Part shown: piece by piece, positions 1 through 64,000 of the stretch | Numbering within the stretch: position 1 is the first letter of the stretch | How the letters are laid out: each line of letters starts with the position of its first letter | Assembly: GCF_038396675.1 (NCBI RefSeq) | Contig: NC_088926.1 | Coordinates: 13,557,001 to 13,621,000, forward strand | Origin: Hydra vulgaris | Lineage: Eukaryota; Cnidaria; Hydrozoa; Anthoathecata; Hydridae | Length of the DNA: 64,000 nt | Direction: 5' to 3' | Notes under the pieces: model-generated | What the model was told of the DNA's origin: nothing | The model's input: only the letters and a program-made list of their open reading frames with translations | Database searches by the model: none | Position numbers and translations under genes: made by a program

Positions 1-613
1 TTTGCTTTAAAAGAAAAAATTTAAAATGTTTTGTGTGATGCTTGGATTAATTGTAGGAACTACAACTTGATTAAATTGGTTGTCACAGCATGCTTTACTC
101 TATGTTCACTATGCATGCTCACTGGACAAGTTACAGCAATAAAGAAGAGAATAAGTCAAACTATTAAGTAGTATTTTGATAAACAAAAGCTTGCTTATCA
201 AAACGGCAAACAACTTGTAAATATTTTATATAAAGAATATTTTAAACATTGTGTGGAGTAACCTCGTAATTCATTAGAAAGTTCAACAACCTCTTTTAAT
301 ACTTTTATTAACAAAGACTGTAACACGAGCCCACTACCGGGCCTAACCAACTTTGGAAAAAACGTTTATTAAAGCCCAATTTATTAGGAGCCTTTGATAA
401 AAAAAAAAAAAGATCTAAACGGCTTCGTGGCATTGAGGCCACTAAGCCTTATAGAAACCTCACTAAGGTGTCCCGTTCCCGCACAGTTTTTGAACGACAA
501 CACCAACTTTTAAATTGAGTTTTAGACAAAGAAAATAATAATATTTACTGAGTATTTTTTAAAATAAAAAAATTCAAGAGTCCCCACTAAGAAAAAGTTG
601 AAAAATCTATTCG
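1..613. other. No gene recognised
   Basis: AT-rich sequence with no open frame worth reporting and no recognisable element end. A short A-run at about 399-411 follows a relatively GC-richer stretch (about 318-500), which could be part of an unrecognised short interspersed repeat, but I see no A/B box and no target duplication. Confidence 0.4.
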
Positions 614-1440
614 GTGCACTTAAGCAACTGCCCTCTTATTCCAAAATTTTCAACTTTTTTCGGCGCACTTATGCCAGTTCGCACTTATGCCGCACTTATG
701 CCAGTTTTTGCAACTGATTCGCACTTATGCCAGTTCGCACTTATGCCAATATTTGCAAATTCTTTCGGCGCACTTATGCTAATTCGCGCTTGTGCCAGTT
801 CGCACTCATGCCAGTTTTTGCAATTGGTTCGCAATTATGCCAGTTCGCACTTATGCTAGTTCGCACTTATGCCAATGTTTGCAAATTCTTTTGGCGCACT
901 TATGCCAGTTCGCGCTTGTGCCAGTTCGCACTTATGCCAGTTTTTACAACTGATTCGCACTTATGCCAGTTCGCACTTATGCTCGTTCGCACTTATGCCA
1001 ATGTTTGCAAATTCTTTCGGCGCACTTATGCCAGTTCGCGCTTGTGCCAGTTCGCACTTATGCCAGTTTTTGCAACTGATTCGCACTTATGCCACTTCGC
1101 GCTTATGCCAGTTCGCACTTATGCCAATGTTTGCAAATTCTTTTGGCGCACTTATGCCAGTTCGCGCTTGTACCAGTTCGCACTTATGCCAGTTTTTGCA
1201 ATTGATTCGCACTTATGCCAATTCGCACTTATGCCAGTTCGCAGTTATGCCAATGTTTGCAAATTCTTTTGGCGCACTTATGCCAGTTCGCGCTTGTGCT
1301 AGTTCGCACTTATGCAAGTTTTTGCAAGTGATTCGCACTTATGTAAGTTCGCACTTGTGCCAGTTCGCACTTATGCCAGTTCGCACTTATGCCAGTCGCA
1401 CTTATGCAGGTTCGCAGTTATGAAATTCGCACTTATTCAG
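614..1440. repeat. 126-bp higher-order satellite built from a 16-bp unit
   Basis: The basic unit is about 16 bp (TTCGCACTTATGCCAG with variants). Units are grouped into a higher-order repeat marked by the block TTTGCAAATTCTTT. That marker starts near 752, 878, 1004, 1130 and 1256, an exact 126-bp spacing. Because 126 is divisible by three, several overlapping frames stay open through the array; these read as near-identical 42-residue repeats and are more likely a by-product of the period than a gene. The array ends in degenerate units near 1440. Confidence 0.93.
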
Positions 1441-1451
1441 TCGCCCCTTTT

Positions 1452-1557
1452 TTAAAAGTGCTAACTTGCACCTACTGTGTCATACATTTTTAAAATATTT
1501 AACATTTCTTCTTTTCAAATATTTTAAGGAGAACTGAGGGAAGTTAGCACTTTTTTT
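1452..1557. repeat. Short inverted repeat beside the satellite
   Basis: AAAAGTGCTAACTT at about 1455 is matched in reverse complement by AAGTTAGCACTTTT near 1540, about 70 bp apart. It could be a small MITE or a chance foldback; no target duplication is clear. Confidence 0.45.
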
Positions 1558-1726
1558 TATTTACATGATTTAAAAAAGTTGAACAGTGATAATTATTTTT
1601 TCCTTAAAATATGTGAATATTTTACTTTTGGTTACAAATATGAACATTTTAGATTTTTTTATTGGTTATTTAATATGATTTTGTGTTTGTTTCAACAGAA
1701 GTAAAGCAAAATAAAAAATAAATGTA

Positions 1727-2179
1727 ATGGAGGAAAATAAAAATGTAAAATACATCACAGAAATAGATTTATTCACACAATTTGTTAGAGCTGACAAAAC
1801 TGTCAAGTCAAATTCAGTAACATATTCAGCCATTAAAGAAATACTTTATAAAGATTTTGAATTATCAGTTAATTCATTGGAGTTCGAAAATGTGTGTGAA
1901 AAAACATGGAAACGTTATAAATGCCTGAAAGAGAAACATTTCAAGAGAAATGTATATGCATTTATACTTTCACAAGCATCAAAAGATATCATTTATGAAG
2001 TAGAGGATGCTTGCATAACAGAACCATGTTTTTCAAAACAAAGAAAGTCTTTTACAGAACTGGGTGATAAGATGAAAAAGGAGAGGACACAGGAACTTCT
2101 CAATTATATAAACAAATTTATCACTAATGAGTGTTTTATCAATTTTCATGTCAGTAAATTTATTTTGAATGGAAACTAA
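1727..2179 (+). pseudogene. N-terminal fragment of a transposase-like protein
   Basis: A 150-codon open frame beginning at ATG 1727. It is lysine-rich and contains the stretch QRKSFTELGDKMKKERTQEL at about residues 104-123. This resembles the GRPKKDLKDLGERSKRTR segment in the N-terminal region of the Transib transposase at 30821-32814. No catalytic-core residues follow: the frame stops and about 200 bp later a CACTGTG terminus appears. I read it as the 5' part of an internally deleted Transib-like or related DNA transposon. It could instead be a host gene exon of unknown function. Confidence 0.45.
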
Positions 2180-2339
2180 CCGAATTTACTAAACTTTTAT
2201 AGATACACAAAAAAATTGAAAATTCATCAATTTCAAAATTGCATATCATCACTTAGAAATTAGCTAGAAACATAATTTTTTTTTTTATTTATCCACAAAT
2301 TTATCTGACTTTCTGAATAAATAACTTTTATAGACTTTC

Positions 2340-2545
<206 letters not shown>

Positions 2546-2595
2546 TTTTTTTTGTAAATAATTTTTGCTCTCCTACAGTAAGTGTAAGGTAGATT

Positions 2596-2830
2596 AGGGT
2601 AATATGAGCATCTTAAGCGGAAGTTGGAATATTTTCATATATAATTATGCTGGATGCAAAATTTTTGCGAATAATCAATTTTTAGGGATCTCTATTCATT
2701 CGCTTAGATATATGGACACCCAAAAATTTTTGTTAAAAACACAGGTTTAAAAAAAGTAGCAAAAGTGCTCATATTACCCACACCACTTGGTAACATAAGC
2801 ACTTTAAGTTAGATCAAAAAATTAAATTAA
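2596..2830. mobile_element. Remnant with pogo-like ends (GGGTAATATGAGCA)
   Basis: GGGTAATATGAGCA after a TA at about 2597 is matched in inverse orientation by TGCTCATATTACCC at about 2768. A related direct copy (GGTAACATAAGCACTTT) follows near 2790. Repeated subterminal motifs of this kind are also seen in the two pogo elements in this window. A right-hand TA duplication is not clear. Confidence 0.4.
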
Positions 2831-3570
2831 AAAATACCAACCTGACAATTAGAACAAAATTTTTTTTATCAAAAACATAATCTAATTTTTGACATAAACT
2901 TAAATTAAAAAAAAAAAGAGCTTAATATCTCCTACTTCTGTTTTTTAAATATATTTTGCTTTGCATAATTTATGGACAATCCCTTAACTGTTATATATTT
3001 AATGTCTGTTTTCTGGCCTTTTATAGTTATATGTATATAGAAAACATGTATGCTAATATTTACCGTAATGTGATCTAACAAATATCTTAAGCTATTTGCT
3101 AATGTCTTGCGTAATTGTTGTGATGCTATTGTTGTAATGTTTTGTGCTGATAGACAGCTTGGCTTACCTTCCCATTGGTGTCTATCGTTAAAAATGATTA
3201 TAGGTAGTTTCACTAACTGCTTTTAATCATTCACTAAAAGCCAAGATAACATTTGATATTACTACAGTACAATTTTTATACCTCATATTAATTTTTTTTT
3301 ATCTTTAGTGTTATTAATTACTTTGCTCTTTAAATGAGATTAGTTAAATGAGTTGGCTTTTCATTAAAAGATATTGGTTTCAAAATTGAACACCATTGTC
3401 AAAATGCTCTGGGTTAAGTAGTTTTTAAAAATCTGGTTTCTATTTTGTTCTTTTTTAATTTTTACTAACTTACTTTTCTATAACTTCCTGCTAATATGGA
3501 ATCACATAAATTTTTAAATATATGTTTAATCATTGTCCCTATCGGTAATAATTATTTTAAATTATTTTAA

Positions 3571-3809
3571 TTTTTTTTTTTTTTCTTATTCACTTCTTCA
3601 AGGCCGAGAAGGCCACTACAGATGAGGAGGCTACTTAATAGTGGTTATAACCCTCTCTCAACTCAATAACTCCGAAACACAAACCTTGACGAACAAGGCC
3701 GCTGCGCGGAGAAACAAGTTGAGCGCGGTACTACCAGGGACGTGGTGGGGATTGAACTTGGAACCTCTCGCTTATGAAGCGAGCGCTTTAACACTACACC
3801 ACTTTCCGC
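3571..3809 (-). mobile_element. tRNA-derived SINE (Met-like head), SINE-B
   Basis: On the minus strand the head is tRNA-like: an A-box region near the start, an anticodon arm with stem CTCGC/GCGAG and loop TTCATAA (anticodon CAT), and a B-box-like GGTTCCAAGTTC. The 3' end is an A-run (T-run 3571-3584 on the plus strand). The acceptor stem cannot close, so this is not a functional tRNA gene. A 7-bp direct repeat ATTTTAA (3564-3570 and 3811-3817) fits a target duplication. Confidence 0.8.
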
Positions 3810-3817
3810 AATTTTAA

Positions 3818-4390
3818 AATAAGACTTGGATGATATATGCATATAATTTAAGTCATATTTTAACATAACGATTTAGTTGTAATTTGCGCAAATAATGTTT
3901 GAACGTTGCGAATTAAACTTAACTGTAATCTGTATCTTTAATGAAGTTTAATGAAGGTTAACTGTATCTTTAATGAAGCTTACAATTTATTTGAACTAGG
4001 AAGCCAAGAAAAATAAAAGTAAGCAGAACTAGAAAAACATTATTAAATTTATATTTCGTTAGAGAAAATAAATAAGAATTAAATTGTTATTATTAATTTA
4101 TTTACTAATACTTTTTTTACTTTTTTAATTACTAAATAAGACTTGGATGATCTATGCATATAATTCAAGTCATATTTTAACAAAACGATTTTGTTGTGAT
4201 TTGCGCATTTAATGTTCAAATGTTGTGGAATAAATGGTTAACTGTATCTTTAATGAAGCTAACAGTTTTGTTTAACTAAGAAGCCAAGAAAAATAAAAGT
4301 AAGCAGAACTAAAAAAGTATTAATAAATTTATATTTCATTAGAGAAAATAAATAAAAATTAAATTGTTATTAATAATTTATTTACTAACC
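3818..4390. repeat. Tandem segmental duplication, about 300 bp x 2
   Basis: Two diverged direct copies, roughly 3818-4110 and 4134-4390, both starting AATAAGACTTGGATGAT and both ending TTTATTTACTAA. They share long blocks such as GAAGCCAAGAAAAATAAAAG. The SINE-B insertion lies at the edge of copy 1. Confidence 0.85.
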
Positions 4391-4414
4391 CGTATTACGG
4401 GTTAGTAAATAAAT
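4378..4414. repeat. Perfect hairpin at the end of the duplication
   Basis: TTTATTTACTAACCCGTA, one central T, then its exact reverse complement: 18-bp arms. The left arm is the end of duplication copy 2. Confidence 0.85.
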
Positions 4415-4427
4415 GTTGCCTACTGCT

Positions 4428-4438
4428 AGTTATTATTA

Positions 4439-4530
<92 letters not shown>

Positions 4531-4764
4531 CAGGGCCGTCCTTACGGGGGGCGTAGGGGGTGTCTAACCCCCTGACTATAAAAAACCTGTCAGCAAATAT
4601 TGGCTATATCTACCTTGTCTGCAAATGTAGACTTTCAGTTGGTAAATATTTAAAAACAAGAACCTTTTATTTTTTTTTGTCTTTTTCTAATAAAATGTAA
4701 ATCTAGACGGCAAAAAGTCATATTTCACCCCTCCCTCCTTTCCATTCTCTTCAGGACGCCACTG

Positions 4765-4861
<97 letters not shown>
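4428..4861. repeat. (TTA)n then (GTA)n trinucleotide array, split by a MITE
   Basis: (TTA)n occupies about 4428-4500 and (GTA)n about 4500-4530. The GTA array resumes at 4765-4861 after the inserted element at 4531-4764. Confidence 0.95.
4531..4764. mobile_element. hAT-type MITE inserted in the GTA array
   Basis: The left end CAGGGCCGTCC is matched by GGACGCCACTG at the right end (an imperfect terminal inverted repeat). Flanks GTAGTGGT and GTAGTAGT fit an 8-bp target duplication within the microsatellite. The CAGGGCCG terminus matches the better preserved hAT MITEs at 21160 and 21632. Confidence 0.7.
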
Positions 4862-5295
4862 ATATCAGTTGTTGATATCAGTTGTTATAACTATTTTCAT
4901 CATTGATTATAAGGTTATGTTGTATATCAAGTATTTACTTTATATTAGTACTTGTACTATTGTAAATTTCGAAGTTATAATATTTCCTTCGAAATGTTTT
5001 AACTTATTTCAAAATATATTTGATTTGATATAAGACTTGAAAAAGTAATGTCCCAATTAACAATGTTAAAAAATGTATAAGGTTCTAAAGCTATTTTTAT
5101 CATTAAATAGTGTTTATAAAGCAGGTAATTTAAAATCTGAAAAATAACACATTTATATAATGAAGATACTAAAAAAATTAGGATAAATCAAAGATGGTTT
5201 GAAATGAACTAAATAATATACTTAGTAAAATATGTTTTTTTATAAAACATTTAACCACTCATTACAAAAAGGCAATAAAATAAATTAATGCAAAC

Positions 5296-5451
5296 CTGTA
5301 ATTGAAAGTCTAACCAAATAATAGGTATTGAAATAACAAAAGTACAAGCCAAGGCAATTGCAGAATTTCGTTTCCAGTTTCTTGGTTGACACCACCACCC
5401 ACCAGCCGGTGACCACACATATTTTGGATAGGGATATACCTTGCCTCCACC
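5296..5451 (-). CDS. Internal exon of a small membrane-protein gene (SPAGGWW motif)
   Basis: A 156-bp segment bounded by a strong acceptor (TTTTTAAG before GGTGGAGGC) and a donor (CAG followed by GTTTGC). It encodes exactly 52 codons in phase 0. The peptide contains YPYPKYVWSPAGGWWCQPRN, then WKRNSAIALA and a hydrophobic stretch (CTFVISIPIIWL) that looks like a transmembrane segment. The tryptophan-rich motif followed by one membrane span looks like a conserved small mitochondrial or ER protein, but I cannot name it. A possible first exon is the ATG at 7711-7713, which is directly followed by GTAAGA; a following 3' exon was not identified. Intact splice sites and a clean frame argue for a live host gene. 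Confidence 0.6.
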
Positions 5452-6179
5452 CTTAAAAATAAAAGATAAGTAAAAACAACAAAATTTTCCAAAAGCAATT
5501 CATTAAAAATAATTATTTTTAAGTATATTTTACAGAAACACTAATTTTAATATATTTCATAATACTTTAAGATTTAAAAAAAAAAACAATAAAGTAAGGT
5601 TATCAATATTAAATCATTTTTTATATTATACATCTTCAGTACTTCCATAAGTTTCTCATTTTCAAACTTTCAACATCAACTGTGTATTCTTTGCTCATCA
5701 ATTATATCAAAATTAAGTATTTTATTAAACTATTTTAATTTATTAGTCTAGAAAGAAAAAGTAATTAGTCTAAAAATTTTTAAAGTCTTATATTTAGAAA
5801 TTTTTAAAAGTTTTAAGATTAAAAAAATACTAAGAACTTTTAATTTTATATATAATTTATTTATGCTAAATATAAATATAATATAAATAAAGTAAGATGA
5901 TAAATTTAGAAAATAAAAAAATGTTCAAAGATGTAGAGCAAATGGTTAGGAAAAATAGAGATTTTGTCAAAGTAGACTGTATGATGTTGAAGTAGACTGT
6001 AAGTTAGGTGAAAAAATGCTTACAAATAAAGTTGACAACACAAAATAGATGGCAAAAGAGCTCATCTGTAGTAAAAACTGCACCAGTATAAAAAATGTTA
6101 CAACAGCAACCAAAACAAAAAGGTAGCGGTTTTAAGGTAAAAGTTGATTTGAATTTTAGTGCATTCACAATAGTTGGAC
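5452..6179. other. No gene recognised (putative intron sequence)
   Basis: AT-rich with homopolymer runs. If the ATG at 7711 is exon 1 of the gene at 5296-5451, this belongs to a roughly 2.26-kb intron. I see no element ends. Confidence 0.4.
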
Positions 6180-6720
6180 ACTACAAGGTTTAATCCTTAG
6201 TCCTATTTTGTTTCTCATCTACATTTTTGATCTTTTTGACAGTCTAACCTCTAAAGTGGCTCTATTATCTGATGGCACAACTATTTGCTTCAGTCTTAAT
6301 AAAAAATCATCACTTTTCAATCATATTTTAAAACAAGCTTAAATATAATCTCTTCTGTAAAAGCTTAGAGCTCGCAGGGGCTAGTGAATTATAATCCAAA
6401 TAAACCTCAGTTATTTACTGCAAACCAGTAGGACTATAAACACTCTTGTAACAATGTTGATAGTTCTATCTTGATGAATTATAACACTCTTACTGAGTCT
6501 ACTTTAAGTTTTCTTGGATTATCTTTCATTACTGACATTAGAAACCATACATCCTATCTTTTGTAAAAGTTTTTGTAAATCTGCTACAGTTGCCTTTATT
6601 TATTATACTCACAATTTTTTTACTTCTGATTCCACTATCTACTTTGATAAATCCCATCCTTGCATGAAATACTATTGTTGTGCTGTTTTCAGATCTTTCT
6701 CTTTTAGAAAAGATTAAAAA
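6180..6720 (+). pseudogene. Degenerate LINE C reverse-transcriptase remnant
   Basis: Broken frames align with the LINE C copy at 49370-52840. LSPILFLIYIFDLFDSLTSK corresponds to the region before the FADD-type motif, and FTSDSTIYFDKSHPCMKYYC corresponds to the RT thumb region. Many stops and frameshifts are present and the ends are not defined. It lies inside the putative intron of the SPAGGWW gene. Confidence 0.7.
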
Positions 6721-8004
6721 ATTATTATGGTAAGACTTGCCAAGCTTAGGCCTCAGTAGCATTGTCCAAAAGTAGAATGAAACACAATCTTGCACAACAT
6801 GTGATTCAGCTAAGTCACATCTTTTTACTGTAAATATTTTTTCATGTTCAAAAAACCTTTATTTATTGAATTTTTCCAAGGCCAAATCAAGACAATTATC
6901 TCCACCTTTAACAGCAAGAGGTACTTCATTAATGATTTAATAAAAGTTATGCATAATATACATTTAAAGTTATATGGCAATAAAAAATGGACAATAAAGG
7001 TAGGTGATGTCAAGCGCCTGAAAAGAACAGAAAAGACAATGATTAAATGTGTGTCTTGAGTGACTCAAAAAAATAAGAAAAAAATCTTAAACTGAGAACA
7101 GAAACGGTGAGTTTTATTTGATAAATAGCATCCAAGAAGATTAAGGTAGTTTGGACATGCAGAGCATAAGGATACATATAATTGGGTATCAGCATTTAGA
7201 GAGTTTGCATTTTTATAAAAGAAAAGTAAATAAAGATGTGAAAATAAGAAAGCATGGAACTAACAGGCTTCAGCTGCACTAGTAACTAGACCCTTGTAAG
7301 TAAGTTTATATTTAAAAATGCCGATACAAAAAAACTTTTATTAAAAAAAAGGTCAATATAGTATTTAAAAACTTTAATAAAATTGATGTGGATCAAATTT
7401 TATTGCAACTCAGTTGAAACTTTTATCATATTACACAATGTAAATAAAATGTACGATGCTAATTTATATCAAACATAGATGGCAAACTTAATATTATATA
7501 CTTGCATTTAATATCAAACGTGCATAATTTTATAATATAATTTAAAGCTTTTCCATTTTTAATATATTTGAGAATATTAAATCTGTTTAAAAAAAATTGT
7601 GCTTTTTTTAAATTTTTTTTATCCTAAAAATTGTATAAAAAATACTAAATTATAGAAAAAAATTCACAATAAAATAAAATACTTCCATAAAGGTTATTAC
7701 TTATTCTTACCATGCTAAATGGAGATTATTACTTTTTTGTATTTCATACTTTATAGATGCAAAATATAAAAATATTATCATTATATAATAATATTTACAT
7801 ATTATTACATAATGATATCAATACAAGTAACCTGTTTACTGTAAACATTTATAAAACATTAATCAATCAATTTAATAAAATAACAATATAACTTTATGCT
7901 ATTTTTATTTTTATTACTATTTAAATATAAAGTAATCAAAGGCAACTTAAGTAAATAAAATTACCTAAATGTATAACAAGACACTTTTATAATATTGAAA
8001 TAGG
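6721..8004. other. No gene recognised
   Basis: AT-rich sequence with short chance frames on both strands. The only point of note is the minus-strand ATG at 7711-7713 followed by a GTAAGA donor. Confidence 0.4.
7706..7720 (-). other. Possible first coding exon: ATG followed directly by GTAAGA
   Basis: On the minus strand the sequence reads ATTTAGCATG then GTAAGAATAA. Joining this phase-0 ATG to the exon at 5451 would give an N-terminus MGGGKVYPYPKYVW. RPL4 in this window uses the same ATG-then-donor layout. Transcript evidence is needed. Confidence 0.3.
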
Positions 8005-8166
8005 TGTTATGTTAATGTGATATACATATAGTATATGTATATTATACATATATATTATTATCAATATATTTATGTATACATATACGTTTTGTATTATACT
8101 ATATATACTTTATGTATATATGCTCTTTTAAACCAACATAATTACTTTGGTAATTCTTTATAATCA
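8005..8166 (+). repeat. 5' LTR of a Ty3/gypsy-type element
   Basis: It starts TGTTATGTTAATGTGATAT and is collinear with the 3' LTR at 11781-11949, sharing TTATTATCAATATATTTATG and AACATAATTA blocks. It ends near ATCA. LTR divergence indicates an old insertion. A matching 5-bp target duplication was not found. Confidence 0.8.
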
Positions 8167-8329
8167 AAAGAACTAAAATATTACCATGAAATAAAAGAAA
8201 GATGGAGCGATTCATGAAACCTGATGAACTCACCAGATACAGCAAAAACATACAACCATTGGTTAAGAACATTTGACAATTTTGTAAGTTGATGATAACT
8301 CCATCAAGCTTAATCTTCTTATAAACCAT

Positions 8330-8681
8330 ATTGAACCTAATGTCTATAAATTTATATTAGAGTGTGATGAGTTTGAACAAGCAACAAATATTCTTGAGTC
8401 TATTTACATAAAACCAAAGAATGAAATATTTGCCAGACGCATTTTGTTAACATGGAAGCAGAAACTGAGTGAATTTAAAAATTTATCTAAGGACTATAAG
8501 TTCACTGCTGTAAGTGCTGAGCAATATAAATCTGAAATGATTCGTGATGAATTTATAAATGGCTTACTCTCCAACATTATATACCAACATTTACTAGAAA
8601 ACAATTCCCACTCAATCAGCAGCAAATACCAGCATTGGAAAGATTAAAAAATGAGTTTGTTTTTTCATGCAAAACCATTTG
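8330..8681 (+). pseudogene. gag fragment of the LTR element
   Basis: An open stretch of about 105 codons with peptides such as ARRILLTWKQKLSEFKNLSK and EMIRDEFINGLLSN. The composition fits a retrotransposon Gag capsid region, where R(D/E)xFINGL is typical. It is cut off at 8681 by the CACAGTG-ended element. No nucleocapsid Cys motif, protease or reverse-transcriptase catalytic domain follows. Confidence 0.65.
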
Positions 8682-9299
8682 CACAGTGGGCCAGTGACTG
8701 GACAAAAGTATAAAAACCAAAGTTAGAATTTTGATATCATAATGGTTTTAAACCATTATATAGATATTATAAAACAATTTAAAACCGTTTATATACACTT
8801 AAAGTTTTAATGAATATACTAATGATGTTGTTAAAGTAATCGTGAATGTAAATTAGAAAAATATATATATAAAGAGGAAATTGTTCTTTAAAAATCGATG
8901 GAAATAAATACCTTTCACATAAAATATTGCACTTTTTAAAATATTATGTTATAACTCTATATATTATCTGAATTTTAAAAGTTGTTAGACTAATATTGGT
9001 AAATAATTAACACATTTATAGCTACTTTAAATATGCTTAATATGTTATATTTTATTGTTTAATTTCTGCTTTTAAAATACTTTTTTTTATTGCTACATCT
9101 TGTTTTTATACTCTGATATTTTGAAGCTTGTATATGCCTGCTTTTATAATTTCATAAATCTGGCTGCTACTAGGCGCCACTTTGATTTTCTTTCACATTT
9201 GAAATTTTCACTTAACAAAAAATCTGTAATTCCGCTCAAAAATTTTTATTTGCACAAAATTTTAAGAAATGCGGAAAAAATATAATACGGTCTTACTCA

Positions 9300-9320
9300 T
9301 ACTAAACAATAATATATGTA

Positions 9321-9400
<80 letters not shown>

Positions 9401-9656
9401 TAAACTAATTTAAAACATCAGATAATACAAATTCTCTCAATACTAAATAATTTATTTGAAATTTTCTTGATATTATTAATTAATTGATATTAATAATAAA
9501 CTGAATTATATTATATTATATGCTGATGATGCCGGTGCCTATTACCCGGCGAAAATTTCAAATAAATTATTTATTATTGAGAGAATTGGTATTATCTTAT
9601 GTTTTAAATTAGTTTATATATATATATATACTCTCATACAAGATGTCAACATATAA

Positions 9657-9730
<74 letters not shown>

Positions 9731-9745
9731 CATATATATAATATA
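9300..9745. repeat. (TA)n arrays flanking the foldback
   Basis: Near-pure TA runs at about 9310-9395 and 9660-9735, with ATACATAC variants at the edges. Confidence 0.95.
9401..9616. mobile_element. Foldback MITE inserted between TA arrays
   Basis: Inverted arms of about 66 bp: AAACTAATTTAAAACAT..TTGAAATTTTC on the left and the complementary GAAAATTTCAA..ATTAGTTTA on the right. A loop includes GATGATGCCGGTGCCTATTA. Both sides are (TA)n, as expected for an element that targets TA. No coding sequence. Confidence 0.75.
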
Positions 9746-10311
9746 ATTTTTTTTTTTTTTGTGCCGGAAAACAAGTTTATCTAGCTATGTGTAATATCAT
9801 GTGTAATAACACTAGTTAATCATATTAAACTTAAATAAGTTTCGCTTTACGCAAGCAAGTAGTGAGGATCTCATAATAAAACATGTGCTAAATTGTGTAC
9901 ATAGCACAGATAAACCATACGCAACTACACCTTTTTGCATTTAAGTTGGCCAAATTAAAGTGAAAACTGACCAACTTAAACGCAAAATGGTGTAATAAAA
10001 GTTAGTTGCTAAGCAAAATTTGACATCCATAGCAACTAAATAAAAATATATTCACTTTTTTAAAAAGCACGACCTCATTTTGATACTCATATAAAATTTG
10101 GTGAACATAGCACTCGTAAAAATATCTGCAAATATCAAAACTAGGTTTTTGCTATCCAAATTAGATATCCATGGCAACGAATTATAAAAATAACACCTTC
10201 ATAAGAAGCGCAGATATCATTTTATTACTCATCCTACTCTTAGTCAATATTGCCTTAATATTTAATTAGTTATAACTTTTGTCCAGTAAAATTAAATTCT
10301 GGCCCACTGTG

Positions 10312-10675
10312 GATTGATGAGAATATACCTTTTACTGTAGAGACTGATGCTTCTGATTTTGCCATATTCGCCACACTTAACCAGGATGGAAGGTCTGTTG
10401 CCTTCCATTCACGAACCCTTCAAGGGAGTGAACAATACTATTCATCAGTGGAGAAAGAAGCTCAAGCAATAAACGAAGCCATTAATCATTGGCACTATTT
10501 TCTTTTTGGTCGACATTTCATTCTCATCACTGACCAACGATCTGTGGCATTTATGTATGATTATAATTCAAGCAATAAAATAAAGAATGATAAAATAATG
10601 TGTTGGAGAACAGCCTTGTCTCCATATTCTTATGATATCCAGATACATTTACTTGTGTTAGATGTGCAGAAATAA
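10312..10675 (+). pseudogene. RNase H region of the gypsy-type pol
   Basis: The frame encodes FTVETDASDFA followed by SRTLQGSEQYYSSVEKEAQA and FILITDQRSVAFM. These are the hallmark RNase H/RT-connection motifs of Ty3/gypsy elements (ETDASDxA; SVEKEAxAI; TDQRS). The frame ends at a stop near 10673. Protease and most of the RT palm are absent upstream, where the CACAGTG-ended element lies, so the retroelement lost a segment before or at that insertion. Confidence 0.88.
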
Positions 10676-10679
10676 GTTC

Positions 10680-11636
10680 AGAATCATTATATGATTCTGC
10701 ACTTTGCCATCCTGGTGTTATTTGCCTCTATCATTTTATTTGATCAAGAAACCTCCCTAGAGATTGTAGAATATCTGAAGAAATAAAACCCAAATACTAT
10801 CGCCCAAATAATGTGCACCTAATTAAAGCAACTCAGCCATTCAAATGTTCTTTCGAAAAACCTATTGACTTTAAAGCAAAAAACCTATTGACTTCAAAGG
10901 TCCATTACCTTCTTAAACCCCTGAATATTATATGCTAACAATTGTAGACAAATACTCACGTTTTTCTTTTGCTTATCCTATAAAAGATATGACAAACCAG
11001 ACAATAATAAACTGTTTAACTGTTTATCGTTTTTCCATGTTTGGTATGCCTAACTATGTTCATTCTGATCGCGGATCCTCATTAATATCTTCTGAATCAA
11101 AGCATTGGTTCTTATCAAAAGGGATTGCAACTAGCAGAACAGCCCCTTACAACCCGACTGGAAATGGACAAGTTGAAAGATACAATGGAATTATTTGGAA
11201 ATCAATTTTACTCACTCTGAAATCTTGAAATCTGCCTATATCATCATGGAAAAGAGTTCTACCTGATGCACTTCATGCTACAAGATCTCTATTATGTACT
11301 TCTACTAATTTTAGTCCACATGAACATTTTTTCAATTTTCAACAAAGATCATCATCGGGGTCCTCAATTCCTTCATGGCTTGTCAACCCAGGACCTGTAT
11401 TTGTAAAAAGAAATGCAATGCAAAGTAAATATGAAGATTCAGTAAATGAGGTTCAGCTCATTGAAGCAAATCCTCATTATGCTTATGTGAGATTTCTTAG
11501 TGGTCATGAGACTACAGTGTCTACAAAACAGCTGACTCCCATTGGAACAAGTCCTATAATACAAACATCAAACAACAATTTAGAAGTGACAGTCATCGAT
11601 AACTATCCCGACCCCTAATGGTAGCAATGAAACTCC
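10680..11636 (+). pseudogene. Integrase region of the gypsy-type pol
   Basis: A zinc-finger-linker remnant (ALCHPGV) precedes an integrase core. The core has LTIVDKYSRFSFAYPIKD, VHSDRGSSLIS and APYNPTGNGQVERYNG, the D-D-E layout of retroviral-type integrases. An in-frame TGA at 11226-11228 and other breaks interrupt it. The C-terminal part (to about 11617) contains YAYVRFLSGHETTVSTKQL, a chromodomain-less integrase tail. Non-functional. Confidence 0.88.
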
Positions 11637-11780
11637 TTTAATCTTTGAAAAGGAACTAGAAAACAAAATGAATCCTGTAGAGCAAACTAACATTCTTCCT
11701 CGTAGATCTTCACGAATTTCTAAAGCACCAAAAAAAATTAACTTACAAATACACCTGAACACTTCTAAGAGGAGAGTAAA

Positions 11781-11949
11781 TGTTATGTTAATGTGATATA
11801 TATATACACATTTATTATTATCAATATATTTATGTATACATATACATTTTGAATTATACTATTTATACTTTATGCATTTTATTATTTTGTTATAGACTAG
11901 TATAAGCTCTTTTGAGCCAACATAATTAATTTGGTTATTCTTTACAACA
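11781..11949 (+). repeat. 3' LTR of the gypsy-type element
   Basis: Begins TGTTATGTTAATGTGATAT immediately after a purine-rich tract (AAGAGGAGAGTAAA) that serves as the polypurine tract. It is collinear with the 5' LTR at 8005 and ends near TTTACAACA. Confidence 0.82.
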
Positions 11950-13157
11950 GAAAACGAGTTTTTCAACAGAAAAAAAAATTAAAGTAGAAAAAAACAAAAA
12001 CCATAGCTCAGAGATATTGTATCTACCCTTAGTAAGAGATCACATTAAATATGGAGTGCTTGTCTGTACTTAATAGATGACAGAAAAACATAAAAGGTAC
12101 TAAAATTATAAAGGAGTTGTGAAAGGTACAAAAATGAGTCATAAATCATAGATATTTTGTTTTTAAAAACAAAAAAAGCTAGGGGTGATTCAACTTCCAA
12201 AAGCAAATTTCACAATAAATATGAAACTGTCAGTTGGACTTATTACTAACCAATAAACATCATTTAAGAAACTAGTGTTCCATCACTTAGCTGCTCATAA
12301 AATCTTGTTTACTAAGATATACACTTTCTCCCAACAGAATTAAAAAATTAGAAAAGACTAAGGTAAAAAAAATAAAACAATAATAAAATAAAATAATAAC
12401 TTCAAACGATAACTATATAAAAAGCAATCAATTCAAAAAATATTATAATGCAACTAAAACTACATTCTATTTTCTTCAAAACTATAGTTATAACCATATG
12501 GTAATTATTAATACTATTATTATCATTATCATTATTATGGTTATAAGCACTAGTTTTATTATTATATATTCTTATTTATGTTTATATTGCTAATAGTTTA
12601 CTTCTTTTTTTTTTGTTATTGTTGTTGTTGTTTTTATGTGCAAGGTTTTTGCTTCAAATAATTTTTACCTATTAGCGTTGTTCATTTACAAAAAAAAGTA
12701 TTATAATATTATTCTTTTTATATAACACAGTATTACATTTGTTAAATAAATATACATTGATTAATCAAATCTCGAGACCCCATCCACATAAGTTTCTTTT
12801 ACAAAAACACAAATGCGTTTTTCTGTAAATCATTCTTGTCTAATAGGTGAGCTTGATCTAGAAAAACAACACATGTACTTGCTTTGTAGAATAAATGTGC
12901 ATAAATTCGTTTCTTTTGTGTATTTGTTTAGAGTTACATGTGTTATTTTAAGTATACTTTAGATTTACATATGTAAGCAAAAGTAATAACATAATTAAAA
13001 AAAAAACATCTAACCATTCTACAAAAGAGCAGATACCAGTTGAGAACTTGTCTTTATATTGATTGTTTTACTTAAAAGTTTACTAAAATTTGAAAATTGT
13101 TTCGAATTGGGGGTGAGTCTTTACGAAACTTGGGGGTGAGGGGGTGAGACTTTAAAC
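11950..13157. other. No gene recognised
   Basis: AT-rich, with short TTA/TTG runs near 12500-12640. A G-rich stretch GGGGGTGAG appears twice near 13110-13145, just before the hAT foldback. Nothing coding is supported. Confidence 0.4.
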
Positions 13158-13781
13158 AAGGGATGAACCGGAATTCCGGCCGGAATTTCTGTCTTTTAGT
13201 TCAATTCGCTTCTGGCTGGAATTGAAATTTTTTTTTTTACATTTATTTTTATGACTTAAGACTCAGGCTTTGTAAATAAATCAAAAAATCATTATCCTAC
13301 AGAACAATGAAAAACTATAGTTAAACCGAGGCAAAAAATGCAAATGTAATTTTTGCAAATGTATTTGCAGTGCAGGGCCGTAGTAACAAAAATTATATTG
13401 AGGGTGGGTGGGGGGGCAGAACTACCCCTTAATAGTTTTGAGGACCTTTTTTTTTAGGTCATTTTTTCAGTTAATTTCTTCAAAATTATTTATTCGAAAA
13501 ATTATTGGGGGGCAAACGCCCCTGCTGCCCACCCGGTTGCTACAGGAAGTACTACTATTTCCACCCGGTTGCTACAGGTAGTACTACTATTTCTGCAAAT
13601 AAAATTACATTTGTACTTTTTACCTAGGTTTACCTATAGTTCTTCATTGCTCTGTAGGATAATGTTTTTCTGATTTATTTACACAGCCTGTGTCACATGT
13701 CATAAAAATAAACATAAAATTTTTTTTTTCAATTCCAGCCAGAAGGGAAAAAAATCCGGCTGGAATTCCGGTACATCCTTA
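13158..13781. mobile_element. hAT-type foldback element with 8-bp target duplication
   Basis: Arms of about 200 bp are inverted repeats. The left starts AAGGGATGAACCGGAATTCC and the right end, read inverted, starts TAAGGATGTACCGGAATTCC. The flanks are identical: CTTTAAAC at 13150-13157 and 13782-13789. Both arms share ATTATCCTACAGA and TTTATTTTTATGACxT blocks. The terminal sequence plus the 8-bp duplication identify a non-autonomous hAT. Its centre carries a second MITE end (13373). Confidence 0.88.
13373..13552. mobile_element. Probable nested hAT MITE (CAGGGCCGTAG end)
   Basis: CAGGGCCGTAGTAAC lies at the loop of the foldback, followed by a G-rich stretch and GTTGCTACAGG near 13546. A 32-bp unit (ACCCGGTTGCTACAGG..TATTTCC) is tandemly duplicated at 13531-13594. 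The right terminus is not perfect. Confidence 0.45.
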
Positions 13782-13962
13782 CTTTAAACGCAAAGACACA
13801 AAAAATTGTTATAATGTAAAAGTAGTGATTTAGTATTTATTAGGAAACTAAACAATTTCAGAATCATTTGTAAGAAATCTCAAAAACAAAATACAACGTT
13901 TTTTCAAGTTATAATGATTTTGTTAAAGTAATTTTCCATATTATAAACCATATACTTTAAGG

Positions 13963-15322
<1,360 letters not shown>

Positions 15323-15710
15323 TTTGTTAATCGTTGTACAGTTTAAAATAACCAATAATAAAAACAATAATATAAACTTACAATGATTGAAAATATAATA
15401 AATATAAACAAGGTATCTAAAAGAAGATCGCAAAGATCTTGTCGTCAGAACCTTATTTAAGCATTTAACAAAGATAAGATAAAAAAAAAAATAACAAACG
15501 GTTACAAAATTGCGAGATAAATAATCTGTGTCTGAAGAAAGATTAAGAGGATCTTTTCATCAGAATTTTATACTAGAGTAAACTAACATATAAATTAAAA
15601 AGTATAAGAAGAATAAATAAAATAATTAGGAATAAACTTCTATAAACGTAAACATGTATATAAACAATAAAAAAAAGTAGACCAAAATATATTTTTAAAT
15701 TTTACTACTA

Positions 15711-16520
15711 ATAATAACTCAATATATTATCTAATGAAAGAATGAGGTTTTTCAGTTTCATTTTAAAAAGGCAATAAGTAATAGGTACTTCAAAATTAAT
15801 ATTCGGCGAAGCAATTTTATTCCAAAGGTGTGGCGCTCGATAGGTAATACAAAATTGATTAAAGTTTGCTTGACAAAAAGGTTCATTTAAAAAATTATTG
15901 TTTCTCAAAATATATTTACCGATTGGTTTAAAAGAGAAAAGATTTTTGAAGACAGCTCGGGATAAGTTATTTATCCACATATATACAAAACATAAAATAT
16001 TAAATACATTTAACTCGTATATATTCAGAACTCTCATTTTAATAAAATAATGCTTCGAATGAGAGAAGCAATTTGCAAAATTGATTATACGGATTGCGCA
16101 TTTCTGACGGAGATAAAGACGTTGCAACTTACTTTTTCTGTACTTCCCCAAGCAATATTGGCATAATTTAAATATTCATGTATAAATAAGTAATAAAGTT
16201 GGATTAGGACTTTCTTATTGAGATAGATTTTTGATTTATATAGGATCCCTATGTTTTTAGAAATTTTTGTACTTATATAATCAATATGGTGATTCCAAGT
16301 AATGTTTTCATCAAGATAAACACCTAAAAATTTTGTAACAAAATTTATTTTTATTTCCTTTTGATCGATAAAGATTTGAGATAATTTTGAATGGAGAAAT
16401 CGCTTTTTTGTAATCGAATGAAATAAAACCCATTTTGTTTTATTCGTATTCAAGGTTAACTTGTTACACTTGAACGAATTAGATATATATCTGAGTTCTT
16501 CGTTTACTATTTTAAAAAGT
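15711..16520 (-). pseudogene. LINE A reverse-transcriptase C-terminal part
   Basis: Minus-strand frames encode KLTLNTNKTKWVLFH, then FLGVYLDENITWNHHIDYIS (the conserved LGVxxDxxLxWxxHI block after the FADD motif) and IRIINFANCFSHSKHYF. They end with PHLWNKIASPNINF and a stop near 15711. There is one frameshift near 16120. The palm motifs upstream are missing: FSKIL (about 16545) jumps to EELRYISNSFKCNKL. Confidence 0.85.
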
Positions 16521-16539
16521 TCAGCGATTTATTATAGAA

Positions 16540-17000
16540 TTTTCGAAAATGTGGAGAGAACAGAGATAGGGTGATAATTACTGATTTCAGATTTGCTCCC
16601 TTCTTTAAAAATAGGAATAATTTTTGCAATTTTTAATTGTTCTGGGAATACTCCTTGATGGATAGAAGCTTTGAAGATTTTAAAAAGAACAACCTTAGGT
16701 TGTTCAAAACAATCTTAACCACGTTTCAATTAATTTGATCTGCTCTAATTGCTTCATTTTTTTAAACAGATTTGAAGGCTCTTTCAAACTTATCAAACAT
16801 TAATTCAGAAGATAACTCATCTGAACAAATGCAGTTATCCAGGGGTTCTAGATAATCAGTAAGCAAAGACTTGGTCTTAGGGACTTTTTCAGACAGTGTT
16901 AATTCTATATGAGTGAAATGTTTGTTAAATTCTTGAGCTATAGTTTTTGGTTCATATAAACTTTTGTTATCGACTCTAATCATTTGTGGCAGGAAACCAG
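16540..17000 (-). pseudogene. LINE A pre-RT region
   Basis: Encodes GFLPQMIRVDNKSLYEPKTI followed by AQEFNKHFTHIELTLSEKVP, the domain between endonuclease and RT in CR1/L2-type LINEs. Then, with shifts, ISNYHPISVLSTFSKIL (the NYRPIS block). It is cut at 17000 by the inserted unit. Confidence 0.8.
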
Positions 17001-17037
17001 CCCGACAAGAAAATTTAACGTGGGCCATATATGGCAA

Positions 17038-17460
17038 TTGCATGTTAACCATATATTTCCCACTCTCCTTTATGGGATGGCGCTGATACGTCCCATATGT
17101 GGCTTTAATGTTTATAGCACTAAAACCACACTAAATAAGAACAAATGCCACGCTTAATTTGTGCGCAAAAGTTCAAATGGCCCACGCGTGGGAAGCATTT
17201 GCTAGCCATATCATTACCACACTTCTTTATGGGATGGCTTTAGTGCGGGCCATATGTGGGTTTAATGCTTATAGCACTAAAACCACACTAAATAAGAACG
17301 AAAGCCACACTTCATTTGTGCGCAAAGGTTCATCTGGCCCACGTGTGGGAAGTATATATTAGCCATATATTTACCACTCCTCATTATGGGATGGCGTTGG
17401 AGTGGCCCACGTGTGGCAACAATACTTATATCGCTCAAAACCACTTTCAGAACGAAAGTA
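17038..17460. repeat. Left subterminal repeats, 157 bp x about 3
   Basis: CCATATGTGG near 17092 and 17249, and a variant (CCACGTGTGG) near 17406, are spaced 157 bp apart. Each is followed by TTTATAGCACTAAAACCAC-type sequence. Between them lie TGGCCCACGCGTGGGA (17178) and TGGCCCACGTGTGGGA (17335). Confidence 0.88.
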
Positions 17461-17494
17461 CACTAACTTTTTACATGAAGGCGGATATATGTAT

Positions 17495-17505
17495 ATATAT
17501 CTATA

Positions 17506-17548
<43 letters not shown>
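17495..17548. repeat. (TA)n microsatellite
   Basis: Short near-pure TA run after TATATGTATATATATCTATATC. Confidence 0.95.
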
Positions 17549-17552
<4 letters not shown>

Positions 17553-17633
17553 CATAATATGCGTCGAGCTTTTTGTTATAAATTTATTTACAAACATTTT
17601 ATTTATTTACATTAAATTTTTGATTAAATTTAT

Positions 17634-18620
17634 TTATTCATTCTTCTCTCGATGCATACGTCTACCACCACGATCTGCTGAGTTATGCAGTGAAGCGGTG
17701 ATGGCTTCATTGACATCTTTATCTGTAGCATTTTTGCAATGCCTTCGAACAGCAACTAAAATTAGTTTATTATTATTTATTATTTCGATTATACAAAAAA
17801 TTAATTAATTTATTAAGGGTTAATGTCAACTTTATCAATAAGTACTTGTACTTGACAAACGGTTAACTCTAACGGAATAGCTACTTTGCTTACTTGCAAT
17901 AAACTTTACAAAAGCCTCAATTGAATATTTGTTTGAGCGTTTCCCAGAACGACAACAACTCATCTGTAACTCATCAGTCATGAAAACATTCAAAATGTTT
18001 CGTACCATATCAGATATATACTTTCCACCTGCTGTTGCTAGCCAGTTAATCTACATTCAGAAAAAGAAAGTAAACAATTTAAAAGTACACAAAGGTGTAT
18101 AAACACATACATAAATATATATAAGTGATTACTAAAAAATAAAATTTATATATGAATTCAAATTATATAAAAAATTGTATTATATAAAAAAAGGTTAAAT
18201 ATTCGAATTTTTAATTTTTCAATGGATGCAACCGGAGTTTTTATTAAAAAGTTTTTCAATAATATTTAAGTAAAACTTGCAAAAAGTGAGGCCATTTCTT
18301 CATCCTGGCATTGCAACAAAACAGCATCTAACTCTTCTATGCTGCTTGATTTCGTAAATAAACTTTCTTCAGTATGACCAATTGGCATACGCTCTATCAA
18401 ATGTTTAATCTCTTTTGTCGCAGACGTTACAGATTTTACTAAATCTAATCAAATCGAACTGTTATAAGTATTTAAAAGATAGACAAATTAATATATGTAC
18501 TTTAAAAGATTTTTCACCTTTAAGTAAATTTTCAATGGAGGACAATCGGTATTCAATTGACTGTGTGATTGGTGTAAGGGTGTTAGTGGAATTTTTGGTG
18601 TATGGGATTGGCAAGAACTC
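17634..18620 (-). pseudogene. DUF4806-like gene, 3' four exons
   Basis: Four minus-strand exons can be read. A (18620-18518) encodes TPITQSIEYRLSSIENLLK. B (18438-18277) encodes KEIKHLIERMPIGHTEES and SSIEELDAVLLQCQDEEMAS. C (18050-17894) encodes INWLATAGGKYISDMVRNIL. D (17755-17634) encodes VRRHCKNATDKDVNEAITAS and ends at TAA. Acceptors and donors are consensus, and the A-B and C-D junctions are in phase 1 and frame-consistent. B-C does not join in frame with the visible sites, so a micro-exon or a mutation is involved. The order (acidic helix, GG-KxxxDxVRNIL, basic tail with AT-KDVxEAI) resembles the DUF4806 domain. The 5' part is missing; a Transib copy lies next to it. Confidence 0.55.
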
Positions 18621-18798
18621 CTGATATAACTCAACAAAATATATTTAAAATATATTATTAGTATATCAACATAAACAATTTTTAAAAAAATTCTAGTTTA
18701 ATTACATTTATGCATATTTAAATTTAATGATCTTCAATTATAATTATTCTACTTAACAGCAAACTTATAATTACTAAAATAAAATTTACAAAAATCTT

Positions 18799-20682
18799 AC
18801 TGAAGGTGAATTTATCAAAAAATCCGAAATAATTCCTAAAGATAAACTTGGTGAACTAAATAGAATTGTACAGATTTTTATTTCGAAAGTGAAAAATAAG
18901 CTTAAAAAATATTGTAGAAACTATGAAATGCTTTTAAAGTTCGAAAATAATTGGCTCGGAAAAAATCTCATTAATTATAGTGTGTCTTTTCATCCTAGAC
19001 CTGGAAGACCAATTAAGGAATGGGGAGATCTTTGTGAAAGAAGTAAAAGAGCAAAGATTGCAGATTTAGCTAATGAACACCATGTAGCTCTATCTCTTGC
19101 TGCATCAAAGAGTGCTAAATCAGCAGAAGAAAACGATTCAGCTTATATTTTGAAGAGAACTTCTAAATGTGTTGATGTAGCCCAGATGAGAAGAAGTATT
19201 GATTCCTTGACTCCAACAACTATGAAACTAGAGGAGGCTCTTGCTCTGAAAACGCAAACTGACTTTAGTGATTCACAATACCAAATGTTGAGAAATTCAG
19301 CTCTTTCTCACAATGTAAAAATATATCCTAGTCTTAATAAACTTGGGGAAGAAAAGCTGAAATGTTATCCTGAAGGTATTCAATTTAATGAAATGTCAGC
19401 AAAATGCTCATTACAAAGTATGCTAAATCATACAGTTACTAGGATTATAGATATGATTGATTTAAAGGAAAGTTGTAAAGTTGAGATGAATGGAATTTTG
19501 TATGTGAAAATTGGGTTTGATGGAGCTTCAAGTCAAAGTATTTACCAACAAAAATTTGATAGCCTTAATTTTACTAAAGAATTAAAGCAAGAAGATAGCC
19601 TGTTTAGCACAGCTATTGTACCTCTTCTGTTTAAAGTTGAAAACATTGACTTGTGGAAAAATTCTAAAAGTTCTAGCTGCCATTTTTGTAGACCTCTTCA
19701 CCTGCAATATAAAAAAGAGACATCAGAGTTGTGCAAAGAAGAAGAAGCTGATCTTCAAACTCAAATGAATCAGTTAAAACCCTTCTCAAAAGATTTGAAT
19801 ATTGCTGGTGCAGTAATAACTATTAAGGTTACTTTTAAAATTGATATGACCATGTTTGATGGAAAAGTAATAAATTCATTGACTGACACAAAGTCAACTC
19901 AGTCTTGTAATGTGTGTGGTTGTAAGCCCAAAGAGATGAATGATATAGAATTAGTTAAAAAAAAGCCTGTTAATGAGAAAGCCCTTAAACTAGGTATTTC
20001 AAATTTGCACTGTTGGATAAGATCTTTTGAATTCATCTTACATTTAGGTTATAAAATGGAAATCCAGAAGTTTCAAGCCAGAACTGAAATAGAGAAGCTA
20101 ACTGTAAATTTAAAGACGAATTTTATTAAATCAAAGTTCAGAGAAAAGTTGAGTCTCATTGTTGACCAGCCCAAAGTAGGCTTTGGTAATAGTAATGATG
20201 GAAATACTTCAAGAAGAGCATTTGAGAACTCTGCGATTTTCTCTGAAATAACAGGGGTTGATATGGAAGTTATAAAGAGAATGCACATTGTCCTTATTAC
20301 AATATCCTCTGGGTACCATATCGATAGTAATCAATTTGAAGTTTATTGTACTGATACAGCTAAAATTATAGTTAATAAATATGGTTGGTATATAATGCCA
20401 CCCAGTGTTCACAAAATTCTGATATATGGTTGATCCATTTCAAAGCAATTTGATTTGCCAATTGCCCAATACTCTGAGGAAGCTCAGGAAAGTCTAAACA
20501 AGCAAATCCGAAATGTAAGGTTACATCACACGACAAAAATATCAAGAATTAATACAATGAAAGATCAGATGCACTACCTTTTGATTAGATCGGATCCAAA
20601 AATCTCAAGCATTTCATTTGTAAAACACAGGAGTTATCAAGGAAGAACTTTGCCTCCAGAAGTAGTGAACTTATTAGTAATT
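18799..20682 (+). pseudogene. Transib (RAG1-related) transposase, copy 1, one in-frame stop
   Basis: The frame is open from about 18799 to a TGA at 20431-20433 and then continues in the same frame to about 20682. Motifs in order: GRPIKEWGDLCERSKR; CYPEGIQFNEMSA; IGFDGASSQS (first Asp); CHFCRPLHLQYKKETSE; MTMFDGKVINS (second Asp); CNVCG; SNLHCWIRSFEFILHLGYK; GFGNSNDGNTSRRAF; and, after the stop, QYSEEAQESLNKQI (Glu). This order matches Transib transposases and the RAG1 core: SCDGMGD, GYDEKL, CxxC, LHC, SEGNESGNK. A single TGA separates the Glu from the rest, so the copy is probably inactive but recent. It is the closest relative, within the window, of the copy at 30821-32814. Confidence 0.85.
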
Positions 20683-20737
20683 TAAATTGTAAAAAGATTT
20701 TAATATTCTGACTTGTTTATTTTTGTATTATAGATTG

Positions 20738-20955
20738 CGTTAAAGACTCATAACGCGCTTTGTTAAGCGTCTGCGCGCATTTAGCAAATTCGCGCGCGTT
20801 GAACGCGTGTGCAAGTCTTAAACGCGTGCGTGAGCGTTTGTGTAATAATAAAATAATGTTATATTTTGGGTCAAGGAAGCTAAGTTTTTTACTAAAAATA
20901 TTATTTACAAATTTTAAAGTCCTCTAACGCGTGTTTTGACGCGTACATGTGCATT
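20738..20955. other. CpG-rich cluster of ACGCGT motifs in the Transib 3' region
   Basis: At least four ACGCGT sites (about 20803, 20822, 20926 and 20938) and many other CGCG/GCGC steps in an otherwise very AT-rich region. The function is unknown; it might be a separate inserted repeat. Confidence 0.6.
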
Positions 20956-21159
20956 ATACGGGTAATAAGTGCATGTAAAAAAAAATTTAAGTTGCTAATT
21001 CGAATTCTTGACCCCAAAAACCCCATTTTGATGCATAGCATAAGCTTAATGTACATGTAGTTAATAGTTAAATAATTTTTGCCGCTTTTAACTTAATCTG
21101 GGTCACTGTGCGTCCTGAGGCAGCCGCTCCAGGCCTCGCGCTTAGCAAGGTCTCCTAAG

Positions 21160-21378
21160 CAGGGCCGTACCGAACGACAAAGACGTGGGGGGGGGGGGGG
21201 GAATGGAAAAAGCGAAATTTACCGACAAGATTTTTTTTTTTTTTTTTTAGAAGCCATATTTCAGTTTTAACCGACAGAAGCCATAATTTTCGAGTTTTCC
21301 GTCAAAAACCGACAGAATTTTGCATATCTGGGGGGGGGGGGGGGTTCACCCCCACCCACCCCCGTCGGTACGGCCCTG
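21160..21378. mobile_element. hAT-type MITE with perfect 8-bp target duplication
   Basis: Terminal inverted repeats CAGGGCCGTACCGA / TCGGTACGGCCCTG. The flanks are exactly CTCCTAAG (21152-21159 and 21379-21386). The interior has two long G-runs and no coding sequence. Confidence 0.95.
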
Positions 21379-21543
21379 CTCCTAAGCTTTCCTAAGCGCA
21401 AGCAACCAAAACTTTATAATATTAAGAAATAAGCAAAAAGTTATAATAATATAATTTTGTAATAACATGTTATATTACTTATATTTAATTTATCAATAAA
21501 AAGTTTTTTCGTTTTTTTTTCTAGCTCAATTATAATTTATTTT

Positions 21544-21619
21544 ACAATGTAAAATAAATTATAAATCTTATTTTGTTCATATATGAACAAAATAAGATTT
21601 ATAATATATTTTACATTGT
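21544..21619. repeat. Near-perfect palindrome, 38-bp arms
   Basis: ACAATGTAAAATAAATTATA.. folds onto ..TATATTTTACATTGT with a single mismatch and the centre TTCATATATGAA. It overlaps a second small palindrome on its left side (TTTACAATGTAAA). Confidence 0.9.
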
Positions 21620-21631
21620 TAGGCCTATAAT

Positions 21632-21820
21632 CAGGGCCGCCGAGAGGGGGAGGCACTGTGACAGTTTGTCTTGGGCGGCAGCATTCCAAGGGGCGCTAAA
21701 TGAGAAAGAGATACCTAAAAAAAAAAAGTTCCTTTGCCAATAATACTGAAAAACTTCGTTAAATAAGGGGGCCAATCAGAGTTGCTGTCTCAGGCGGCGT
21801 GTCGGCTCTTGGCGGCCCTG
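21632..21820. mobile_element. hAT-type MITE with perfect 8-bp target duplication
   Basis: Ends CAGGGCCGCCGAG and CTTGGCGGCCCTG are inverted copies; the flanks CCTATAAT (21624-21631 and 21821-21828) are identical. 189 bp, no coding sequence. Confidence 0.95.
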
Positions 21821-22031
21821 CCTATAATAAATTGAAGAATAAACTTTATTGTTATTATTATAGATTATTTTATAAAACACTCAGTTCCTTTATAAACCTA
21901 CAAGAAAATAACAATTTTGTGTTTTGCATCTACACACTACCTTTTTAGACAGTAAGAGTGCCTAAAATAACGACTTTCAAGAAGGCCTCGCAAAAATGTT
22001 ATTCTCAAGGCCTCGCGTTTTCTAAGGACGG

Positions 22032-22240
<209 letters not shown>

Positions 22241-22365
22241 TTATTTAAGTTGTTGATACCGTATAAACTAAAAAAACACAAATTTGCATTACAAAACCAC
22301 TTAAACATGTTAGCAAAAAAATATATATATTAAATTGATAAGCGTCTGACGTCATAAAATAATAT

Positions 22366-22445
22366 TTTAAACTTTAAAATAAATTACTTCATTCCATTGT
22401 GAAAATTTTCACAATGGAATGAAGTAATTTATTTTAAAGTTTAAA
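22366..22445. repeat. 80-bp perfect palindrome
   Basis: Two 40-bp arms with no spacer, the centre GAAAATTTTC and no mismatch. It lies just inside the right subterminal region of the 5.7-kb unit. Confidence 0.95.
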
Positions 22446-22692
22446 GCGTGGTATGATGTGGCAAGATAATGAATGGCCCATATCATAACCACATCTATTT
22501 TAGCATGTGTTTATTTAAAGAGTATACCGCATTAAGTGGGATAATTATGTGGACCGCATTATGTGTTTCCCACGTGGGCCACACTCATCATCAGTTTATA
22601 TATCGATAAACATCTAGAATATAGTTTCACGCTTTAAATCCACTTATAAGCACTATGGCCACATGTGGCCCATATATACCTTTCTTGTCGGG
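22446..22692. repeat. Right subterminal region of the 5.7-kb unit
   Basis: Carries ATGGCCCATATCATAACC, TTTCCCACGTGGGCCACAC and GGCCACATGTGGCCC, the same palindromic family as the left end, then the terminal TTTCTTGTCGGG. Confidence 0.8.
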
Positions 22693-23068
22693 AGAGCATG
22701 ATTTTTTTTGCCAATAATTTCTTTCATTATTTGCCACGTGCGCTTTGTGTCGTTTTTAAATGTGTTGAATAATTGGGAGTAATAACTTTTCTTCGGGTTT
22801 TTGCAAATTTTTTCAAATAGGTTTTTGTAGTTCTTATAAATTTTTTCGCTTGAAGCTGTTTTTGTCTTTAAAAAATTTATATATAACTTTTGTTTTATTC
22901 TGGATAATTTTTTAAAATCTTTAGTAATCCAGGGTGTATTGATATTCTTAGTTGTTATTGTTTTTTCTACTATTGAGAAATTAACTTCATAAACAGAAAA
23001 AATGTTTTGAAAAAAGTTTCATAAATATTATTTGCGTTATCATCAAAATTTATGTTTTTCCAATGCAG
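22693..23068 (-). pseudogene. LINE A segment between endonuclease and RT
   Basis: On the minus strand it encodes INTPWITKDFKKLSRIKQKL, FEKICKNPKKSYYSQLFNTF and TWQIMKEIIGK. The TPWI/W-ITKD and WQIMKEIIG blocks are typical of the region before the RT in CR1/L2-like LINEs. It is separated from the rest of the endonuclease by the pogo insertion. Confidence 0.85.
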
Positions 23069-23070
23069 TA

Positions 23071-25970
23071 GGGTAGATGGGGGCGCATTGATCGCCAAGG
23101 CAGTATGATCTTTTGGCTTTTACTCGTTCATTTTTGCCTTACTAGAAGTGAGGTTGCAATTTAATTAACCATTATGCTTCCCTAATTGATTATTCGTAAT
23201 ATTTTTTTATAAGGTTATCAGCGTCAAAAAAAATAAAGAAAATATTGTTTTTCGTCATAAAAAGTGATTTTTTTAAATCGTACTATAATTCAAATATATT
23301 TTTATTTAGATGTCTGTATGGGTTAACAACAATTTTATTTTAAATTTGTAAGTGTTAGGTGTATAATATAATATATAATTTTTATTTGGCTGCAATTTAT
23401 ACAGTAGATATTGCTATCAATATGTTACCTATACCTATTGGGGTACATTGATCTTTGACTATGCGGGGCCCATTGATCGGAGGATCAAAGTGCCCCATAG
23501 AAGACGAAGTGCCCCAGTTAAACGAATGGAATTGTATTTATAATTTAAAAAAAAACTATATATAAACAAACAATAGCTTTTAGCATTTCATTTTTTAAAT
23601 CTACTTATGTTATAAGCTGGTAATAATAATACTATTATTTTATAATATCAAAAGAATAATATTTAACATAATAATTAAAAAATATTTAACATAATATTAT
23701 TATGTTAAATATTAGCATTTATTAAAAACATATGTTTTTATTGATATATTTTTTTACAGATCTTAAAATGGTTAGAAATAGAATTAAAAAAACAAATAAA
23801 GTTGCTATACCAAGTGAAACAATGAAAGTAGCTGTTAATAAAGTTTTAGAAGGAACACAACTGAATGTTGTAGCACGTCAGTTTAACATAGATAGAATGA
23901 CTTTAAAAAGATATTGTCGTAAAAAGAGGCTTAATCCAAATGAAGTTTTCAAGCCTAACTACAACAATAGACAAGTTTTTACAGCAGAAGATGAAAAAAG
24001 TTTATCAAGTTATTTACTAATTGCATCAAAAATGAACTATGGCCTTTCAACTAGGTCAACGCGATTATTGGCATATGAATTTGCTTTAAAAAACAATAAG
24101 ATATGCCCATCATCATGGATCAAAAATAAAATTGCAGGCATTGATTGGTTGCAAGGTTTTATGAAAAGACAACCAGAGTTGTCTCTACGAACACCTGAAG
24201 CAACGAGCTTCGCTCGATCAACAGCTTTTAACAAACACACTGTAAGAGAGTTTTTTCAAAATCTTAAAACGGTAAGAAATCGATATAAATATAATCCTAA
24301 CTGTATATATAATGTTGATGAAACTGGTTTAACAACCGTTCAAAAGCCGGTAAAGGTTTTAGCTGGTAGAGGAAGCAAACAAGTTGGAAGAATCACATCT
24401 GCAGAATGAGGAACATTGGTAACTGCATGTTGTGCCTCTAATGCTATTGGAAATTCCATTCCTCCATTATTTATTTTTCCTAGGGTAAAGTTTCATGATT
24501 ACATGATTAAGGAAGGACCTCCTGGATGTGTGGGATTTGCAAATCCTTCTGGTTGGATGAACTCAGAAATTTTCATAGAATGGATTAAACATTTTGTTAA
24601 ATATTCAAACTGTTCTCAGGAATCTCCAGTTTTGTTACTTCTCGACAGTCATGAAAGTCATATTTCTGTTAAAAGCCTTGGAGCTTGCAATTCAACACGG
24701 AATTACAATGATAAGTTTTCCTCCCCATTGCAGCCATAAATTGCAGCCATTAGATAGAACTGTTTTTGGACCATTGAAAAGGTTTTACAATTCTGCATGT
24801 GATAATTGGATGGTTTTCACCCAAGACCAATGACCATTTATGATATTGTTTCAATAGTTCGAGAACTGTATACAAAAGCTTTCTCACCATCTAATATACA
24901 GACAGGATTTAGAGTAGCTGGCATTGAGCCATTCAATTCTGAAATTTTCAAAGATGACGAATATTTACCATCATCAGTTACAGATAGAGCTGCTCCAGAT
25001 ACAGTTACTATCACTCCTGTCAACAACATGAAATCTGAAATGATACCAGCACATGTTAATTACATAGAGTCTGAAATAACTATAGTAAATATTGAAACAA
25101 GTATTTTAAACAAAGTGTCAACAAGTGTTGCTTCTATAATCTCACCTGAGGTTTTAAAACCTTACCCAAAAGCATCTGCCAGAAAAAAAAATGTTAAAAG
25201 TAGGCAGTTAAAAACAAGGATCTTGACTGATACTCCTGTCAGAAATGAAATTCGTTTGTCAAAAGAAAAGAAAATTTTGAAGCAAACCAAAAATCAACAA
25301 AAAGTCTCCACAAAAGATAAGAAAGAAACTAAGAATTACTTGCTTAGGAATAAAAAACAATGTAAACCAAAAGCTGCTTCACAACTTGACTTTCACAAAT
25401 GATGAAATATTCTTAATCAAAATATTGTACTTTTAACAAGTTTTGTAAACTTAAAAGTTGTATTCTTATTTCAGTCTTTATATTTCAGTTCTTATAAATT
25501 TCAAGTTGTTGTAAAGTTTTAAACGTATATAAAGCGGGTAGCTTATAGCTGCTGTGATTTATACATTTTTTAATTAAAAATTAGACTAGTGGGTTTAACT
25601 GCTATATTTAAAAATAATTAAAAAATTTAGATGTATTATATGTTATACAATATTACCCTTTGACTAAATTATTTACAAGATTTAGTTATAGAAGTGTTAA
25701 ACGTTTAAATAATATTACGCATATAAGATCAATGTGCCCCAAGTCGGAGATCATAGTACCCCATAGTTTGGGGTACATTGATCTTTTGAGAGGGTTGTTT
25801 AAAAGTTAAAATTATTCATGTTTATCATTTTTTTAAATCAAAATATTTATATATTCCAAAAGCCAGATAGTTCTACATGTGTTTCGTAGTTAATAAGTTT
25901 TTACATCTCTTTCAGGTTCTGCGCAATTTTCAAAACACTGCTACGGCGATCAATGCGCCCCCGTCTCCCC
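23071..25970 (+). mobile_element. pogo-type element inserted in LINE A
   Basis: TIRs GGGTAGATGGGGGCGCATTG and (inverted) GGGGAGACGGGGGCGCATTG are each flanked by TA (23069-23070 and 25971-25972). Extra copies of the core motif CATTGATC next to GGGG/CCCC occur subterminally at about 23440-23515 and 25725-25790, probably transposase-binding sites. 2900 bp. Confidence 0.93.
23768..25402 (+). pseudogene. pogo/Tigger-type transposase, disrupted
   Basis: ATG 23768 follows a strong 3' splice site (TTTTTTACAG). The order is an HTH_psq-like N-terminus (NVVARQFNIDRMTLKRYCRK), a CENP-B-type domain with WLQGFMKRQPELSLRTPEA, then the DDE domain: NVDETGLTTVQ (Asp 1), LLLLDSHESHIS (Asp 2) and HKLQPLDRTVFGPLK (Asp 3). 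A lysine-rich tail (about 25150-25400) follows. It is broken by an in-frame TGA at 24407-24409 (expected Arg before GTLVT), a 1-nt insertion near 24674 and a second frameshift near 24820. Inactive copy. Confidence 0.92.
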
Positions 25971-25972
25971 TA

Positions 25973-26950
25973 ATGATAGTTGGTCATTAAATAATTTAAT
26001 ATTAGTCTTATAATAAATGCATTTTCGTATTGCTTTTTTGGTATTAATGTTTCTTTCTGGGTTTATTTTATTAAGCTTTAGGAATATAAGAAAATGATCT
26101 GATATGTCAGTTTTGATACCTATTTGTATATTATTGAAAATATCAGTAGTTATAATATTATCTATAAGAGTTGCTGTGTTTATTGTTACTCAAGTGGGTC
26201 GATTTATTAAAGTAACTGACCCTGTTTCAAAAATTGCATCATAAAAATTCTTAATTTTATGGTCGTCATTATAGAGAAAATAGTTCATATTTAAGTCTCC
26301 GACTTTATAGTTTTCTTCTTTATCATTAGTTCGTTTTTAATGATTTGTTGTAAGAGCATGCTCAGGTTTTCGTTCACGCCGTCAGGTGGCCGATAACAAC
26401 AGCTTAGTAAAATGTTTTTAGTTTGATTGTTTGTAATTTCAATAGTTACAATTTCTTTATAGCAGTCAGAAACGCTGAAATCATTCCTAAAGCAATACTC
26501 AAAATTTTCGTGAGCATAAATTAATACTCCACCGCCGCGCTTATTTGTTTTTCTCTCCAGAGAAATTATATTAAAATGAAGAATATCAAAATAACTACTT
26601 ATTTCATCTACTGTGATCCAAGTTTCAGTTAAACAAATTATATTAAAAATGTGTTTAGTTTCTTCTAATAGATTGACAAGTTTTTCAAAGTTGCATATCA
26701 AACTTCTTATATTGAGGTGGAAAATTAAAATTTGATTATTATTTTTTTCGCGAGCATTCTTAAACCGAAACCCTTCTAGTTGGCTAGGAAAACGATGCGA
26801 ACAATCGGATAAAATACCGCAATAAAAATTATTTTCAGGATCTAGGTTTTCTTCTGAAGAAAAGAGATTTGTTTCATATAAATTTAAAAAAAGGGATTCA
26901 AAGTTATTAGTCATGGCCATGATAATAACTGGAAAAAACAACAACAACAA
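25973..26950 (-). pseudogene. LINE A endonuclease (start of ORF2)
   Basis: The frame opens near 26950 with MTNNFESLFLNLYETNLFSS. It continues with LIFHLNIRSLICNFEKLVNL, IICLTETWI (Glu of the APE endonuclease) and RGGGVLIYAHE, then LLSCCYRPPDG. The frame breaks near 26291 and remnants continue to the pogo insertion site. The order matches the apurinic-like endonuclease of non-LTR retrotransposons. Confidence 0.88.
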
Positions 26951-26970
26951 AGGATTTCTTTTTAAGAGTG

Positions 26971-27693
26971 CTAGTTATTTGTTAAGATTTTAGAATTATT
27001 GTTAAGATAAATAACTTTGTCATATCTTACAGTTACATTTTCGTCAGTTGAGCTCCTTTGTTTAAATTCCGCAAATAAATTTTTCCGAACGGTCTCACAA
27101 GTAAAGTCTTCGTTAATGAAGGAATTCGTGCCTTTTAGTCGATGAGATTCTTTCAAGATTCTTATTTTGTCTTAGTATTTCTGCAAGTTAAGTACTATCG
27201 TCCTCCGTCGTCCATCTTTCTTTAATCCAGTGCGGTGGGCACGTTCAATTTCGGTACTTTTCAGTCCAAGTTATTGCCAGAAGAATGTGTGAACTTTTTC
27301 TTCAGAGTATCCTCATGTTTCTTGTCCATTTTCATCAATTCCATCGATTCGTAGGTTATTTCTTTTTGATCTATCTTCCAGGTTTCGTTGCTTTTCTTTC
27401 ATAAATTTTTCTATATTAGTATGTTCGAATTTTCTATCCAGTTGTTTATTGTTGTTATGAATTTTTTTGTCAACTAGTTCTTCGTTATAGTTTAGACTAT
27501 CCTTAATATCTTCCAACTCCTTTGTAAGTTCTTTAATTTTGTTTGCATTCACGTTGATTTTTAACTCTGCTTTGTCCAATCTGTCGTTAATTATTTTTAT
27601 ATTAGCGCTAATGATATCAATAGCAGTTTTCTCCTGCTTGCGAAACATTTCTTCAGTTTCTTTTTTGAATTTTTTAAACATTTCTTTTAACAT
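26971..27693 (-). pseudogene. LINE A ORF1 (coiled coil, RRM-like, CTD)
   Basis: The N-terminal part (27693-27313) is a charged coiled coil ending EDRSKRNNLRIDGIDENGQE, the signature of L1/CR1-style ORF1 RNA-binding proteins (ENRSRRNNLRIxGIPE). After frameshifts the C-terminal part encodes LKESHRLKGTNSFINEDFTC and ETVRKNLFAEFKQ, the conserved CTD (LKGTxIFINEDF). At least two frame breaks lie near 27200-27310. It would bind LINE RNA as a trimer in the family. Confidence 0.85.
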
Positions 27694-27856
27694 TTTTTTT
27701 TATTTCTGTGTTACTGCTATAGTATATATACGTGGTAATAGAAATAAATTTTTCTTTAGATTAAAATTGTATATTTTTCCAAATGTACAAATCCAAATGT
27801 TTTTTTTTTTAATTTTCCTTGTGGTAAAATCGCACCGCTCTTGTTGAATGCCTGCA

Positions 27857-27857
<1 letters not shown>

Positions 27858-27928
<71 letters not shown>

Positions 27929-27990
27929 ATTATAAAATATATGTATATATATATATTTATAAATAAAAAAAAAATATATATATATTGGGA
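27858..27990. repeat. A-run and (TA)n microsatellite
   Basis: A18-type run, then TA repeats with TATGTATA variants. Confidence 0.9.
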
Positions 27991-28016
27991 TTTTTTTGAA
28001 ATTTGCTGACTGCCTA

Positions 28017-28144
28017 GACGACATTTGCCAACTGACTATCTAATTTTGCCGACTAAATGAACAAAATATTAATTGATGTCACACACCCCACTTTTTTTGT
28101 TCATTTAGTCGGCAAATTTACACAGTCAGTTGGCAAATGTCGTC
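28017..28144. repeat. Hairpin with 50-bp arms
   Basis: GACGACATTTGCCAACTGAC..AAATGAACAAAA is repeated inverted at 28095-28144 with a few mismatches; the loop is about 28 bp. TGACGTCA-like flanks (GATGTCACACACC / GTCGTCACACACC) are also shared. Probably a small foldback MITE. Confidence 0.8.
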
Positions 28145-28459
28145 ACACACCTCACACACACACAAATATATATATCGACAAATGTTGCAAAATTATAATC
28201 CGATCCCCTACTAGCCTATTACTTCTCTGTGCCAACCCCCATTCCTTCCACCTTCCTCTCTATAACTTAAAAAAAAATAGTTGAAAACAAGAACCTTATT
28301 CTTAAACATAGCTTTCGTTTAATGACATAAAAACCAGCGTGTTACAATATGTAAACCTATTATGTTGAAAATATAATAAAATTATTTTCCTTTCTTGCCT
28401 TCATATCAGCAAATCGGTCTACAATTTAATGGATCTGCTATTTCTGCTTAACAGCTAAT

Positions 28460-29010
28460 AGGTTTAACACAGATAAACAGTCTTTTTTTATAGTAGTTCA
28501 TTCCCAACAAGGCTGAAAGCGACTACTGTTAAGTTAATAGTTACTAGAAAACAAAGAATAGTGTTAAAGAGCAAGGAAACAGTTGACAGAAGACTTTAAA
28601 AGTTGAAGGTTGTATGAGTCATGAAAGCATGAAGATAAGAAGAAGTTCCAAAGCATTAAAATGCGGGGGAAAACTAAACCAATAAAAGAATTTAAAGCAT
28701 GAAGGAACAGATTAAAAAGATGCTAATTTACTGAATGAATTAGAGATTTGAAAAATAATCATGATAGTATATATTTAAAAGAAATGCAACCTTACTACGA
28801 TGGAAGAACTGCTTAAGTTTGGAAGATCCAACTACGTTAGCAATGCGCTTTTGGACTTTATTTAGAAGAGAAAGAGCATCATTAGAAAAACCAACTCAAA
28901 TACGACAAGAGTATATTTCATACGACGAATAAGAGATTTAAAGTTGTAGAGAATGGAATCAGGAGTAAAGTAATAGCGAACATGATAAAGAGCGCAATCG
29001 CTGTTCCTTA
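28460..29010 (-). pseudogene. LINE C RT C-terminus, minus-strand remnant
   Basis: Read on the minus strand: YYFTPDSILYNFKSLIRRMK corresponds to RHFLTSDSILYLNKSQIRPC in the LINE C copy at 52300. Later remnants correspond to its 3' end (LQLLKSSVN, then SRFQPCWE). Heavily mutated. Confidence 0.65.
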
Positions 29011-29790
29011 AATGGTTTTAATTCTTTTTAATGAGTTGAAAAATGTTTTAGCAGTTGCCACACTAACGATATATGTCAAATAAAGCGTAAGTGCATCGAT
29101 TATATCAGTTAATGTGCAGTTTATATCAAAATATGCGGAAATTAACGAGTAAAATCTGGGAATTACGTGCGGAAAACTTCTGTAACCCTCACCCTATCGC
29201 TCCCCCAACGCAAGTTTTGCTATGTAAATTGAGCAAGATATTTATTTTCTATTCTAAACAGTCTCAATCCCCCCCCCCCCTCTTTCATCCTTAAGAATTT
29301 TTACGGTACGGAGAGGGCCGTCTTTAATTCATCCTGGCCCCACAGCGAAAAAATGGTTGTGGCTTTTTCAACCCCCTCCCCCACACTCTGCACCAGTCAC
29401 CCCCAAAAAAAAGTTCGTACTTCAACACACTTTTTATATAGCTCACGTAATAAATATTACTGCATTAGATTAAAAACTAACAAGTAAATGTGATTATAAT
29501 TAATCCAGAGAATAAGCAAGAGAAAATCAGATCTTTGTATTTTACATACTTTTAAAATTCAGCAGCTTCTTTCAGCTCTGAACAAGATTTTTTGTATAAT
29601 TTTGCTTCTTTTGAGTAACAAGTTGATTAAGTATGGAAAAATTTTTTTACAAAATATTGGGGAAATATAGGGTAAATGTTAAAAGATCTTTAGGGGTGAC
29701 TATGAAAACATTTATTTTTTAGAGCTAATCCTAAAGATTTGTTGTTTACAAATTAAAGAATCAACTCTTCTTATTCAATTAATGATTGAA
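29011..29790. other. No gene recognised
   Basis: AT-rich with C-rich patches near 29268-29280 and 29370-29410. AGAGGGCCGTC near 29312 might be a worn hAT end but has no partner. Confidence 0.4.
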
Positions 29791-29794
29791 TTAA

Positions 29795-30180
29795 AGGAGG
29801 CCCACCAAACACACTTCATACAACATCACCATCTGGTTGGACGAAAAGTAATCCATTTTTGCAATGGCTCAATAAAATGTTAATTCCTTACATTCAAAAA
29901 AAAAGGTGGTCATCATATTTTAATCTCGGATGGCCATAATACACACGTGTCATTATAAATAGCCTTTAAGTGTTAAATGAAACAATATAATATTAATTTT
30001 CATCCTTACTCATTCATCCCACATTCCGCAACCTCTGGATGTTGGAGTATTTTCCATGTCAAAGATGTTTAGAGTGATATTTTAAGAAATTTTTATGCTA
30101 AAAGTGGTTTCTACAATTTGTCCAAAAAAGTTTTCCTAAATCTCCTTGCACAGTTGGAGAGTTGCAACAACGCTTACACT
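29795..30180 (+). pseudogene. pogo-type transposase fragment
   Basis: Broken frames encode TSPSGWTKSNPFLQWLNKML, then (shifted) ILISDGHNTHVS (Asp 2 of the DDE) and QPLDVGVFSMSKMFRV-like sequence near 30040-30080 (Asp 3). The upstream half is missing. Transib copy 2 begins immediately downstream, so it inserted into this older pogo remnant. Confidence 0.7.
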
Positions 30181-30196
30181 CGTACTCACACCGTTG

Positions 30197-33100
30197 CACA
30201 GTGCCTCACAGATACGAAAAAACGGCAAAAACCCTATTAATTTTTAAAATTTTTTTTGATGTTTTTTAACTTTATCTTGATTGTTATAAGCATACTGAAC
30301 AAGGTAAACCCATTTTTTATGATTTTGTAAATTTTTACTCTTTTTGTGAGCTTGTTATGCCGGTTGTTTGTGGGCAAAAATTTACTAGAAATTTTAGAGT
30401 TTTCAAGGAGATCTTAAAATTGTCACAAAATGGTCATTTTTAAAAATTTTTCTTTCATTTTTTCGGTGAACATCATATATATATTATATCATCCGGTAAG
30501 TAACTGACATTGGACTTTCATCGACACCAAAAATTAATGTTCGAATTTCACAATTTGTGAAAAAATTAAAAATTTTCAGAAAATAATATTCACAATATTT
30601 ACTTTTTCTAAAAATGTCCACACTTGTCCACCCTGAATTTTGATGGGGAACATCTTGAATATATACAGGAATGTCCGGAAAAAAAAACCCGCCCCAAAGT
30701 AGCACGTTTTTGAGAAATTGAATTTTAAAGTTTTTTGCAATTAATAAGAAATCCGCAAAAAGTTTTTTAAAAATCCAAAAAATTAATTAGTAATATGTGC
30801 CTTTGTGATTACATCTCAAAATGAAAATAATAGACTTGATTCCCAAAGTAAGAGAAATTTGTATAATTACTAACAAGGATATTGTGAGCCTCCTTTATGA
30901 GGAAATTTTGATATCAGAAGGTTTGGATGGTGAAAAAGTGCATAGTGAAAAATTAACAGAAAAAATCCGAATTTTGGTGATAAAATTGAAAGCTAAGTGG
31001 ATTGCAGTAAACAAAACATATGACAGGCTGTTAATGAAAGAAAAGAAATGGTTGCAAACCGAAATATAAATTGTTATGAAAGCTGACAATGTAAGCAAAA
31101 AAGAGTTCAGTGGAGGCCGACCAAAGAAAGATTTGAAAGATCTAGGAGAGAGAAGTAAGCGAACAAGAGTTGTTGGATTATCTGCGCATGATCCAGAGGT
31201 TTTAGCTCTGGCTGCTGTTAAAAGTGCAAAATCATCAGGTGACTTACAAGACTTTGCTTATGTGGTTAAAGAGTCTATTCAGAAAGCATCTGAAATCAGA
31301 AAAAGTATGGACAGCAAGGAACCGATAATGATGAGTGAGAAAGAAGCACTTTCATTAAAAGTTAATTGTGATCTCAGTAATGATCAGTATCAAATGATAA
31401 GAAACTCCTCAATCAAACACAATACCAATATTTATCCAACATTACATGCTCTATTCAAGGAAAAAAGTAATTGTTATCCAGAGGACCTTGTTGTAACTGA
31501 AACTTCTGCTGAAAGTAAATTACAGTCCATGGTGAACCATACTCTTAAAAAAGTTATTGTATTAAGTGAAGACAATTTAAAAACTCTGGATACAGATCAA
31601 AATGTGCTCAATGGTAGTTTTATTCTAAAAGCAGGGTTTGATGGTGCATCAAGCCAAAGTTTGTATAAACAAAGGTATGATAACACAGACATTGAGGAGG
31701 CTAAAAAAAATGAAGAATCCCTTTTCCAAACTGCAATTGTACCTCTTAAGTTAAGTGTAGAAAGTAAAACAATTTGGGAGAATAAGAAACCAAATAGTTC
31801 TCATTTTTGCAGACCTCTTCGTCTTCAATACAAAAAAGAAACCACAGAACATAGCAAGTCAGAAGAAAAACACATTCGTGATCAGATGGCTGATTTGGAA
31901 GATTATGTTGAGATTATTACACTTGCGGATGGAAGAAAAGTCAGTATCAATATAAAATCTCATGTTGAACTAACCATGTTTGATGGCAAAGTGGTTAATG
32001 CCTTACCAACACAAAATCATCTGCAAGCTGCAATATTTGTGGTGCGAAACCATCAGAAATGAACAAGCTAGATCTAGTTAAAATTAAACCTGTGAATGAT
32101 GATGCTATGTCCCTTGGTTTATCATCATTGCATTGTTGGATTAAATGTTTTGAATACATTCTTCATTTAGGCTACAGACTGGAGATGACTATTCCAAGGA
32201 CAGATGTCAGGTTAGCCGAAGATAAGGTACTTGTTCAAGCTAGAAAAAAAACTATTCAAGATAGGTTTAGAGCAGAACTTAGTTTACTGGTAGATGTTCC
32301 GAAAACTGGATTTGGGAATACAAATGATGGTAATACTGCCCGAAGAGCATTCATGCATGGTGAGGCTTTTGCTGACATAACAGGAGTTCAGGTTGAGTTG
32401 ATTCTCCGGGTGAGGACAGTTCTTCAAGCTGTTTGTTCAGGGTATGACCTAGATATTGATAGATTTAGCCAATACTGCAATGAGACTCTAGCCTTTATAG
32501 TTAATAACTATGATTGGTACAGAATGCCTCCAACTCTTCACAAACTTCTAGTTCATGGACCTGCAATTGCTGAAAATCTAGAACTACCCATTGGTTATTA
32601 TTCTGAGGAGGCTCAGGAGGCCCAAAATAAAGTGATAAGACATGCTGGGTTAAACCATTCATGCAAAATTTCCAGACTCAATGTAATGAAAAATCAATTT
32701 CAATATTTGCTGATCAGAACTGATCCAGAAATTTCGTCGATCAACTTCATAAAACACAAATCTTCCAATGGAAACCCCTTGTCTGAACAAGTTCTTAACT
32801 TGCTGAAACACTAAGTTTAGTTTTTTTGTTTAAATCTAAATTATATTGTTACATGTTATATATGTTATATGTTACAACATACAGAAATTGTAGGTATTTG
32901 TTTCTGAATAATGCAATCTTTATTGTTTTCACTGTTAACTGACAAAATCAGCTGTTATTAAAGGATTATATGTAGAGTGTTTAAAAACAATGAAAATTTG
33001 TCACTTTTTATGTAAATAAACTATATATATTTATGAATTTGTCTCTATAAGTACAATAAAAAACGACAGAATAGCATATTGAGAAAGTGGGAAAAAATTC

Positions 33101-33260
33101 AGAATTTGCAAAAATATTTTGAAAAAAGTGTGCAAAATTACTTTCTGACTTTCGGGTTGGGTTACTGATTAAATTTTAATATATTTAGAGCCAAAAAAGG
33201 TTGAAATCCATTCAGAAACACTGATTTGAGGGTTTTTGCCGTTTTTCCGTATCTATACAT
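30197..33260 (+). mobile_element. Transib copy 2
   Basis: The left end is CACAGTG (30197-30203), 22 nt, then CAAAAACCC. The right end conserves the inner inverted repeat (GGGTTTTTGCCGTTTTTCCGTATCTA at 33230-33255, mirroring GATACGAAAAAACGGCAAAAACCC), but the outer heptamer is not recognisable. The inner 26 bp match with one difference. The target duplication cannot be read because the right terminus is degraded. Confidence 0.8.
30821..32814 (+). pseudogene. Transib (RAG1-related) transposase, copy 2
   Basis: ATG 30821 opens an N-terminal basic helix region. An in-frame TAA at 31067-31069 separates it from GGRPKKDLKDLGERSKRTRV. The core follows: CYPEDLVVTETSAESKLQSM; AGFDGASSQSLYKQR (first Asp); HFCRPLRLQYKKETTEHS; LTMFDGKVVNAL (second Asp); then a 1-nt deletion near 32005, after which the other frame gives CNICGAKPSEMN; LHCWIKCFEYILHLGYR; GFGNTNDGNTARRAF; YYSEEAQEAQNKVIRHAGLN (catalytic Glu); and DPEISSINFIKHKSS. 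Apart from one stop and one indel the protein is complete, so the copy was active recently. All D-D-E residues and the Cys pair remain. Confidence 0.9.
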
Positions 33261-34590
33261 TAAATCAAAACAACATTGACAAACTAAAACTACAAATTTG
33301 TCAATCGCTTTATAACACCCTAATAACATCATCAGCAATTACAAAATCAAAATGATTTTGGAATAGCCCGAGTTCTTTGTCTCAAACAGAAACCTCAACT
33401 CTAACTTTAAATCTTACTTCTCAGGAAAAAATGAAGACTCGTGTGAAAATCAATCTTGAAAGAGATCTCTTGAAATAATTTGAATTTTCCAACAAACGTT
33501 CTGAAAAAAGGCAATATATAACACGTTTATGTATAAAGTAATATATTTTTACTTTATACATATACGTATTCAACTCTACAATTAATAAATTGCAATAGAA
33601 ATACAAAATTCGTTTAACAATTGAACATCATTATCTAAAACTGCTTAATACGCCCTTATTTCACAACAGTCCTACGATAGTTATGAGGTGCTGATCAGCA
33701 TCGAAACTCTCAGTAACAATCTTGTTACTTTCATACCTTTAAACCAGAATGTTAGCAAACGGAAAGGTTCTACGATGTTTATCAACTCAACAATGATCCA
33801 ATTAGCTAGCTTAGTCAAAAAATATCAGTAATAAATCCAAATAATTATCCACGTCAGTTTTCTAACTTGTCGCGCACATTTCCTGTTTGACTATCCATTA
33901 CCTTGTCGTAAAATTACTTCTAGATGACACAAAACTCGGGATTGAAGATATTAGTAGCATCCTACACGTAAATTGTCTTCTGGGTAAAACGAAACAATTC
34001 ATCGTTATGAATTTAAATATGTACGCAGTTTAGAGGCCATGAAAACCATTACGCTTTTAAAGACTATTACAGTGAATAAACTAATTAGGCAACTTTAAAA
34101 TTAATATAACCAAGTATCTCAAGTTAATACTAGCTTAGTGCGACATCAATGAAGGTGATATGTATTTGGACATCAGGAAAATGTAAGCCTTAATTAATCA
34201 ATGGTTTCGCATTACGTACACAAAAAAAACTTTAATAGAAATTAATACTATTATGGCTGAATCAGATCTTACATCAGTATTAAATGCTATTGAACCACTT
34301 TAAAAAACCAGAAAGACAAGTTTAAAGAGATACGAGCATAAAAAATATATTTTTTTTTTAATTGCTGAAAATAAAGCTTACTTGCTTTATTTTCAGCAAC
34401 ACATTATAAACTTATAATATTCTTTAGATTAAACTTAATGAAATGATTTAGTAGATATTTAAATAAATTTTATTATCCATTTTAAATATTATTTTTAACA
34501 ACCTTAAGTCTAATTTTCTAACCTCAACAACAAACGGATGGGGGTTACGGGAGTATAGAAAAAAACAAACAAACAATTATTTATAATTTA
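33261..34590. other. No gene recognised (3' flank of RPL4)
   Basis: AT-rich; no supported frames. It contains a 16-bp-arm hairpin at 34362-34399. Confidence 0.4.
34362..34399. repeat. Hairpin, 16-bp arms
   Basis: TTGCTGAAAATAAAGC and its exact inverse with a 6-nt loop, about 190 bp downstream of the RPL4 stop codon. Confidence 0.8.
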
Positions 34591-34592
34591 TT
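34587..34592 (-). terminator. Possible polyadenylation signal overlapping the RPL4 stop
   Basis: AATAAA on the minus strand overlaps the tandem TAA TAA at the stop codon. Its use would imply a very short 3' UTR; another signal may be used. Confidence 0.35.
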
Positions 34593-37390
34593 ATTTTTTG
34601 GCAGTTTTGGTTTCTTTTTTAGCAGGTTTTTTAGTACCAACAACTTTTCTCTTGTTGTTTACAACTTTATCTTTAGCTGCTGCCCTCCTTTCCTGGGCTA
34701 TAATAGCAGCTCGTTTAGTAACTAAAGCCAGAGGATTAAGTCGACCCATTATTTGAGCATTTCTTAGAGGGTTCTTTTTAATAACAGCTCTTCGGGCTTT
34801 AGGTAGAGCTGGTCTCACAACTGATTGAATTTCATCAGAATTAATAATTCGAGCAAGATCAGGCATCGTCATTTTGGCTCTTGGAAGACTAAATAATAAA
34901 AGTTTAATTTAAAGTAAATTAAATAAAATATGCATACACACACACAAAAAAAAAATTAAGAAGAGCAGCATCTTAATTTAGAAAATTGCACTGACTTTTT
35001 TTAGACAGTATCTTCATAAATAGTAATAATGGGTTAATGGCAAAATTTAGAAATCTTTGTAAGAAAGTACTTTTTCTCTGATTTTGGGTGGTAAAAAGTA
35101 TAACTTTCTTTGTTAAAGGATATAATGCTTGAGCAACTGAATCTATGCTCCCCTAATATTTTTATTAGAATTTTTTAAAAAATTAGATACTTCTCAATTA
35201 TTTGATAGCAATTTGCTGAAGAAAGATTAAGTAACAAAAAAATAATAGTTTAATAAGGAAACAAGAAATTAAAGTCTAATAAACAAAAAAATATTATAAA
35301 ATAACAATTTGTAACTATCAATGTCTTATTTAAAACTGAAAAACAGTTTCTCCTGATTTTAAAGATGTGAATAGTTTTTTAAATATTTAAAAGTTAACAA
35401 CTTTTCTCTGGTTTTCCCTGAATGCCATTATCCTGTAATAGTAACAAAAGTTTCTCAGAGAATTGTAGTCATAAAAATCTTCATTATTTTCAGACTATTT
35501 TTTTCATCATTAAAACTGTTACCTCTTATAAAGGCATTTTATACTATGTAAACATATTAACTGCATACATTCAAAATTTATACCTGTAATTTACTTTTTC
35601 ACTGGATGGTTTGCGCCAAGTGCCAAATATAGAATCTAATCTTTCAAAAGCTGACTCTGACCATATCACAAAACTTTAAAAAAAAAGTTTAATATAACAA
35701 TAATTCTTTAAACCCATAACTTTTTCAAAGCATTAGAAAAATAAATTAAAACATACTAACAGTAACAACTTTCAGCAACTACTTACCGACCAAGATGACC
35801 ACCAGGGCAAAGTTTTAGCAAATTAAGCCTGTCAACTTGAATCAAATCAACACCAGGCAAATTTCTAAAGGCCTGTTTAATACCATGATCCTCTTTAAAG
35901 ACAACAAGAGGTCCGCGTCGCATAGTATAACGACGATTACGCATTTTTCCCTAAAAGTAATTTATAATAATTTAAAACAAGATTAATTTTAAAACTTTAA
36001 CAAATAAGTTTCAACAATAAAATAAATGACGTAACACATCATTTTTACTTATAATAGATATAAACAACAGTAATAGACTCAGATAAAAAAATAATCATTA
36101 TTCATTGAGGGCAAGTTATATCATCATAGTCTATTAACAAAAATCAATTCTTTTGTATGAGATGAAGTCTTGTTGACAAATATGTAAGACCCTCAATATT
36201 GAATATATATACACACATTTCTTAATAAATATAATCACAATAAATCAAAAACATAATAATTAAAGCTAAAATAAACATTTATTTTGATCAAAATTGTTAA
36301 TTTTTTTATACAGAGCCTTTTTTAAATAGGTTCGTATTTTAGGTTTTAAAAAACTAAGTACTCTATTCTTTAGACACAATTTTATTCAACTAGTCAACAA
36401 ACTTTGGCAATCACTAAATATATAAATTTTTATGGGATTAGTGAAATTAATTAGTTTTTAACACACACAAAAAAGAAATTTTTATAAAACAGTAAATAGA
36501 AAACGAGTCATGATAATTTAGTAGACATACTTACATAGATTTAAGGCAAGAAAAAGAAGTTAACTAAAGAAGTTGGTGTATTATTAAAAAATTTATTAGA
36601 GATTATTTTTTAAGCGACGTAATTGTAAACATATTTGAAAACAATAAGCATAATTTGTTAATATTATTTAAATATAATAAAAACAAATGACAACAGAAAA
36701 TTTTTTATACCTTTCCAGCCCGTATTTTTTTTGAGTCTTGACATTTTTGTACATCTTCATATGCGTTAATTTTTTTTAAAAATTGTACTGCGGCTTTGGT
36801 TTTTGTTAAATTTTCAATATTGTTACTACAAACAACAGGAACTTCAGTTAAATTTTCGATTTTGTGGCCACGTGCCATAACAAGTGCAGGAAGGGCAGTT
36901 GCTGCTAATGCAGAGCATACTGCATATCTTCTTTGATTTTGATTTACATGACGGTGCCATCTTCGCCATGTTTTGGTTGGGGCAAACATACGTCCACCAC
37001 GACACATGTTTCCAAATGCACCTTGACCAGATCTATGTGTACCACCACCACGCACTCGAGGAATACGAGCTACAGCTCGACCTGTACCCCACGAAGTAGC
37101 AGATGTTTGTGCACCAGCATGTTTATGAACTGAAAAAGCCTGGCGGCTGTTTTTTGACATATTAGAATGCACAAAGTTGACTACATCGGGTCGGATGGGA
37201 GCTTTGAAAACTGCAGGCAATGGAATCTGTTTAAGTTTCTCGCCCTGATCAGAAAGAACGGTCACTAAAGGTCGCACAACAGCCTATGTAACGAATATAA
37301 ATAGTTAAATTCGATTGTATACGAGACAAAAGATTCTATGAATTATTTATCAAAAAAAAACTTCAACTTTTAACGAAAAATTTCTACCAT
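34591..37390 (-). CDS. RPL4: 60S ribosomal protein L4 (uL4), five coding exons
   Basis: Structural protein of the large ribosomal subunit whose internal loop lines the peptide exit tunnel. Exon 1 contributes only ATG (37388-37390), followed by GTAGAA. Exon 2 is 37283-36710, exon 3 35950-35787, exon 4 35673-35584, exon 5 34888-34591 ending in TAA. Junction phases are 0, 0, 2 and 2, and all introns have GT..AG ends. Conserved uL4 blocks: [80 protein letters not shown], then [34 protein letters not shown] and [20 protein letters not shown]. The tail is lysine-rich and shorter than the vertebrate one. Neighbours are transposons only. The frame is intact, so this is the functional gene. Confidence 0.97.
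35450..35516 (-). ncRNA. Candidate C/D-box snoRNA in RPL4 intron 4
   Basis: Minus strand: short terminal stem GTTTT/GAAAC (one wobble), C box ATGATGA (35510-35504), D' box CTGA (35493-35490), C' box ATGAAGA (35484-35478), D box CTGA (35458-35455). All four boxes are in the right order within 67 nt. The stretch before the D box is GACTACAATTCT; I could not assign its rRNA target. RPL4 introns host C/D snoRNAs in vertebrates. The stem is weak. Confidence 0.4.
36072..36135 (-). ncRNA. Candidate C/D-box snoRNA in RPL4 intron 2
   Basis: Minus strand: perfect 7-bp terminal stem AATAGAC/GTCTATT, C box ATGATGA (36127-36121) and D box CTGA (36082-36079), total 64 nt. The interior contains ACTTGCCCTC, complementary over 10 nt to GAGGGCAAGU, a conserved small-subunit rRNA segment upstream of the 530 loop (from memory). 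This supports a 2'-O-methylation guide role, although the D' box after that guide is not canonical. Vertebrate RPL4 introns carry C/D snoRNAs, so the location fits. Confidence 0.55.
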
Positions 37391-37425
37391 TTTAGGTCGC
37401 CACTTGCCACACTGCCAATCTGTAA
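37388..37425 (-). promoter_or_regulatory. RPL4 leader: TOP-like tract or 3' splice site before the ATG
   Basis: Minus strand CGTTTCTTTTACAG followed by a 29-nt leader and the ATG. The pyrimidine run could be a TOP-type transcription start, usual for ribosomal protein genes. TTTCTTTTACAG is equally a good acceptor, which in Hydra can receive a spliced leader. Confidence 0.4.
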
Positions 37426-37429
37426 AAGA

Positions 37430-37778
37430 AACGCGTATTTCGAATTTGTATAATTTTAAACGCAGTCCCAGTCTTAGTCGACCCGACTAATAAAGTGCCA
37501 TCATTTTCGTGATGTTTTACTCCATGCTCTTAGTTAAGATATAGTTTGTTTTGTTTTCTTTGCTGTTTTCCCCCGTGTTTTTTTTATTCTTAGTTTAAGG
37601 AAATAAATATGCTTAAAATATTAAATTATTTTTCAATTTAAAGTTGTATTAAACCTAGGTAACATGTTTTATCTTTCAAAGATTAAATGACTGCCCTACA
37701 CCTGAGATAAAATCTTCGACACAATGGTGTTATCATTCATCGAGCACTCTTGCTAAAGATATGCATACAGAAAAATAA

Positions 37779-37866
<88 letters not shown>

Positions 37867-38586
37867 GTAATGATATTTAATTTTTTTTTTTTCTTTATAC
37901 ATTTATTTTTTGTATGCGTTATCTATTTTCGGTATATATCTTGTCCTCAATGAATGATATCAGAAATATATATTTTTATTTGATAAGATAAAGTAAATAA
38001 ATAAATACACAATATCTACTTCTAAAATTTTCATACGGTAGCAATTATCAGGTAAAGTTACATTATGCTTTTTTTTTGTTAGAAAATATTATACTCTTAT
38101 TATATAAAAGTGATGTGCAAAAAAATAATTATATATTTTCAATACTAAATTATATTTTAAATTAAAATATGATCCCAAAGAAAATCGCAAATCTCAAAAG
38201 AAATTTAATATATAATATAATTCAATCATCCTCCTTACAGTAAAAGCGTTTTTAACCAATGTTCTACATATCTTCCTAAATTATTCAACAAACATTTTAC
38301 GTTACCACACCACCCAAAATAAATTACTCAATTGAAATAAAATTGAGCTAAAGCTGCACCAAAAATATTGACAGAATAATAAAAAGCCCCAACAAAAAAA
38401 TTACATCTGAAAATTCAGATAATTACCCACAATGCAGTTGCATACATGAACATAATGAATTTTAAACACAATGGTTTTACCATGGCAATACAGTAACAAG
38501 GTTGCCAAAAAAATCGCTAACCACAAACTCCTTTAGGTCAGCTTTAAGCCCTGTTTCTGAGGGCTGATATTTATACATATATCTAC
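37430..38586. other. No gene recognised, with a (TA)n array
   Basis: 5' flank of RPL4. Near-pure TA at about 37782-37860; otherwise AT-rich with no supported frames. Confidence 0.45.
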
Positions 38587-38786
38587 CAGGGGCTATTCTA
38601 GGAAAAAAATTTGGGTGGCGAAATGTGTCCCAGCATTGCTTAGGCGAATATATAGAGATGTTTTTTCACAAAAATAAAACAATATTTGCCATAAAAATTG
38701 CAAAAGAAAAAAAAAGGTCTTCATTTTTAATTTGGGCAGCTCCCAAATACGGTGAGGCTGTCAAAAATGGTCTAGAATAGCCCCTG
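38587..38786. mobile_element. MITE with CAGGGGCTATTCTA ends
   Basis: Ends CAGGGGCTATTCTA and TAGAATAGCCCCTG are exact inverted repeats, flanked by TCTAC on both sides (38582-38586 and 38787-38791). The CAGGGG start suggests hAT, which normally gives 8 bp; only 5 bp are identical here. Confidence 0.85.
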
Positions 38787-39025
38787 TCTACTATAGCGAA
38801 TATAGATCAGCAGTTGCTTACTCATTTTGCTTACCTTTATTGCATACAGCTATTTCAGAAAAAGGAGAAAAAAACTAAGAATAATGGAAGAAAAGATTGC
38901 TGCCCCTGTCCCAAACTCTCTGTGGATGTAGCCACAGCAGACTATGAGTTAGTTGGTGTATATATTGAAGCCCCAAGCTCATTTTAGTATGATGCCAGAC
39001 ATGTTATCTAAACATGAATTTATAA

Positions 39026-39030
39026 TTGTA

Positions 39031-39113
<83 letters not shown>

Positions 39114-39118
39114 TATAA
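39026..39118. repeat. (TA)n microsatellite
   Basis: Near-pure TA run with a few CATA variants at the right edge. Confidence 0.95.
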
Positions 39119-39997
39119 GGGTGTTTACTGGATTACTGGAATTAAAAAATTTTTGAATAAAAAAATTAATTTAAGGGGTGCTACAAGACCCTTAAACATC
39201 ATACAGGTCCCTAATATTATCAAATATATATTTATATATGAATGTATGTTTAATCATTTATTATTATATTTATATTTGTGTAGATATAATAATAAAGTAC
39301 CTTTATTATTATATTTTTATTTGTATAAATATAATAATAAAGGTACTATTTCTGAAAATAGTACCTATATTATAGTACTCGTTTCAAAAATTAAATTTAT
39401 TGATTACATACATTAGTAAGCAATTAATAAAGTAATTGTTTACAATAGTAATTACTTAACATTTACTTTGTAATAGTAAGTTACAAAATATTTTGTAGTT
39501 TTACTGTTTTAATCCATTTAATTAACCATAAAATATGAAAATTTACAATAGTATTTTATAAACTCACATAAATAAGGAGAGATGTGTAATAAAAACTTAC
39601 ATAAAAATTTATTTTATTATTTAATTCAGATTATAACTGATCCATAAAATATTAATTAATATTACATTAAATTATTTTGAGGTACCGCTATATTTTGAGC
39701 CCTATAATTTTTTAAATTAGCATTTGGGGCAAGAGTGAGACTCCTTACCTGTGATGAAAACAAATTACCTTAAGGAGGAAATCTTTGATAAAATACGCCA
39801 GTTTAACTGTTGGTAATGGTAAAAGAACTTTTTAAATTTTGGATGATTATCTTCCTACTGGTACTATCGCAATATAAATACTCACTTTTGATCTGTATAA
39901 CATGGAAGTACTATACGAAATATGATGTAATGACTAGTGTAATAAACTTTAAAAACATATATGTTTGTGTATAGATTCATTTGTAAATATTTTGAAA
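39119..39997. other. No gene recognised; small inverted repeats
   Basis: Contains TATAATAATAAAG..CTTTATTATTATA (39285-39313) and a related inverted set to about 39370. Otherwise AT-rich, non-coding. Confidence 0.45.
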
Positions 39998-40002
39998 CAC
40001 TG

Positions 40003-42549
40003 CACAGTGGGTCAGAAGCCGGCAAAACCCTATAGAAAAGTTTTTAAATTTTGAAATTTTGAAAAATGCAAATTTTGCTCAATATATTAATAAGCCAGAA
40101 ATTATATTTTATTAAAAAATAATTTTTCAATAAAGCGCCATATTTGTTGTTTAAATATTTCCTTAAATACTTTTTATCAATAACAACAAAAAAGTGTAAA
40201 AATTTTATTTTTTTACATCTTTTGAAAACTTTGATTTCTTATTTTAAAGAAGTTTAAGTTTATATTTTAACTTATAAATGACTTATATAGTATTATGTTA
40301 ATATTTAAATCACATAAAAATTTTTTTTTTTCGCATTTTATATAAATGACAATCTCTTAAAAATGGATAGGAGATGTCTTATGAATTATATAATGGAAAA
40401 TAATTTACTACAAAATGATGATTTACATGCAAAGATTTTGAGTTTTGTTTCCCAAAGCAATTTTAAAGAATCTAATGATAACTTGTCAATTATTTCGAAA
40501 TTCATTTACCAAGCTAAAAAAAAGTGGAAAAAATCGAATAGAACAAGTGCAGTATTTTTTTATTTGAAAAAAGATATAAAGATAATATAATATAAAGATA
40601 ATATAAAGATAATATTATACTTTAAGGTGGACGCCCTTCGATTTTGTTTGAAGATGCGTCTGTGAGAACTAAAGATCGCATAATTAAAGAGCTTTTGAGT
40701 AAATATAATTTAAACGAACTTTTATATGCAGCAAGTAAATGTTTGAAAAGGGATAAAAGGTTTATAGAAGCAAAAGTGGTTAAAAAAATATACAACAAAG
40801 AATTATCGACAGAATCACTTCATTCAGAACAATCATTAGCGATAGTCTTAGATGCTAATTTATCCAAAGAAACTTATCGGCATTTAAGGAACAATGCTCT
40901 TCCATTCAGCTCTCTATAACCATCCTATCATATTGTAAAAGAGGCTAAAAATAAATGCTACCCTGAAAACATTCAGGTCAGTGACTACTCTGCAGAGGTT
41001 CCATTACAAGCTCTTCTTTTTCATACTGCATCAAGAAAATGTTCAGCTTATAGTGTTGTGTTAAATTCACCTGTGCTTAAAGATTGTACTAAACTACTTA
41101 TAATATACAAAGCTGGTTTTGATGGTGCAACAGGACAATCTGTTTATAAACAACTGTCAGATGTTTCTAGTGAACTTCATACAGATGAATCACTTTTCAT
41201 AACTTGCTTGGTTCCTCTAGAACTATATTGTTTCAAAGATGACAAAAAACAGGTTGTTTGGAGAAATCCAAAACCATCGTCAACTAATTACTGCAGACCT
41301 CTGAGATTTAAATATAGAAAGGAATCAAATGAAGTAATTCTTGCAAAATATGAGTCAATTATGGCTTCTATTAAAGAAATAACATTATCTGTTGTACCTG
41401 TTTTATTGGAGGACAGTACAACAAAGGAAGTTGAAATACAGCATATTGTAAATTTAACAATGATAGATGGAAAAATTCAAACTATTATTTCCACAAAAAT
41501 GCTGTTCAGTGTGTGGTGCATCTCCAATCGAAATTAACAATTTATCTTTAGTTCAAAAAAAAACTTTAGAAGGCAATATAAAACATGGCATTTCAACTTT
41601 GCATGCTTGGATAAGGTTTTTAGAATGTATGCTCCATATCTCTTATAAGATGCCGATTATGAAGTGGCAGGCTAGAAATCAAGACGAAAAAAATATTGTT
41701 AAACTGAGAAAGCTTGAAGTCTGTGCTGAATTTCGAACAAGGATAGGTCTTGTCATAGACCAACCGAGAATAGGTGGGGCAGGTACATCAAAGGATGGCA
41801 ACGCAGCTAGGCGATTTTTTCAGCAATACGATGTCTCAGCTAGTATAATGAACATCGATGTAGATCTTATGAAAAGGCTTCATATTATTCTGGCCACAAT
41901 ATTAAGTGGTTATGAAATTAACTCATCCAAATTTAAAACATTCTGTTGGGAAACTGCTTCGCTCTATGTATTCCTGTACCCTTGGTATCCTATGACCCAA
42001 ACACTTCATAAAATTTTGATTCACGGCTATGAAGTCATCGAACTATTTACTCTTCCATTAGGTATGTTTTCTGAAGAGGCTCAAGAGGTTACCAATAAGG
42101 TTTTTAAGATTTTTCGTGAAAATTTTACAAGAAAATGCGATCGGAAAAAAAACAATATAGACCTTTTTCATCGCCTTTTATGTGCATCTGATCCTTTAAT
42201 TTGCACATTAAGAAAGAAGATACATAACAAAAAAAAAAGTCTACCATCTGGTGTACTTGAACTATTGCAAGAGCCAACGATAGAATACTCTGCGTAAAAC
42301 ATAAATTTAAATAATATCCTTGTTGTTAATTTTGTTGGGTAAAAACGGAATTTTTTGTAAATGGAAAATAAATGAGTTTTGTAATAATTTGCGTAATTAT
42401 GTAATAAAATTTGAAGTCTTTAAAAAACAAATGTTATTTTTTCCACAAATTATGTTTTTCAATATAATAAACTGTTTCTAATAAAAAAAAATAAAAAAAT
42501 TTTAGATTTAGAGGTTTTGGCTAGAAAATGTCACTTTTGACCCACTGTG
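40003..42549 (+). mobile_element. Transib copy 3, complete, with asymmetric RSS-like ends
   Basis: Left end: CACAGTG, 13 nt (GGTCAGAAGCCGG), CAAAACCC. Right end (inverted): CACAGTG, 23 nt (starting GGTCAAAAGTGAC), CAAAACCTC. Both flanks are CACTG (39998-40002 and 42550-42554), a 5-bp duplication as expected for Transib. 2547 bp in total. The heptamer equals the consensus V(D)J recombination heptamer and the inner block resembles the nonamer ACAAAAACC. This is the only Transib copy here with both ends and a clean target duplication. Confidence 0.92.
40363..42297 (+). pseudogene. Transib (RAG1-related) transposase, copy 3
   Basis: More divergent than copies 1 and 2. ATG 40363 starts an N-terminal region that ends in a stop near 40588. 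A GGRPSILFEDASVRTKDRII stretch follows near 40626. In the second frame there is an in-frame TAA at 40917-40919 and a 1-nt insertion in an A-run near 41497. Core motifs: CYPENIQVSDYSAEVPLQAL; AGFDGATGQSVYKQ (Asp 1); YCRPLRFKYRKESNEV; LTMIDGKIQTI (Asp 2); CSVCGASPIEINN; LHAWIRFLECMLHISYK; GGAGTSKDGNAARRFF; MFSEEAQEVTNKVFKIFREN (catalytic Glu); KCDRKKNNIDLFHRLLCASD. These match the Transib family closely, including the SEEAQExxNK block that corresponds to SEGNESGNK of RAG1. Inactive through three lesions; the triad is preserved. Confidence 0.9.
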
Positions 42550-42704
42550 CACTGCTTTGCTTGTGTATGTATTCAAAATATGCTGATCAAATGTTTGTAT
42601 TGGAAGTATGGTTTTTAAATGTGTCATAGATGGTTATACTATTTTCTGATCTGTATTTGTGTGTATAAATGTAATAAGTTCATATGCTTTGAAATAAGTT
42701 CATA

Positions 42705-42951
<247 letters not shown>

Positions 42952-42986
42952 CTTGAGCAATGCAGTAGCAATAAATGTGAACATAT

Positions 42987-43733
42987 TTTAAAGAAAAAAC
43001 GCAATATTTTTTTTATCTTGACATGTTTCGTAGTTAACATACTACATTTTCAAAAGATAAAATTGCAATTTAAAAGTCTGGATATAAATAAAAAATCAAA
43101 ATTTGAAGACATTACAGAGAAATATTAACAAACAAATAGAATTGTTACTAACCAATAAAAACTATAATATGATACCATAAATAGCAAAAAATAAAATTAT
43201 AAGTAAATTAAAAAACAAAAAACTAGATAGCCAAATTTATATTATAATGAACAGTTTTTTTATTTAAAGATGGGTTTTCCCATTTAATATGGAGTGCTTC
43301 TTTAATTTTCAATTTGTTTTTGTTAGAAGCAGTATCAAAAATTTTAATATGGAGTGCTTCTAATTGTTTTAAAATTTTTGATACTGCTTCTAACAAAAAC
43401 AAATTGAAAATTAAAGAAGCACTCCATACTAAATGGGAAAACCCATCTTTAAATAAACAAACTGTTCATTATAATATAAATTTGTCTATCTAGTTGTTTT
43501 TTTTTAAATTTACTTATAACTTTATTTTAATTTTTTGCTATTTATGGTATCATATTATAGTTTTTATTGGTTTGTAACAATTCTGTTTGTCTGTTAATAT
43601 TTCTCTGTAATGTCTTCAAATTATGATTTTATATTTATATCCAGAGTTTTAAATTGTAATTTTATCTTTTAAAAATATAGTATTTTAAATACGAAACATA
43701 TCAAGATTAAAAAATATCGTGTTTTTCTTAAAA
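42987..43733. mobile_element. Large foldback (arms about 350 bp) upstream of SAP30BP
   Basis: The left arm (42987 to about 43330) and right arm (about 43385-43733) are inverted copies of about 90% identity. Both contain ATCTTGAxATGTTTCGTA, GACATTACAGAGAAATATTA and GATACCATAAATAGC. The loop is about 50 bp and itself repeats ATGGAGTGCTTCTAA. No coding sequence. The outer ends lack a readable target duplication, so the superfamily is unknown. It ends about 140 bp before the SAP30BP start codon. Confidence 0.9.
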
Positions 43734-43829
43734 AAAATAAAATATATATATATATAATCATGTTTTCTAGATGAACTAATAAGAAACTAGTTTGAAAATA
43801 AATGTTTTTATAAAATTTTTTATAAATTT

Positions 43830-43867
43830 ATTTCTGTTACTTTATAATAATTTTTTTTATATTCAAG
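43830..43867 (+). promoter_or_regulatory. 3' splice site immediately upstream of the SAP30BP ATG
   Basis: TTTTTTTTATATTCAAG is followed after 7 nt by ATG. A T-rich tract and AG this close to the start codon suit either a 5'-UTR intron or spliced-leader trans-splicing, which Hydra uses. Confidence 0.5.
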
Positions 43868-43874
43868 CAAAAAA

Positions 43875-44624
43875 ATGTCACTAACTGACTTATCAAGGTA
43901 TAATGACAATGAAGATGAAATAAAAGATGAGGATCATGACTTAATACTTGCAGAAAAATTATCCCCTATGCAACCTAGCGTTGAAACGCCTAATACATCT
44001 TCTGATAATGCAGCAAAACCTAGAGGTTTAGTTTCATATATTGGTGAATATACAGATGATGAAAGTTCTGATGATGAAGGAGTTCGTGTTGAACTATCTT
44101 TACCTGCTTCTGCTGTGAATTTTGGACTTTTTGATGGAGGAAATGCAGTTTCTTCAATTGGAAGCACATCACCAAGCTCTACTGTTGATACTTTAGAAAA
44201 TATAGAAAAAGAACAAACTGTGCGCTTACCTCCTGAGCCTGAAGGTCGTTGTTCTAAATCTCTCCAGGAAAAAATTGCAAAATTGATTGAAAAGAAAAAC
44301 AATGGTATGAATGTTAATGAGTATGTGCAAAGAAAAAAAGAATTTCGTAATCCAAGTATTTATGAGAAACTTGTTAGTTTTATTGGTATTGATGAACATG
44401 GTACAAACTTTCCTAAAGAAATTTTTGATCCCACTATATGGGGACCTGAATCACATTATGATAATTTAGCAAAGTTGCAAAAAGAATATCATGATAAAAA
44501 AGAAAAAGAAAAATTAAAAAGAACTCAGGTCGAATTTGTTAAAAAGATTCCAAACCCAACGCCTACAGATAAAAAGACAAAGTGGGATCAAAAAATACCA
44601 GTAAAAGCCTTAGAAAACAAATAA
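43875..44624 (+). CDS. SAP30BP: SAP30-binding protein (HCNGP-like transcriptional/splicing regulator)
   Basis: 249 codons, ATG 43875 to TAA 44624. In animals SAP30BP is a nuclear protein linked to the Sin3-SAP30 corepressor and to RNA splicing. The acidic N-terminus contains GLVSYIGEYTDDESSDDEGV (about residues 54-73), matching the LVSYxxxExxSDEE motif. The central HCNGP domain (about 115-210) has LPPEPEGRCSKSLQEKIAKL, MNVNEYVQRKKEFRNPSIYE, FIGIDEHGTNFPKEIFDP and SHYDNLAKLQKEYHDKKEKE. The C-terminus ends TKKWDQKIPV-like (KKTKWDQKIPVKALENK). It is shorter than the vertebrate protein in the variable tail. No intron interrupts the frame, which is unusual beside the multi-exon RPL4; a retrogene is possible, but no poly(A) tract follows directly. 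Confidence 0.95.
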   Translation: MSLTDLSRYNDNEDEIKDEDHDLILAEKLSPMQPSVETPNTSSDNAAKPRGLVSYIGEYTDDESSDDEGVRVELSLPASAVNFGLFDGGNAVSSIGSTSPSSTVDTLENIEKEQTVRLPPEPEGRCSKSLQEKIAKLIEKKNNGMNVNEYVQRKKEFRNPSIYEKLVSFIGIDEHGTNFPKEIFDPTIWGPESHYDNLAKLQKEYHDKKEKEKLKRTQVEFVKKIPNPTPTDKKTKWDQKIPVKALENK

Positions 44625-44677
44625 TGTTTTATAATAATTTAGCGATATTTTTGGTTATGTTGGATAACATTCGATAT

Positions 44678-44775
44678 TTATCAACTTGATATTATTTTAT
44701 CAATTTGATATTATTTTATCAACTTGATATTATTTTATCAACCTGATATTATTTAATCAACCTGATGTTATTTTA
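44678..44775. repeat. 19-bp minisatellite, 5 copies, after SAP30BP
   Basis: Unit TATCAACTTGATATTATTT repeated about five times with one or two changes per copy. Confidence 0.93.
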
Positions 44776-45198
44776 CAAAATATAAAGAGTTTTTTTTTTT
44801 TTTTTAACTTTTTAAATTTAAACGTGTTATTTAATTAAAACGTGTATTTAAACGTGAAAGGTTTTTTAGTAATTATCACAACAAGATTCACTATATTTCC
44901 TAGTGGGTAGCCATCTTGATGACAGTCCTCCTTCGTAATAAATCATAGCTTTTTTTGACCCTTAGTTAGACATTTATTTTTCATTTTTATTTAGCTCTTC
45001 ATAATTCTTGTTTGCTGTTTTTATTCTCTTTTGTATTTATTCCAAATGTCACGGGGCACCTCAAGACAATTTCCTAGATCTAGGAATGCTCTATAGAGCA
45101 TTCCAACAACTACGATATTTTATTGAAGTTAATAAACATAATTTGAAAATAAATTTTACATGTGTTCTATTTGAAAAGCTCTTGCTAAAGATTCAGGG

Positions 45199-45383
45199 CG
45201 GCCGTGGCGCAGTGGTTAGAGCGCTTGCTTTATAAGCAGGAGATCCAGGTTCGAAACGAGGTCTGGACAAATTTTCGCGTCACGGTAAGGAAGGAGGCGT
45301 GAACTTCCTGGTTAAATGCACTTCCGCGGTGCTCTGTGAGGACTTCTTGGGGCACCTAAAATAAAAATTAAAAAAAAAAAAAA
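45199..45383 (+). mobile_element. tRNA-derived SINE (Ile-like head), SINE-A copy 1
   Basis: Head: A box TGGCGCAGTGGTTAGAGCG; anticodon arm CTTGC-TTTATAA-GCAGG (anticodon TAT); B box GGTTCGAAACG. Body: GTTAAATGCACTTCCGCGGT, ending in an A-run. Flanking direct repeats AAAGATTC (about 45189 and 45383) give the target duplication. The 5' and 3' tRNA ends do not pair, so it is not a tRNA gene. Confidence 0.9.
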
Positions 45384-45954
45384 AGATTCTGCTATCACTA
45401 AAGGACAATTCCACGCTTTTGTTACGATAAAATAAATAAATTCAAACAAAAACTAAGTAATTGTTGGGTTGCCGTATATTTAAAAATTTTAATAATGTTA
45501 TTTGTGTTATTTTTTTGTTTTAAATTTCAAATTAAGGTCATGCGTCATACTTTCTATATAAATGGTAGTTAAACTACATTTTGATAAAAAAGAATTGTCC
45601 CCGTAAGTAACGATAACTAATTTGGTTCAAGATATATAAATAAATAGCTAAAATAATCTTTTGATTATTTTACGCAGAAAAATGACTACTTTTATTTAAT
45701 TTAGAAGCCAGTTTATGCAGGCTAAATATATGGCTTGAAATATTCAACTGAAAACGTCAGGTTTAATGCAATTGTTTTTGCGTCCCCTAAGTAACACGGC
45801 ATATAATCAGCTATAATTCTTAAATTTATAATATTTGAACGAAATTTCAATATACAGGAAAATAAATAAATGGTTTTGGAATGCTTTATAAATATATAAA
45901 CATCTAGTCTGACATTACAAAAATCAAAATGTCCCGTAAGTAACGGTGGAATTG
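45384..45954. other. No gene recognised
   Basis: AT-rich. TAAGTAACG occurs near 45604 and 45940 and TAAGTAACACGG near 45788, possibly remains of a repeat, but no ends are visible. Confidence 0.35.
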
Positions 45955-46265
45955 CTCTATTACGTTTTTAACAAGTCTGATACTTTTGTTGTTTCCTTGT
46001 TATTTATTTTAAATGTTGATTGATTTTTACTTTTAGTTAGAAAACAATCATTTAGTGCATCTAAAAACCTGTTTTTGGTAATATTTAAGTCTAAGTTTTC
46101 GTCACTCCATTTGATTTTTAAGTAATTAAAGTCACAACACATAAGTAAACTTGAATATTGATTTTTTTCTAACAACTTGTAGGAGTGTTTTATTGAATCT
46201 ATAAATTGTTTGTTATTTTTCTCACTACAACCTTCTACTCTATAGATATAGACACAAGAATTTTT
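45955..46265 (-). pseudogene. LINE endonuclease fragment
   Basis: Minus strand: EKNQYSSLLMCCDFNYLKIK followed by RFLDALNDCFLTK, corresponding to the (V/I)xGDFNYPKIxW block and downstream endonuclease region of CR1/L2-type LINEs like LINE A. Both ends are truncated. Confidence 0.75.
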
Positions 46266-46504
46266 TTCAGAAACCGAGCACCATATTTACAAACTGATCA
46301 CTATATTTACTTACTTTTACTTAATATTGTTTCATTATGTTAATATTTGTTAGACAAATTAAAAGAACTGATGCTTTCACGGATAAAATGCATCACGGAT
46401 ATAAATGCATCCATCTTCCCTAATAATCCGTCTGGCTCGTATGTACAAGGAATAACTCTGAACAATTGTTGTTGTTGGTTCATTCCACCATGTCTTATAT
46501 ATCA

Positions 46505-46838
46505 TTACACGTTTTAGTTGTTTAATTTCAATATGAATCAGTAATTTCTCGTATTATTCGTCATTCAATTAAGTCTTATCCTTTTTCTGTGACTGTTCCT
46601 AAGTGCTCCAAAAACGCATATTCGTCTAGTTTTTTTCCTCGAACATCAGTTCTTTGGAATTCGCTTCCTTCATCTTGCTTTCCTGATTCATATAATTTGC
46701 AATCCTTTAAGTCGTCTGTCAATCGTTACCTTGCTCTACAATCTTCATCTTTCCTCTTCCAGTAACTTCCAACTTTAATTAATGGTTGCTTGCAGCCTTG
46801 CTGAAAGCGAAGATGTTTTGAATAAAAAAAAAAATTTG
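46505..46838 (+). pseudogene. LINE C 3' fragment
   Basis: Nearly the same as the end of the copy at 52540-52845: LIKxxPFSVTVPKCSKNAYSS, FPRTSVLWNSLPSSCFPDSY (intact W here), then the 3' UTR ending GCTTGCAGCCTTGCTGAAAG..GAAGATGTT and an A-run. 5'-truncated, as usual for LINE insertions. Confidence 0.85.
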
Positions 46839-46984
46839 TCAAACTTGTTGTTTAGTGACGTTACATCAGTTACAAACAATAAAGCTGACTGTAATTTTTT
46901 GGCGATTTAATTGAGGTAGATTTTTCAGACTCTACCTCCTCGAATAACATATCGAAAAGGCTTGTTATTAGTTCCTTCAATAAC

Positions 46985-48530
46985 AAGTTTAATGTCAGGT
47001 CAGGTTATACAGGTAACATGTAACTCAGTACAATCTGCTTTTTTTTTCTCTTTTTTTTTTAGGTGCCCCAAGAAGACCATAGGGTCTTGTCACAGAGCAC
47101 CGCGGAAGTGCATTTAACCAGGAAAATTACACCTTCTTCCTTACAGTGACGCGAAAATATATCGAGAACTCGTTTCGAACCTGGATCTCCTACTTATAAA
47201 GCAAGCGCTCTAACCACTGCGCCACACTGGTTCATGTCCTGTTACCTTGTAGAATACTCTTTTTTAGGCAAAGGCTATAAGAAGCCATCTCTGACTTAAC
47301 TTAACCCCTACCTAAGGGGCTCTTGGTTGAGTAAAGGCTGAAGTTGGTGTCTGAGAAGCCGTTCAATGCATCCGACTACTTTCAAAAAAAAAAGGTATTC
47401 TTGGCAAAGACTTAAGGGGTAAACAGATTTGATCTGCTAACTAGCTTCGTTCCCCTTCTTCATCTAGTAGGCTAGCGTAGATTTATTTATAACACATTGT
47501 TTCCAATGCATGAATTTTGCTTGTGTCTTTTAACAAGGGTAAAGTTCTAAAACTTAGTTTTATGGTTCTGAAGCCGGCTAAGAGTAATTTTTCCCAAAAT
47601 CTATGGTAGCTCTTAGAGAAGCTGATTCCATCAATAGCCTTGAAGTTTCAGAGTACTAATAGTGGTATTTTGCGCATGGATGGTATCCCTGTTCATACTT
47701 TTGGTGCGCATCGTCGAGGGCACATTTAAAGCTTTTTGCTACGGCTTAGGTTTTATTATTAATAGTGAGGCGATTATTTGGACTATTAAATAGTATACTG
47801 AGTACTATCTGTGTTTTGAGTTAAGTTCCTAAACAAATCCAAAAATGAGTAAAAAAGTACCAAAAAAATAGAAAATAAAAAAAGCATCGTAATTACCAAG
47901 TTCTCTAAATCTATTATTCACTAATATTCGTAATTTTCAAAGTAATTTTTCTTCTGTTGAGTCTTATCTTGTTCAAAATTCACCAGACCTGCTTGCTCTT
48001 TATGAGATTAGTTTGAGTTCAGCTGTCTCATCTTGTGATTTAAGTGTTTATAGCTATCTTTGTTAATTTGTAAAGACTCCAATAGTCACTTGGTTAGCAT
48101 GGGCATTTACATTTTTAAGAATTCAACTATTTTCTGGGAGACTAGATTTAAATTCACAGGCTATTTTTTGTTTTATCTTTTAGCACCACTTCATTCTATC
48201 GCGTTTCTCTTTGTTCTATATCGCTCTCCTTTATCTCAAGTTGTTGTTGGTGACTTTAATGCTTATTACATTTAATGGCTTAGCTCTAGTGTCAGTGACT
48301 CTGCAGGTGTTAAAGCCCACACATACAAATAGTCAACTTTCTAATTCGCTTTCCAGACAATTCGAATCATTGACCTTCACTACTTATTCATGTCTTACTT
48401 CTGATCCGTCAGTGGTCGTCTGATGGTCAGTGCTCAGTTTCTCCACATTCACTCAAAGCATCTGATCACGGTTTGTGATTTCTTTAAAACTGTTATCTCA
48501 TTCTTCTTCATCATAAGAATTTAATTTAAA
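46985..48530 (+). pseudogene. LINE C 5' UTR and endonuclease fragment, SINE-interrupted
   Basis: Collinear with 49375-50860: the 5' UTR (AGGCAAAGGCTA.., GGGGCTCTTGGTTGAGT), then NLLFTNIRNFQSNFSSVESY-like and LLVTLMLITF-like remnants of the endonuclease. Many frame breaks. SINE-A copy 2 sits in the 5' UTR between AGTACAATCTGC and TTCATGTCCTG, which are contiguous in the other copy. Confidence 0.8.
47041..47232 (-). mobile_element. SINE-A copy 2 inserted in the LINE C 5' UTR
   Basis: Minus strand: TGGCGCAGTGGTTAGAGCG, anticodon loop TTTATAA, B box GGTTCGAAACG, body GCACTTCCGCGGTGCTCTGT, A/G-rich tail. The same family as 45199-45383, with about 20 extra bases near the end (AGACCCTATGG). Confidence 0.9.
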
Positions 48531-49370
48531 TCAAATTTAATTTAGATCAAACCGTGCTTCAAAACAAACAAAAATAAAAAATAAAAATATTAAGTTAATT
48601 TATCTTAAAGGTAAGTGTAATTAAATACTAGTTAATTCAAAGTTAAGTTATTAAACTTAAATAAATTAAAAACAAATATCTGAGGATTAACAGGTGACGA
48701 ATGGTGTAGCAGTAGAGGTAGAAAATACTATAATTTAAATCACGACTTTACGTATTGTTTAAAAAAGGTAAAACTGCCATCTCCATATTCTGCTGAAAAT
48801 TTGAACATGTTCTATAATGGAAATGTTGCAGAATTTGGATTAGATAATGAATATATTGCAATTAAAACTACGAATGGCTGTAGGTCGATGCTGAAATTGG
48901 GTACTATAATTAAGTTTCCTCATCAGATCTTCCAGAATAATTTAATTCATTTTAGTTTTTTTTTGATTTGATATACGCTAAAAAAGATTGTTGGTTGCAA
49001 AATTATGGGTTGCGGAGAAAATGATTCGGATATTGAAGCAGAAACGGAAACTGATAGAGATAATGAAGAAGAATTACTTATTAATTATTAATAAGCAATT
49101 CTCCTTTACTCTCTCCATCAGGAGGAAAATATTGAGTATAAAGAAAATATCGAAAAAAGTCTGAAGAAAATTTGAATACTAATTAGTGAATGTAAAAAGT
49201 AAATGTAAAAAGAAAAAGACAATACTAAGTTATCACAGTGTTTACGGCGATAGTGAGGAGGATAGCTTGTCTATTAAAATGAATGACTTTGTGATTGTGA
49301 AGTTTCAAACTTCCAAAAAAATTGTCAAATACTATGTTGGGTTAATTCAAGCCTTAGTTGCAGATTGAGT
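48531..49370 (+). pseudogene. Unidentified coding remnant
   Basis: Plus-strand frames encode DEWCSSRGRKYYNLNHDFTY, KLPSPYSAENLNMFYNGNVA and then an acidic stretch (DSDIEAETETDRDNEEELL). A K-rich segment ends NDFVIVKFQTSKKIVKYYVG. The acidic-then-DFVxVKFxTKKxxKYYVG arrangement looks like the tail of a transposase-associated protein, but I cannot assign a family. It is truncated by the LINE C insertion near 49370. Confidence 0.4.
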
Positions 49371-50116
49371 CAGATCAGGTTATCCTGCTACTGGTAACAT
49401 AAAACCCAGTACAATCTGCTTCATGCCCTGCTGCCTTGTAGGATACGCCTTTTTAGGCAAAGGCTAGGAGATGCCATCTCCGACTTAAAACACCCCCTGC
49501 CTTGGGGCTCTTGGTTGAGTGAAGGCTAGAGATAGTGCCTCGATAAAAATACTCATCTTGGGCAAATGTTAAATGCATCCGGCTACTGTCTTGTAGAAGG
49601 CCTCCTAGGCAAAAACTTAAGGGGTAAACAGATTCTATCTGTTGACCAGCCTCACACCCCTTCTTCATCTGTTAGGCTGGCACAGATGTATTTTGAATAC
49701 ATTGTTTCCATTTTAGGATGTTGAATGCTAGATCTCTTTGACTCAATGCATGGGTTTTGCTTGTGTCTCTGTTTTTATGACTAGGCAATTCATTCTATTA
49801 TCTCCTAATGAGGGTATAGCTCTAAAACTCAGTTTTATGGTTCTGAGGCCGGCTGGTAGTCAGGTTTCTCGAACTCTGTGGTAGCTCTCAGAGAGGCTGA
49901 TTCCATCAACAGCTGAAAAATGTCAAAGTATTAACAGTGTCATGTTGTGCATGGATGATGTCCCTGTTTGTACTTTTGGTGTGCATTGCGGAGGCCACAT
50001 TTGGAGCTCTTTGTTACGGCTTTTTATTAGTAGTATTGAGACAATTGCTTGGGCTATTAAACAGTGTTCTGAGTACTATCTATGCTTTGAGTCAAGTTCT
50101 TCAATCTAATTTAAAA

Positions 50117-51043
50117 ATGAATAAAGTACCAAAAACTATAAAACACAAAAAACCATTATCATCACCAAGTTCTCTAAACCTATCATTCACTAATATTCGT
50201 GGTCTTCGAAGTAACTTTTCTTCTGTTGAGTCTTATCTCTTGCAAAATTCACCAGACCTACTTGCTCTTTGTGAGACTAATTTGAGTTCAGCTGTCTCAT
50301 CTTGTGATCTTAGTGTTGATGGTTATTTTCCTTTAATTCGTAAAGACTTCAATAGTCACATGGTTGGCCAGGGGATTTACATTCGTAAGAATTCACCCAT
50401 TTGTCGTGAAACTAGGTTTGAATCCACAGACTATTCTTTCATGTGCTTTTGTTTAGCACCACTTCACTCTATCGCCTTTCTCTTTGTTCTATATCGCTCT
50501 CCTTCATCTCAAGACTGCACTCTTTTTGATGTTATTTCTGATCATATTGACCAAGCCCTCTCTCTTTATCCATCAGCTAATATAGTTGTTGTCGGTGACT
50601 TTAATGCTCACCACTCTGAATGGCTTGGCTCTAGTGTCACTGATTCTGCAGGCATTAAAGCCCACAACTTTTGTCTTTCTCAATCCCTAACTCAAATGGT
50701 CAACTTTCCATCTCGCTTTCCAGACAATCCGAATCATTTACCTTTTCTACTCGACTTATGTCTTGTTTCTGATCCTAGTCAGTTCTCAGTTTCTCCACAT
50801 TCACCCTTAGGTGCTTCTGATCACAGTTTGATCACTCTAAAACTAATATCTCATTCTTCTTCATCACCTGAATCCCCCTATTATCGAATCTCTTACAACT
50901 ACAGTAAAGCTGACTGGGATTTTTTCCGTGATTTCCTTCGCGATGGCCCTTGGGTAGAAATCTTTTGTCTTCCTGTCAACAAATGTGCTTCTTACATAAC
51001 TTCGTGGATTCAGGCTGGCATGGAATCTTTTGTTCCCTCTTGA
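50117..51043 (+). pseudogene. LINE C endonuclease domain
   Basis: The most likely start is ATG 50117 (MNKVPKTIKHKKPLS), although the frame is open upstream to 49937. APE-type endonuclease motifs: LSFTNIRGLRSNFSSVESYL, LLALCETNLSS (Glu), FLFVLYRSPSS, NIVVVGDFNAHHSEWLGSS (Asp/Asn), PLGASDHSLI (SDH). It ends at a TGA (51041-51043) before the RT, so ORF2 is split in this copy. It nicks target DNA in the family. Confidence 0.9.
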
Positions 51044-52740
51044 CGATTCCAGGTCAAGCCTCACTCTCCTCCATGGTTTTCCTCACACTATGCTGCTGCG
51101 ATTGCCAATCGAAACCGTTACTTCCTTATTTATCAGTAAAACAATTCTCCAGAAAACAGACGTCTGTTTATTACTGCTAGAAACAATTGTAAAAAGGTTT
51201 TGTCTAACGCCAAAACCCGCTATTCTCAGTTCATGAAATCTCGTATCTCATCTCAAAAATTAGGCTCTCGTGACTTCCGGAGAACCTTTAATAATATCAA
51301 TAATAAGGGCAAATCTTTAATTCCACCTCTCTTGTAGGGTTCAGACTTTGTCACCTCACCTAAAGACAAAGCTAAACTGTTTGCTAAAAACTTTTCATCA
51401 ATATCATCTCTTGATTTCACTAGTTGCGTTCTACCTAATATTGCCAACAAACAGGTTGATCAATTGCTTGACATTCATATCACTCCAGCTTCTGTATCTC
51501 TTCCTATCATATGCAAGGTTTTTAAATCTTTAATTAACAAACACTTAGTTTCTCATCTTGAATCTAATAACTTACTTTCTGACCATCAATATGGATATCG
51601 ATCTTCTCGTTCTACAGATGATTTGCTAACAGTAATAACTGATAGGTTTTATCGTGCATTAGATAAAGATGAAGAGGTTAAGGCCATCGCTCTTGAAATT
51701 TCAAAAGCTTTTGATAAAGTTTGGCATGCTGGTCTTCTCCATAAGCTTTCTTCCTATGGTGTATCTTTAAGATTATTAAATCTTTCCTTTCCAATCGTAG
51801 TATAAATGTTGTCCTCAATGGACAGCACTCTTCTTCTTATTCTGTAACTTCAGGGGCTCCTCAAGGTTCTATCCTTGGCTCTATACTCTTTTTAATTTAC
51901 ATTAACAATCTTCCAGATATTCTCACATCTAAGGTGACATTGTTTGCTAATGATACTACCATTTATTCTTGTCGTGATAAGAAACCAACATCCTCTGATT
52001 GCTTGGAGGGGGCATTTAAGCTTGAAAAGGATCTCACTTCTGTTACAGCATGGGGCTTACAGTGGCTGGTGAACTTTAGTTCATATAAAACTCAATTTTT
52101 TTCAGCCAATGGTTATCGCAATAATTTAGATCTTCCTATATTTATGAACGGTGATGTACTCGATGAGTCATCCACTCTTCATCTTCTAGGGTTAACTTTT
52201 GCTTCCAATCTTTCTTGGAAAACATATATAAAATCAGTTGCAAAATTAGCATCTGCTAAGGTTGCACCTCTCTATCTAGCTCGTCACTTTCTTACTTCGG
52301 ATTCTATTCTCTATCTCAATAAATCTCAAATCCGGCCTTGTATGGAATATTGTTGCTATATCTGGGGCGGATCTTCTAATGATGCCCTTTCTTTTAGACA
52401 AGGTGCAAAAACGCATTGTAAACATAGTTGGACCTGCTCTTGCACCCAACCTCCAACCATTATCACATCGTCGTAATGTTGCTTCTCTTACTCTTTTCTA
52501 CAAATACTATAATGGGCACTGTTCTAAAGAGCTCGCGTCTCTTGTGTCATCTACTAAAATTCATTCTCGTGTTACTCGTCATTTAATTAAGTGTCAACCT
52601 TTTTCTGTGACTGTTCCTAAGTGCTCCAAAAACGCTTATTCGTCTAGTTTTTTTCCTCGAACATCAGTTCTTTAGAATTCGCTTCCTTCATCTTGCTTTC
52701 CTGATTCATATAATTTGCAATCTTTTAAGTCGTCCGTCAA
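51044..52740 (+). pseudogene. LINE C reverse transcriptase, disrupted
   Basis: After several shifts, one frame gives FVTSPKDKAKLFAKNFSSIS and, past an internal deletion, CKVFKSLINKHLVSHLESNN, YGYRSSRSTDDLLTVITDRF and LEISKAFDKVWHAGLLHKLS (first catalytic Asp). Another frame gives GAPQGSILGSILFLIYINNL, and LFANDTTIYSC replaces the FADD motif. Thumb: LLGLTFASNLSWKTYIKSVA and RPCMEYCCYIWGG. A TAG in FPRTSVL*NS replaces the Trp seen at 46657. Confidence 0.9.
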
Positions 52741-52836
52741 TCGTTATCTTGCTCTATAATCTTCATCTTTTCTCTTTCAGCAACTTCCAACTTTAATTAG
52801 TGGCTGCTTGCAACCTTGTTGGAAGCGAAGATGTTT

Positions 52837-52840
<4 letters not shown>

Positions 52841-52922
<82 letters not shown>
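52841..52922. repeat. (TA)n at the LINE C 3' end
   Basis: Pure TA flanked on both sides by GAAGATGTT-like sequence (52826 and 52924), suggesting the array grew inside the LINE tail. Confidence 0.95.
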
Positions 52923-52926
<4 letters not shown>

Positions 52927-52944
52927 GATGTTAAAAAAAAAAAA

Positions 52945-53855
52945 AAATTAGGTTCTTGAAATATTCATTGCTTCGATATAAAGTTCTAAAAGAAACATAC
53001 ACGAAATTTACTGATCTTTGCACAACAAAGGACTGCTGCTCGGCAACCGCGCTAGATAGAACTGTGTTTTTGAGATGATAAAAAGATTTTTGATCATTTT
53101 AAAGTCATTGCTGCTGCAGTTTGCTCGTAAAAACAAAATACAACAGTTTTCGAGTGACATTGTTATGGAAACATCAATTATAAATTTGCAGAGGTTAATC
53201 TCCAGATACAAAAATTGTAAAAAAAATTATGTTGAAACCAATTTTTTTGATTATAAACCTCACATTTTTTCACGCTTCGAATAAAGATATTTAAATTTCT
53301 GCTGCAAAATAATTTGATCAATACTCGCAACAAAAGAAAATAGTTACCGAGCAAAATTAGATAATCGCGCTAAAGGCAAACAAGAAGAACCATCACAACC
53401 AACATCCTTTGTGCCGAAATTCAAGAAGCTCTGAATCAAAAGCTAAAATCAACAGAAAAATTAAAAGCTGAATAAAATAAAATCAAGACCGTCACCAATC
53501 AGTTAAAAGTATATGAAGTAATTAGTATTATATCTGAAGCAACTTTGAAATTTAAACTAACCGTCCACAGAATTTAAGACATTTATTAAATAAAACCTGT
53601 TTGTGAAAGATTTGTGATAAAAAAAAAATTTAAGAACTAAGAAATAATAAAACATAAACTTTTTAAAAAATTTTCAATGAATTATAATTTGAAATATATA
53701 ATATTAAAAAAATAAATACAACAACAATGGGTAGTTATTAACTTGATAGTTTAATTTTTTATTTTATAACAAAGCATTACCGATTTTTTCTCAACTCCGA
53801 CGGAGTTTTTTCTCGATTTCTCTCGATTCCGTTTTTTCTTGATTTTGAATTCTTT
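52945..53855. other. No gene recognised
   Basis: AT-rich with short frames lacking recognisable motifs. A K/E/Q-rich broken frame at about 53345-53520 might be a worn coding remnant. CTCGATTTCTCTCGATTCCG near 53812 is a small internal repeat. Confidence 0.35.
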
Positions 53856-53859
53856 GCCT

Positions 53860-54865
53860 AAAATCTTTCTTTAATTTTCTTCGTGATGGTCTTTGGGTAG
53901 AAATTTGTTGTCTTCCTGCTAACAAATGTGCTTTTTATATAAATTCTTGGATTCAGGTTGGCATGGAACCTTCTTTAAAAGTTTATAATAAGGACAAATC
54001 TGTTAACCCCTCTCTCTTGCATGGTTCAGATTGTGTTACCTTACCTAAAAACAAAGATGAATTATTTGCTAAAAATATTTCATCAATCTCATCTCTTGAT
54101 TCCACTAATTACATCCTACCTTATATAGCCAACAAACGGGTTGATCTGTATCTAAATTGATTTTCTTTTACATCTTGTGGTCCGGACAACACATCTGCCT
54201 TGTAGCAGTTGTCTTTACTTTTAAAACTATTTAACAAGTGCTTATCAGAGTCATTATTTTCCAGTTTGCTGGAATACGGCATCAGTTATCTCAATTTTCA
54301 AAAATTCTGGAGAGCAAACTGAGTCTTCTAATTATCGTCCCATTAGTGTTTTTACTAGCAAGGTTTTTGAGTCTTTATTTAGCCAGCAATTAATCTCTCA
54401 TCTTGAATATAACAACTTACTTTCTGATTGTCAATATAAATTTTAATCTTCTCGATCTACTGCTGATTTGTAAACAATAATAATTGATAGATTTTATCAT
54501 GATAAAGTAAATGTGGAGAGGCTAAAGCTAACTTATTAAGTTAGCCTTAGCCTCTCCACTTGCCGTATCTGGAGCGAATCTTTGAATGATGCCCTTTCTC
54601 TTTTAGAAAATTCATCCTCGTGTTACTCCGTCATCTAAATAAGTCTCATTCTTTTAACTGTGACCGCGCCTAAATGCTCTAAAAAATGTTTTGTGTCTAG
54701 TTTTTTTCCTCAAACTTCAGTTCTTTCGAATTCGCTCCCTTCATTTTGTTTTCATGATTCATATAATTTGCAATCTTTTAAGTCGTCTGTTAACTGTTAT
54801 CTTGCTTTATAAACTTTATCCTTTCTCTTCCAGTAACTTCTAACTCTAATAGTGGTTGCTTGCAT
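53860..54865 (+). pseudogene. LINE C fragment with internal rearrangement
   Basis: Aligned to the copy at 49370-52840: FLRDGLWVE-like, then DGSDCVTLPKNKDELFAKN and SGPDNTSAL-type sequence (a part missing from the longer copy). Then ISHLEYNNLLSDCQY, a hairpin junction (54511-54559) and, after a deletion, the 3' end PSFCFHDSYNLQSFKSSVN. The 3' UTR ends near 54865. Confidence 0.8.
54511..54559. repeat. Hairpin at a LINE C deletion junction
   Basis: GTGGAGAGGCTAAAGCTAAC folds onto GTTAGCCTTAGCCTCTCCAC with one mismatch and a TTATTAA loop. It replaces about 1 kb of RT sequence. Confidence 0.85.
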
Positions 54866-55200
54866 TTATAATGTAATATTATTAATACTATAATTTAATA
54901 TTATTAATATGATAATCAATAAAAAATATATTAAATTATAATATCATATTATAATCTAATATTATTAATAATATCATAAATATAAATTTTTAGAAAACAT
55001 GTGTTGTTATAATTTTTATCATTGCAATGAAAACTAAATCAATATATTTAACACACAAAAAAGCACTGTTTACAATATAGTAAAAAAATATTATAGTATT
55101 TTTTATATTTGCATTAACGATGGAAATAGTAAAAAACTAGTTCAAAACAAATACTTTTACATTGTTTTATATGTGTATGTATATCAATATATTATATACA
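54866..55200. other. No gene recognised
   Basis: Very AT-rich; ATTATTAATA-type imperfect repeats at 54884-54980. Confidence 0.4.
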
Positions 55201-55202
55201 TA

Positions 55203-57315
55203 CCGTCAACCGGGGTGACTTCGGACTGCAGGGTGACTCCGGACAGAGCATTACTTATTATTCTACTTCAGTTTCTTTTAGCAATGGCGCGAAACTACAA
55301 ACGTAAACTAAACTTAAAAGTGTTGTATGGAACAAGCTCTAAAGAAGATATAAAAAAAGCTATAGAAGATCACAGTAAAGGCATGAGTATTCGGAAAGCT
55401 GCTGATAAGCACAAAGTCAAAAAATCAACATTGCATGATCACATTAGAAAACCCACTTTAAAGAAGTTTGGAGGCCAGACAATTATAAGCAAAGCCGATG
55501 AGGTACTCATTGCTCAAATGCTAGAAGCTGTTGCCGATTGGGGTTTTCCTATTGGAAGATTAGAAGTCAGAATAATGGCTTTTAATTTCCTCAAAAATCG
55601 TAATGGGTTAAATAGTTTCAATTTGCAGATACCTGGAAATGACTGGTTAAATTCTTTTATGAAACGAAACAATATTTCTGGCAGAAATGCTTCTAACATT
55701 AAACAATCACGATCAAAGTTAGGAGTAGAAATGATAAGTAATTTTTTTGATGAATTTGAAAAAACTTATGAATCTCTTGGTGATATTCAACCTTCAAACA
55801 TATTTAACTTCGATGAGACAAACCTCTCAGATGATCCTGGAAAAAAGTTTGTTTTAGTTCGAAGAGGAAGACGACGTGTGGAAAATGTTCAAGAACATAG
55901 TAAAACGTCAATATCTCTTATGTGGTGTGGCTCTGCTTCAGGAGTACTACAACCACCTATGGTAGTTTATAAAGCATCGAACGTTTATAAAGGTTGGGTA
56001 ACAGGAGGGCCACAGGGAACAATATACAGTTGCACAAAATCAGGTTGGTTTGATATGGAGACATTTGCCATGTGGTTTGAAACATGCTTCTTGCCAAACG
56101 TTCAACATTTAAATGGACCCAAGCTTCTTTTAGGAGATAACTTGGCCTCTCATTTTAATCTAGATGTTATTAAACTTGCTAAGGAGCATAATGTTTACTT
56201 CGCTATGTTGCCACCAAATGCCACACATTTAATGCAGCCATTAGATGTATCTGTCTTTGGTCCAATGAAGCGTTGTTGGAAACATGTACTATATGAGTGG
56301 AGAAAACAAAGCAGAAAAACTGGATGTTTTTCCAAAGAACATTTTCCAGCTCTATTAAAAAGTTTATCAATTAAGTTGCAAGAGACAGTGTGTCAAAATT
56401 TGGTTTCTGGCTTTATTACATGCGGGCTATATCCAATAAACCGTATAAAGGTTTTAAAAAGAATTCCTGAATACAAGGAACCTGGTGCATCAACAGCATC
56501 CATTTTAAACGATTCGGTTACAACTTTGCTAATGTCTCATCGTGGTGCATTTGAAACAAAAAAATCAAGGGGCAATAAGTTGAACATTGCATCTGGGGCA
56601 GTTTTAAATGTAGTTGAAGATATTGAAACTGATCTTTGTTTCATCTGTGGAAAAGAAGATAATGACGAAAGCGTTGAAATTAGTGAAGAAGAAGAGGAAG
56701 TTTTAATTGATTGGTGTGGTTGTGAACGTTGTGGTCGTTGGTATCATTCAATGTGTTTGGAAAATGCCATGTCGACTGATTGCATTGTATGCCCAAAACT
56801 ATAACTATTTTTTGAATTTTTTAAAAGACAATGATTTTAATATGATTTACTTTTACAGTTGTCAATAACTTAAACAAAATGAGAAAGATTAGCAATTCAT
56901 TCTTCATTGTAGTTAATTAATCATTATAGTTGTATCAGTAACTATATGTACATTTGAAATAGTTTATCAATAGTTGTTGCTTTTTGTTTTGTTATTTGAA
57001 ATAAAAATTTTTTTAATTAAGCAGCTTTTTTACATAGTTATACATTCATTTTAAAATTCTTGTTGTTGAAATTTCAACTTTTAAAATCTTAAGCTTCAAG
57101 TGTCCGGAGTCACCCCATTTTCCGATGTTGATTTTTTGATTTTCAGACCGTTTTTTAGTGCTAATAAAATATTGGAAACCTGGAAGCCAAAATTTCTTCA
57201 TGTTCTATATAATTACAGTGGTACGTTCCACAAAAATATTTCCATTTTGTATTGATTTTAATGAAACAGTTTAATATTTTCTTCGAAAATTGTCCGAAGT
57301 CACCCCGGTTGACGG
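55203..57315 (+). mobile_element. pogo-type element, apparently intact
   Basis: Ends CCGTCAACCGGGGTGACTTC and its inverse, with TA on both sides (55201-55202 and 57316-57317). The motif GGGTGACTYCGGAC appears twice at each end: at the TIR and again about 18 bp inward on the left, about 190 bp inward on the right (GTCCGGAGTCACCCC near 57101). 2113 bp with one uninterrupted transposase, so it is a candidate autonomous element. Confidence 0.95.
55284..56804 (+). CDS. pogo-family transposase with C-terminal PHD-type zinc finger
   Basis: 506 codons from ATG 55284 (MARNYKRKLNLK); the frame is open further upstream, but that part is the TIR. Order: HTH_psq-like domain 1-60 (MSIRKAADKHKVKKSTLHDH), CENP-B-type HTH about 65-160 (NDWLNSFMKRNNISGR), DDE domain with D177 (FNFDETNL), D285 (LLLGDNLASH) and D321 (HLMQPLDVSVFG). 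The tail 450-505 has CFICG, then CGCERCGRWYHSMC and CIVC, a Cys4-His-Cys3 PHD/RING-like finger that could bind histone tails. It excises and inserts the element at TA. No stop or frameshift. Flanking LINE sequences are dead, so this is the youngest-looking element in the window. Confidence 0.95.
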   Translation: MARNYKRKLNLKVLYGTSSKEDIKKAIEDHSKGMSIRKAADKHKVKKSTLHDHIRKPTLKKFGGQTIISKADEVLIAQMLEAVADWGFPIGRLEVRIMAFNFLKNRNGLNSFNLQIPGNDWLNSFMKRNNISGRNASNIKQSRSKLGVEMISNFFDEFEKTYESLGDIQPSNIFNFDETNLSDDPGKKFVLVRRGRRRVENVQEHSKTSISLMWCGSASGVLQPPMVVYKASNVYKGWVTGGPQGTIYSCTKSGWFDMETFAMWFETCFLPNVQHLNGPKLLLGDNLASHFNLDVIKLAKEHNVYFAMLPPNATHLMQPLDVSVFGPMKRCWKHVLYEWRKQSRKTGCFSKEHFPALLKSLSIKLQETVCQNLVSGFITCGLYPINRIKVLKRIPEYKEPGASTASILNDSVTTLLMSHRGAFETKKSRGNKLNIASGAVLNVVEDIETDLCFICGKEDNDESVEISEEEEEVLIDWCGCERCGRWYHSMCLENAMSTDCIVCPKL

Positions 57316-57379
57316 TATATAAATACATATATTATATACATGCGCACATAAAATTAATAAAGATTAATAATAATATAAT

Positions 57380-57620
57380 ATTATTTAACAATATTGAACC
57401 TAAACAAATTATAAAGCTTAAATTTAAATCTGATAAAGAACCACCATTTGTTGTCGTCCTTAATAATAAAAAAGAACGAAATTCTATTTTAAAAGCTGCG
57501 AAAATCTCAAAAAGCAGGTTTAGCAATTTATTTATCAACCCTGACTTAACTGAAGCCGAAAGGTATAATGCCAAATTATTAAGAGATGAGTGCAAAAAAC
57601 TAAATTTAGAAAATGCATAA
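57380..57620 (+). pseudogene. LINE B ORF1 C-terminal remnant
   Basis: Encodes IIKLKFKSDKEPPFVVVLNN followed by SNLFINPDLTEAERYNAKLL. VFINPDLTxxER is typical of the C-terminus of ORF1/esterase-type RNA-binding proteins in CR1/L2 LINEs. It ends at TAA 57618. Confidence 0.65.
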
Positions 57621-57839
57621 CCTTTGGTTTATTATTATGGAATACGTAATAACAGAGTTGTTAAAATCGTCAAGTAGCAATTAATTTCGAATAACAGGAA
57701 ATCAAATCTGAACTGTTACGAATCATTAACTTCTGTTGGTTTTAACTATATATCAATTAATAATAAATTTTCGTCCAAAAATAACTCGATTTATCAAATA
57801 AGCAAAAAAGTTAAAAATGAAAAAATAAGTCGAAAAAAT

Positions 57840-59475
57840 TTGCTAACAAACAAATTAGTTACAATAACAATGACAGCTTTTCTTTACAAAAAAATTCAAA
57901 TACAAAATTTTCTTTTCGTCTTTTTAACGCTTTTAATTATTTATGAAGTTTATTGTCAAGAAGCCTTGCCAATAAACTTCATGAGTTTTATTTATATACC
58001 GAGGCAACAAAACCGGCTGTGTGTGCGAGACATTTTTCAATAATAAACTTTCTAACGCTATTTTATGTCCTAAAGATTACTCAATTTATCGCAAAGACCA
58101 TATTAAAATTGGCGGAGGAGTCGCAATTTACTGTAGAAATGACATTAAAGTAGAACAAGTACAGATTATGCAAACAGATACTGATATTGATATCATCTGT
58201 GTTGATATGATTTTTGGATCTCAGAAACTCCGTCTAATAACTTGCTATCGTCCACCTTTCTATACAATAACAGATGTTGTTTATCTTGAATTGATGATTT
58301 CAGTTATTTATAATTTGTGTTACTCGGTGTCGCAGAATATTATTGTTTGTGACTTCAACTTACCTAAAATAGATTGGGCTTGCTATGTCTCACCAAACGA
58401 AAAGTGTCATAGTATATTCTTAAATTTGGTAAACGAACTCGGTTTGCACCAATTTGTTAAAGAACCCACGCGCAATATGAATTTTCTTGATCATGTTTTT
58501 TCGAATAACAGTTCTCTTATACTTGATATACCTGTTGAGTGTCCTTTTAACACTAGCGACCATAACACAGTCCAATTTTCTATAAATACGAACAATTTCA
58601 ACCAGTGTGAAAATAAACCAGAATCTTTCTACGACTTTTCTAATGCTGATTTTAAGAGCCTTAAGTTATATTTATCAAAAATAAATTGGGATTTCGAGTT
58701 TTCTTGTGCCTGTACAATTGAGGATTACTGGAGCATTTTTCTAAGGCTTTTTGGTACTGGTATTAACGAATTTGTACCTATTAGGAAAAAGTATTATAAC
58801 AAAACGAGTAATCACTATCCAAAATACATTAAAAAAATCTTAAGCCGCAAAGTATTAATATGGAAAAGATGGACAAATAATAAAACCAGTTATAACAAAA
58901 CAGCTTACAAACAGTACGCCAGGAATTGCAAACTAATCTTATCTAATTACCAATCGAAAATTGAATTAAACCTAGTAGAGGGAAATAATATTAGCAAGTT
59001 TTATAAATATGTAAATAATAAAATGAATATCCTTAATAAGCAACACCATCTAATAAACAAAAATAACAATAACGAGGTCACTTCCAGTTATATAGAAATT
59101 GCTAACGTGTTTAATAATCACTTTGGAAGTGTTTTTATGGACGATAATTGCTATTTGCCTAATATTGCCACCTATGTTAATGATCCAATAAGTATTGACA
59201 CGGTTCATTTTTCCGTGGAGTCAGTGCATAAAACCCTAATGGCAATTTATCCAAGTACCTCGTATGGTCTACCTAATGCAATTCTTAAAAAGTTAGCTAA
59301 TGTTTTATGTTTTCCTCTTTCATATATTTTTGAGGCTAGTTTTACATCAAACGCTTTACCTAATCAATGGCGCAAAGCTTTCGTCTCCCCAACTTTTAAA
59401 AACGGAGCTACATCGGATCCAAACAACCATCTCTTTAACTTGTACTTGTTGTCGAATCATGGAAAAAATTATTAA
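57840..59475 (+). pseudogene. LINE B endonuclease and pre-RT region
   Basis: One frame, open from about 58021 to 59475, contains IGGGVAIYCRNDI, LRLITCYRPPFY, SQNIIVCDFNLPKIDW (endonuclease GDFN-type block with C for G), NTSDHNTVQF (SDH), IWKRWTNNKTSYNKTAYKQY, EIANVFNNHFGSVF and LPNQWRKAFVSPTFKNGATS. The frame shifts at about 59440, before the NYRPIS block. Confidence 0.88.
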
Positions 59476-60334
59476 CTCACATATTGTTGAATATCTAAAT
59501 AAATATAACATAATATCTCCTAGTCAGCACGGTTTTCTCAATAAACGTTCTACATGTACGAATCTTTTAGAATCTACTAATGATTGGAGTACCGCACTTG
59601 ACAATCATCTGATTACAGATGTTATATATATCGACTTCCGAAAGGCGTTTGATTCCGTATCTCATTCAAAATTAATATTTAAACTCATTATACAATATTA
59701 AAATCATTATAAAATATTTGTGATAACCTTTTAAAGTGGATCACTGCATCTCACAGACAGATCTCAACAGGTAAAAATTAGTAGTGCTTTATCAGATCCG
59801 ATTCGAATTGTAAGTGGTGTACCTCAGGGTAGTGTGCTAGGACCAACTTTGTTCTTATTATTTATAAATGACTTATCATCTGTAGTAAACAATCTCGAAT
59901 GTACAATAAAACTTTTTGCTGATGATTTAAAGCTATACAGTTCGTATCGCGATATGAATCATAGCCACGATTTAACTGTTGCTCTTGATAGAATAATTAT
60001 TTGGTGGGATACTTGGCAATTGCCAATTGCCAGCAAGAAATGTTTTGCACACAGAATAGCACTTCTCCATTGCATAGTATTAGTTTTAATTACAAGTTAG
60101 GTGATTGTATTCTAGCTTGGTCATCTAACCTAAAAGATCTTGGAGTAATTATGGACTCCCAACAAAACTACAAAAAACACATTGCCAGAGTCATTCATGT
60201 AGCAAATACTAGAGCATACCAAATCTTAAAATGCTTTAAAACTCGCAATCCTATTATATTAGTACGTGCATTTACCACTTATATAAGACCAATTATTGAA
60301 TATTGCTCTCCAGTTTGGTTTCCACACCAAACTA
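59460..60334 (+). pseudogene. LINE B reverse transcriptase
   Basis: YLNKYNIISPSQHGFLNKRS, then TDVIYIDFRKAFDSVSHSKL (first Asp), a stop near 59700, GVPQGSVLGPTLFLLFINDL and TIKLFADDLKLYSSYR (catalytic DD). In another frame LKDLGVIMDSQQNYKKHIAR and TYIRPIIEYCSPVWFPHQTN. Two frame breaks; the coding sequence is cut by the mariner element at 60335. Confidence 0.9.
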
Positions 60335-60452
60335 ACGGGTGATGCGGAAGTTATCGGACAAAATAAAAACGTCAATAACTTATTTATTAATAAAAAACAA
60401 ACTACTATTATATCTTTTTTAAATAAAGCATTTATCTTTTAATAAAAATATA

Positions 60453-61437
60453 TTATTTTTTATATAAAAAAACACCACCATCTGCAATTGATCTCAATTT
60501 TGCTCTGACGCCTTTCATATGCGACTGTAAAAATTTTAAATCAATTTCTTGTAGTTTTAGTTTAATGCAATCAATCAAAACTTGCTCTGTTAAAGCTTGC
60601 CAATCTCCCTCGTAAACCTTCTGTGCCAAATGTCTCCAAAAACTTTCAATTGGTCGTGCTTGAGGCACATTTGGGGGATTGGATTCTTTATCAACGTAAT
60701 AGACATATTGGTCCATCCAATTCAGAGAATCTTTAGAATAATGAAAACTTGCTAAATCTGGCCAAAATAAATAGTTAAAGTCTCCATAATACTTGTGAAT
60801 AAATGGAAGAAGTCGTTTTTCTAAACATTCATTAAAATAGATTGATGAATTGATCGCTACAGCCTTTGGAAGTGCGAAACAATGGCTCGGACATACCACG
60901 GTCAGATATGGCTATCCACATTAATAATTTTTTTGGAAATTTCTCTTTTCCTATAAAACGAACACTTTCTGGGCATGTCTTTTTGTTGTTTGTGTAGTAT
61001 CCAGAATTTCCAGGCATGTTGTCCCCTGCAAAACAAAAGTATTTTTCGTCATCGATGACTAGAAGCGATTTTGTGTTATAGAGTTAGTTAACTAGTTTCC
61101 TGCTTCTTTTCTTTGCCTTTATTTGTTGTTCTATAGTGTATTTTGGAGTCTTTTCACGTTTTCTATATTTAATATTCATTTTATTTAACTGGCGACCAAT
61201 TGTCGATTGATTTACACCGAATTTAATACCTATTTTTCTCTGACTGACCATTTTTCGATTGTTGACAAGTCTCGTTAATTCGGCTTTCTTTTCTCGTGTC
61301 CAGGATGTCGGACGACCAGGGTGCTTTCTATCTGAAAACGATTGAACATTTTCAAGTCTTTTTAGGTTATCATATCTTGTACTTCGAGCAAATCCTTCCT
61401 TTTCAAAATGATTTACAATTTTTTTTTTTTTTGACAA
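60453..61437 (-). pseudogene. mariner-type transposase, one stop and one frameshift
   Basis: N-terminal helix-turn-helix part (61437-61084): RSTRYDNLKRLENVQSFSDR, KHPGRPTSWTREKKAELTRL and GIKFGVNQSTIGRQLNKMNI. An in-frame TAA follows RKLVN. The frame then continues LVIDDEKYFCFAGDNMPGNS (Asp 1), FPKKLLMWIAISDRGMSEPL, a frameshift near 60855, YLFWPDLASFHYSKDSLNWM (Asp 2), and NPPNVPQARPIESFWRHLAQ ending in the third catalytic region. Inactive copy. Confidence 0.92.
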
Positions 61438-61439
61438 GG

Positions 61440-62210
61440 TTCATTAGTGTGCCATGCTAGACAAGAATAAAATGAGGATAGAAAACTAAGAAAGAATAAT
61501 ATCAGAATAGAATAATTTATGATAGAAATAAAGAAACCTTACTGGAAAAGAATTTTTACAAAAGAATATTTTTTGGCAGAAATTTTGAAAAGAAACTTGA
61601 AATACTTTCTAAGAAAGAATATTTTTTAATAAACGTAAACAACTTGCTTGGAAAGAATTTTATTTAATAAATGCGAAAAACTTGCTAGAATTTTATTTCA
61701 TTAATCCAAAAAAACTTGCTAGGACAGAATTACCATTTATAATAAAAGTGAATCACTGATGAATGATTCAGAAATTTCAGATAATCTTTATTATTTCACA
61801 AAGATTTTGTTAGAATTAGATTATACTTATTTAACATTTATTCAATTAAAAATCATAACTGTAATTACCAAATTGCGCGCAAATTCTTTCTTAAAATTTC
61901 TTTGCTAGCACGTTTTTAAAATTTCTTTTCTAAAATTTCTTTGCTAGAACGTTTTTCCAATTTTCTTTGCTAGAAAGAAAATGACTTTTAATTGTGCGAT
62001 TTCTATCCTAAAAAAGTCTTTGCTAGCAAGTTTTTCATTTTTCTTTGCCAGAAAGGATATATGTATTTCTTTCTTCTTTTCTATCCTTCAATTATTCTAT
62101 CCTAAAAAGTAATCATGCTTTTTTCTATCATAGCAAGAATTTTCATGTTTCTTTCCTAGAAAGGCTTTCCTGAATTCTTGTCTAGAACCGGCCACCGGTT
62201 TATTTACAAA
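61440..62210. repeat. Degenerate repeat with strand switch inside the mariner element
   Basis: From 61460 to 61740 the plus strand is purine-rich with AAGAAAGAAT and AACTTGCTAGAA units. From 61880 to 62200 it is pyrimidine-rich with TTTCTTTGCTAGAA and TTCTATCCT units. The two halves are rough inverted copies. No coding sequence. Confidence 0.7.
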
Positions 62211-62380
62211 AAACATTTTTAGTCGCTTTCGAAAAGATTCTCGTTCAGCTGCGTTAAACTTCATTTTACCACAAAAACTGATTATTATGCTCAAATAATA
62301 ATCAGTTTTTGTGATAAAATCAAAGATAAACCACCAAATAATGAAATTAGGATTTGTCCGATAACTTCCGCATCACCCGT

Positions 62381-62793
62381 TATGTTAATTAAATCTATTG
62401 AAAATATTCAAAAACGGTTTACAAAAAAAATTGCTAATATTAGTTGTTTAAGCTATTCTAGCCGTTTATAGTTGCTTGGTTTGGATTCTCTGGAACTCAG
62501 ACGTTTAAAACATGATTTAGTCATATGTTTCAAAATTATGCATAATTTGCATAGATAAAAACTTGTTTTTCGAAATTAACAATAATAATTATACCCGTGG
62601 TCATGCTTTTAGGATTCGAAAGCACCGATGTCAACTCGACATTCGCAAATATTGTTTTTCTCAACGAGTTGTAAATATCTGGAATAATCTGACATCAGAA
62701 GTTGTAAATGCTGATAACATTTGTATTTTTAAAAATAAAATAAAATCGTGCAATTTCGATAAACATTGTGTCTATAAAGTAAATGAATGAAAT
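62381..62793 (+). pseudogene. LINE B RT C-terminus after the mariner insertion
   Basis: SIENIQKRFTKKIANISCLS, then LLGLDSLELRRLKHDLVICF and (shifted) NNNYTRGHAFRIRKHRCQLD, RKYCFSQRVVNIWNNLTSEV: the conserved RRxxxDL..FKI and R..FFSxRVVxxWNxLP blocks at the end of CR1/L2-type RT proteins. Confidence 0.85.
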
Positions 62794-62904
62794 CTTGAAT
62801 GTTTCTATTATAAACTATATTTGTTCCTATGTACTTTGTTTTCTTATTTAAGGGCATATTGTCAGTATCTATTTATTGGACCTGTATGTCCTTCAGAATT
62901 TTTT

Positions 62905-63199
62905 TTTTTTTTTTTAAACTTGTTCTAATAAATCTTTATTTATTTATCTAACAATACTAAATGGAAACCAATAATTATATTATCAATAATTCATATTAAA
63001 AATATGAGTCTCAGTACATAAAACTATGAAAAAATATACTAATAAACAATGCTTATATAAATTTAATATGTTATAGCTATTTTACTATAATGCTTATAGA
63101 AAAATAACTATAACATATAAAACATATAAACAAGTTGCCGCTTTTTTTTAGAAATATTTCGAATGTGTTGTATTAATACGTAATTTAAAAACATAACGG
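62905..63199. other. No gene recognised
   Basis: AT-rich with the small inverted repeat ATGTTATAGCTATTTT..AAAATAACTATAACAT (about 63068-63118). Confidence 0.4.
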
Positions 63200-63962
63200 C
63201 ACGGCGATTTTTTTTGTTTGATTTTCTCCCACTTGCGAGATTTTCGGATAAGGATGTAACGAAAACAGCTTATTTTATTTTTACGCGCCAAGTAAATAAA
63301 TTTTCTCCGAATAACGTATCGAAAAATTCAAAATGGTTTCTGAACCATCTTTTTACCGATAAATTAACCTACTATTAAACTCGTGGATAGGCTCGATCCA
63401 TGATGCATCTTATGATCTAAAAATTCGTACATAGGTTCATAATGTGTATATCTAGGATACCAGTTTACAACATATACCTTCTGATGACTAATGTTGTAAA
63501 TATATATGTATTTCATTAAAAAACTGTGATTTTTGTCTATTTTGCTTAAAACTACTATTTAACTGTAATTTAGACATATAGTTGTAAACTGGAATTTGAG
63601 ATCCAAATGTAATTTATCTTTATAAGTAATAGCATTGATAGTTAAGGAAACCGCCATTTAGTCTATCCAGCTGATTATTTCTAGTTTTTGTACTAGTTTT
63701 TTAAATAAATTGAATTTCAATATCTGTATGACTTTTAAAGAGCTGATTTTATAAAAAAAACGCATAATATATATTTACACTTTAATAAAAATTACAAAAA
63801 AAAGTACATAATTTATATTTATAGCCCTAATTCAATGTTAGAGATGGTAATTTTTTGCAACTTTTCATAAAAATTAAAAAATTGCGGATATTTTGGACCA
63901 AATTTCGTATTTCTTAAAAAAAAGCTTGGAGAATTTATAAGACAAAAAAAAAAATCGCCGTG
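63200..63962. mobile_element. MITE-like element with CACGGCGATTTTTTTT ends
   Basis: CACGGCGATTTTTTTT at 63200 and its inverse ending at 63962; CGG flanks both sides (possible 3-bp duplication). 763 bp, no coding sequence. The CAC start and 3-bp duplication would fit CACTA-like elements, and CACGGxG also recalls Transib ends, so the class is open. Confidence 0.6.
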
Positions 63963-64000
63963 CGGATAACTTAACATAACGTCTTATATAAACATAACGT

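Follow-up and report, generated by a model that had tools for sequence, protein, structure and literature searches.

The window analysed here, a stretch of 64,000 nucleotides of Hydra vulgaris DNA at positions 13,557,001-13,621,000 of contig NC_088926.1, carries at 40003-42549 a copy of a Transib transposon. The heptamer CACAGTG stands at either terminus (40003-40009 on the plus strand and 42543-42549 on the minus strand, both read directly in the sequence), and the element is flanked by the target-site duplications CACTG at 39998-40002 and 42550-42554. A second word, CAAAACC, begins 13 nucleotides past the left heptamer (40023-40029, plus strand) and 23 nucleotides from the right heptamer (42513-42519, minus strand). 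These heptamers, offsets and duplications had been described in an earlier sequence-only reading of the element, together with the remark that the spacers become 12 and 22 when counted one base earlier; both descriptions were confirmed in the sequence. Below we refer to the two kinds of end as near and far, and to the family to which this copy belongs as family A.

Four open frames lie within the window copy, all on the plus strand and all taken as pieces of a transposase that is now split over several frames. The N-terminal piece (40363-40590) has DUF3078 as its sole Pfam match, under the cut-off, and residues 9-76 of the family E transposase gave a weak tblastn match over 40339-40545. The next piece (40644-40919) was recognized by comparison with family E. 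Just 5' of it, and in frame, is a GGRPSIL motif that also occurs in family A copies and that, by motif comparison with the portion of Tao et al. 2022 covered (PMC9435367), is predicted to be of the nonamer-binding-domain type. The catalytic piece (41058-41537), with GFDG and TMIDGK, and the C-terminal piece (41467-42297), which contains SEEAQE and lies in a different frame, were both placed by alignment. From the alignment we take GFDG and TMIDGK to hold the two catalytic aspartates and SEEAQE the catalytic glutamate. The best-scoring piece reached 17.9 bits against the Pfam RAG1 cut-off of 25.

The window copy is approximately 0.8 kb shorter than full copies. Approximately 0.7 kb of this was lost at a 13-bp stretch that occurs twice, as a direct repeat, in full-length family A copies; the junction lies at 40335-40347 on the plus strand, where positions 333-345 of the element used as query match the full-length copies twice. 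Also missing is a second A-rich block, ACAAAAAAG, at left-end offset 22. The right 2,217 bp, including flank, are 99.7% identical to another copy approximately 28 kb away (L002) and the left part is 92.5% identical to it, so that the window copy looks chimeric; abortive gap repair and gene conversion are possible causes. The element is a dead, internally deleted cut-and-paste transposon of the Transib (RAG1-type DDE) kind.

Altogether the window holds Transib-type insertions or fragments at five places, each of a different type, some asymmetric and some symmetric (1448-2384, 8682-10311, 18778-21110, 30197-32811 and 40003-42549). The first is a family D fragment, joined at a 4-base overlap from 1448-2133 in forward and 2130-2384 in reversed orientation. 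We considered it as a near-type end located 3' of the gene and rejected this, since it is an inverted 5' end; it therefore provides no natural near/near element. The second, at 8682-10311, is another asymmetric element (W2) with the end alignment CACAGTG-13-ACAAAAGT / CACAGTG-22-ACAAAAGT. No transposase match was found inside 8682-10311 and no matching target duplication around it, the flanks agreeing at just three of five bases. The near end of W2 (8682-8707) reads ACTGGACAAAA, one base fewer than the ACTGGAACAAAA contained in the standard 12-RSS, possibly by chance. The third insertion encodes a family F transposase with one in-frame stop between two pieces (18778-20682, plus strand) and ends in a 3' heptamer at 21104-21110 (minus strand) of the layout CACAGTG-22-CAAAAATT; its 5' end was not found, and both ends of the family are known from another copy. 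The fourth, of family G/H, has an H-type 5' heptamer at 30197-30203 (plus strand; CACAGTG-22-CAAAAACC) and a broken transposase at 30953-32811, and its 3' heptamer was not found.

The genome searched comprised 911,502,276 bases (911.5 Mb) in 15 contigs. A DNA search with family A, in which 40 of 434 candidates were scored, returned 114 matching pieces, and 30 loci were examined. A recognizable left end was present in 25 of the 30, and L004, L005, L006, L023 and L026 were left out of the left-end counts. CAAAAC stood at offset 13 in 23 of these 25 left ends, the word being mutated there in L002 and L020, and at offset 23 in 29 of the 30 right ends, the one other (L010) having it at 22. That the 13/23 layout was a chance feature of one copy is rejected by these 25 left and 30 right ends. 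When the right end was left free to slide by one base, the 5-bp target duplication was exact in 21 of 25 copies and had one mismatch in the other four. Most copies with both ends measured approximately 3.3-3.4 kb. Two loci (L012 and L024) have common flanks and may be a single insertion that was duplicated. Because the copies of family A share descent, the weight of the argument rests on differing end types and not on agreement among these copies.

The longest open stretch among the 30 loci encodes 511 amino acids (L019). This transposase matched HzTransib (6pqn) with an E value of 4e-93 over residues 20-499 and RAG1 weakly, and scored 25.2 bits against the Pfam RAG1 profile, for which the cut-off is 25. 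Family A thus displays the Transib traits of 5-bp duplications, CAC..TG heptamer termini and, at L019, a DDE transposase resembling the RAG1 core.

The layout of one near and one far end is found in six end types of the Hydra genome: A, B, C, D, E and W2. Family B has its near end (13) at the 5' side and its far end (23) at the 3' side with GTGCCAAAAT at either end, and its target duplication reads CCTAG in L032/L055. A B-type 3' end was present in 13 of 24 loci found with the RAG1 profile, with the word at offset 23 in 12 of them and at 14 in one (L035). In eight more B copies the near 5' end was seen in five, including one with a spacer of 12 (L092); the duplications of these five were exact in one and one base off in four. 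The offset of 14 in L035 (minus strand from 2163) is produced by a 9-base deletion. In family C the sides are swapped, the two copies having the far word (22) at the 5' end and the near word (13) at the 3' end, with target duplications that are exact in one case (CATAT) and agree at four of five bases in the other (AAGTT/GAGTT). Family D returns to near 13 at the 5' end and far 22 at the 3' end, with the word TGGAAATAG at both ends and, in three copies, the duplications TGCTA, CCCCT and CATAC.

Family E likewise has near 13 at the 5' end and far 22 at the 3' end, with the word TGGACAAAAT at both ends and the duplication CAATG in L059. Ten further copies were sampled, eight of which had both ends and exact 5-bp duplications; one had no recognizable 5' heptamer and one no 3' end in the stretch examined. 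Another copy (L058) showed no end in the stretch examined. Of 68 matches scored among 8,750 candidates, 56 belonged to family E and 12 to family A, and 37 of the 56 had no stop in the matched frame (for example L059, 770-2749 on the minus strand). As judged from these frames and from the sampled copies with both ends and exact duplications, family E would be a young, perhaps active, high-copy Transib. According to the part of PMC4411706 covered, an autonomous Transib usually has one copy or a few.

At least three Transib end types of the same genome are symmetric, with 22/22 spacing (F, H and I/J). The duplication of family F is CGACG in one copy, and one of the two copies has a 3' end only. 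In family J, a first copy has CGACG and a second CGACG/CGATG. The ends of family I are nearly equal in sequence to those of J; L105 supplies the 5' end and L107 the 3' end, and no end pair with a matching duplication was found at either locus. In family H the single copy with both ends has duplications differing at three of five bases, and the other copy has a 3' end only. A further type, F', has degenerate ends of about 23/21 and the duplication CGCCG. Over 20 matches with 96-99% identity were obtained for family K (protein P0003), but the 693 + 545 bases examined did not show its ends, and the family was left out of the counts. We had considered that Transibs might be symmetric everywhere in this genome, which the six asymmetric end types reject, or asymmetric everywhere, which F, H and I/J reject. 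The few duplications of F, J and F' (CGACG, CGATG/CGACG and CGCCG; L099/L100 and L109-L114) have the form CGnnG, a form seen in none of the 21 exact family A duplications.

For each end type the two ends were aligned without gaps beyond offset 9, and P values were obtained by shuffling. In all six asymmetric types the best shift between the ends was +10 (A and B) or +9 (C, D, E and W2), with P values of 0.14 for A, 0.0005 for B, 0.022 for C, 0.028 for D, 0.0025 for E and 0.001 for W2. The defining trait of asymmetric-end Transibs, a second block displaced between the ends, was therefore seen in six of six types, family A taken alone giving P=0.14. An earlier run with five types agreed with these results and gave P=0.09 for family A by itself. 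The best shift was 0 in the symmetric families F, H and J (P=0.0075, 0.0005 and 0.0005) and -2 in F' (P=0.21). As aligned, the spacers to the first base of the word are 13/23 in A and B and 13/22 in C, D, E and W2; counting the word from one base earlier makes those of A and B 12/22.

Each end thus consists of CACAGTG and a short common stretch followed by a family-specific word of the type (C)CAAAA(CC), which lies approximately 13 nucleotides in at the near end and 22-23 nucleotides in at the far end, approximately one helical turn apart. Compared with the nonamer ACAAAAACC, the words GCAAAACC, CCAAAACC, CCAAAAT, ACAAAAT, ACAAAAGT and GAAATAG match in part only. The word varies between families and yet is largely the same at both ends within each family, as is expected if one DNA-binding domain reads both ends. 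On visual inspection, TTTT occupies roughly offset 13-19, the position of the near-end word, in five of the six far ends; the family A far end used in this comparison has TCTT in that place, and most other A copies have TTTT.

The sequence-only reading had proposed that an asymmetry resembling the 12/23 rule may already exist in a cnidarian Transib family. The asymmetry itself stands: it amounts to approximately one turn of DNA, holds throughout the family and is found in six end types. The likeness to the 12/23 rule is supported in part only: the spacers are 13/22 or 13/23 and not 12/23, and the near ends also carry an A-tract at the position of the far block, which the transposase may read. 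Among family copies, for which equal spacing or an unconserved block had been named as contrary outcomes, neither was encountered, with 23 of 25 left ends at 13 and 29 of 30 right ends at 23. The comparison with other Transib families that had been suggested showed that the layout is not general, F, H and J being symmetric at 22/22 in the same genome.

We favour the reading that the family has asymmetric two-part ends and that its transposase probably pairs one near with one far end. The RAG1-like catalytic core of each transposase subunit would read and cut the heptamer, an N-terminal nonamer-binding-like domain would read the displaced word, and one near and one far end would be joined in a synaptic complex similar to that in which RAG pairs a 12-RSS and a 23-RSS. 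GRP or GRKP is present in the N-terminal region of the A, E, F and G transposases (G read from DNA), and in the portion covered Tao et al. 2022 (PMC9435367) describe that region as equivalent to the NBD and GRP as conserved there. Neither D nor the C pieces read contain the motif, although C and D are asymmetric. Also against near/far pairing are the weakness of the family A shift when taken alone (P=0.09 and 0.14), the variation in spacers (12 in L092 and 14 in L035) and the mismatched flanks of W2.

A possible but rather unlikely alternative is that the ends are functionally symmetric, the signal at both being an A-tract approximately 22-28 nucleotides from the heptamer and the near word an extra subterminal site. 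An A-run of at least four at offset 20-29 is indeed present in the near ends of all six asymmetric types, so that both ends may carry a far-type signal. Tested against internal sequence, these runs gave P values of 0.057, 0.162, 0.111, 0.027, 0.123 and 0.036, which combine to about 0.0015 (Fisher's method, calculated by hand with the families taken as independent). CAAAAAA occurs at offset 18-33 in 20 of the 25 family A left ends, and the symmetric families F, H and J hold an A-run at about 13-19 in addition to CAAAAA at 22. Nevertheless, A-runs are common in this AT-rich DNA and, taken singly, all six P values exceed 0.02. Moreover, it is the near word, together with the G-containing bases at its start, and not the A-tract that recurs at both ends of a family, at a shift of 9-10; family D reads TGGAAATAG at both ends. 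The position of the AT-tracts is thus similar at the two ends and that of the G-containing word differs by one turn, and from sequence the transposase could read either the tracts or the displaced word.

A broader version of near/far pairing holds that unlike ends are the ancestral Transib state, kept across the deepest split seen in this one animal genome, that the transposase depends on having one end of each kind, and that F/G/H and many insect Transibs have lost this requirement. We regard it as doubtful. Our tree had 18 rows, of which the C and G rows are pieces covering 27-28% of columns; the C branch is long, and H and J are absent. C and D separated from the rest at 100/100, together with two relatives of D. 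E grouped with K (100/99), A with the Hydra protein P0004 (100/100) and F with the G piece of the window (100/99), and F and G joined insect Transibs at a weak fork (89/83). If the root is assumed to lie on the long branch, asymmetric families fall on both sides of it and the sampled symmetric ones in one group. This does not show a single loss of asymmetry, because insects are reported with both symmetric and asymmetric Transibs (PMC8355894 and PMC8289069, in the parts covered). If the ancestral version were true, a 12/23 rule at the level of the transposon would have existed before RAG2-based V(D)J recombination; the covered parts of the same two papers discuss whether unlike ends arose earlier than RAG.

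Two further explanations fare worse. That the displaced word is a regulatory site with no role in pairing, such as a promoter or transposase operator close to the gene's 5' end, would suit A, B, D and E, in which the near end is the 5' end, but in family C the near end is at the 3' end, and every asymmetric type has the word, or a closely similar form, at both of its ends, which makes this reading very unlikely. Least probable of all is that the ends resemble each other through functionless inheritance or because one A-rich word among many was picked by chance: copies of one family agree by shared descent and the family A shift alone is not significant, but this shift is found in each of six end types, with transposases down to 23-25% identical (A, B and E against D), with words that differ between families and match within them.

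Asymmetric Transibs have precedents, and the inference of asymmetry is accordingly not new in kind, because it is described for insects (PMC8355894) and for Subgroups I and II (PMC9435367) in the portions of these papers covered. Kapitonov and Jurka 2005, as cited in the covered part of PMC8355894, found Drosophila Transib5 and Anopheles Transib2, N1, N2 and N3 to be 12/23-asymmetric. Those elements resemble the Hydra families in their CAC-type heptamer ends, in an A-rich second block at approximately 12 and 23 and in having the asymmetry within one element; they differ in host and in spacers of 12 or 23 ± 1 as against 13 and 22-23 in Hydra. In the portion covered, Tao et al. 2022 (PMC9435367) report asymmetric TIRs for all Subgroup I Transibs and both kinds for Subgroup II, the asymmetric two-part TIRs being alike to those described here. 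Their tree takes in the Hydra vulgaris Transibs HvuTransib-9_HMp and HvuTransib-7_HMp, which are probably the same as, or sister to, the families found here. The layout of each Hydra family is not named in the main text of that paper, as far as covered, and we found no per-family spacing of Hydra Transibs set out in the part of the published literature covered.

HzTransib of Helicoverpa zea, the match of the family A transposase, has a CAC-type heptamer and 5-bp duplications. Its TIRs, in contrast, are called symmetric with little nonamer similarity in the covered part of PMC8289069. The ends of the Hydra elements share with the signals of RAG1-RAG2 the identical heptamer CACAGTG (consensus as given in that part of PMC8289069), an A-rich second word and two unlike spacers approximately one helical turn apart; they differ in having spacers of 13 and 22-23, where those of RAG are 12 and 23, and in a word only partly like the nonamer. 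RAG follows a 12/23 pairing rule; near/far pairing of the Hydra ends is a proposal. RAGL transposons also have two-part asymmetric TIRs and 5-bp duplications but carry a RAG2-like gene and have other words and spacers (27/31 in ProtoRAG, PMC8289069; 4/13 in AanRAGL, PMC9435367; both papers as covered).

What may be new is the contrast between asymmetric and symmetric families within one genome, together with a young asymmetric family that has dozens of open transposase frames. The origin of the 12/23 rule is an open question, and near/far and equally spaced Transib families coexist in one Hydra genome. With dozens of stop-free family E frames at hand, it can be asked directly whether a Transib transposase prefers unlike ends.

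Relatives were also sought by scanning genome-contig and viral-contig collections with an alignment (A1), which gave 26 and 43 pattern matches, respectively, none of them encoding a relative. A protein labelled as from a Rickettsiales bacterium (P0013; a metagenome-assembled genome, 4,001-base contig) shares 94% identity with the family A transposase across 466 residues. It is probably host DNA in a bacterial bin, and calls for caution with reports of bacterial Transibs.
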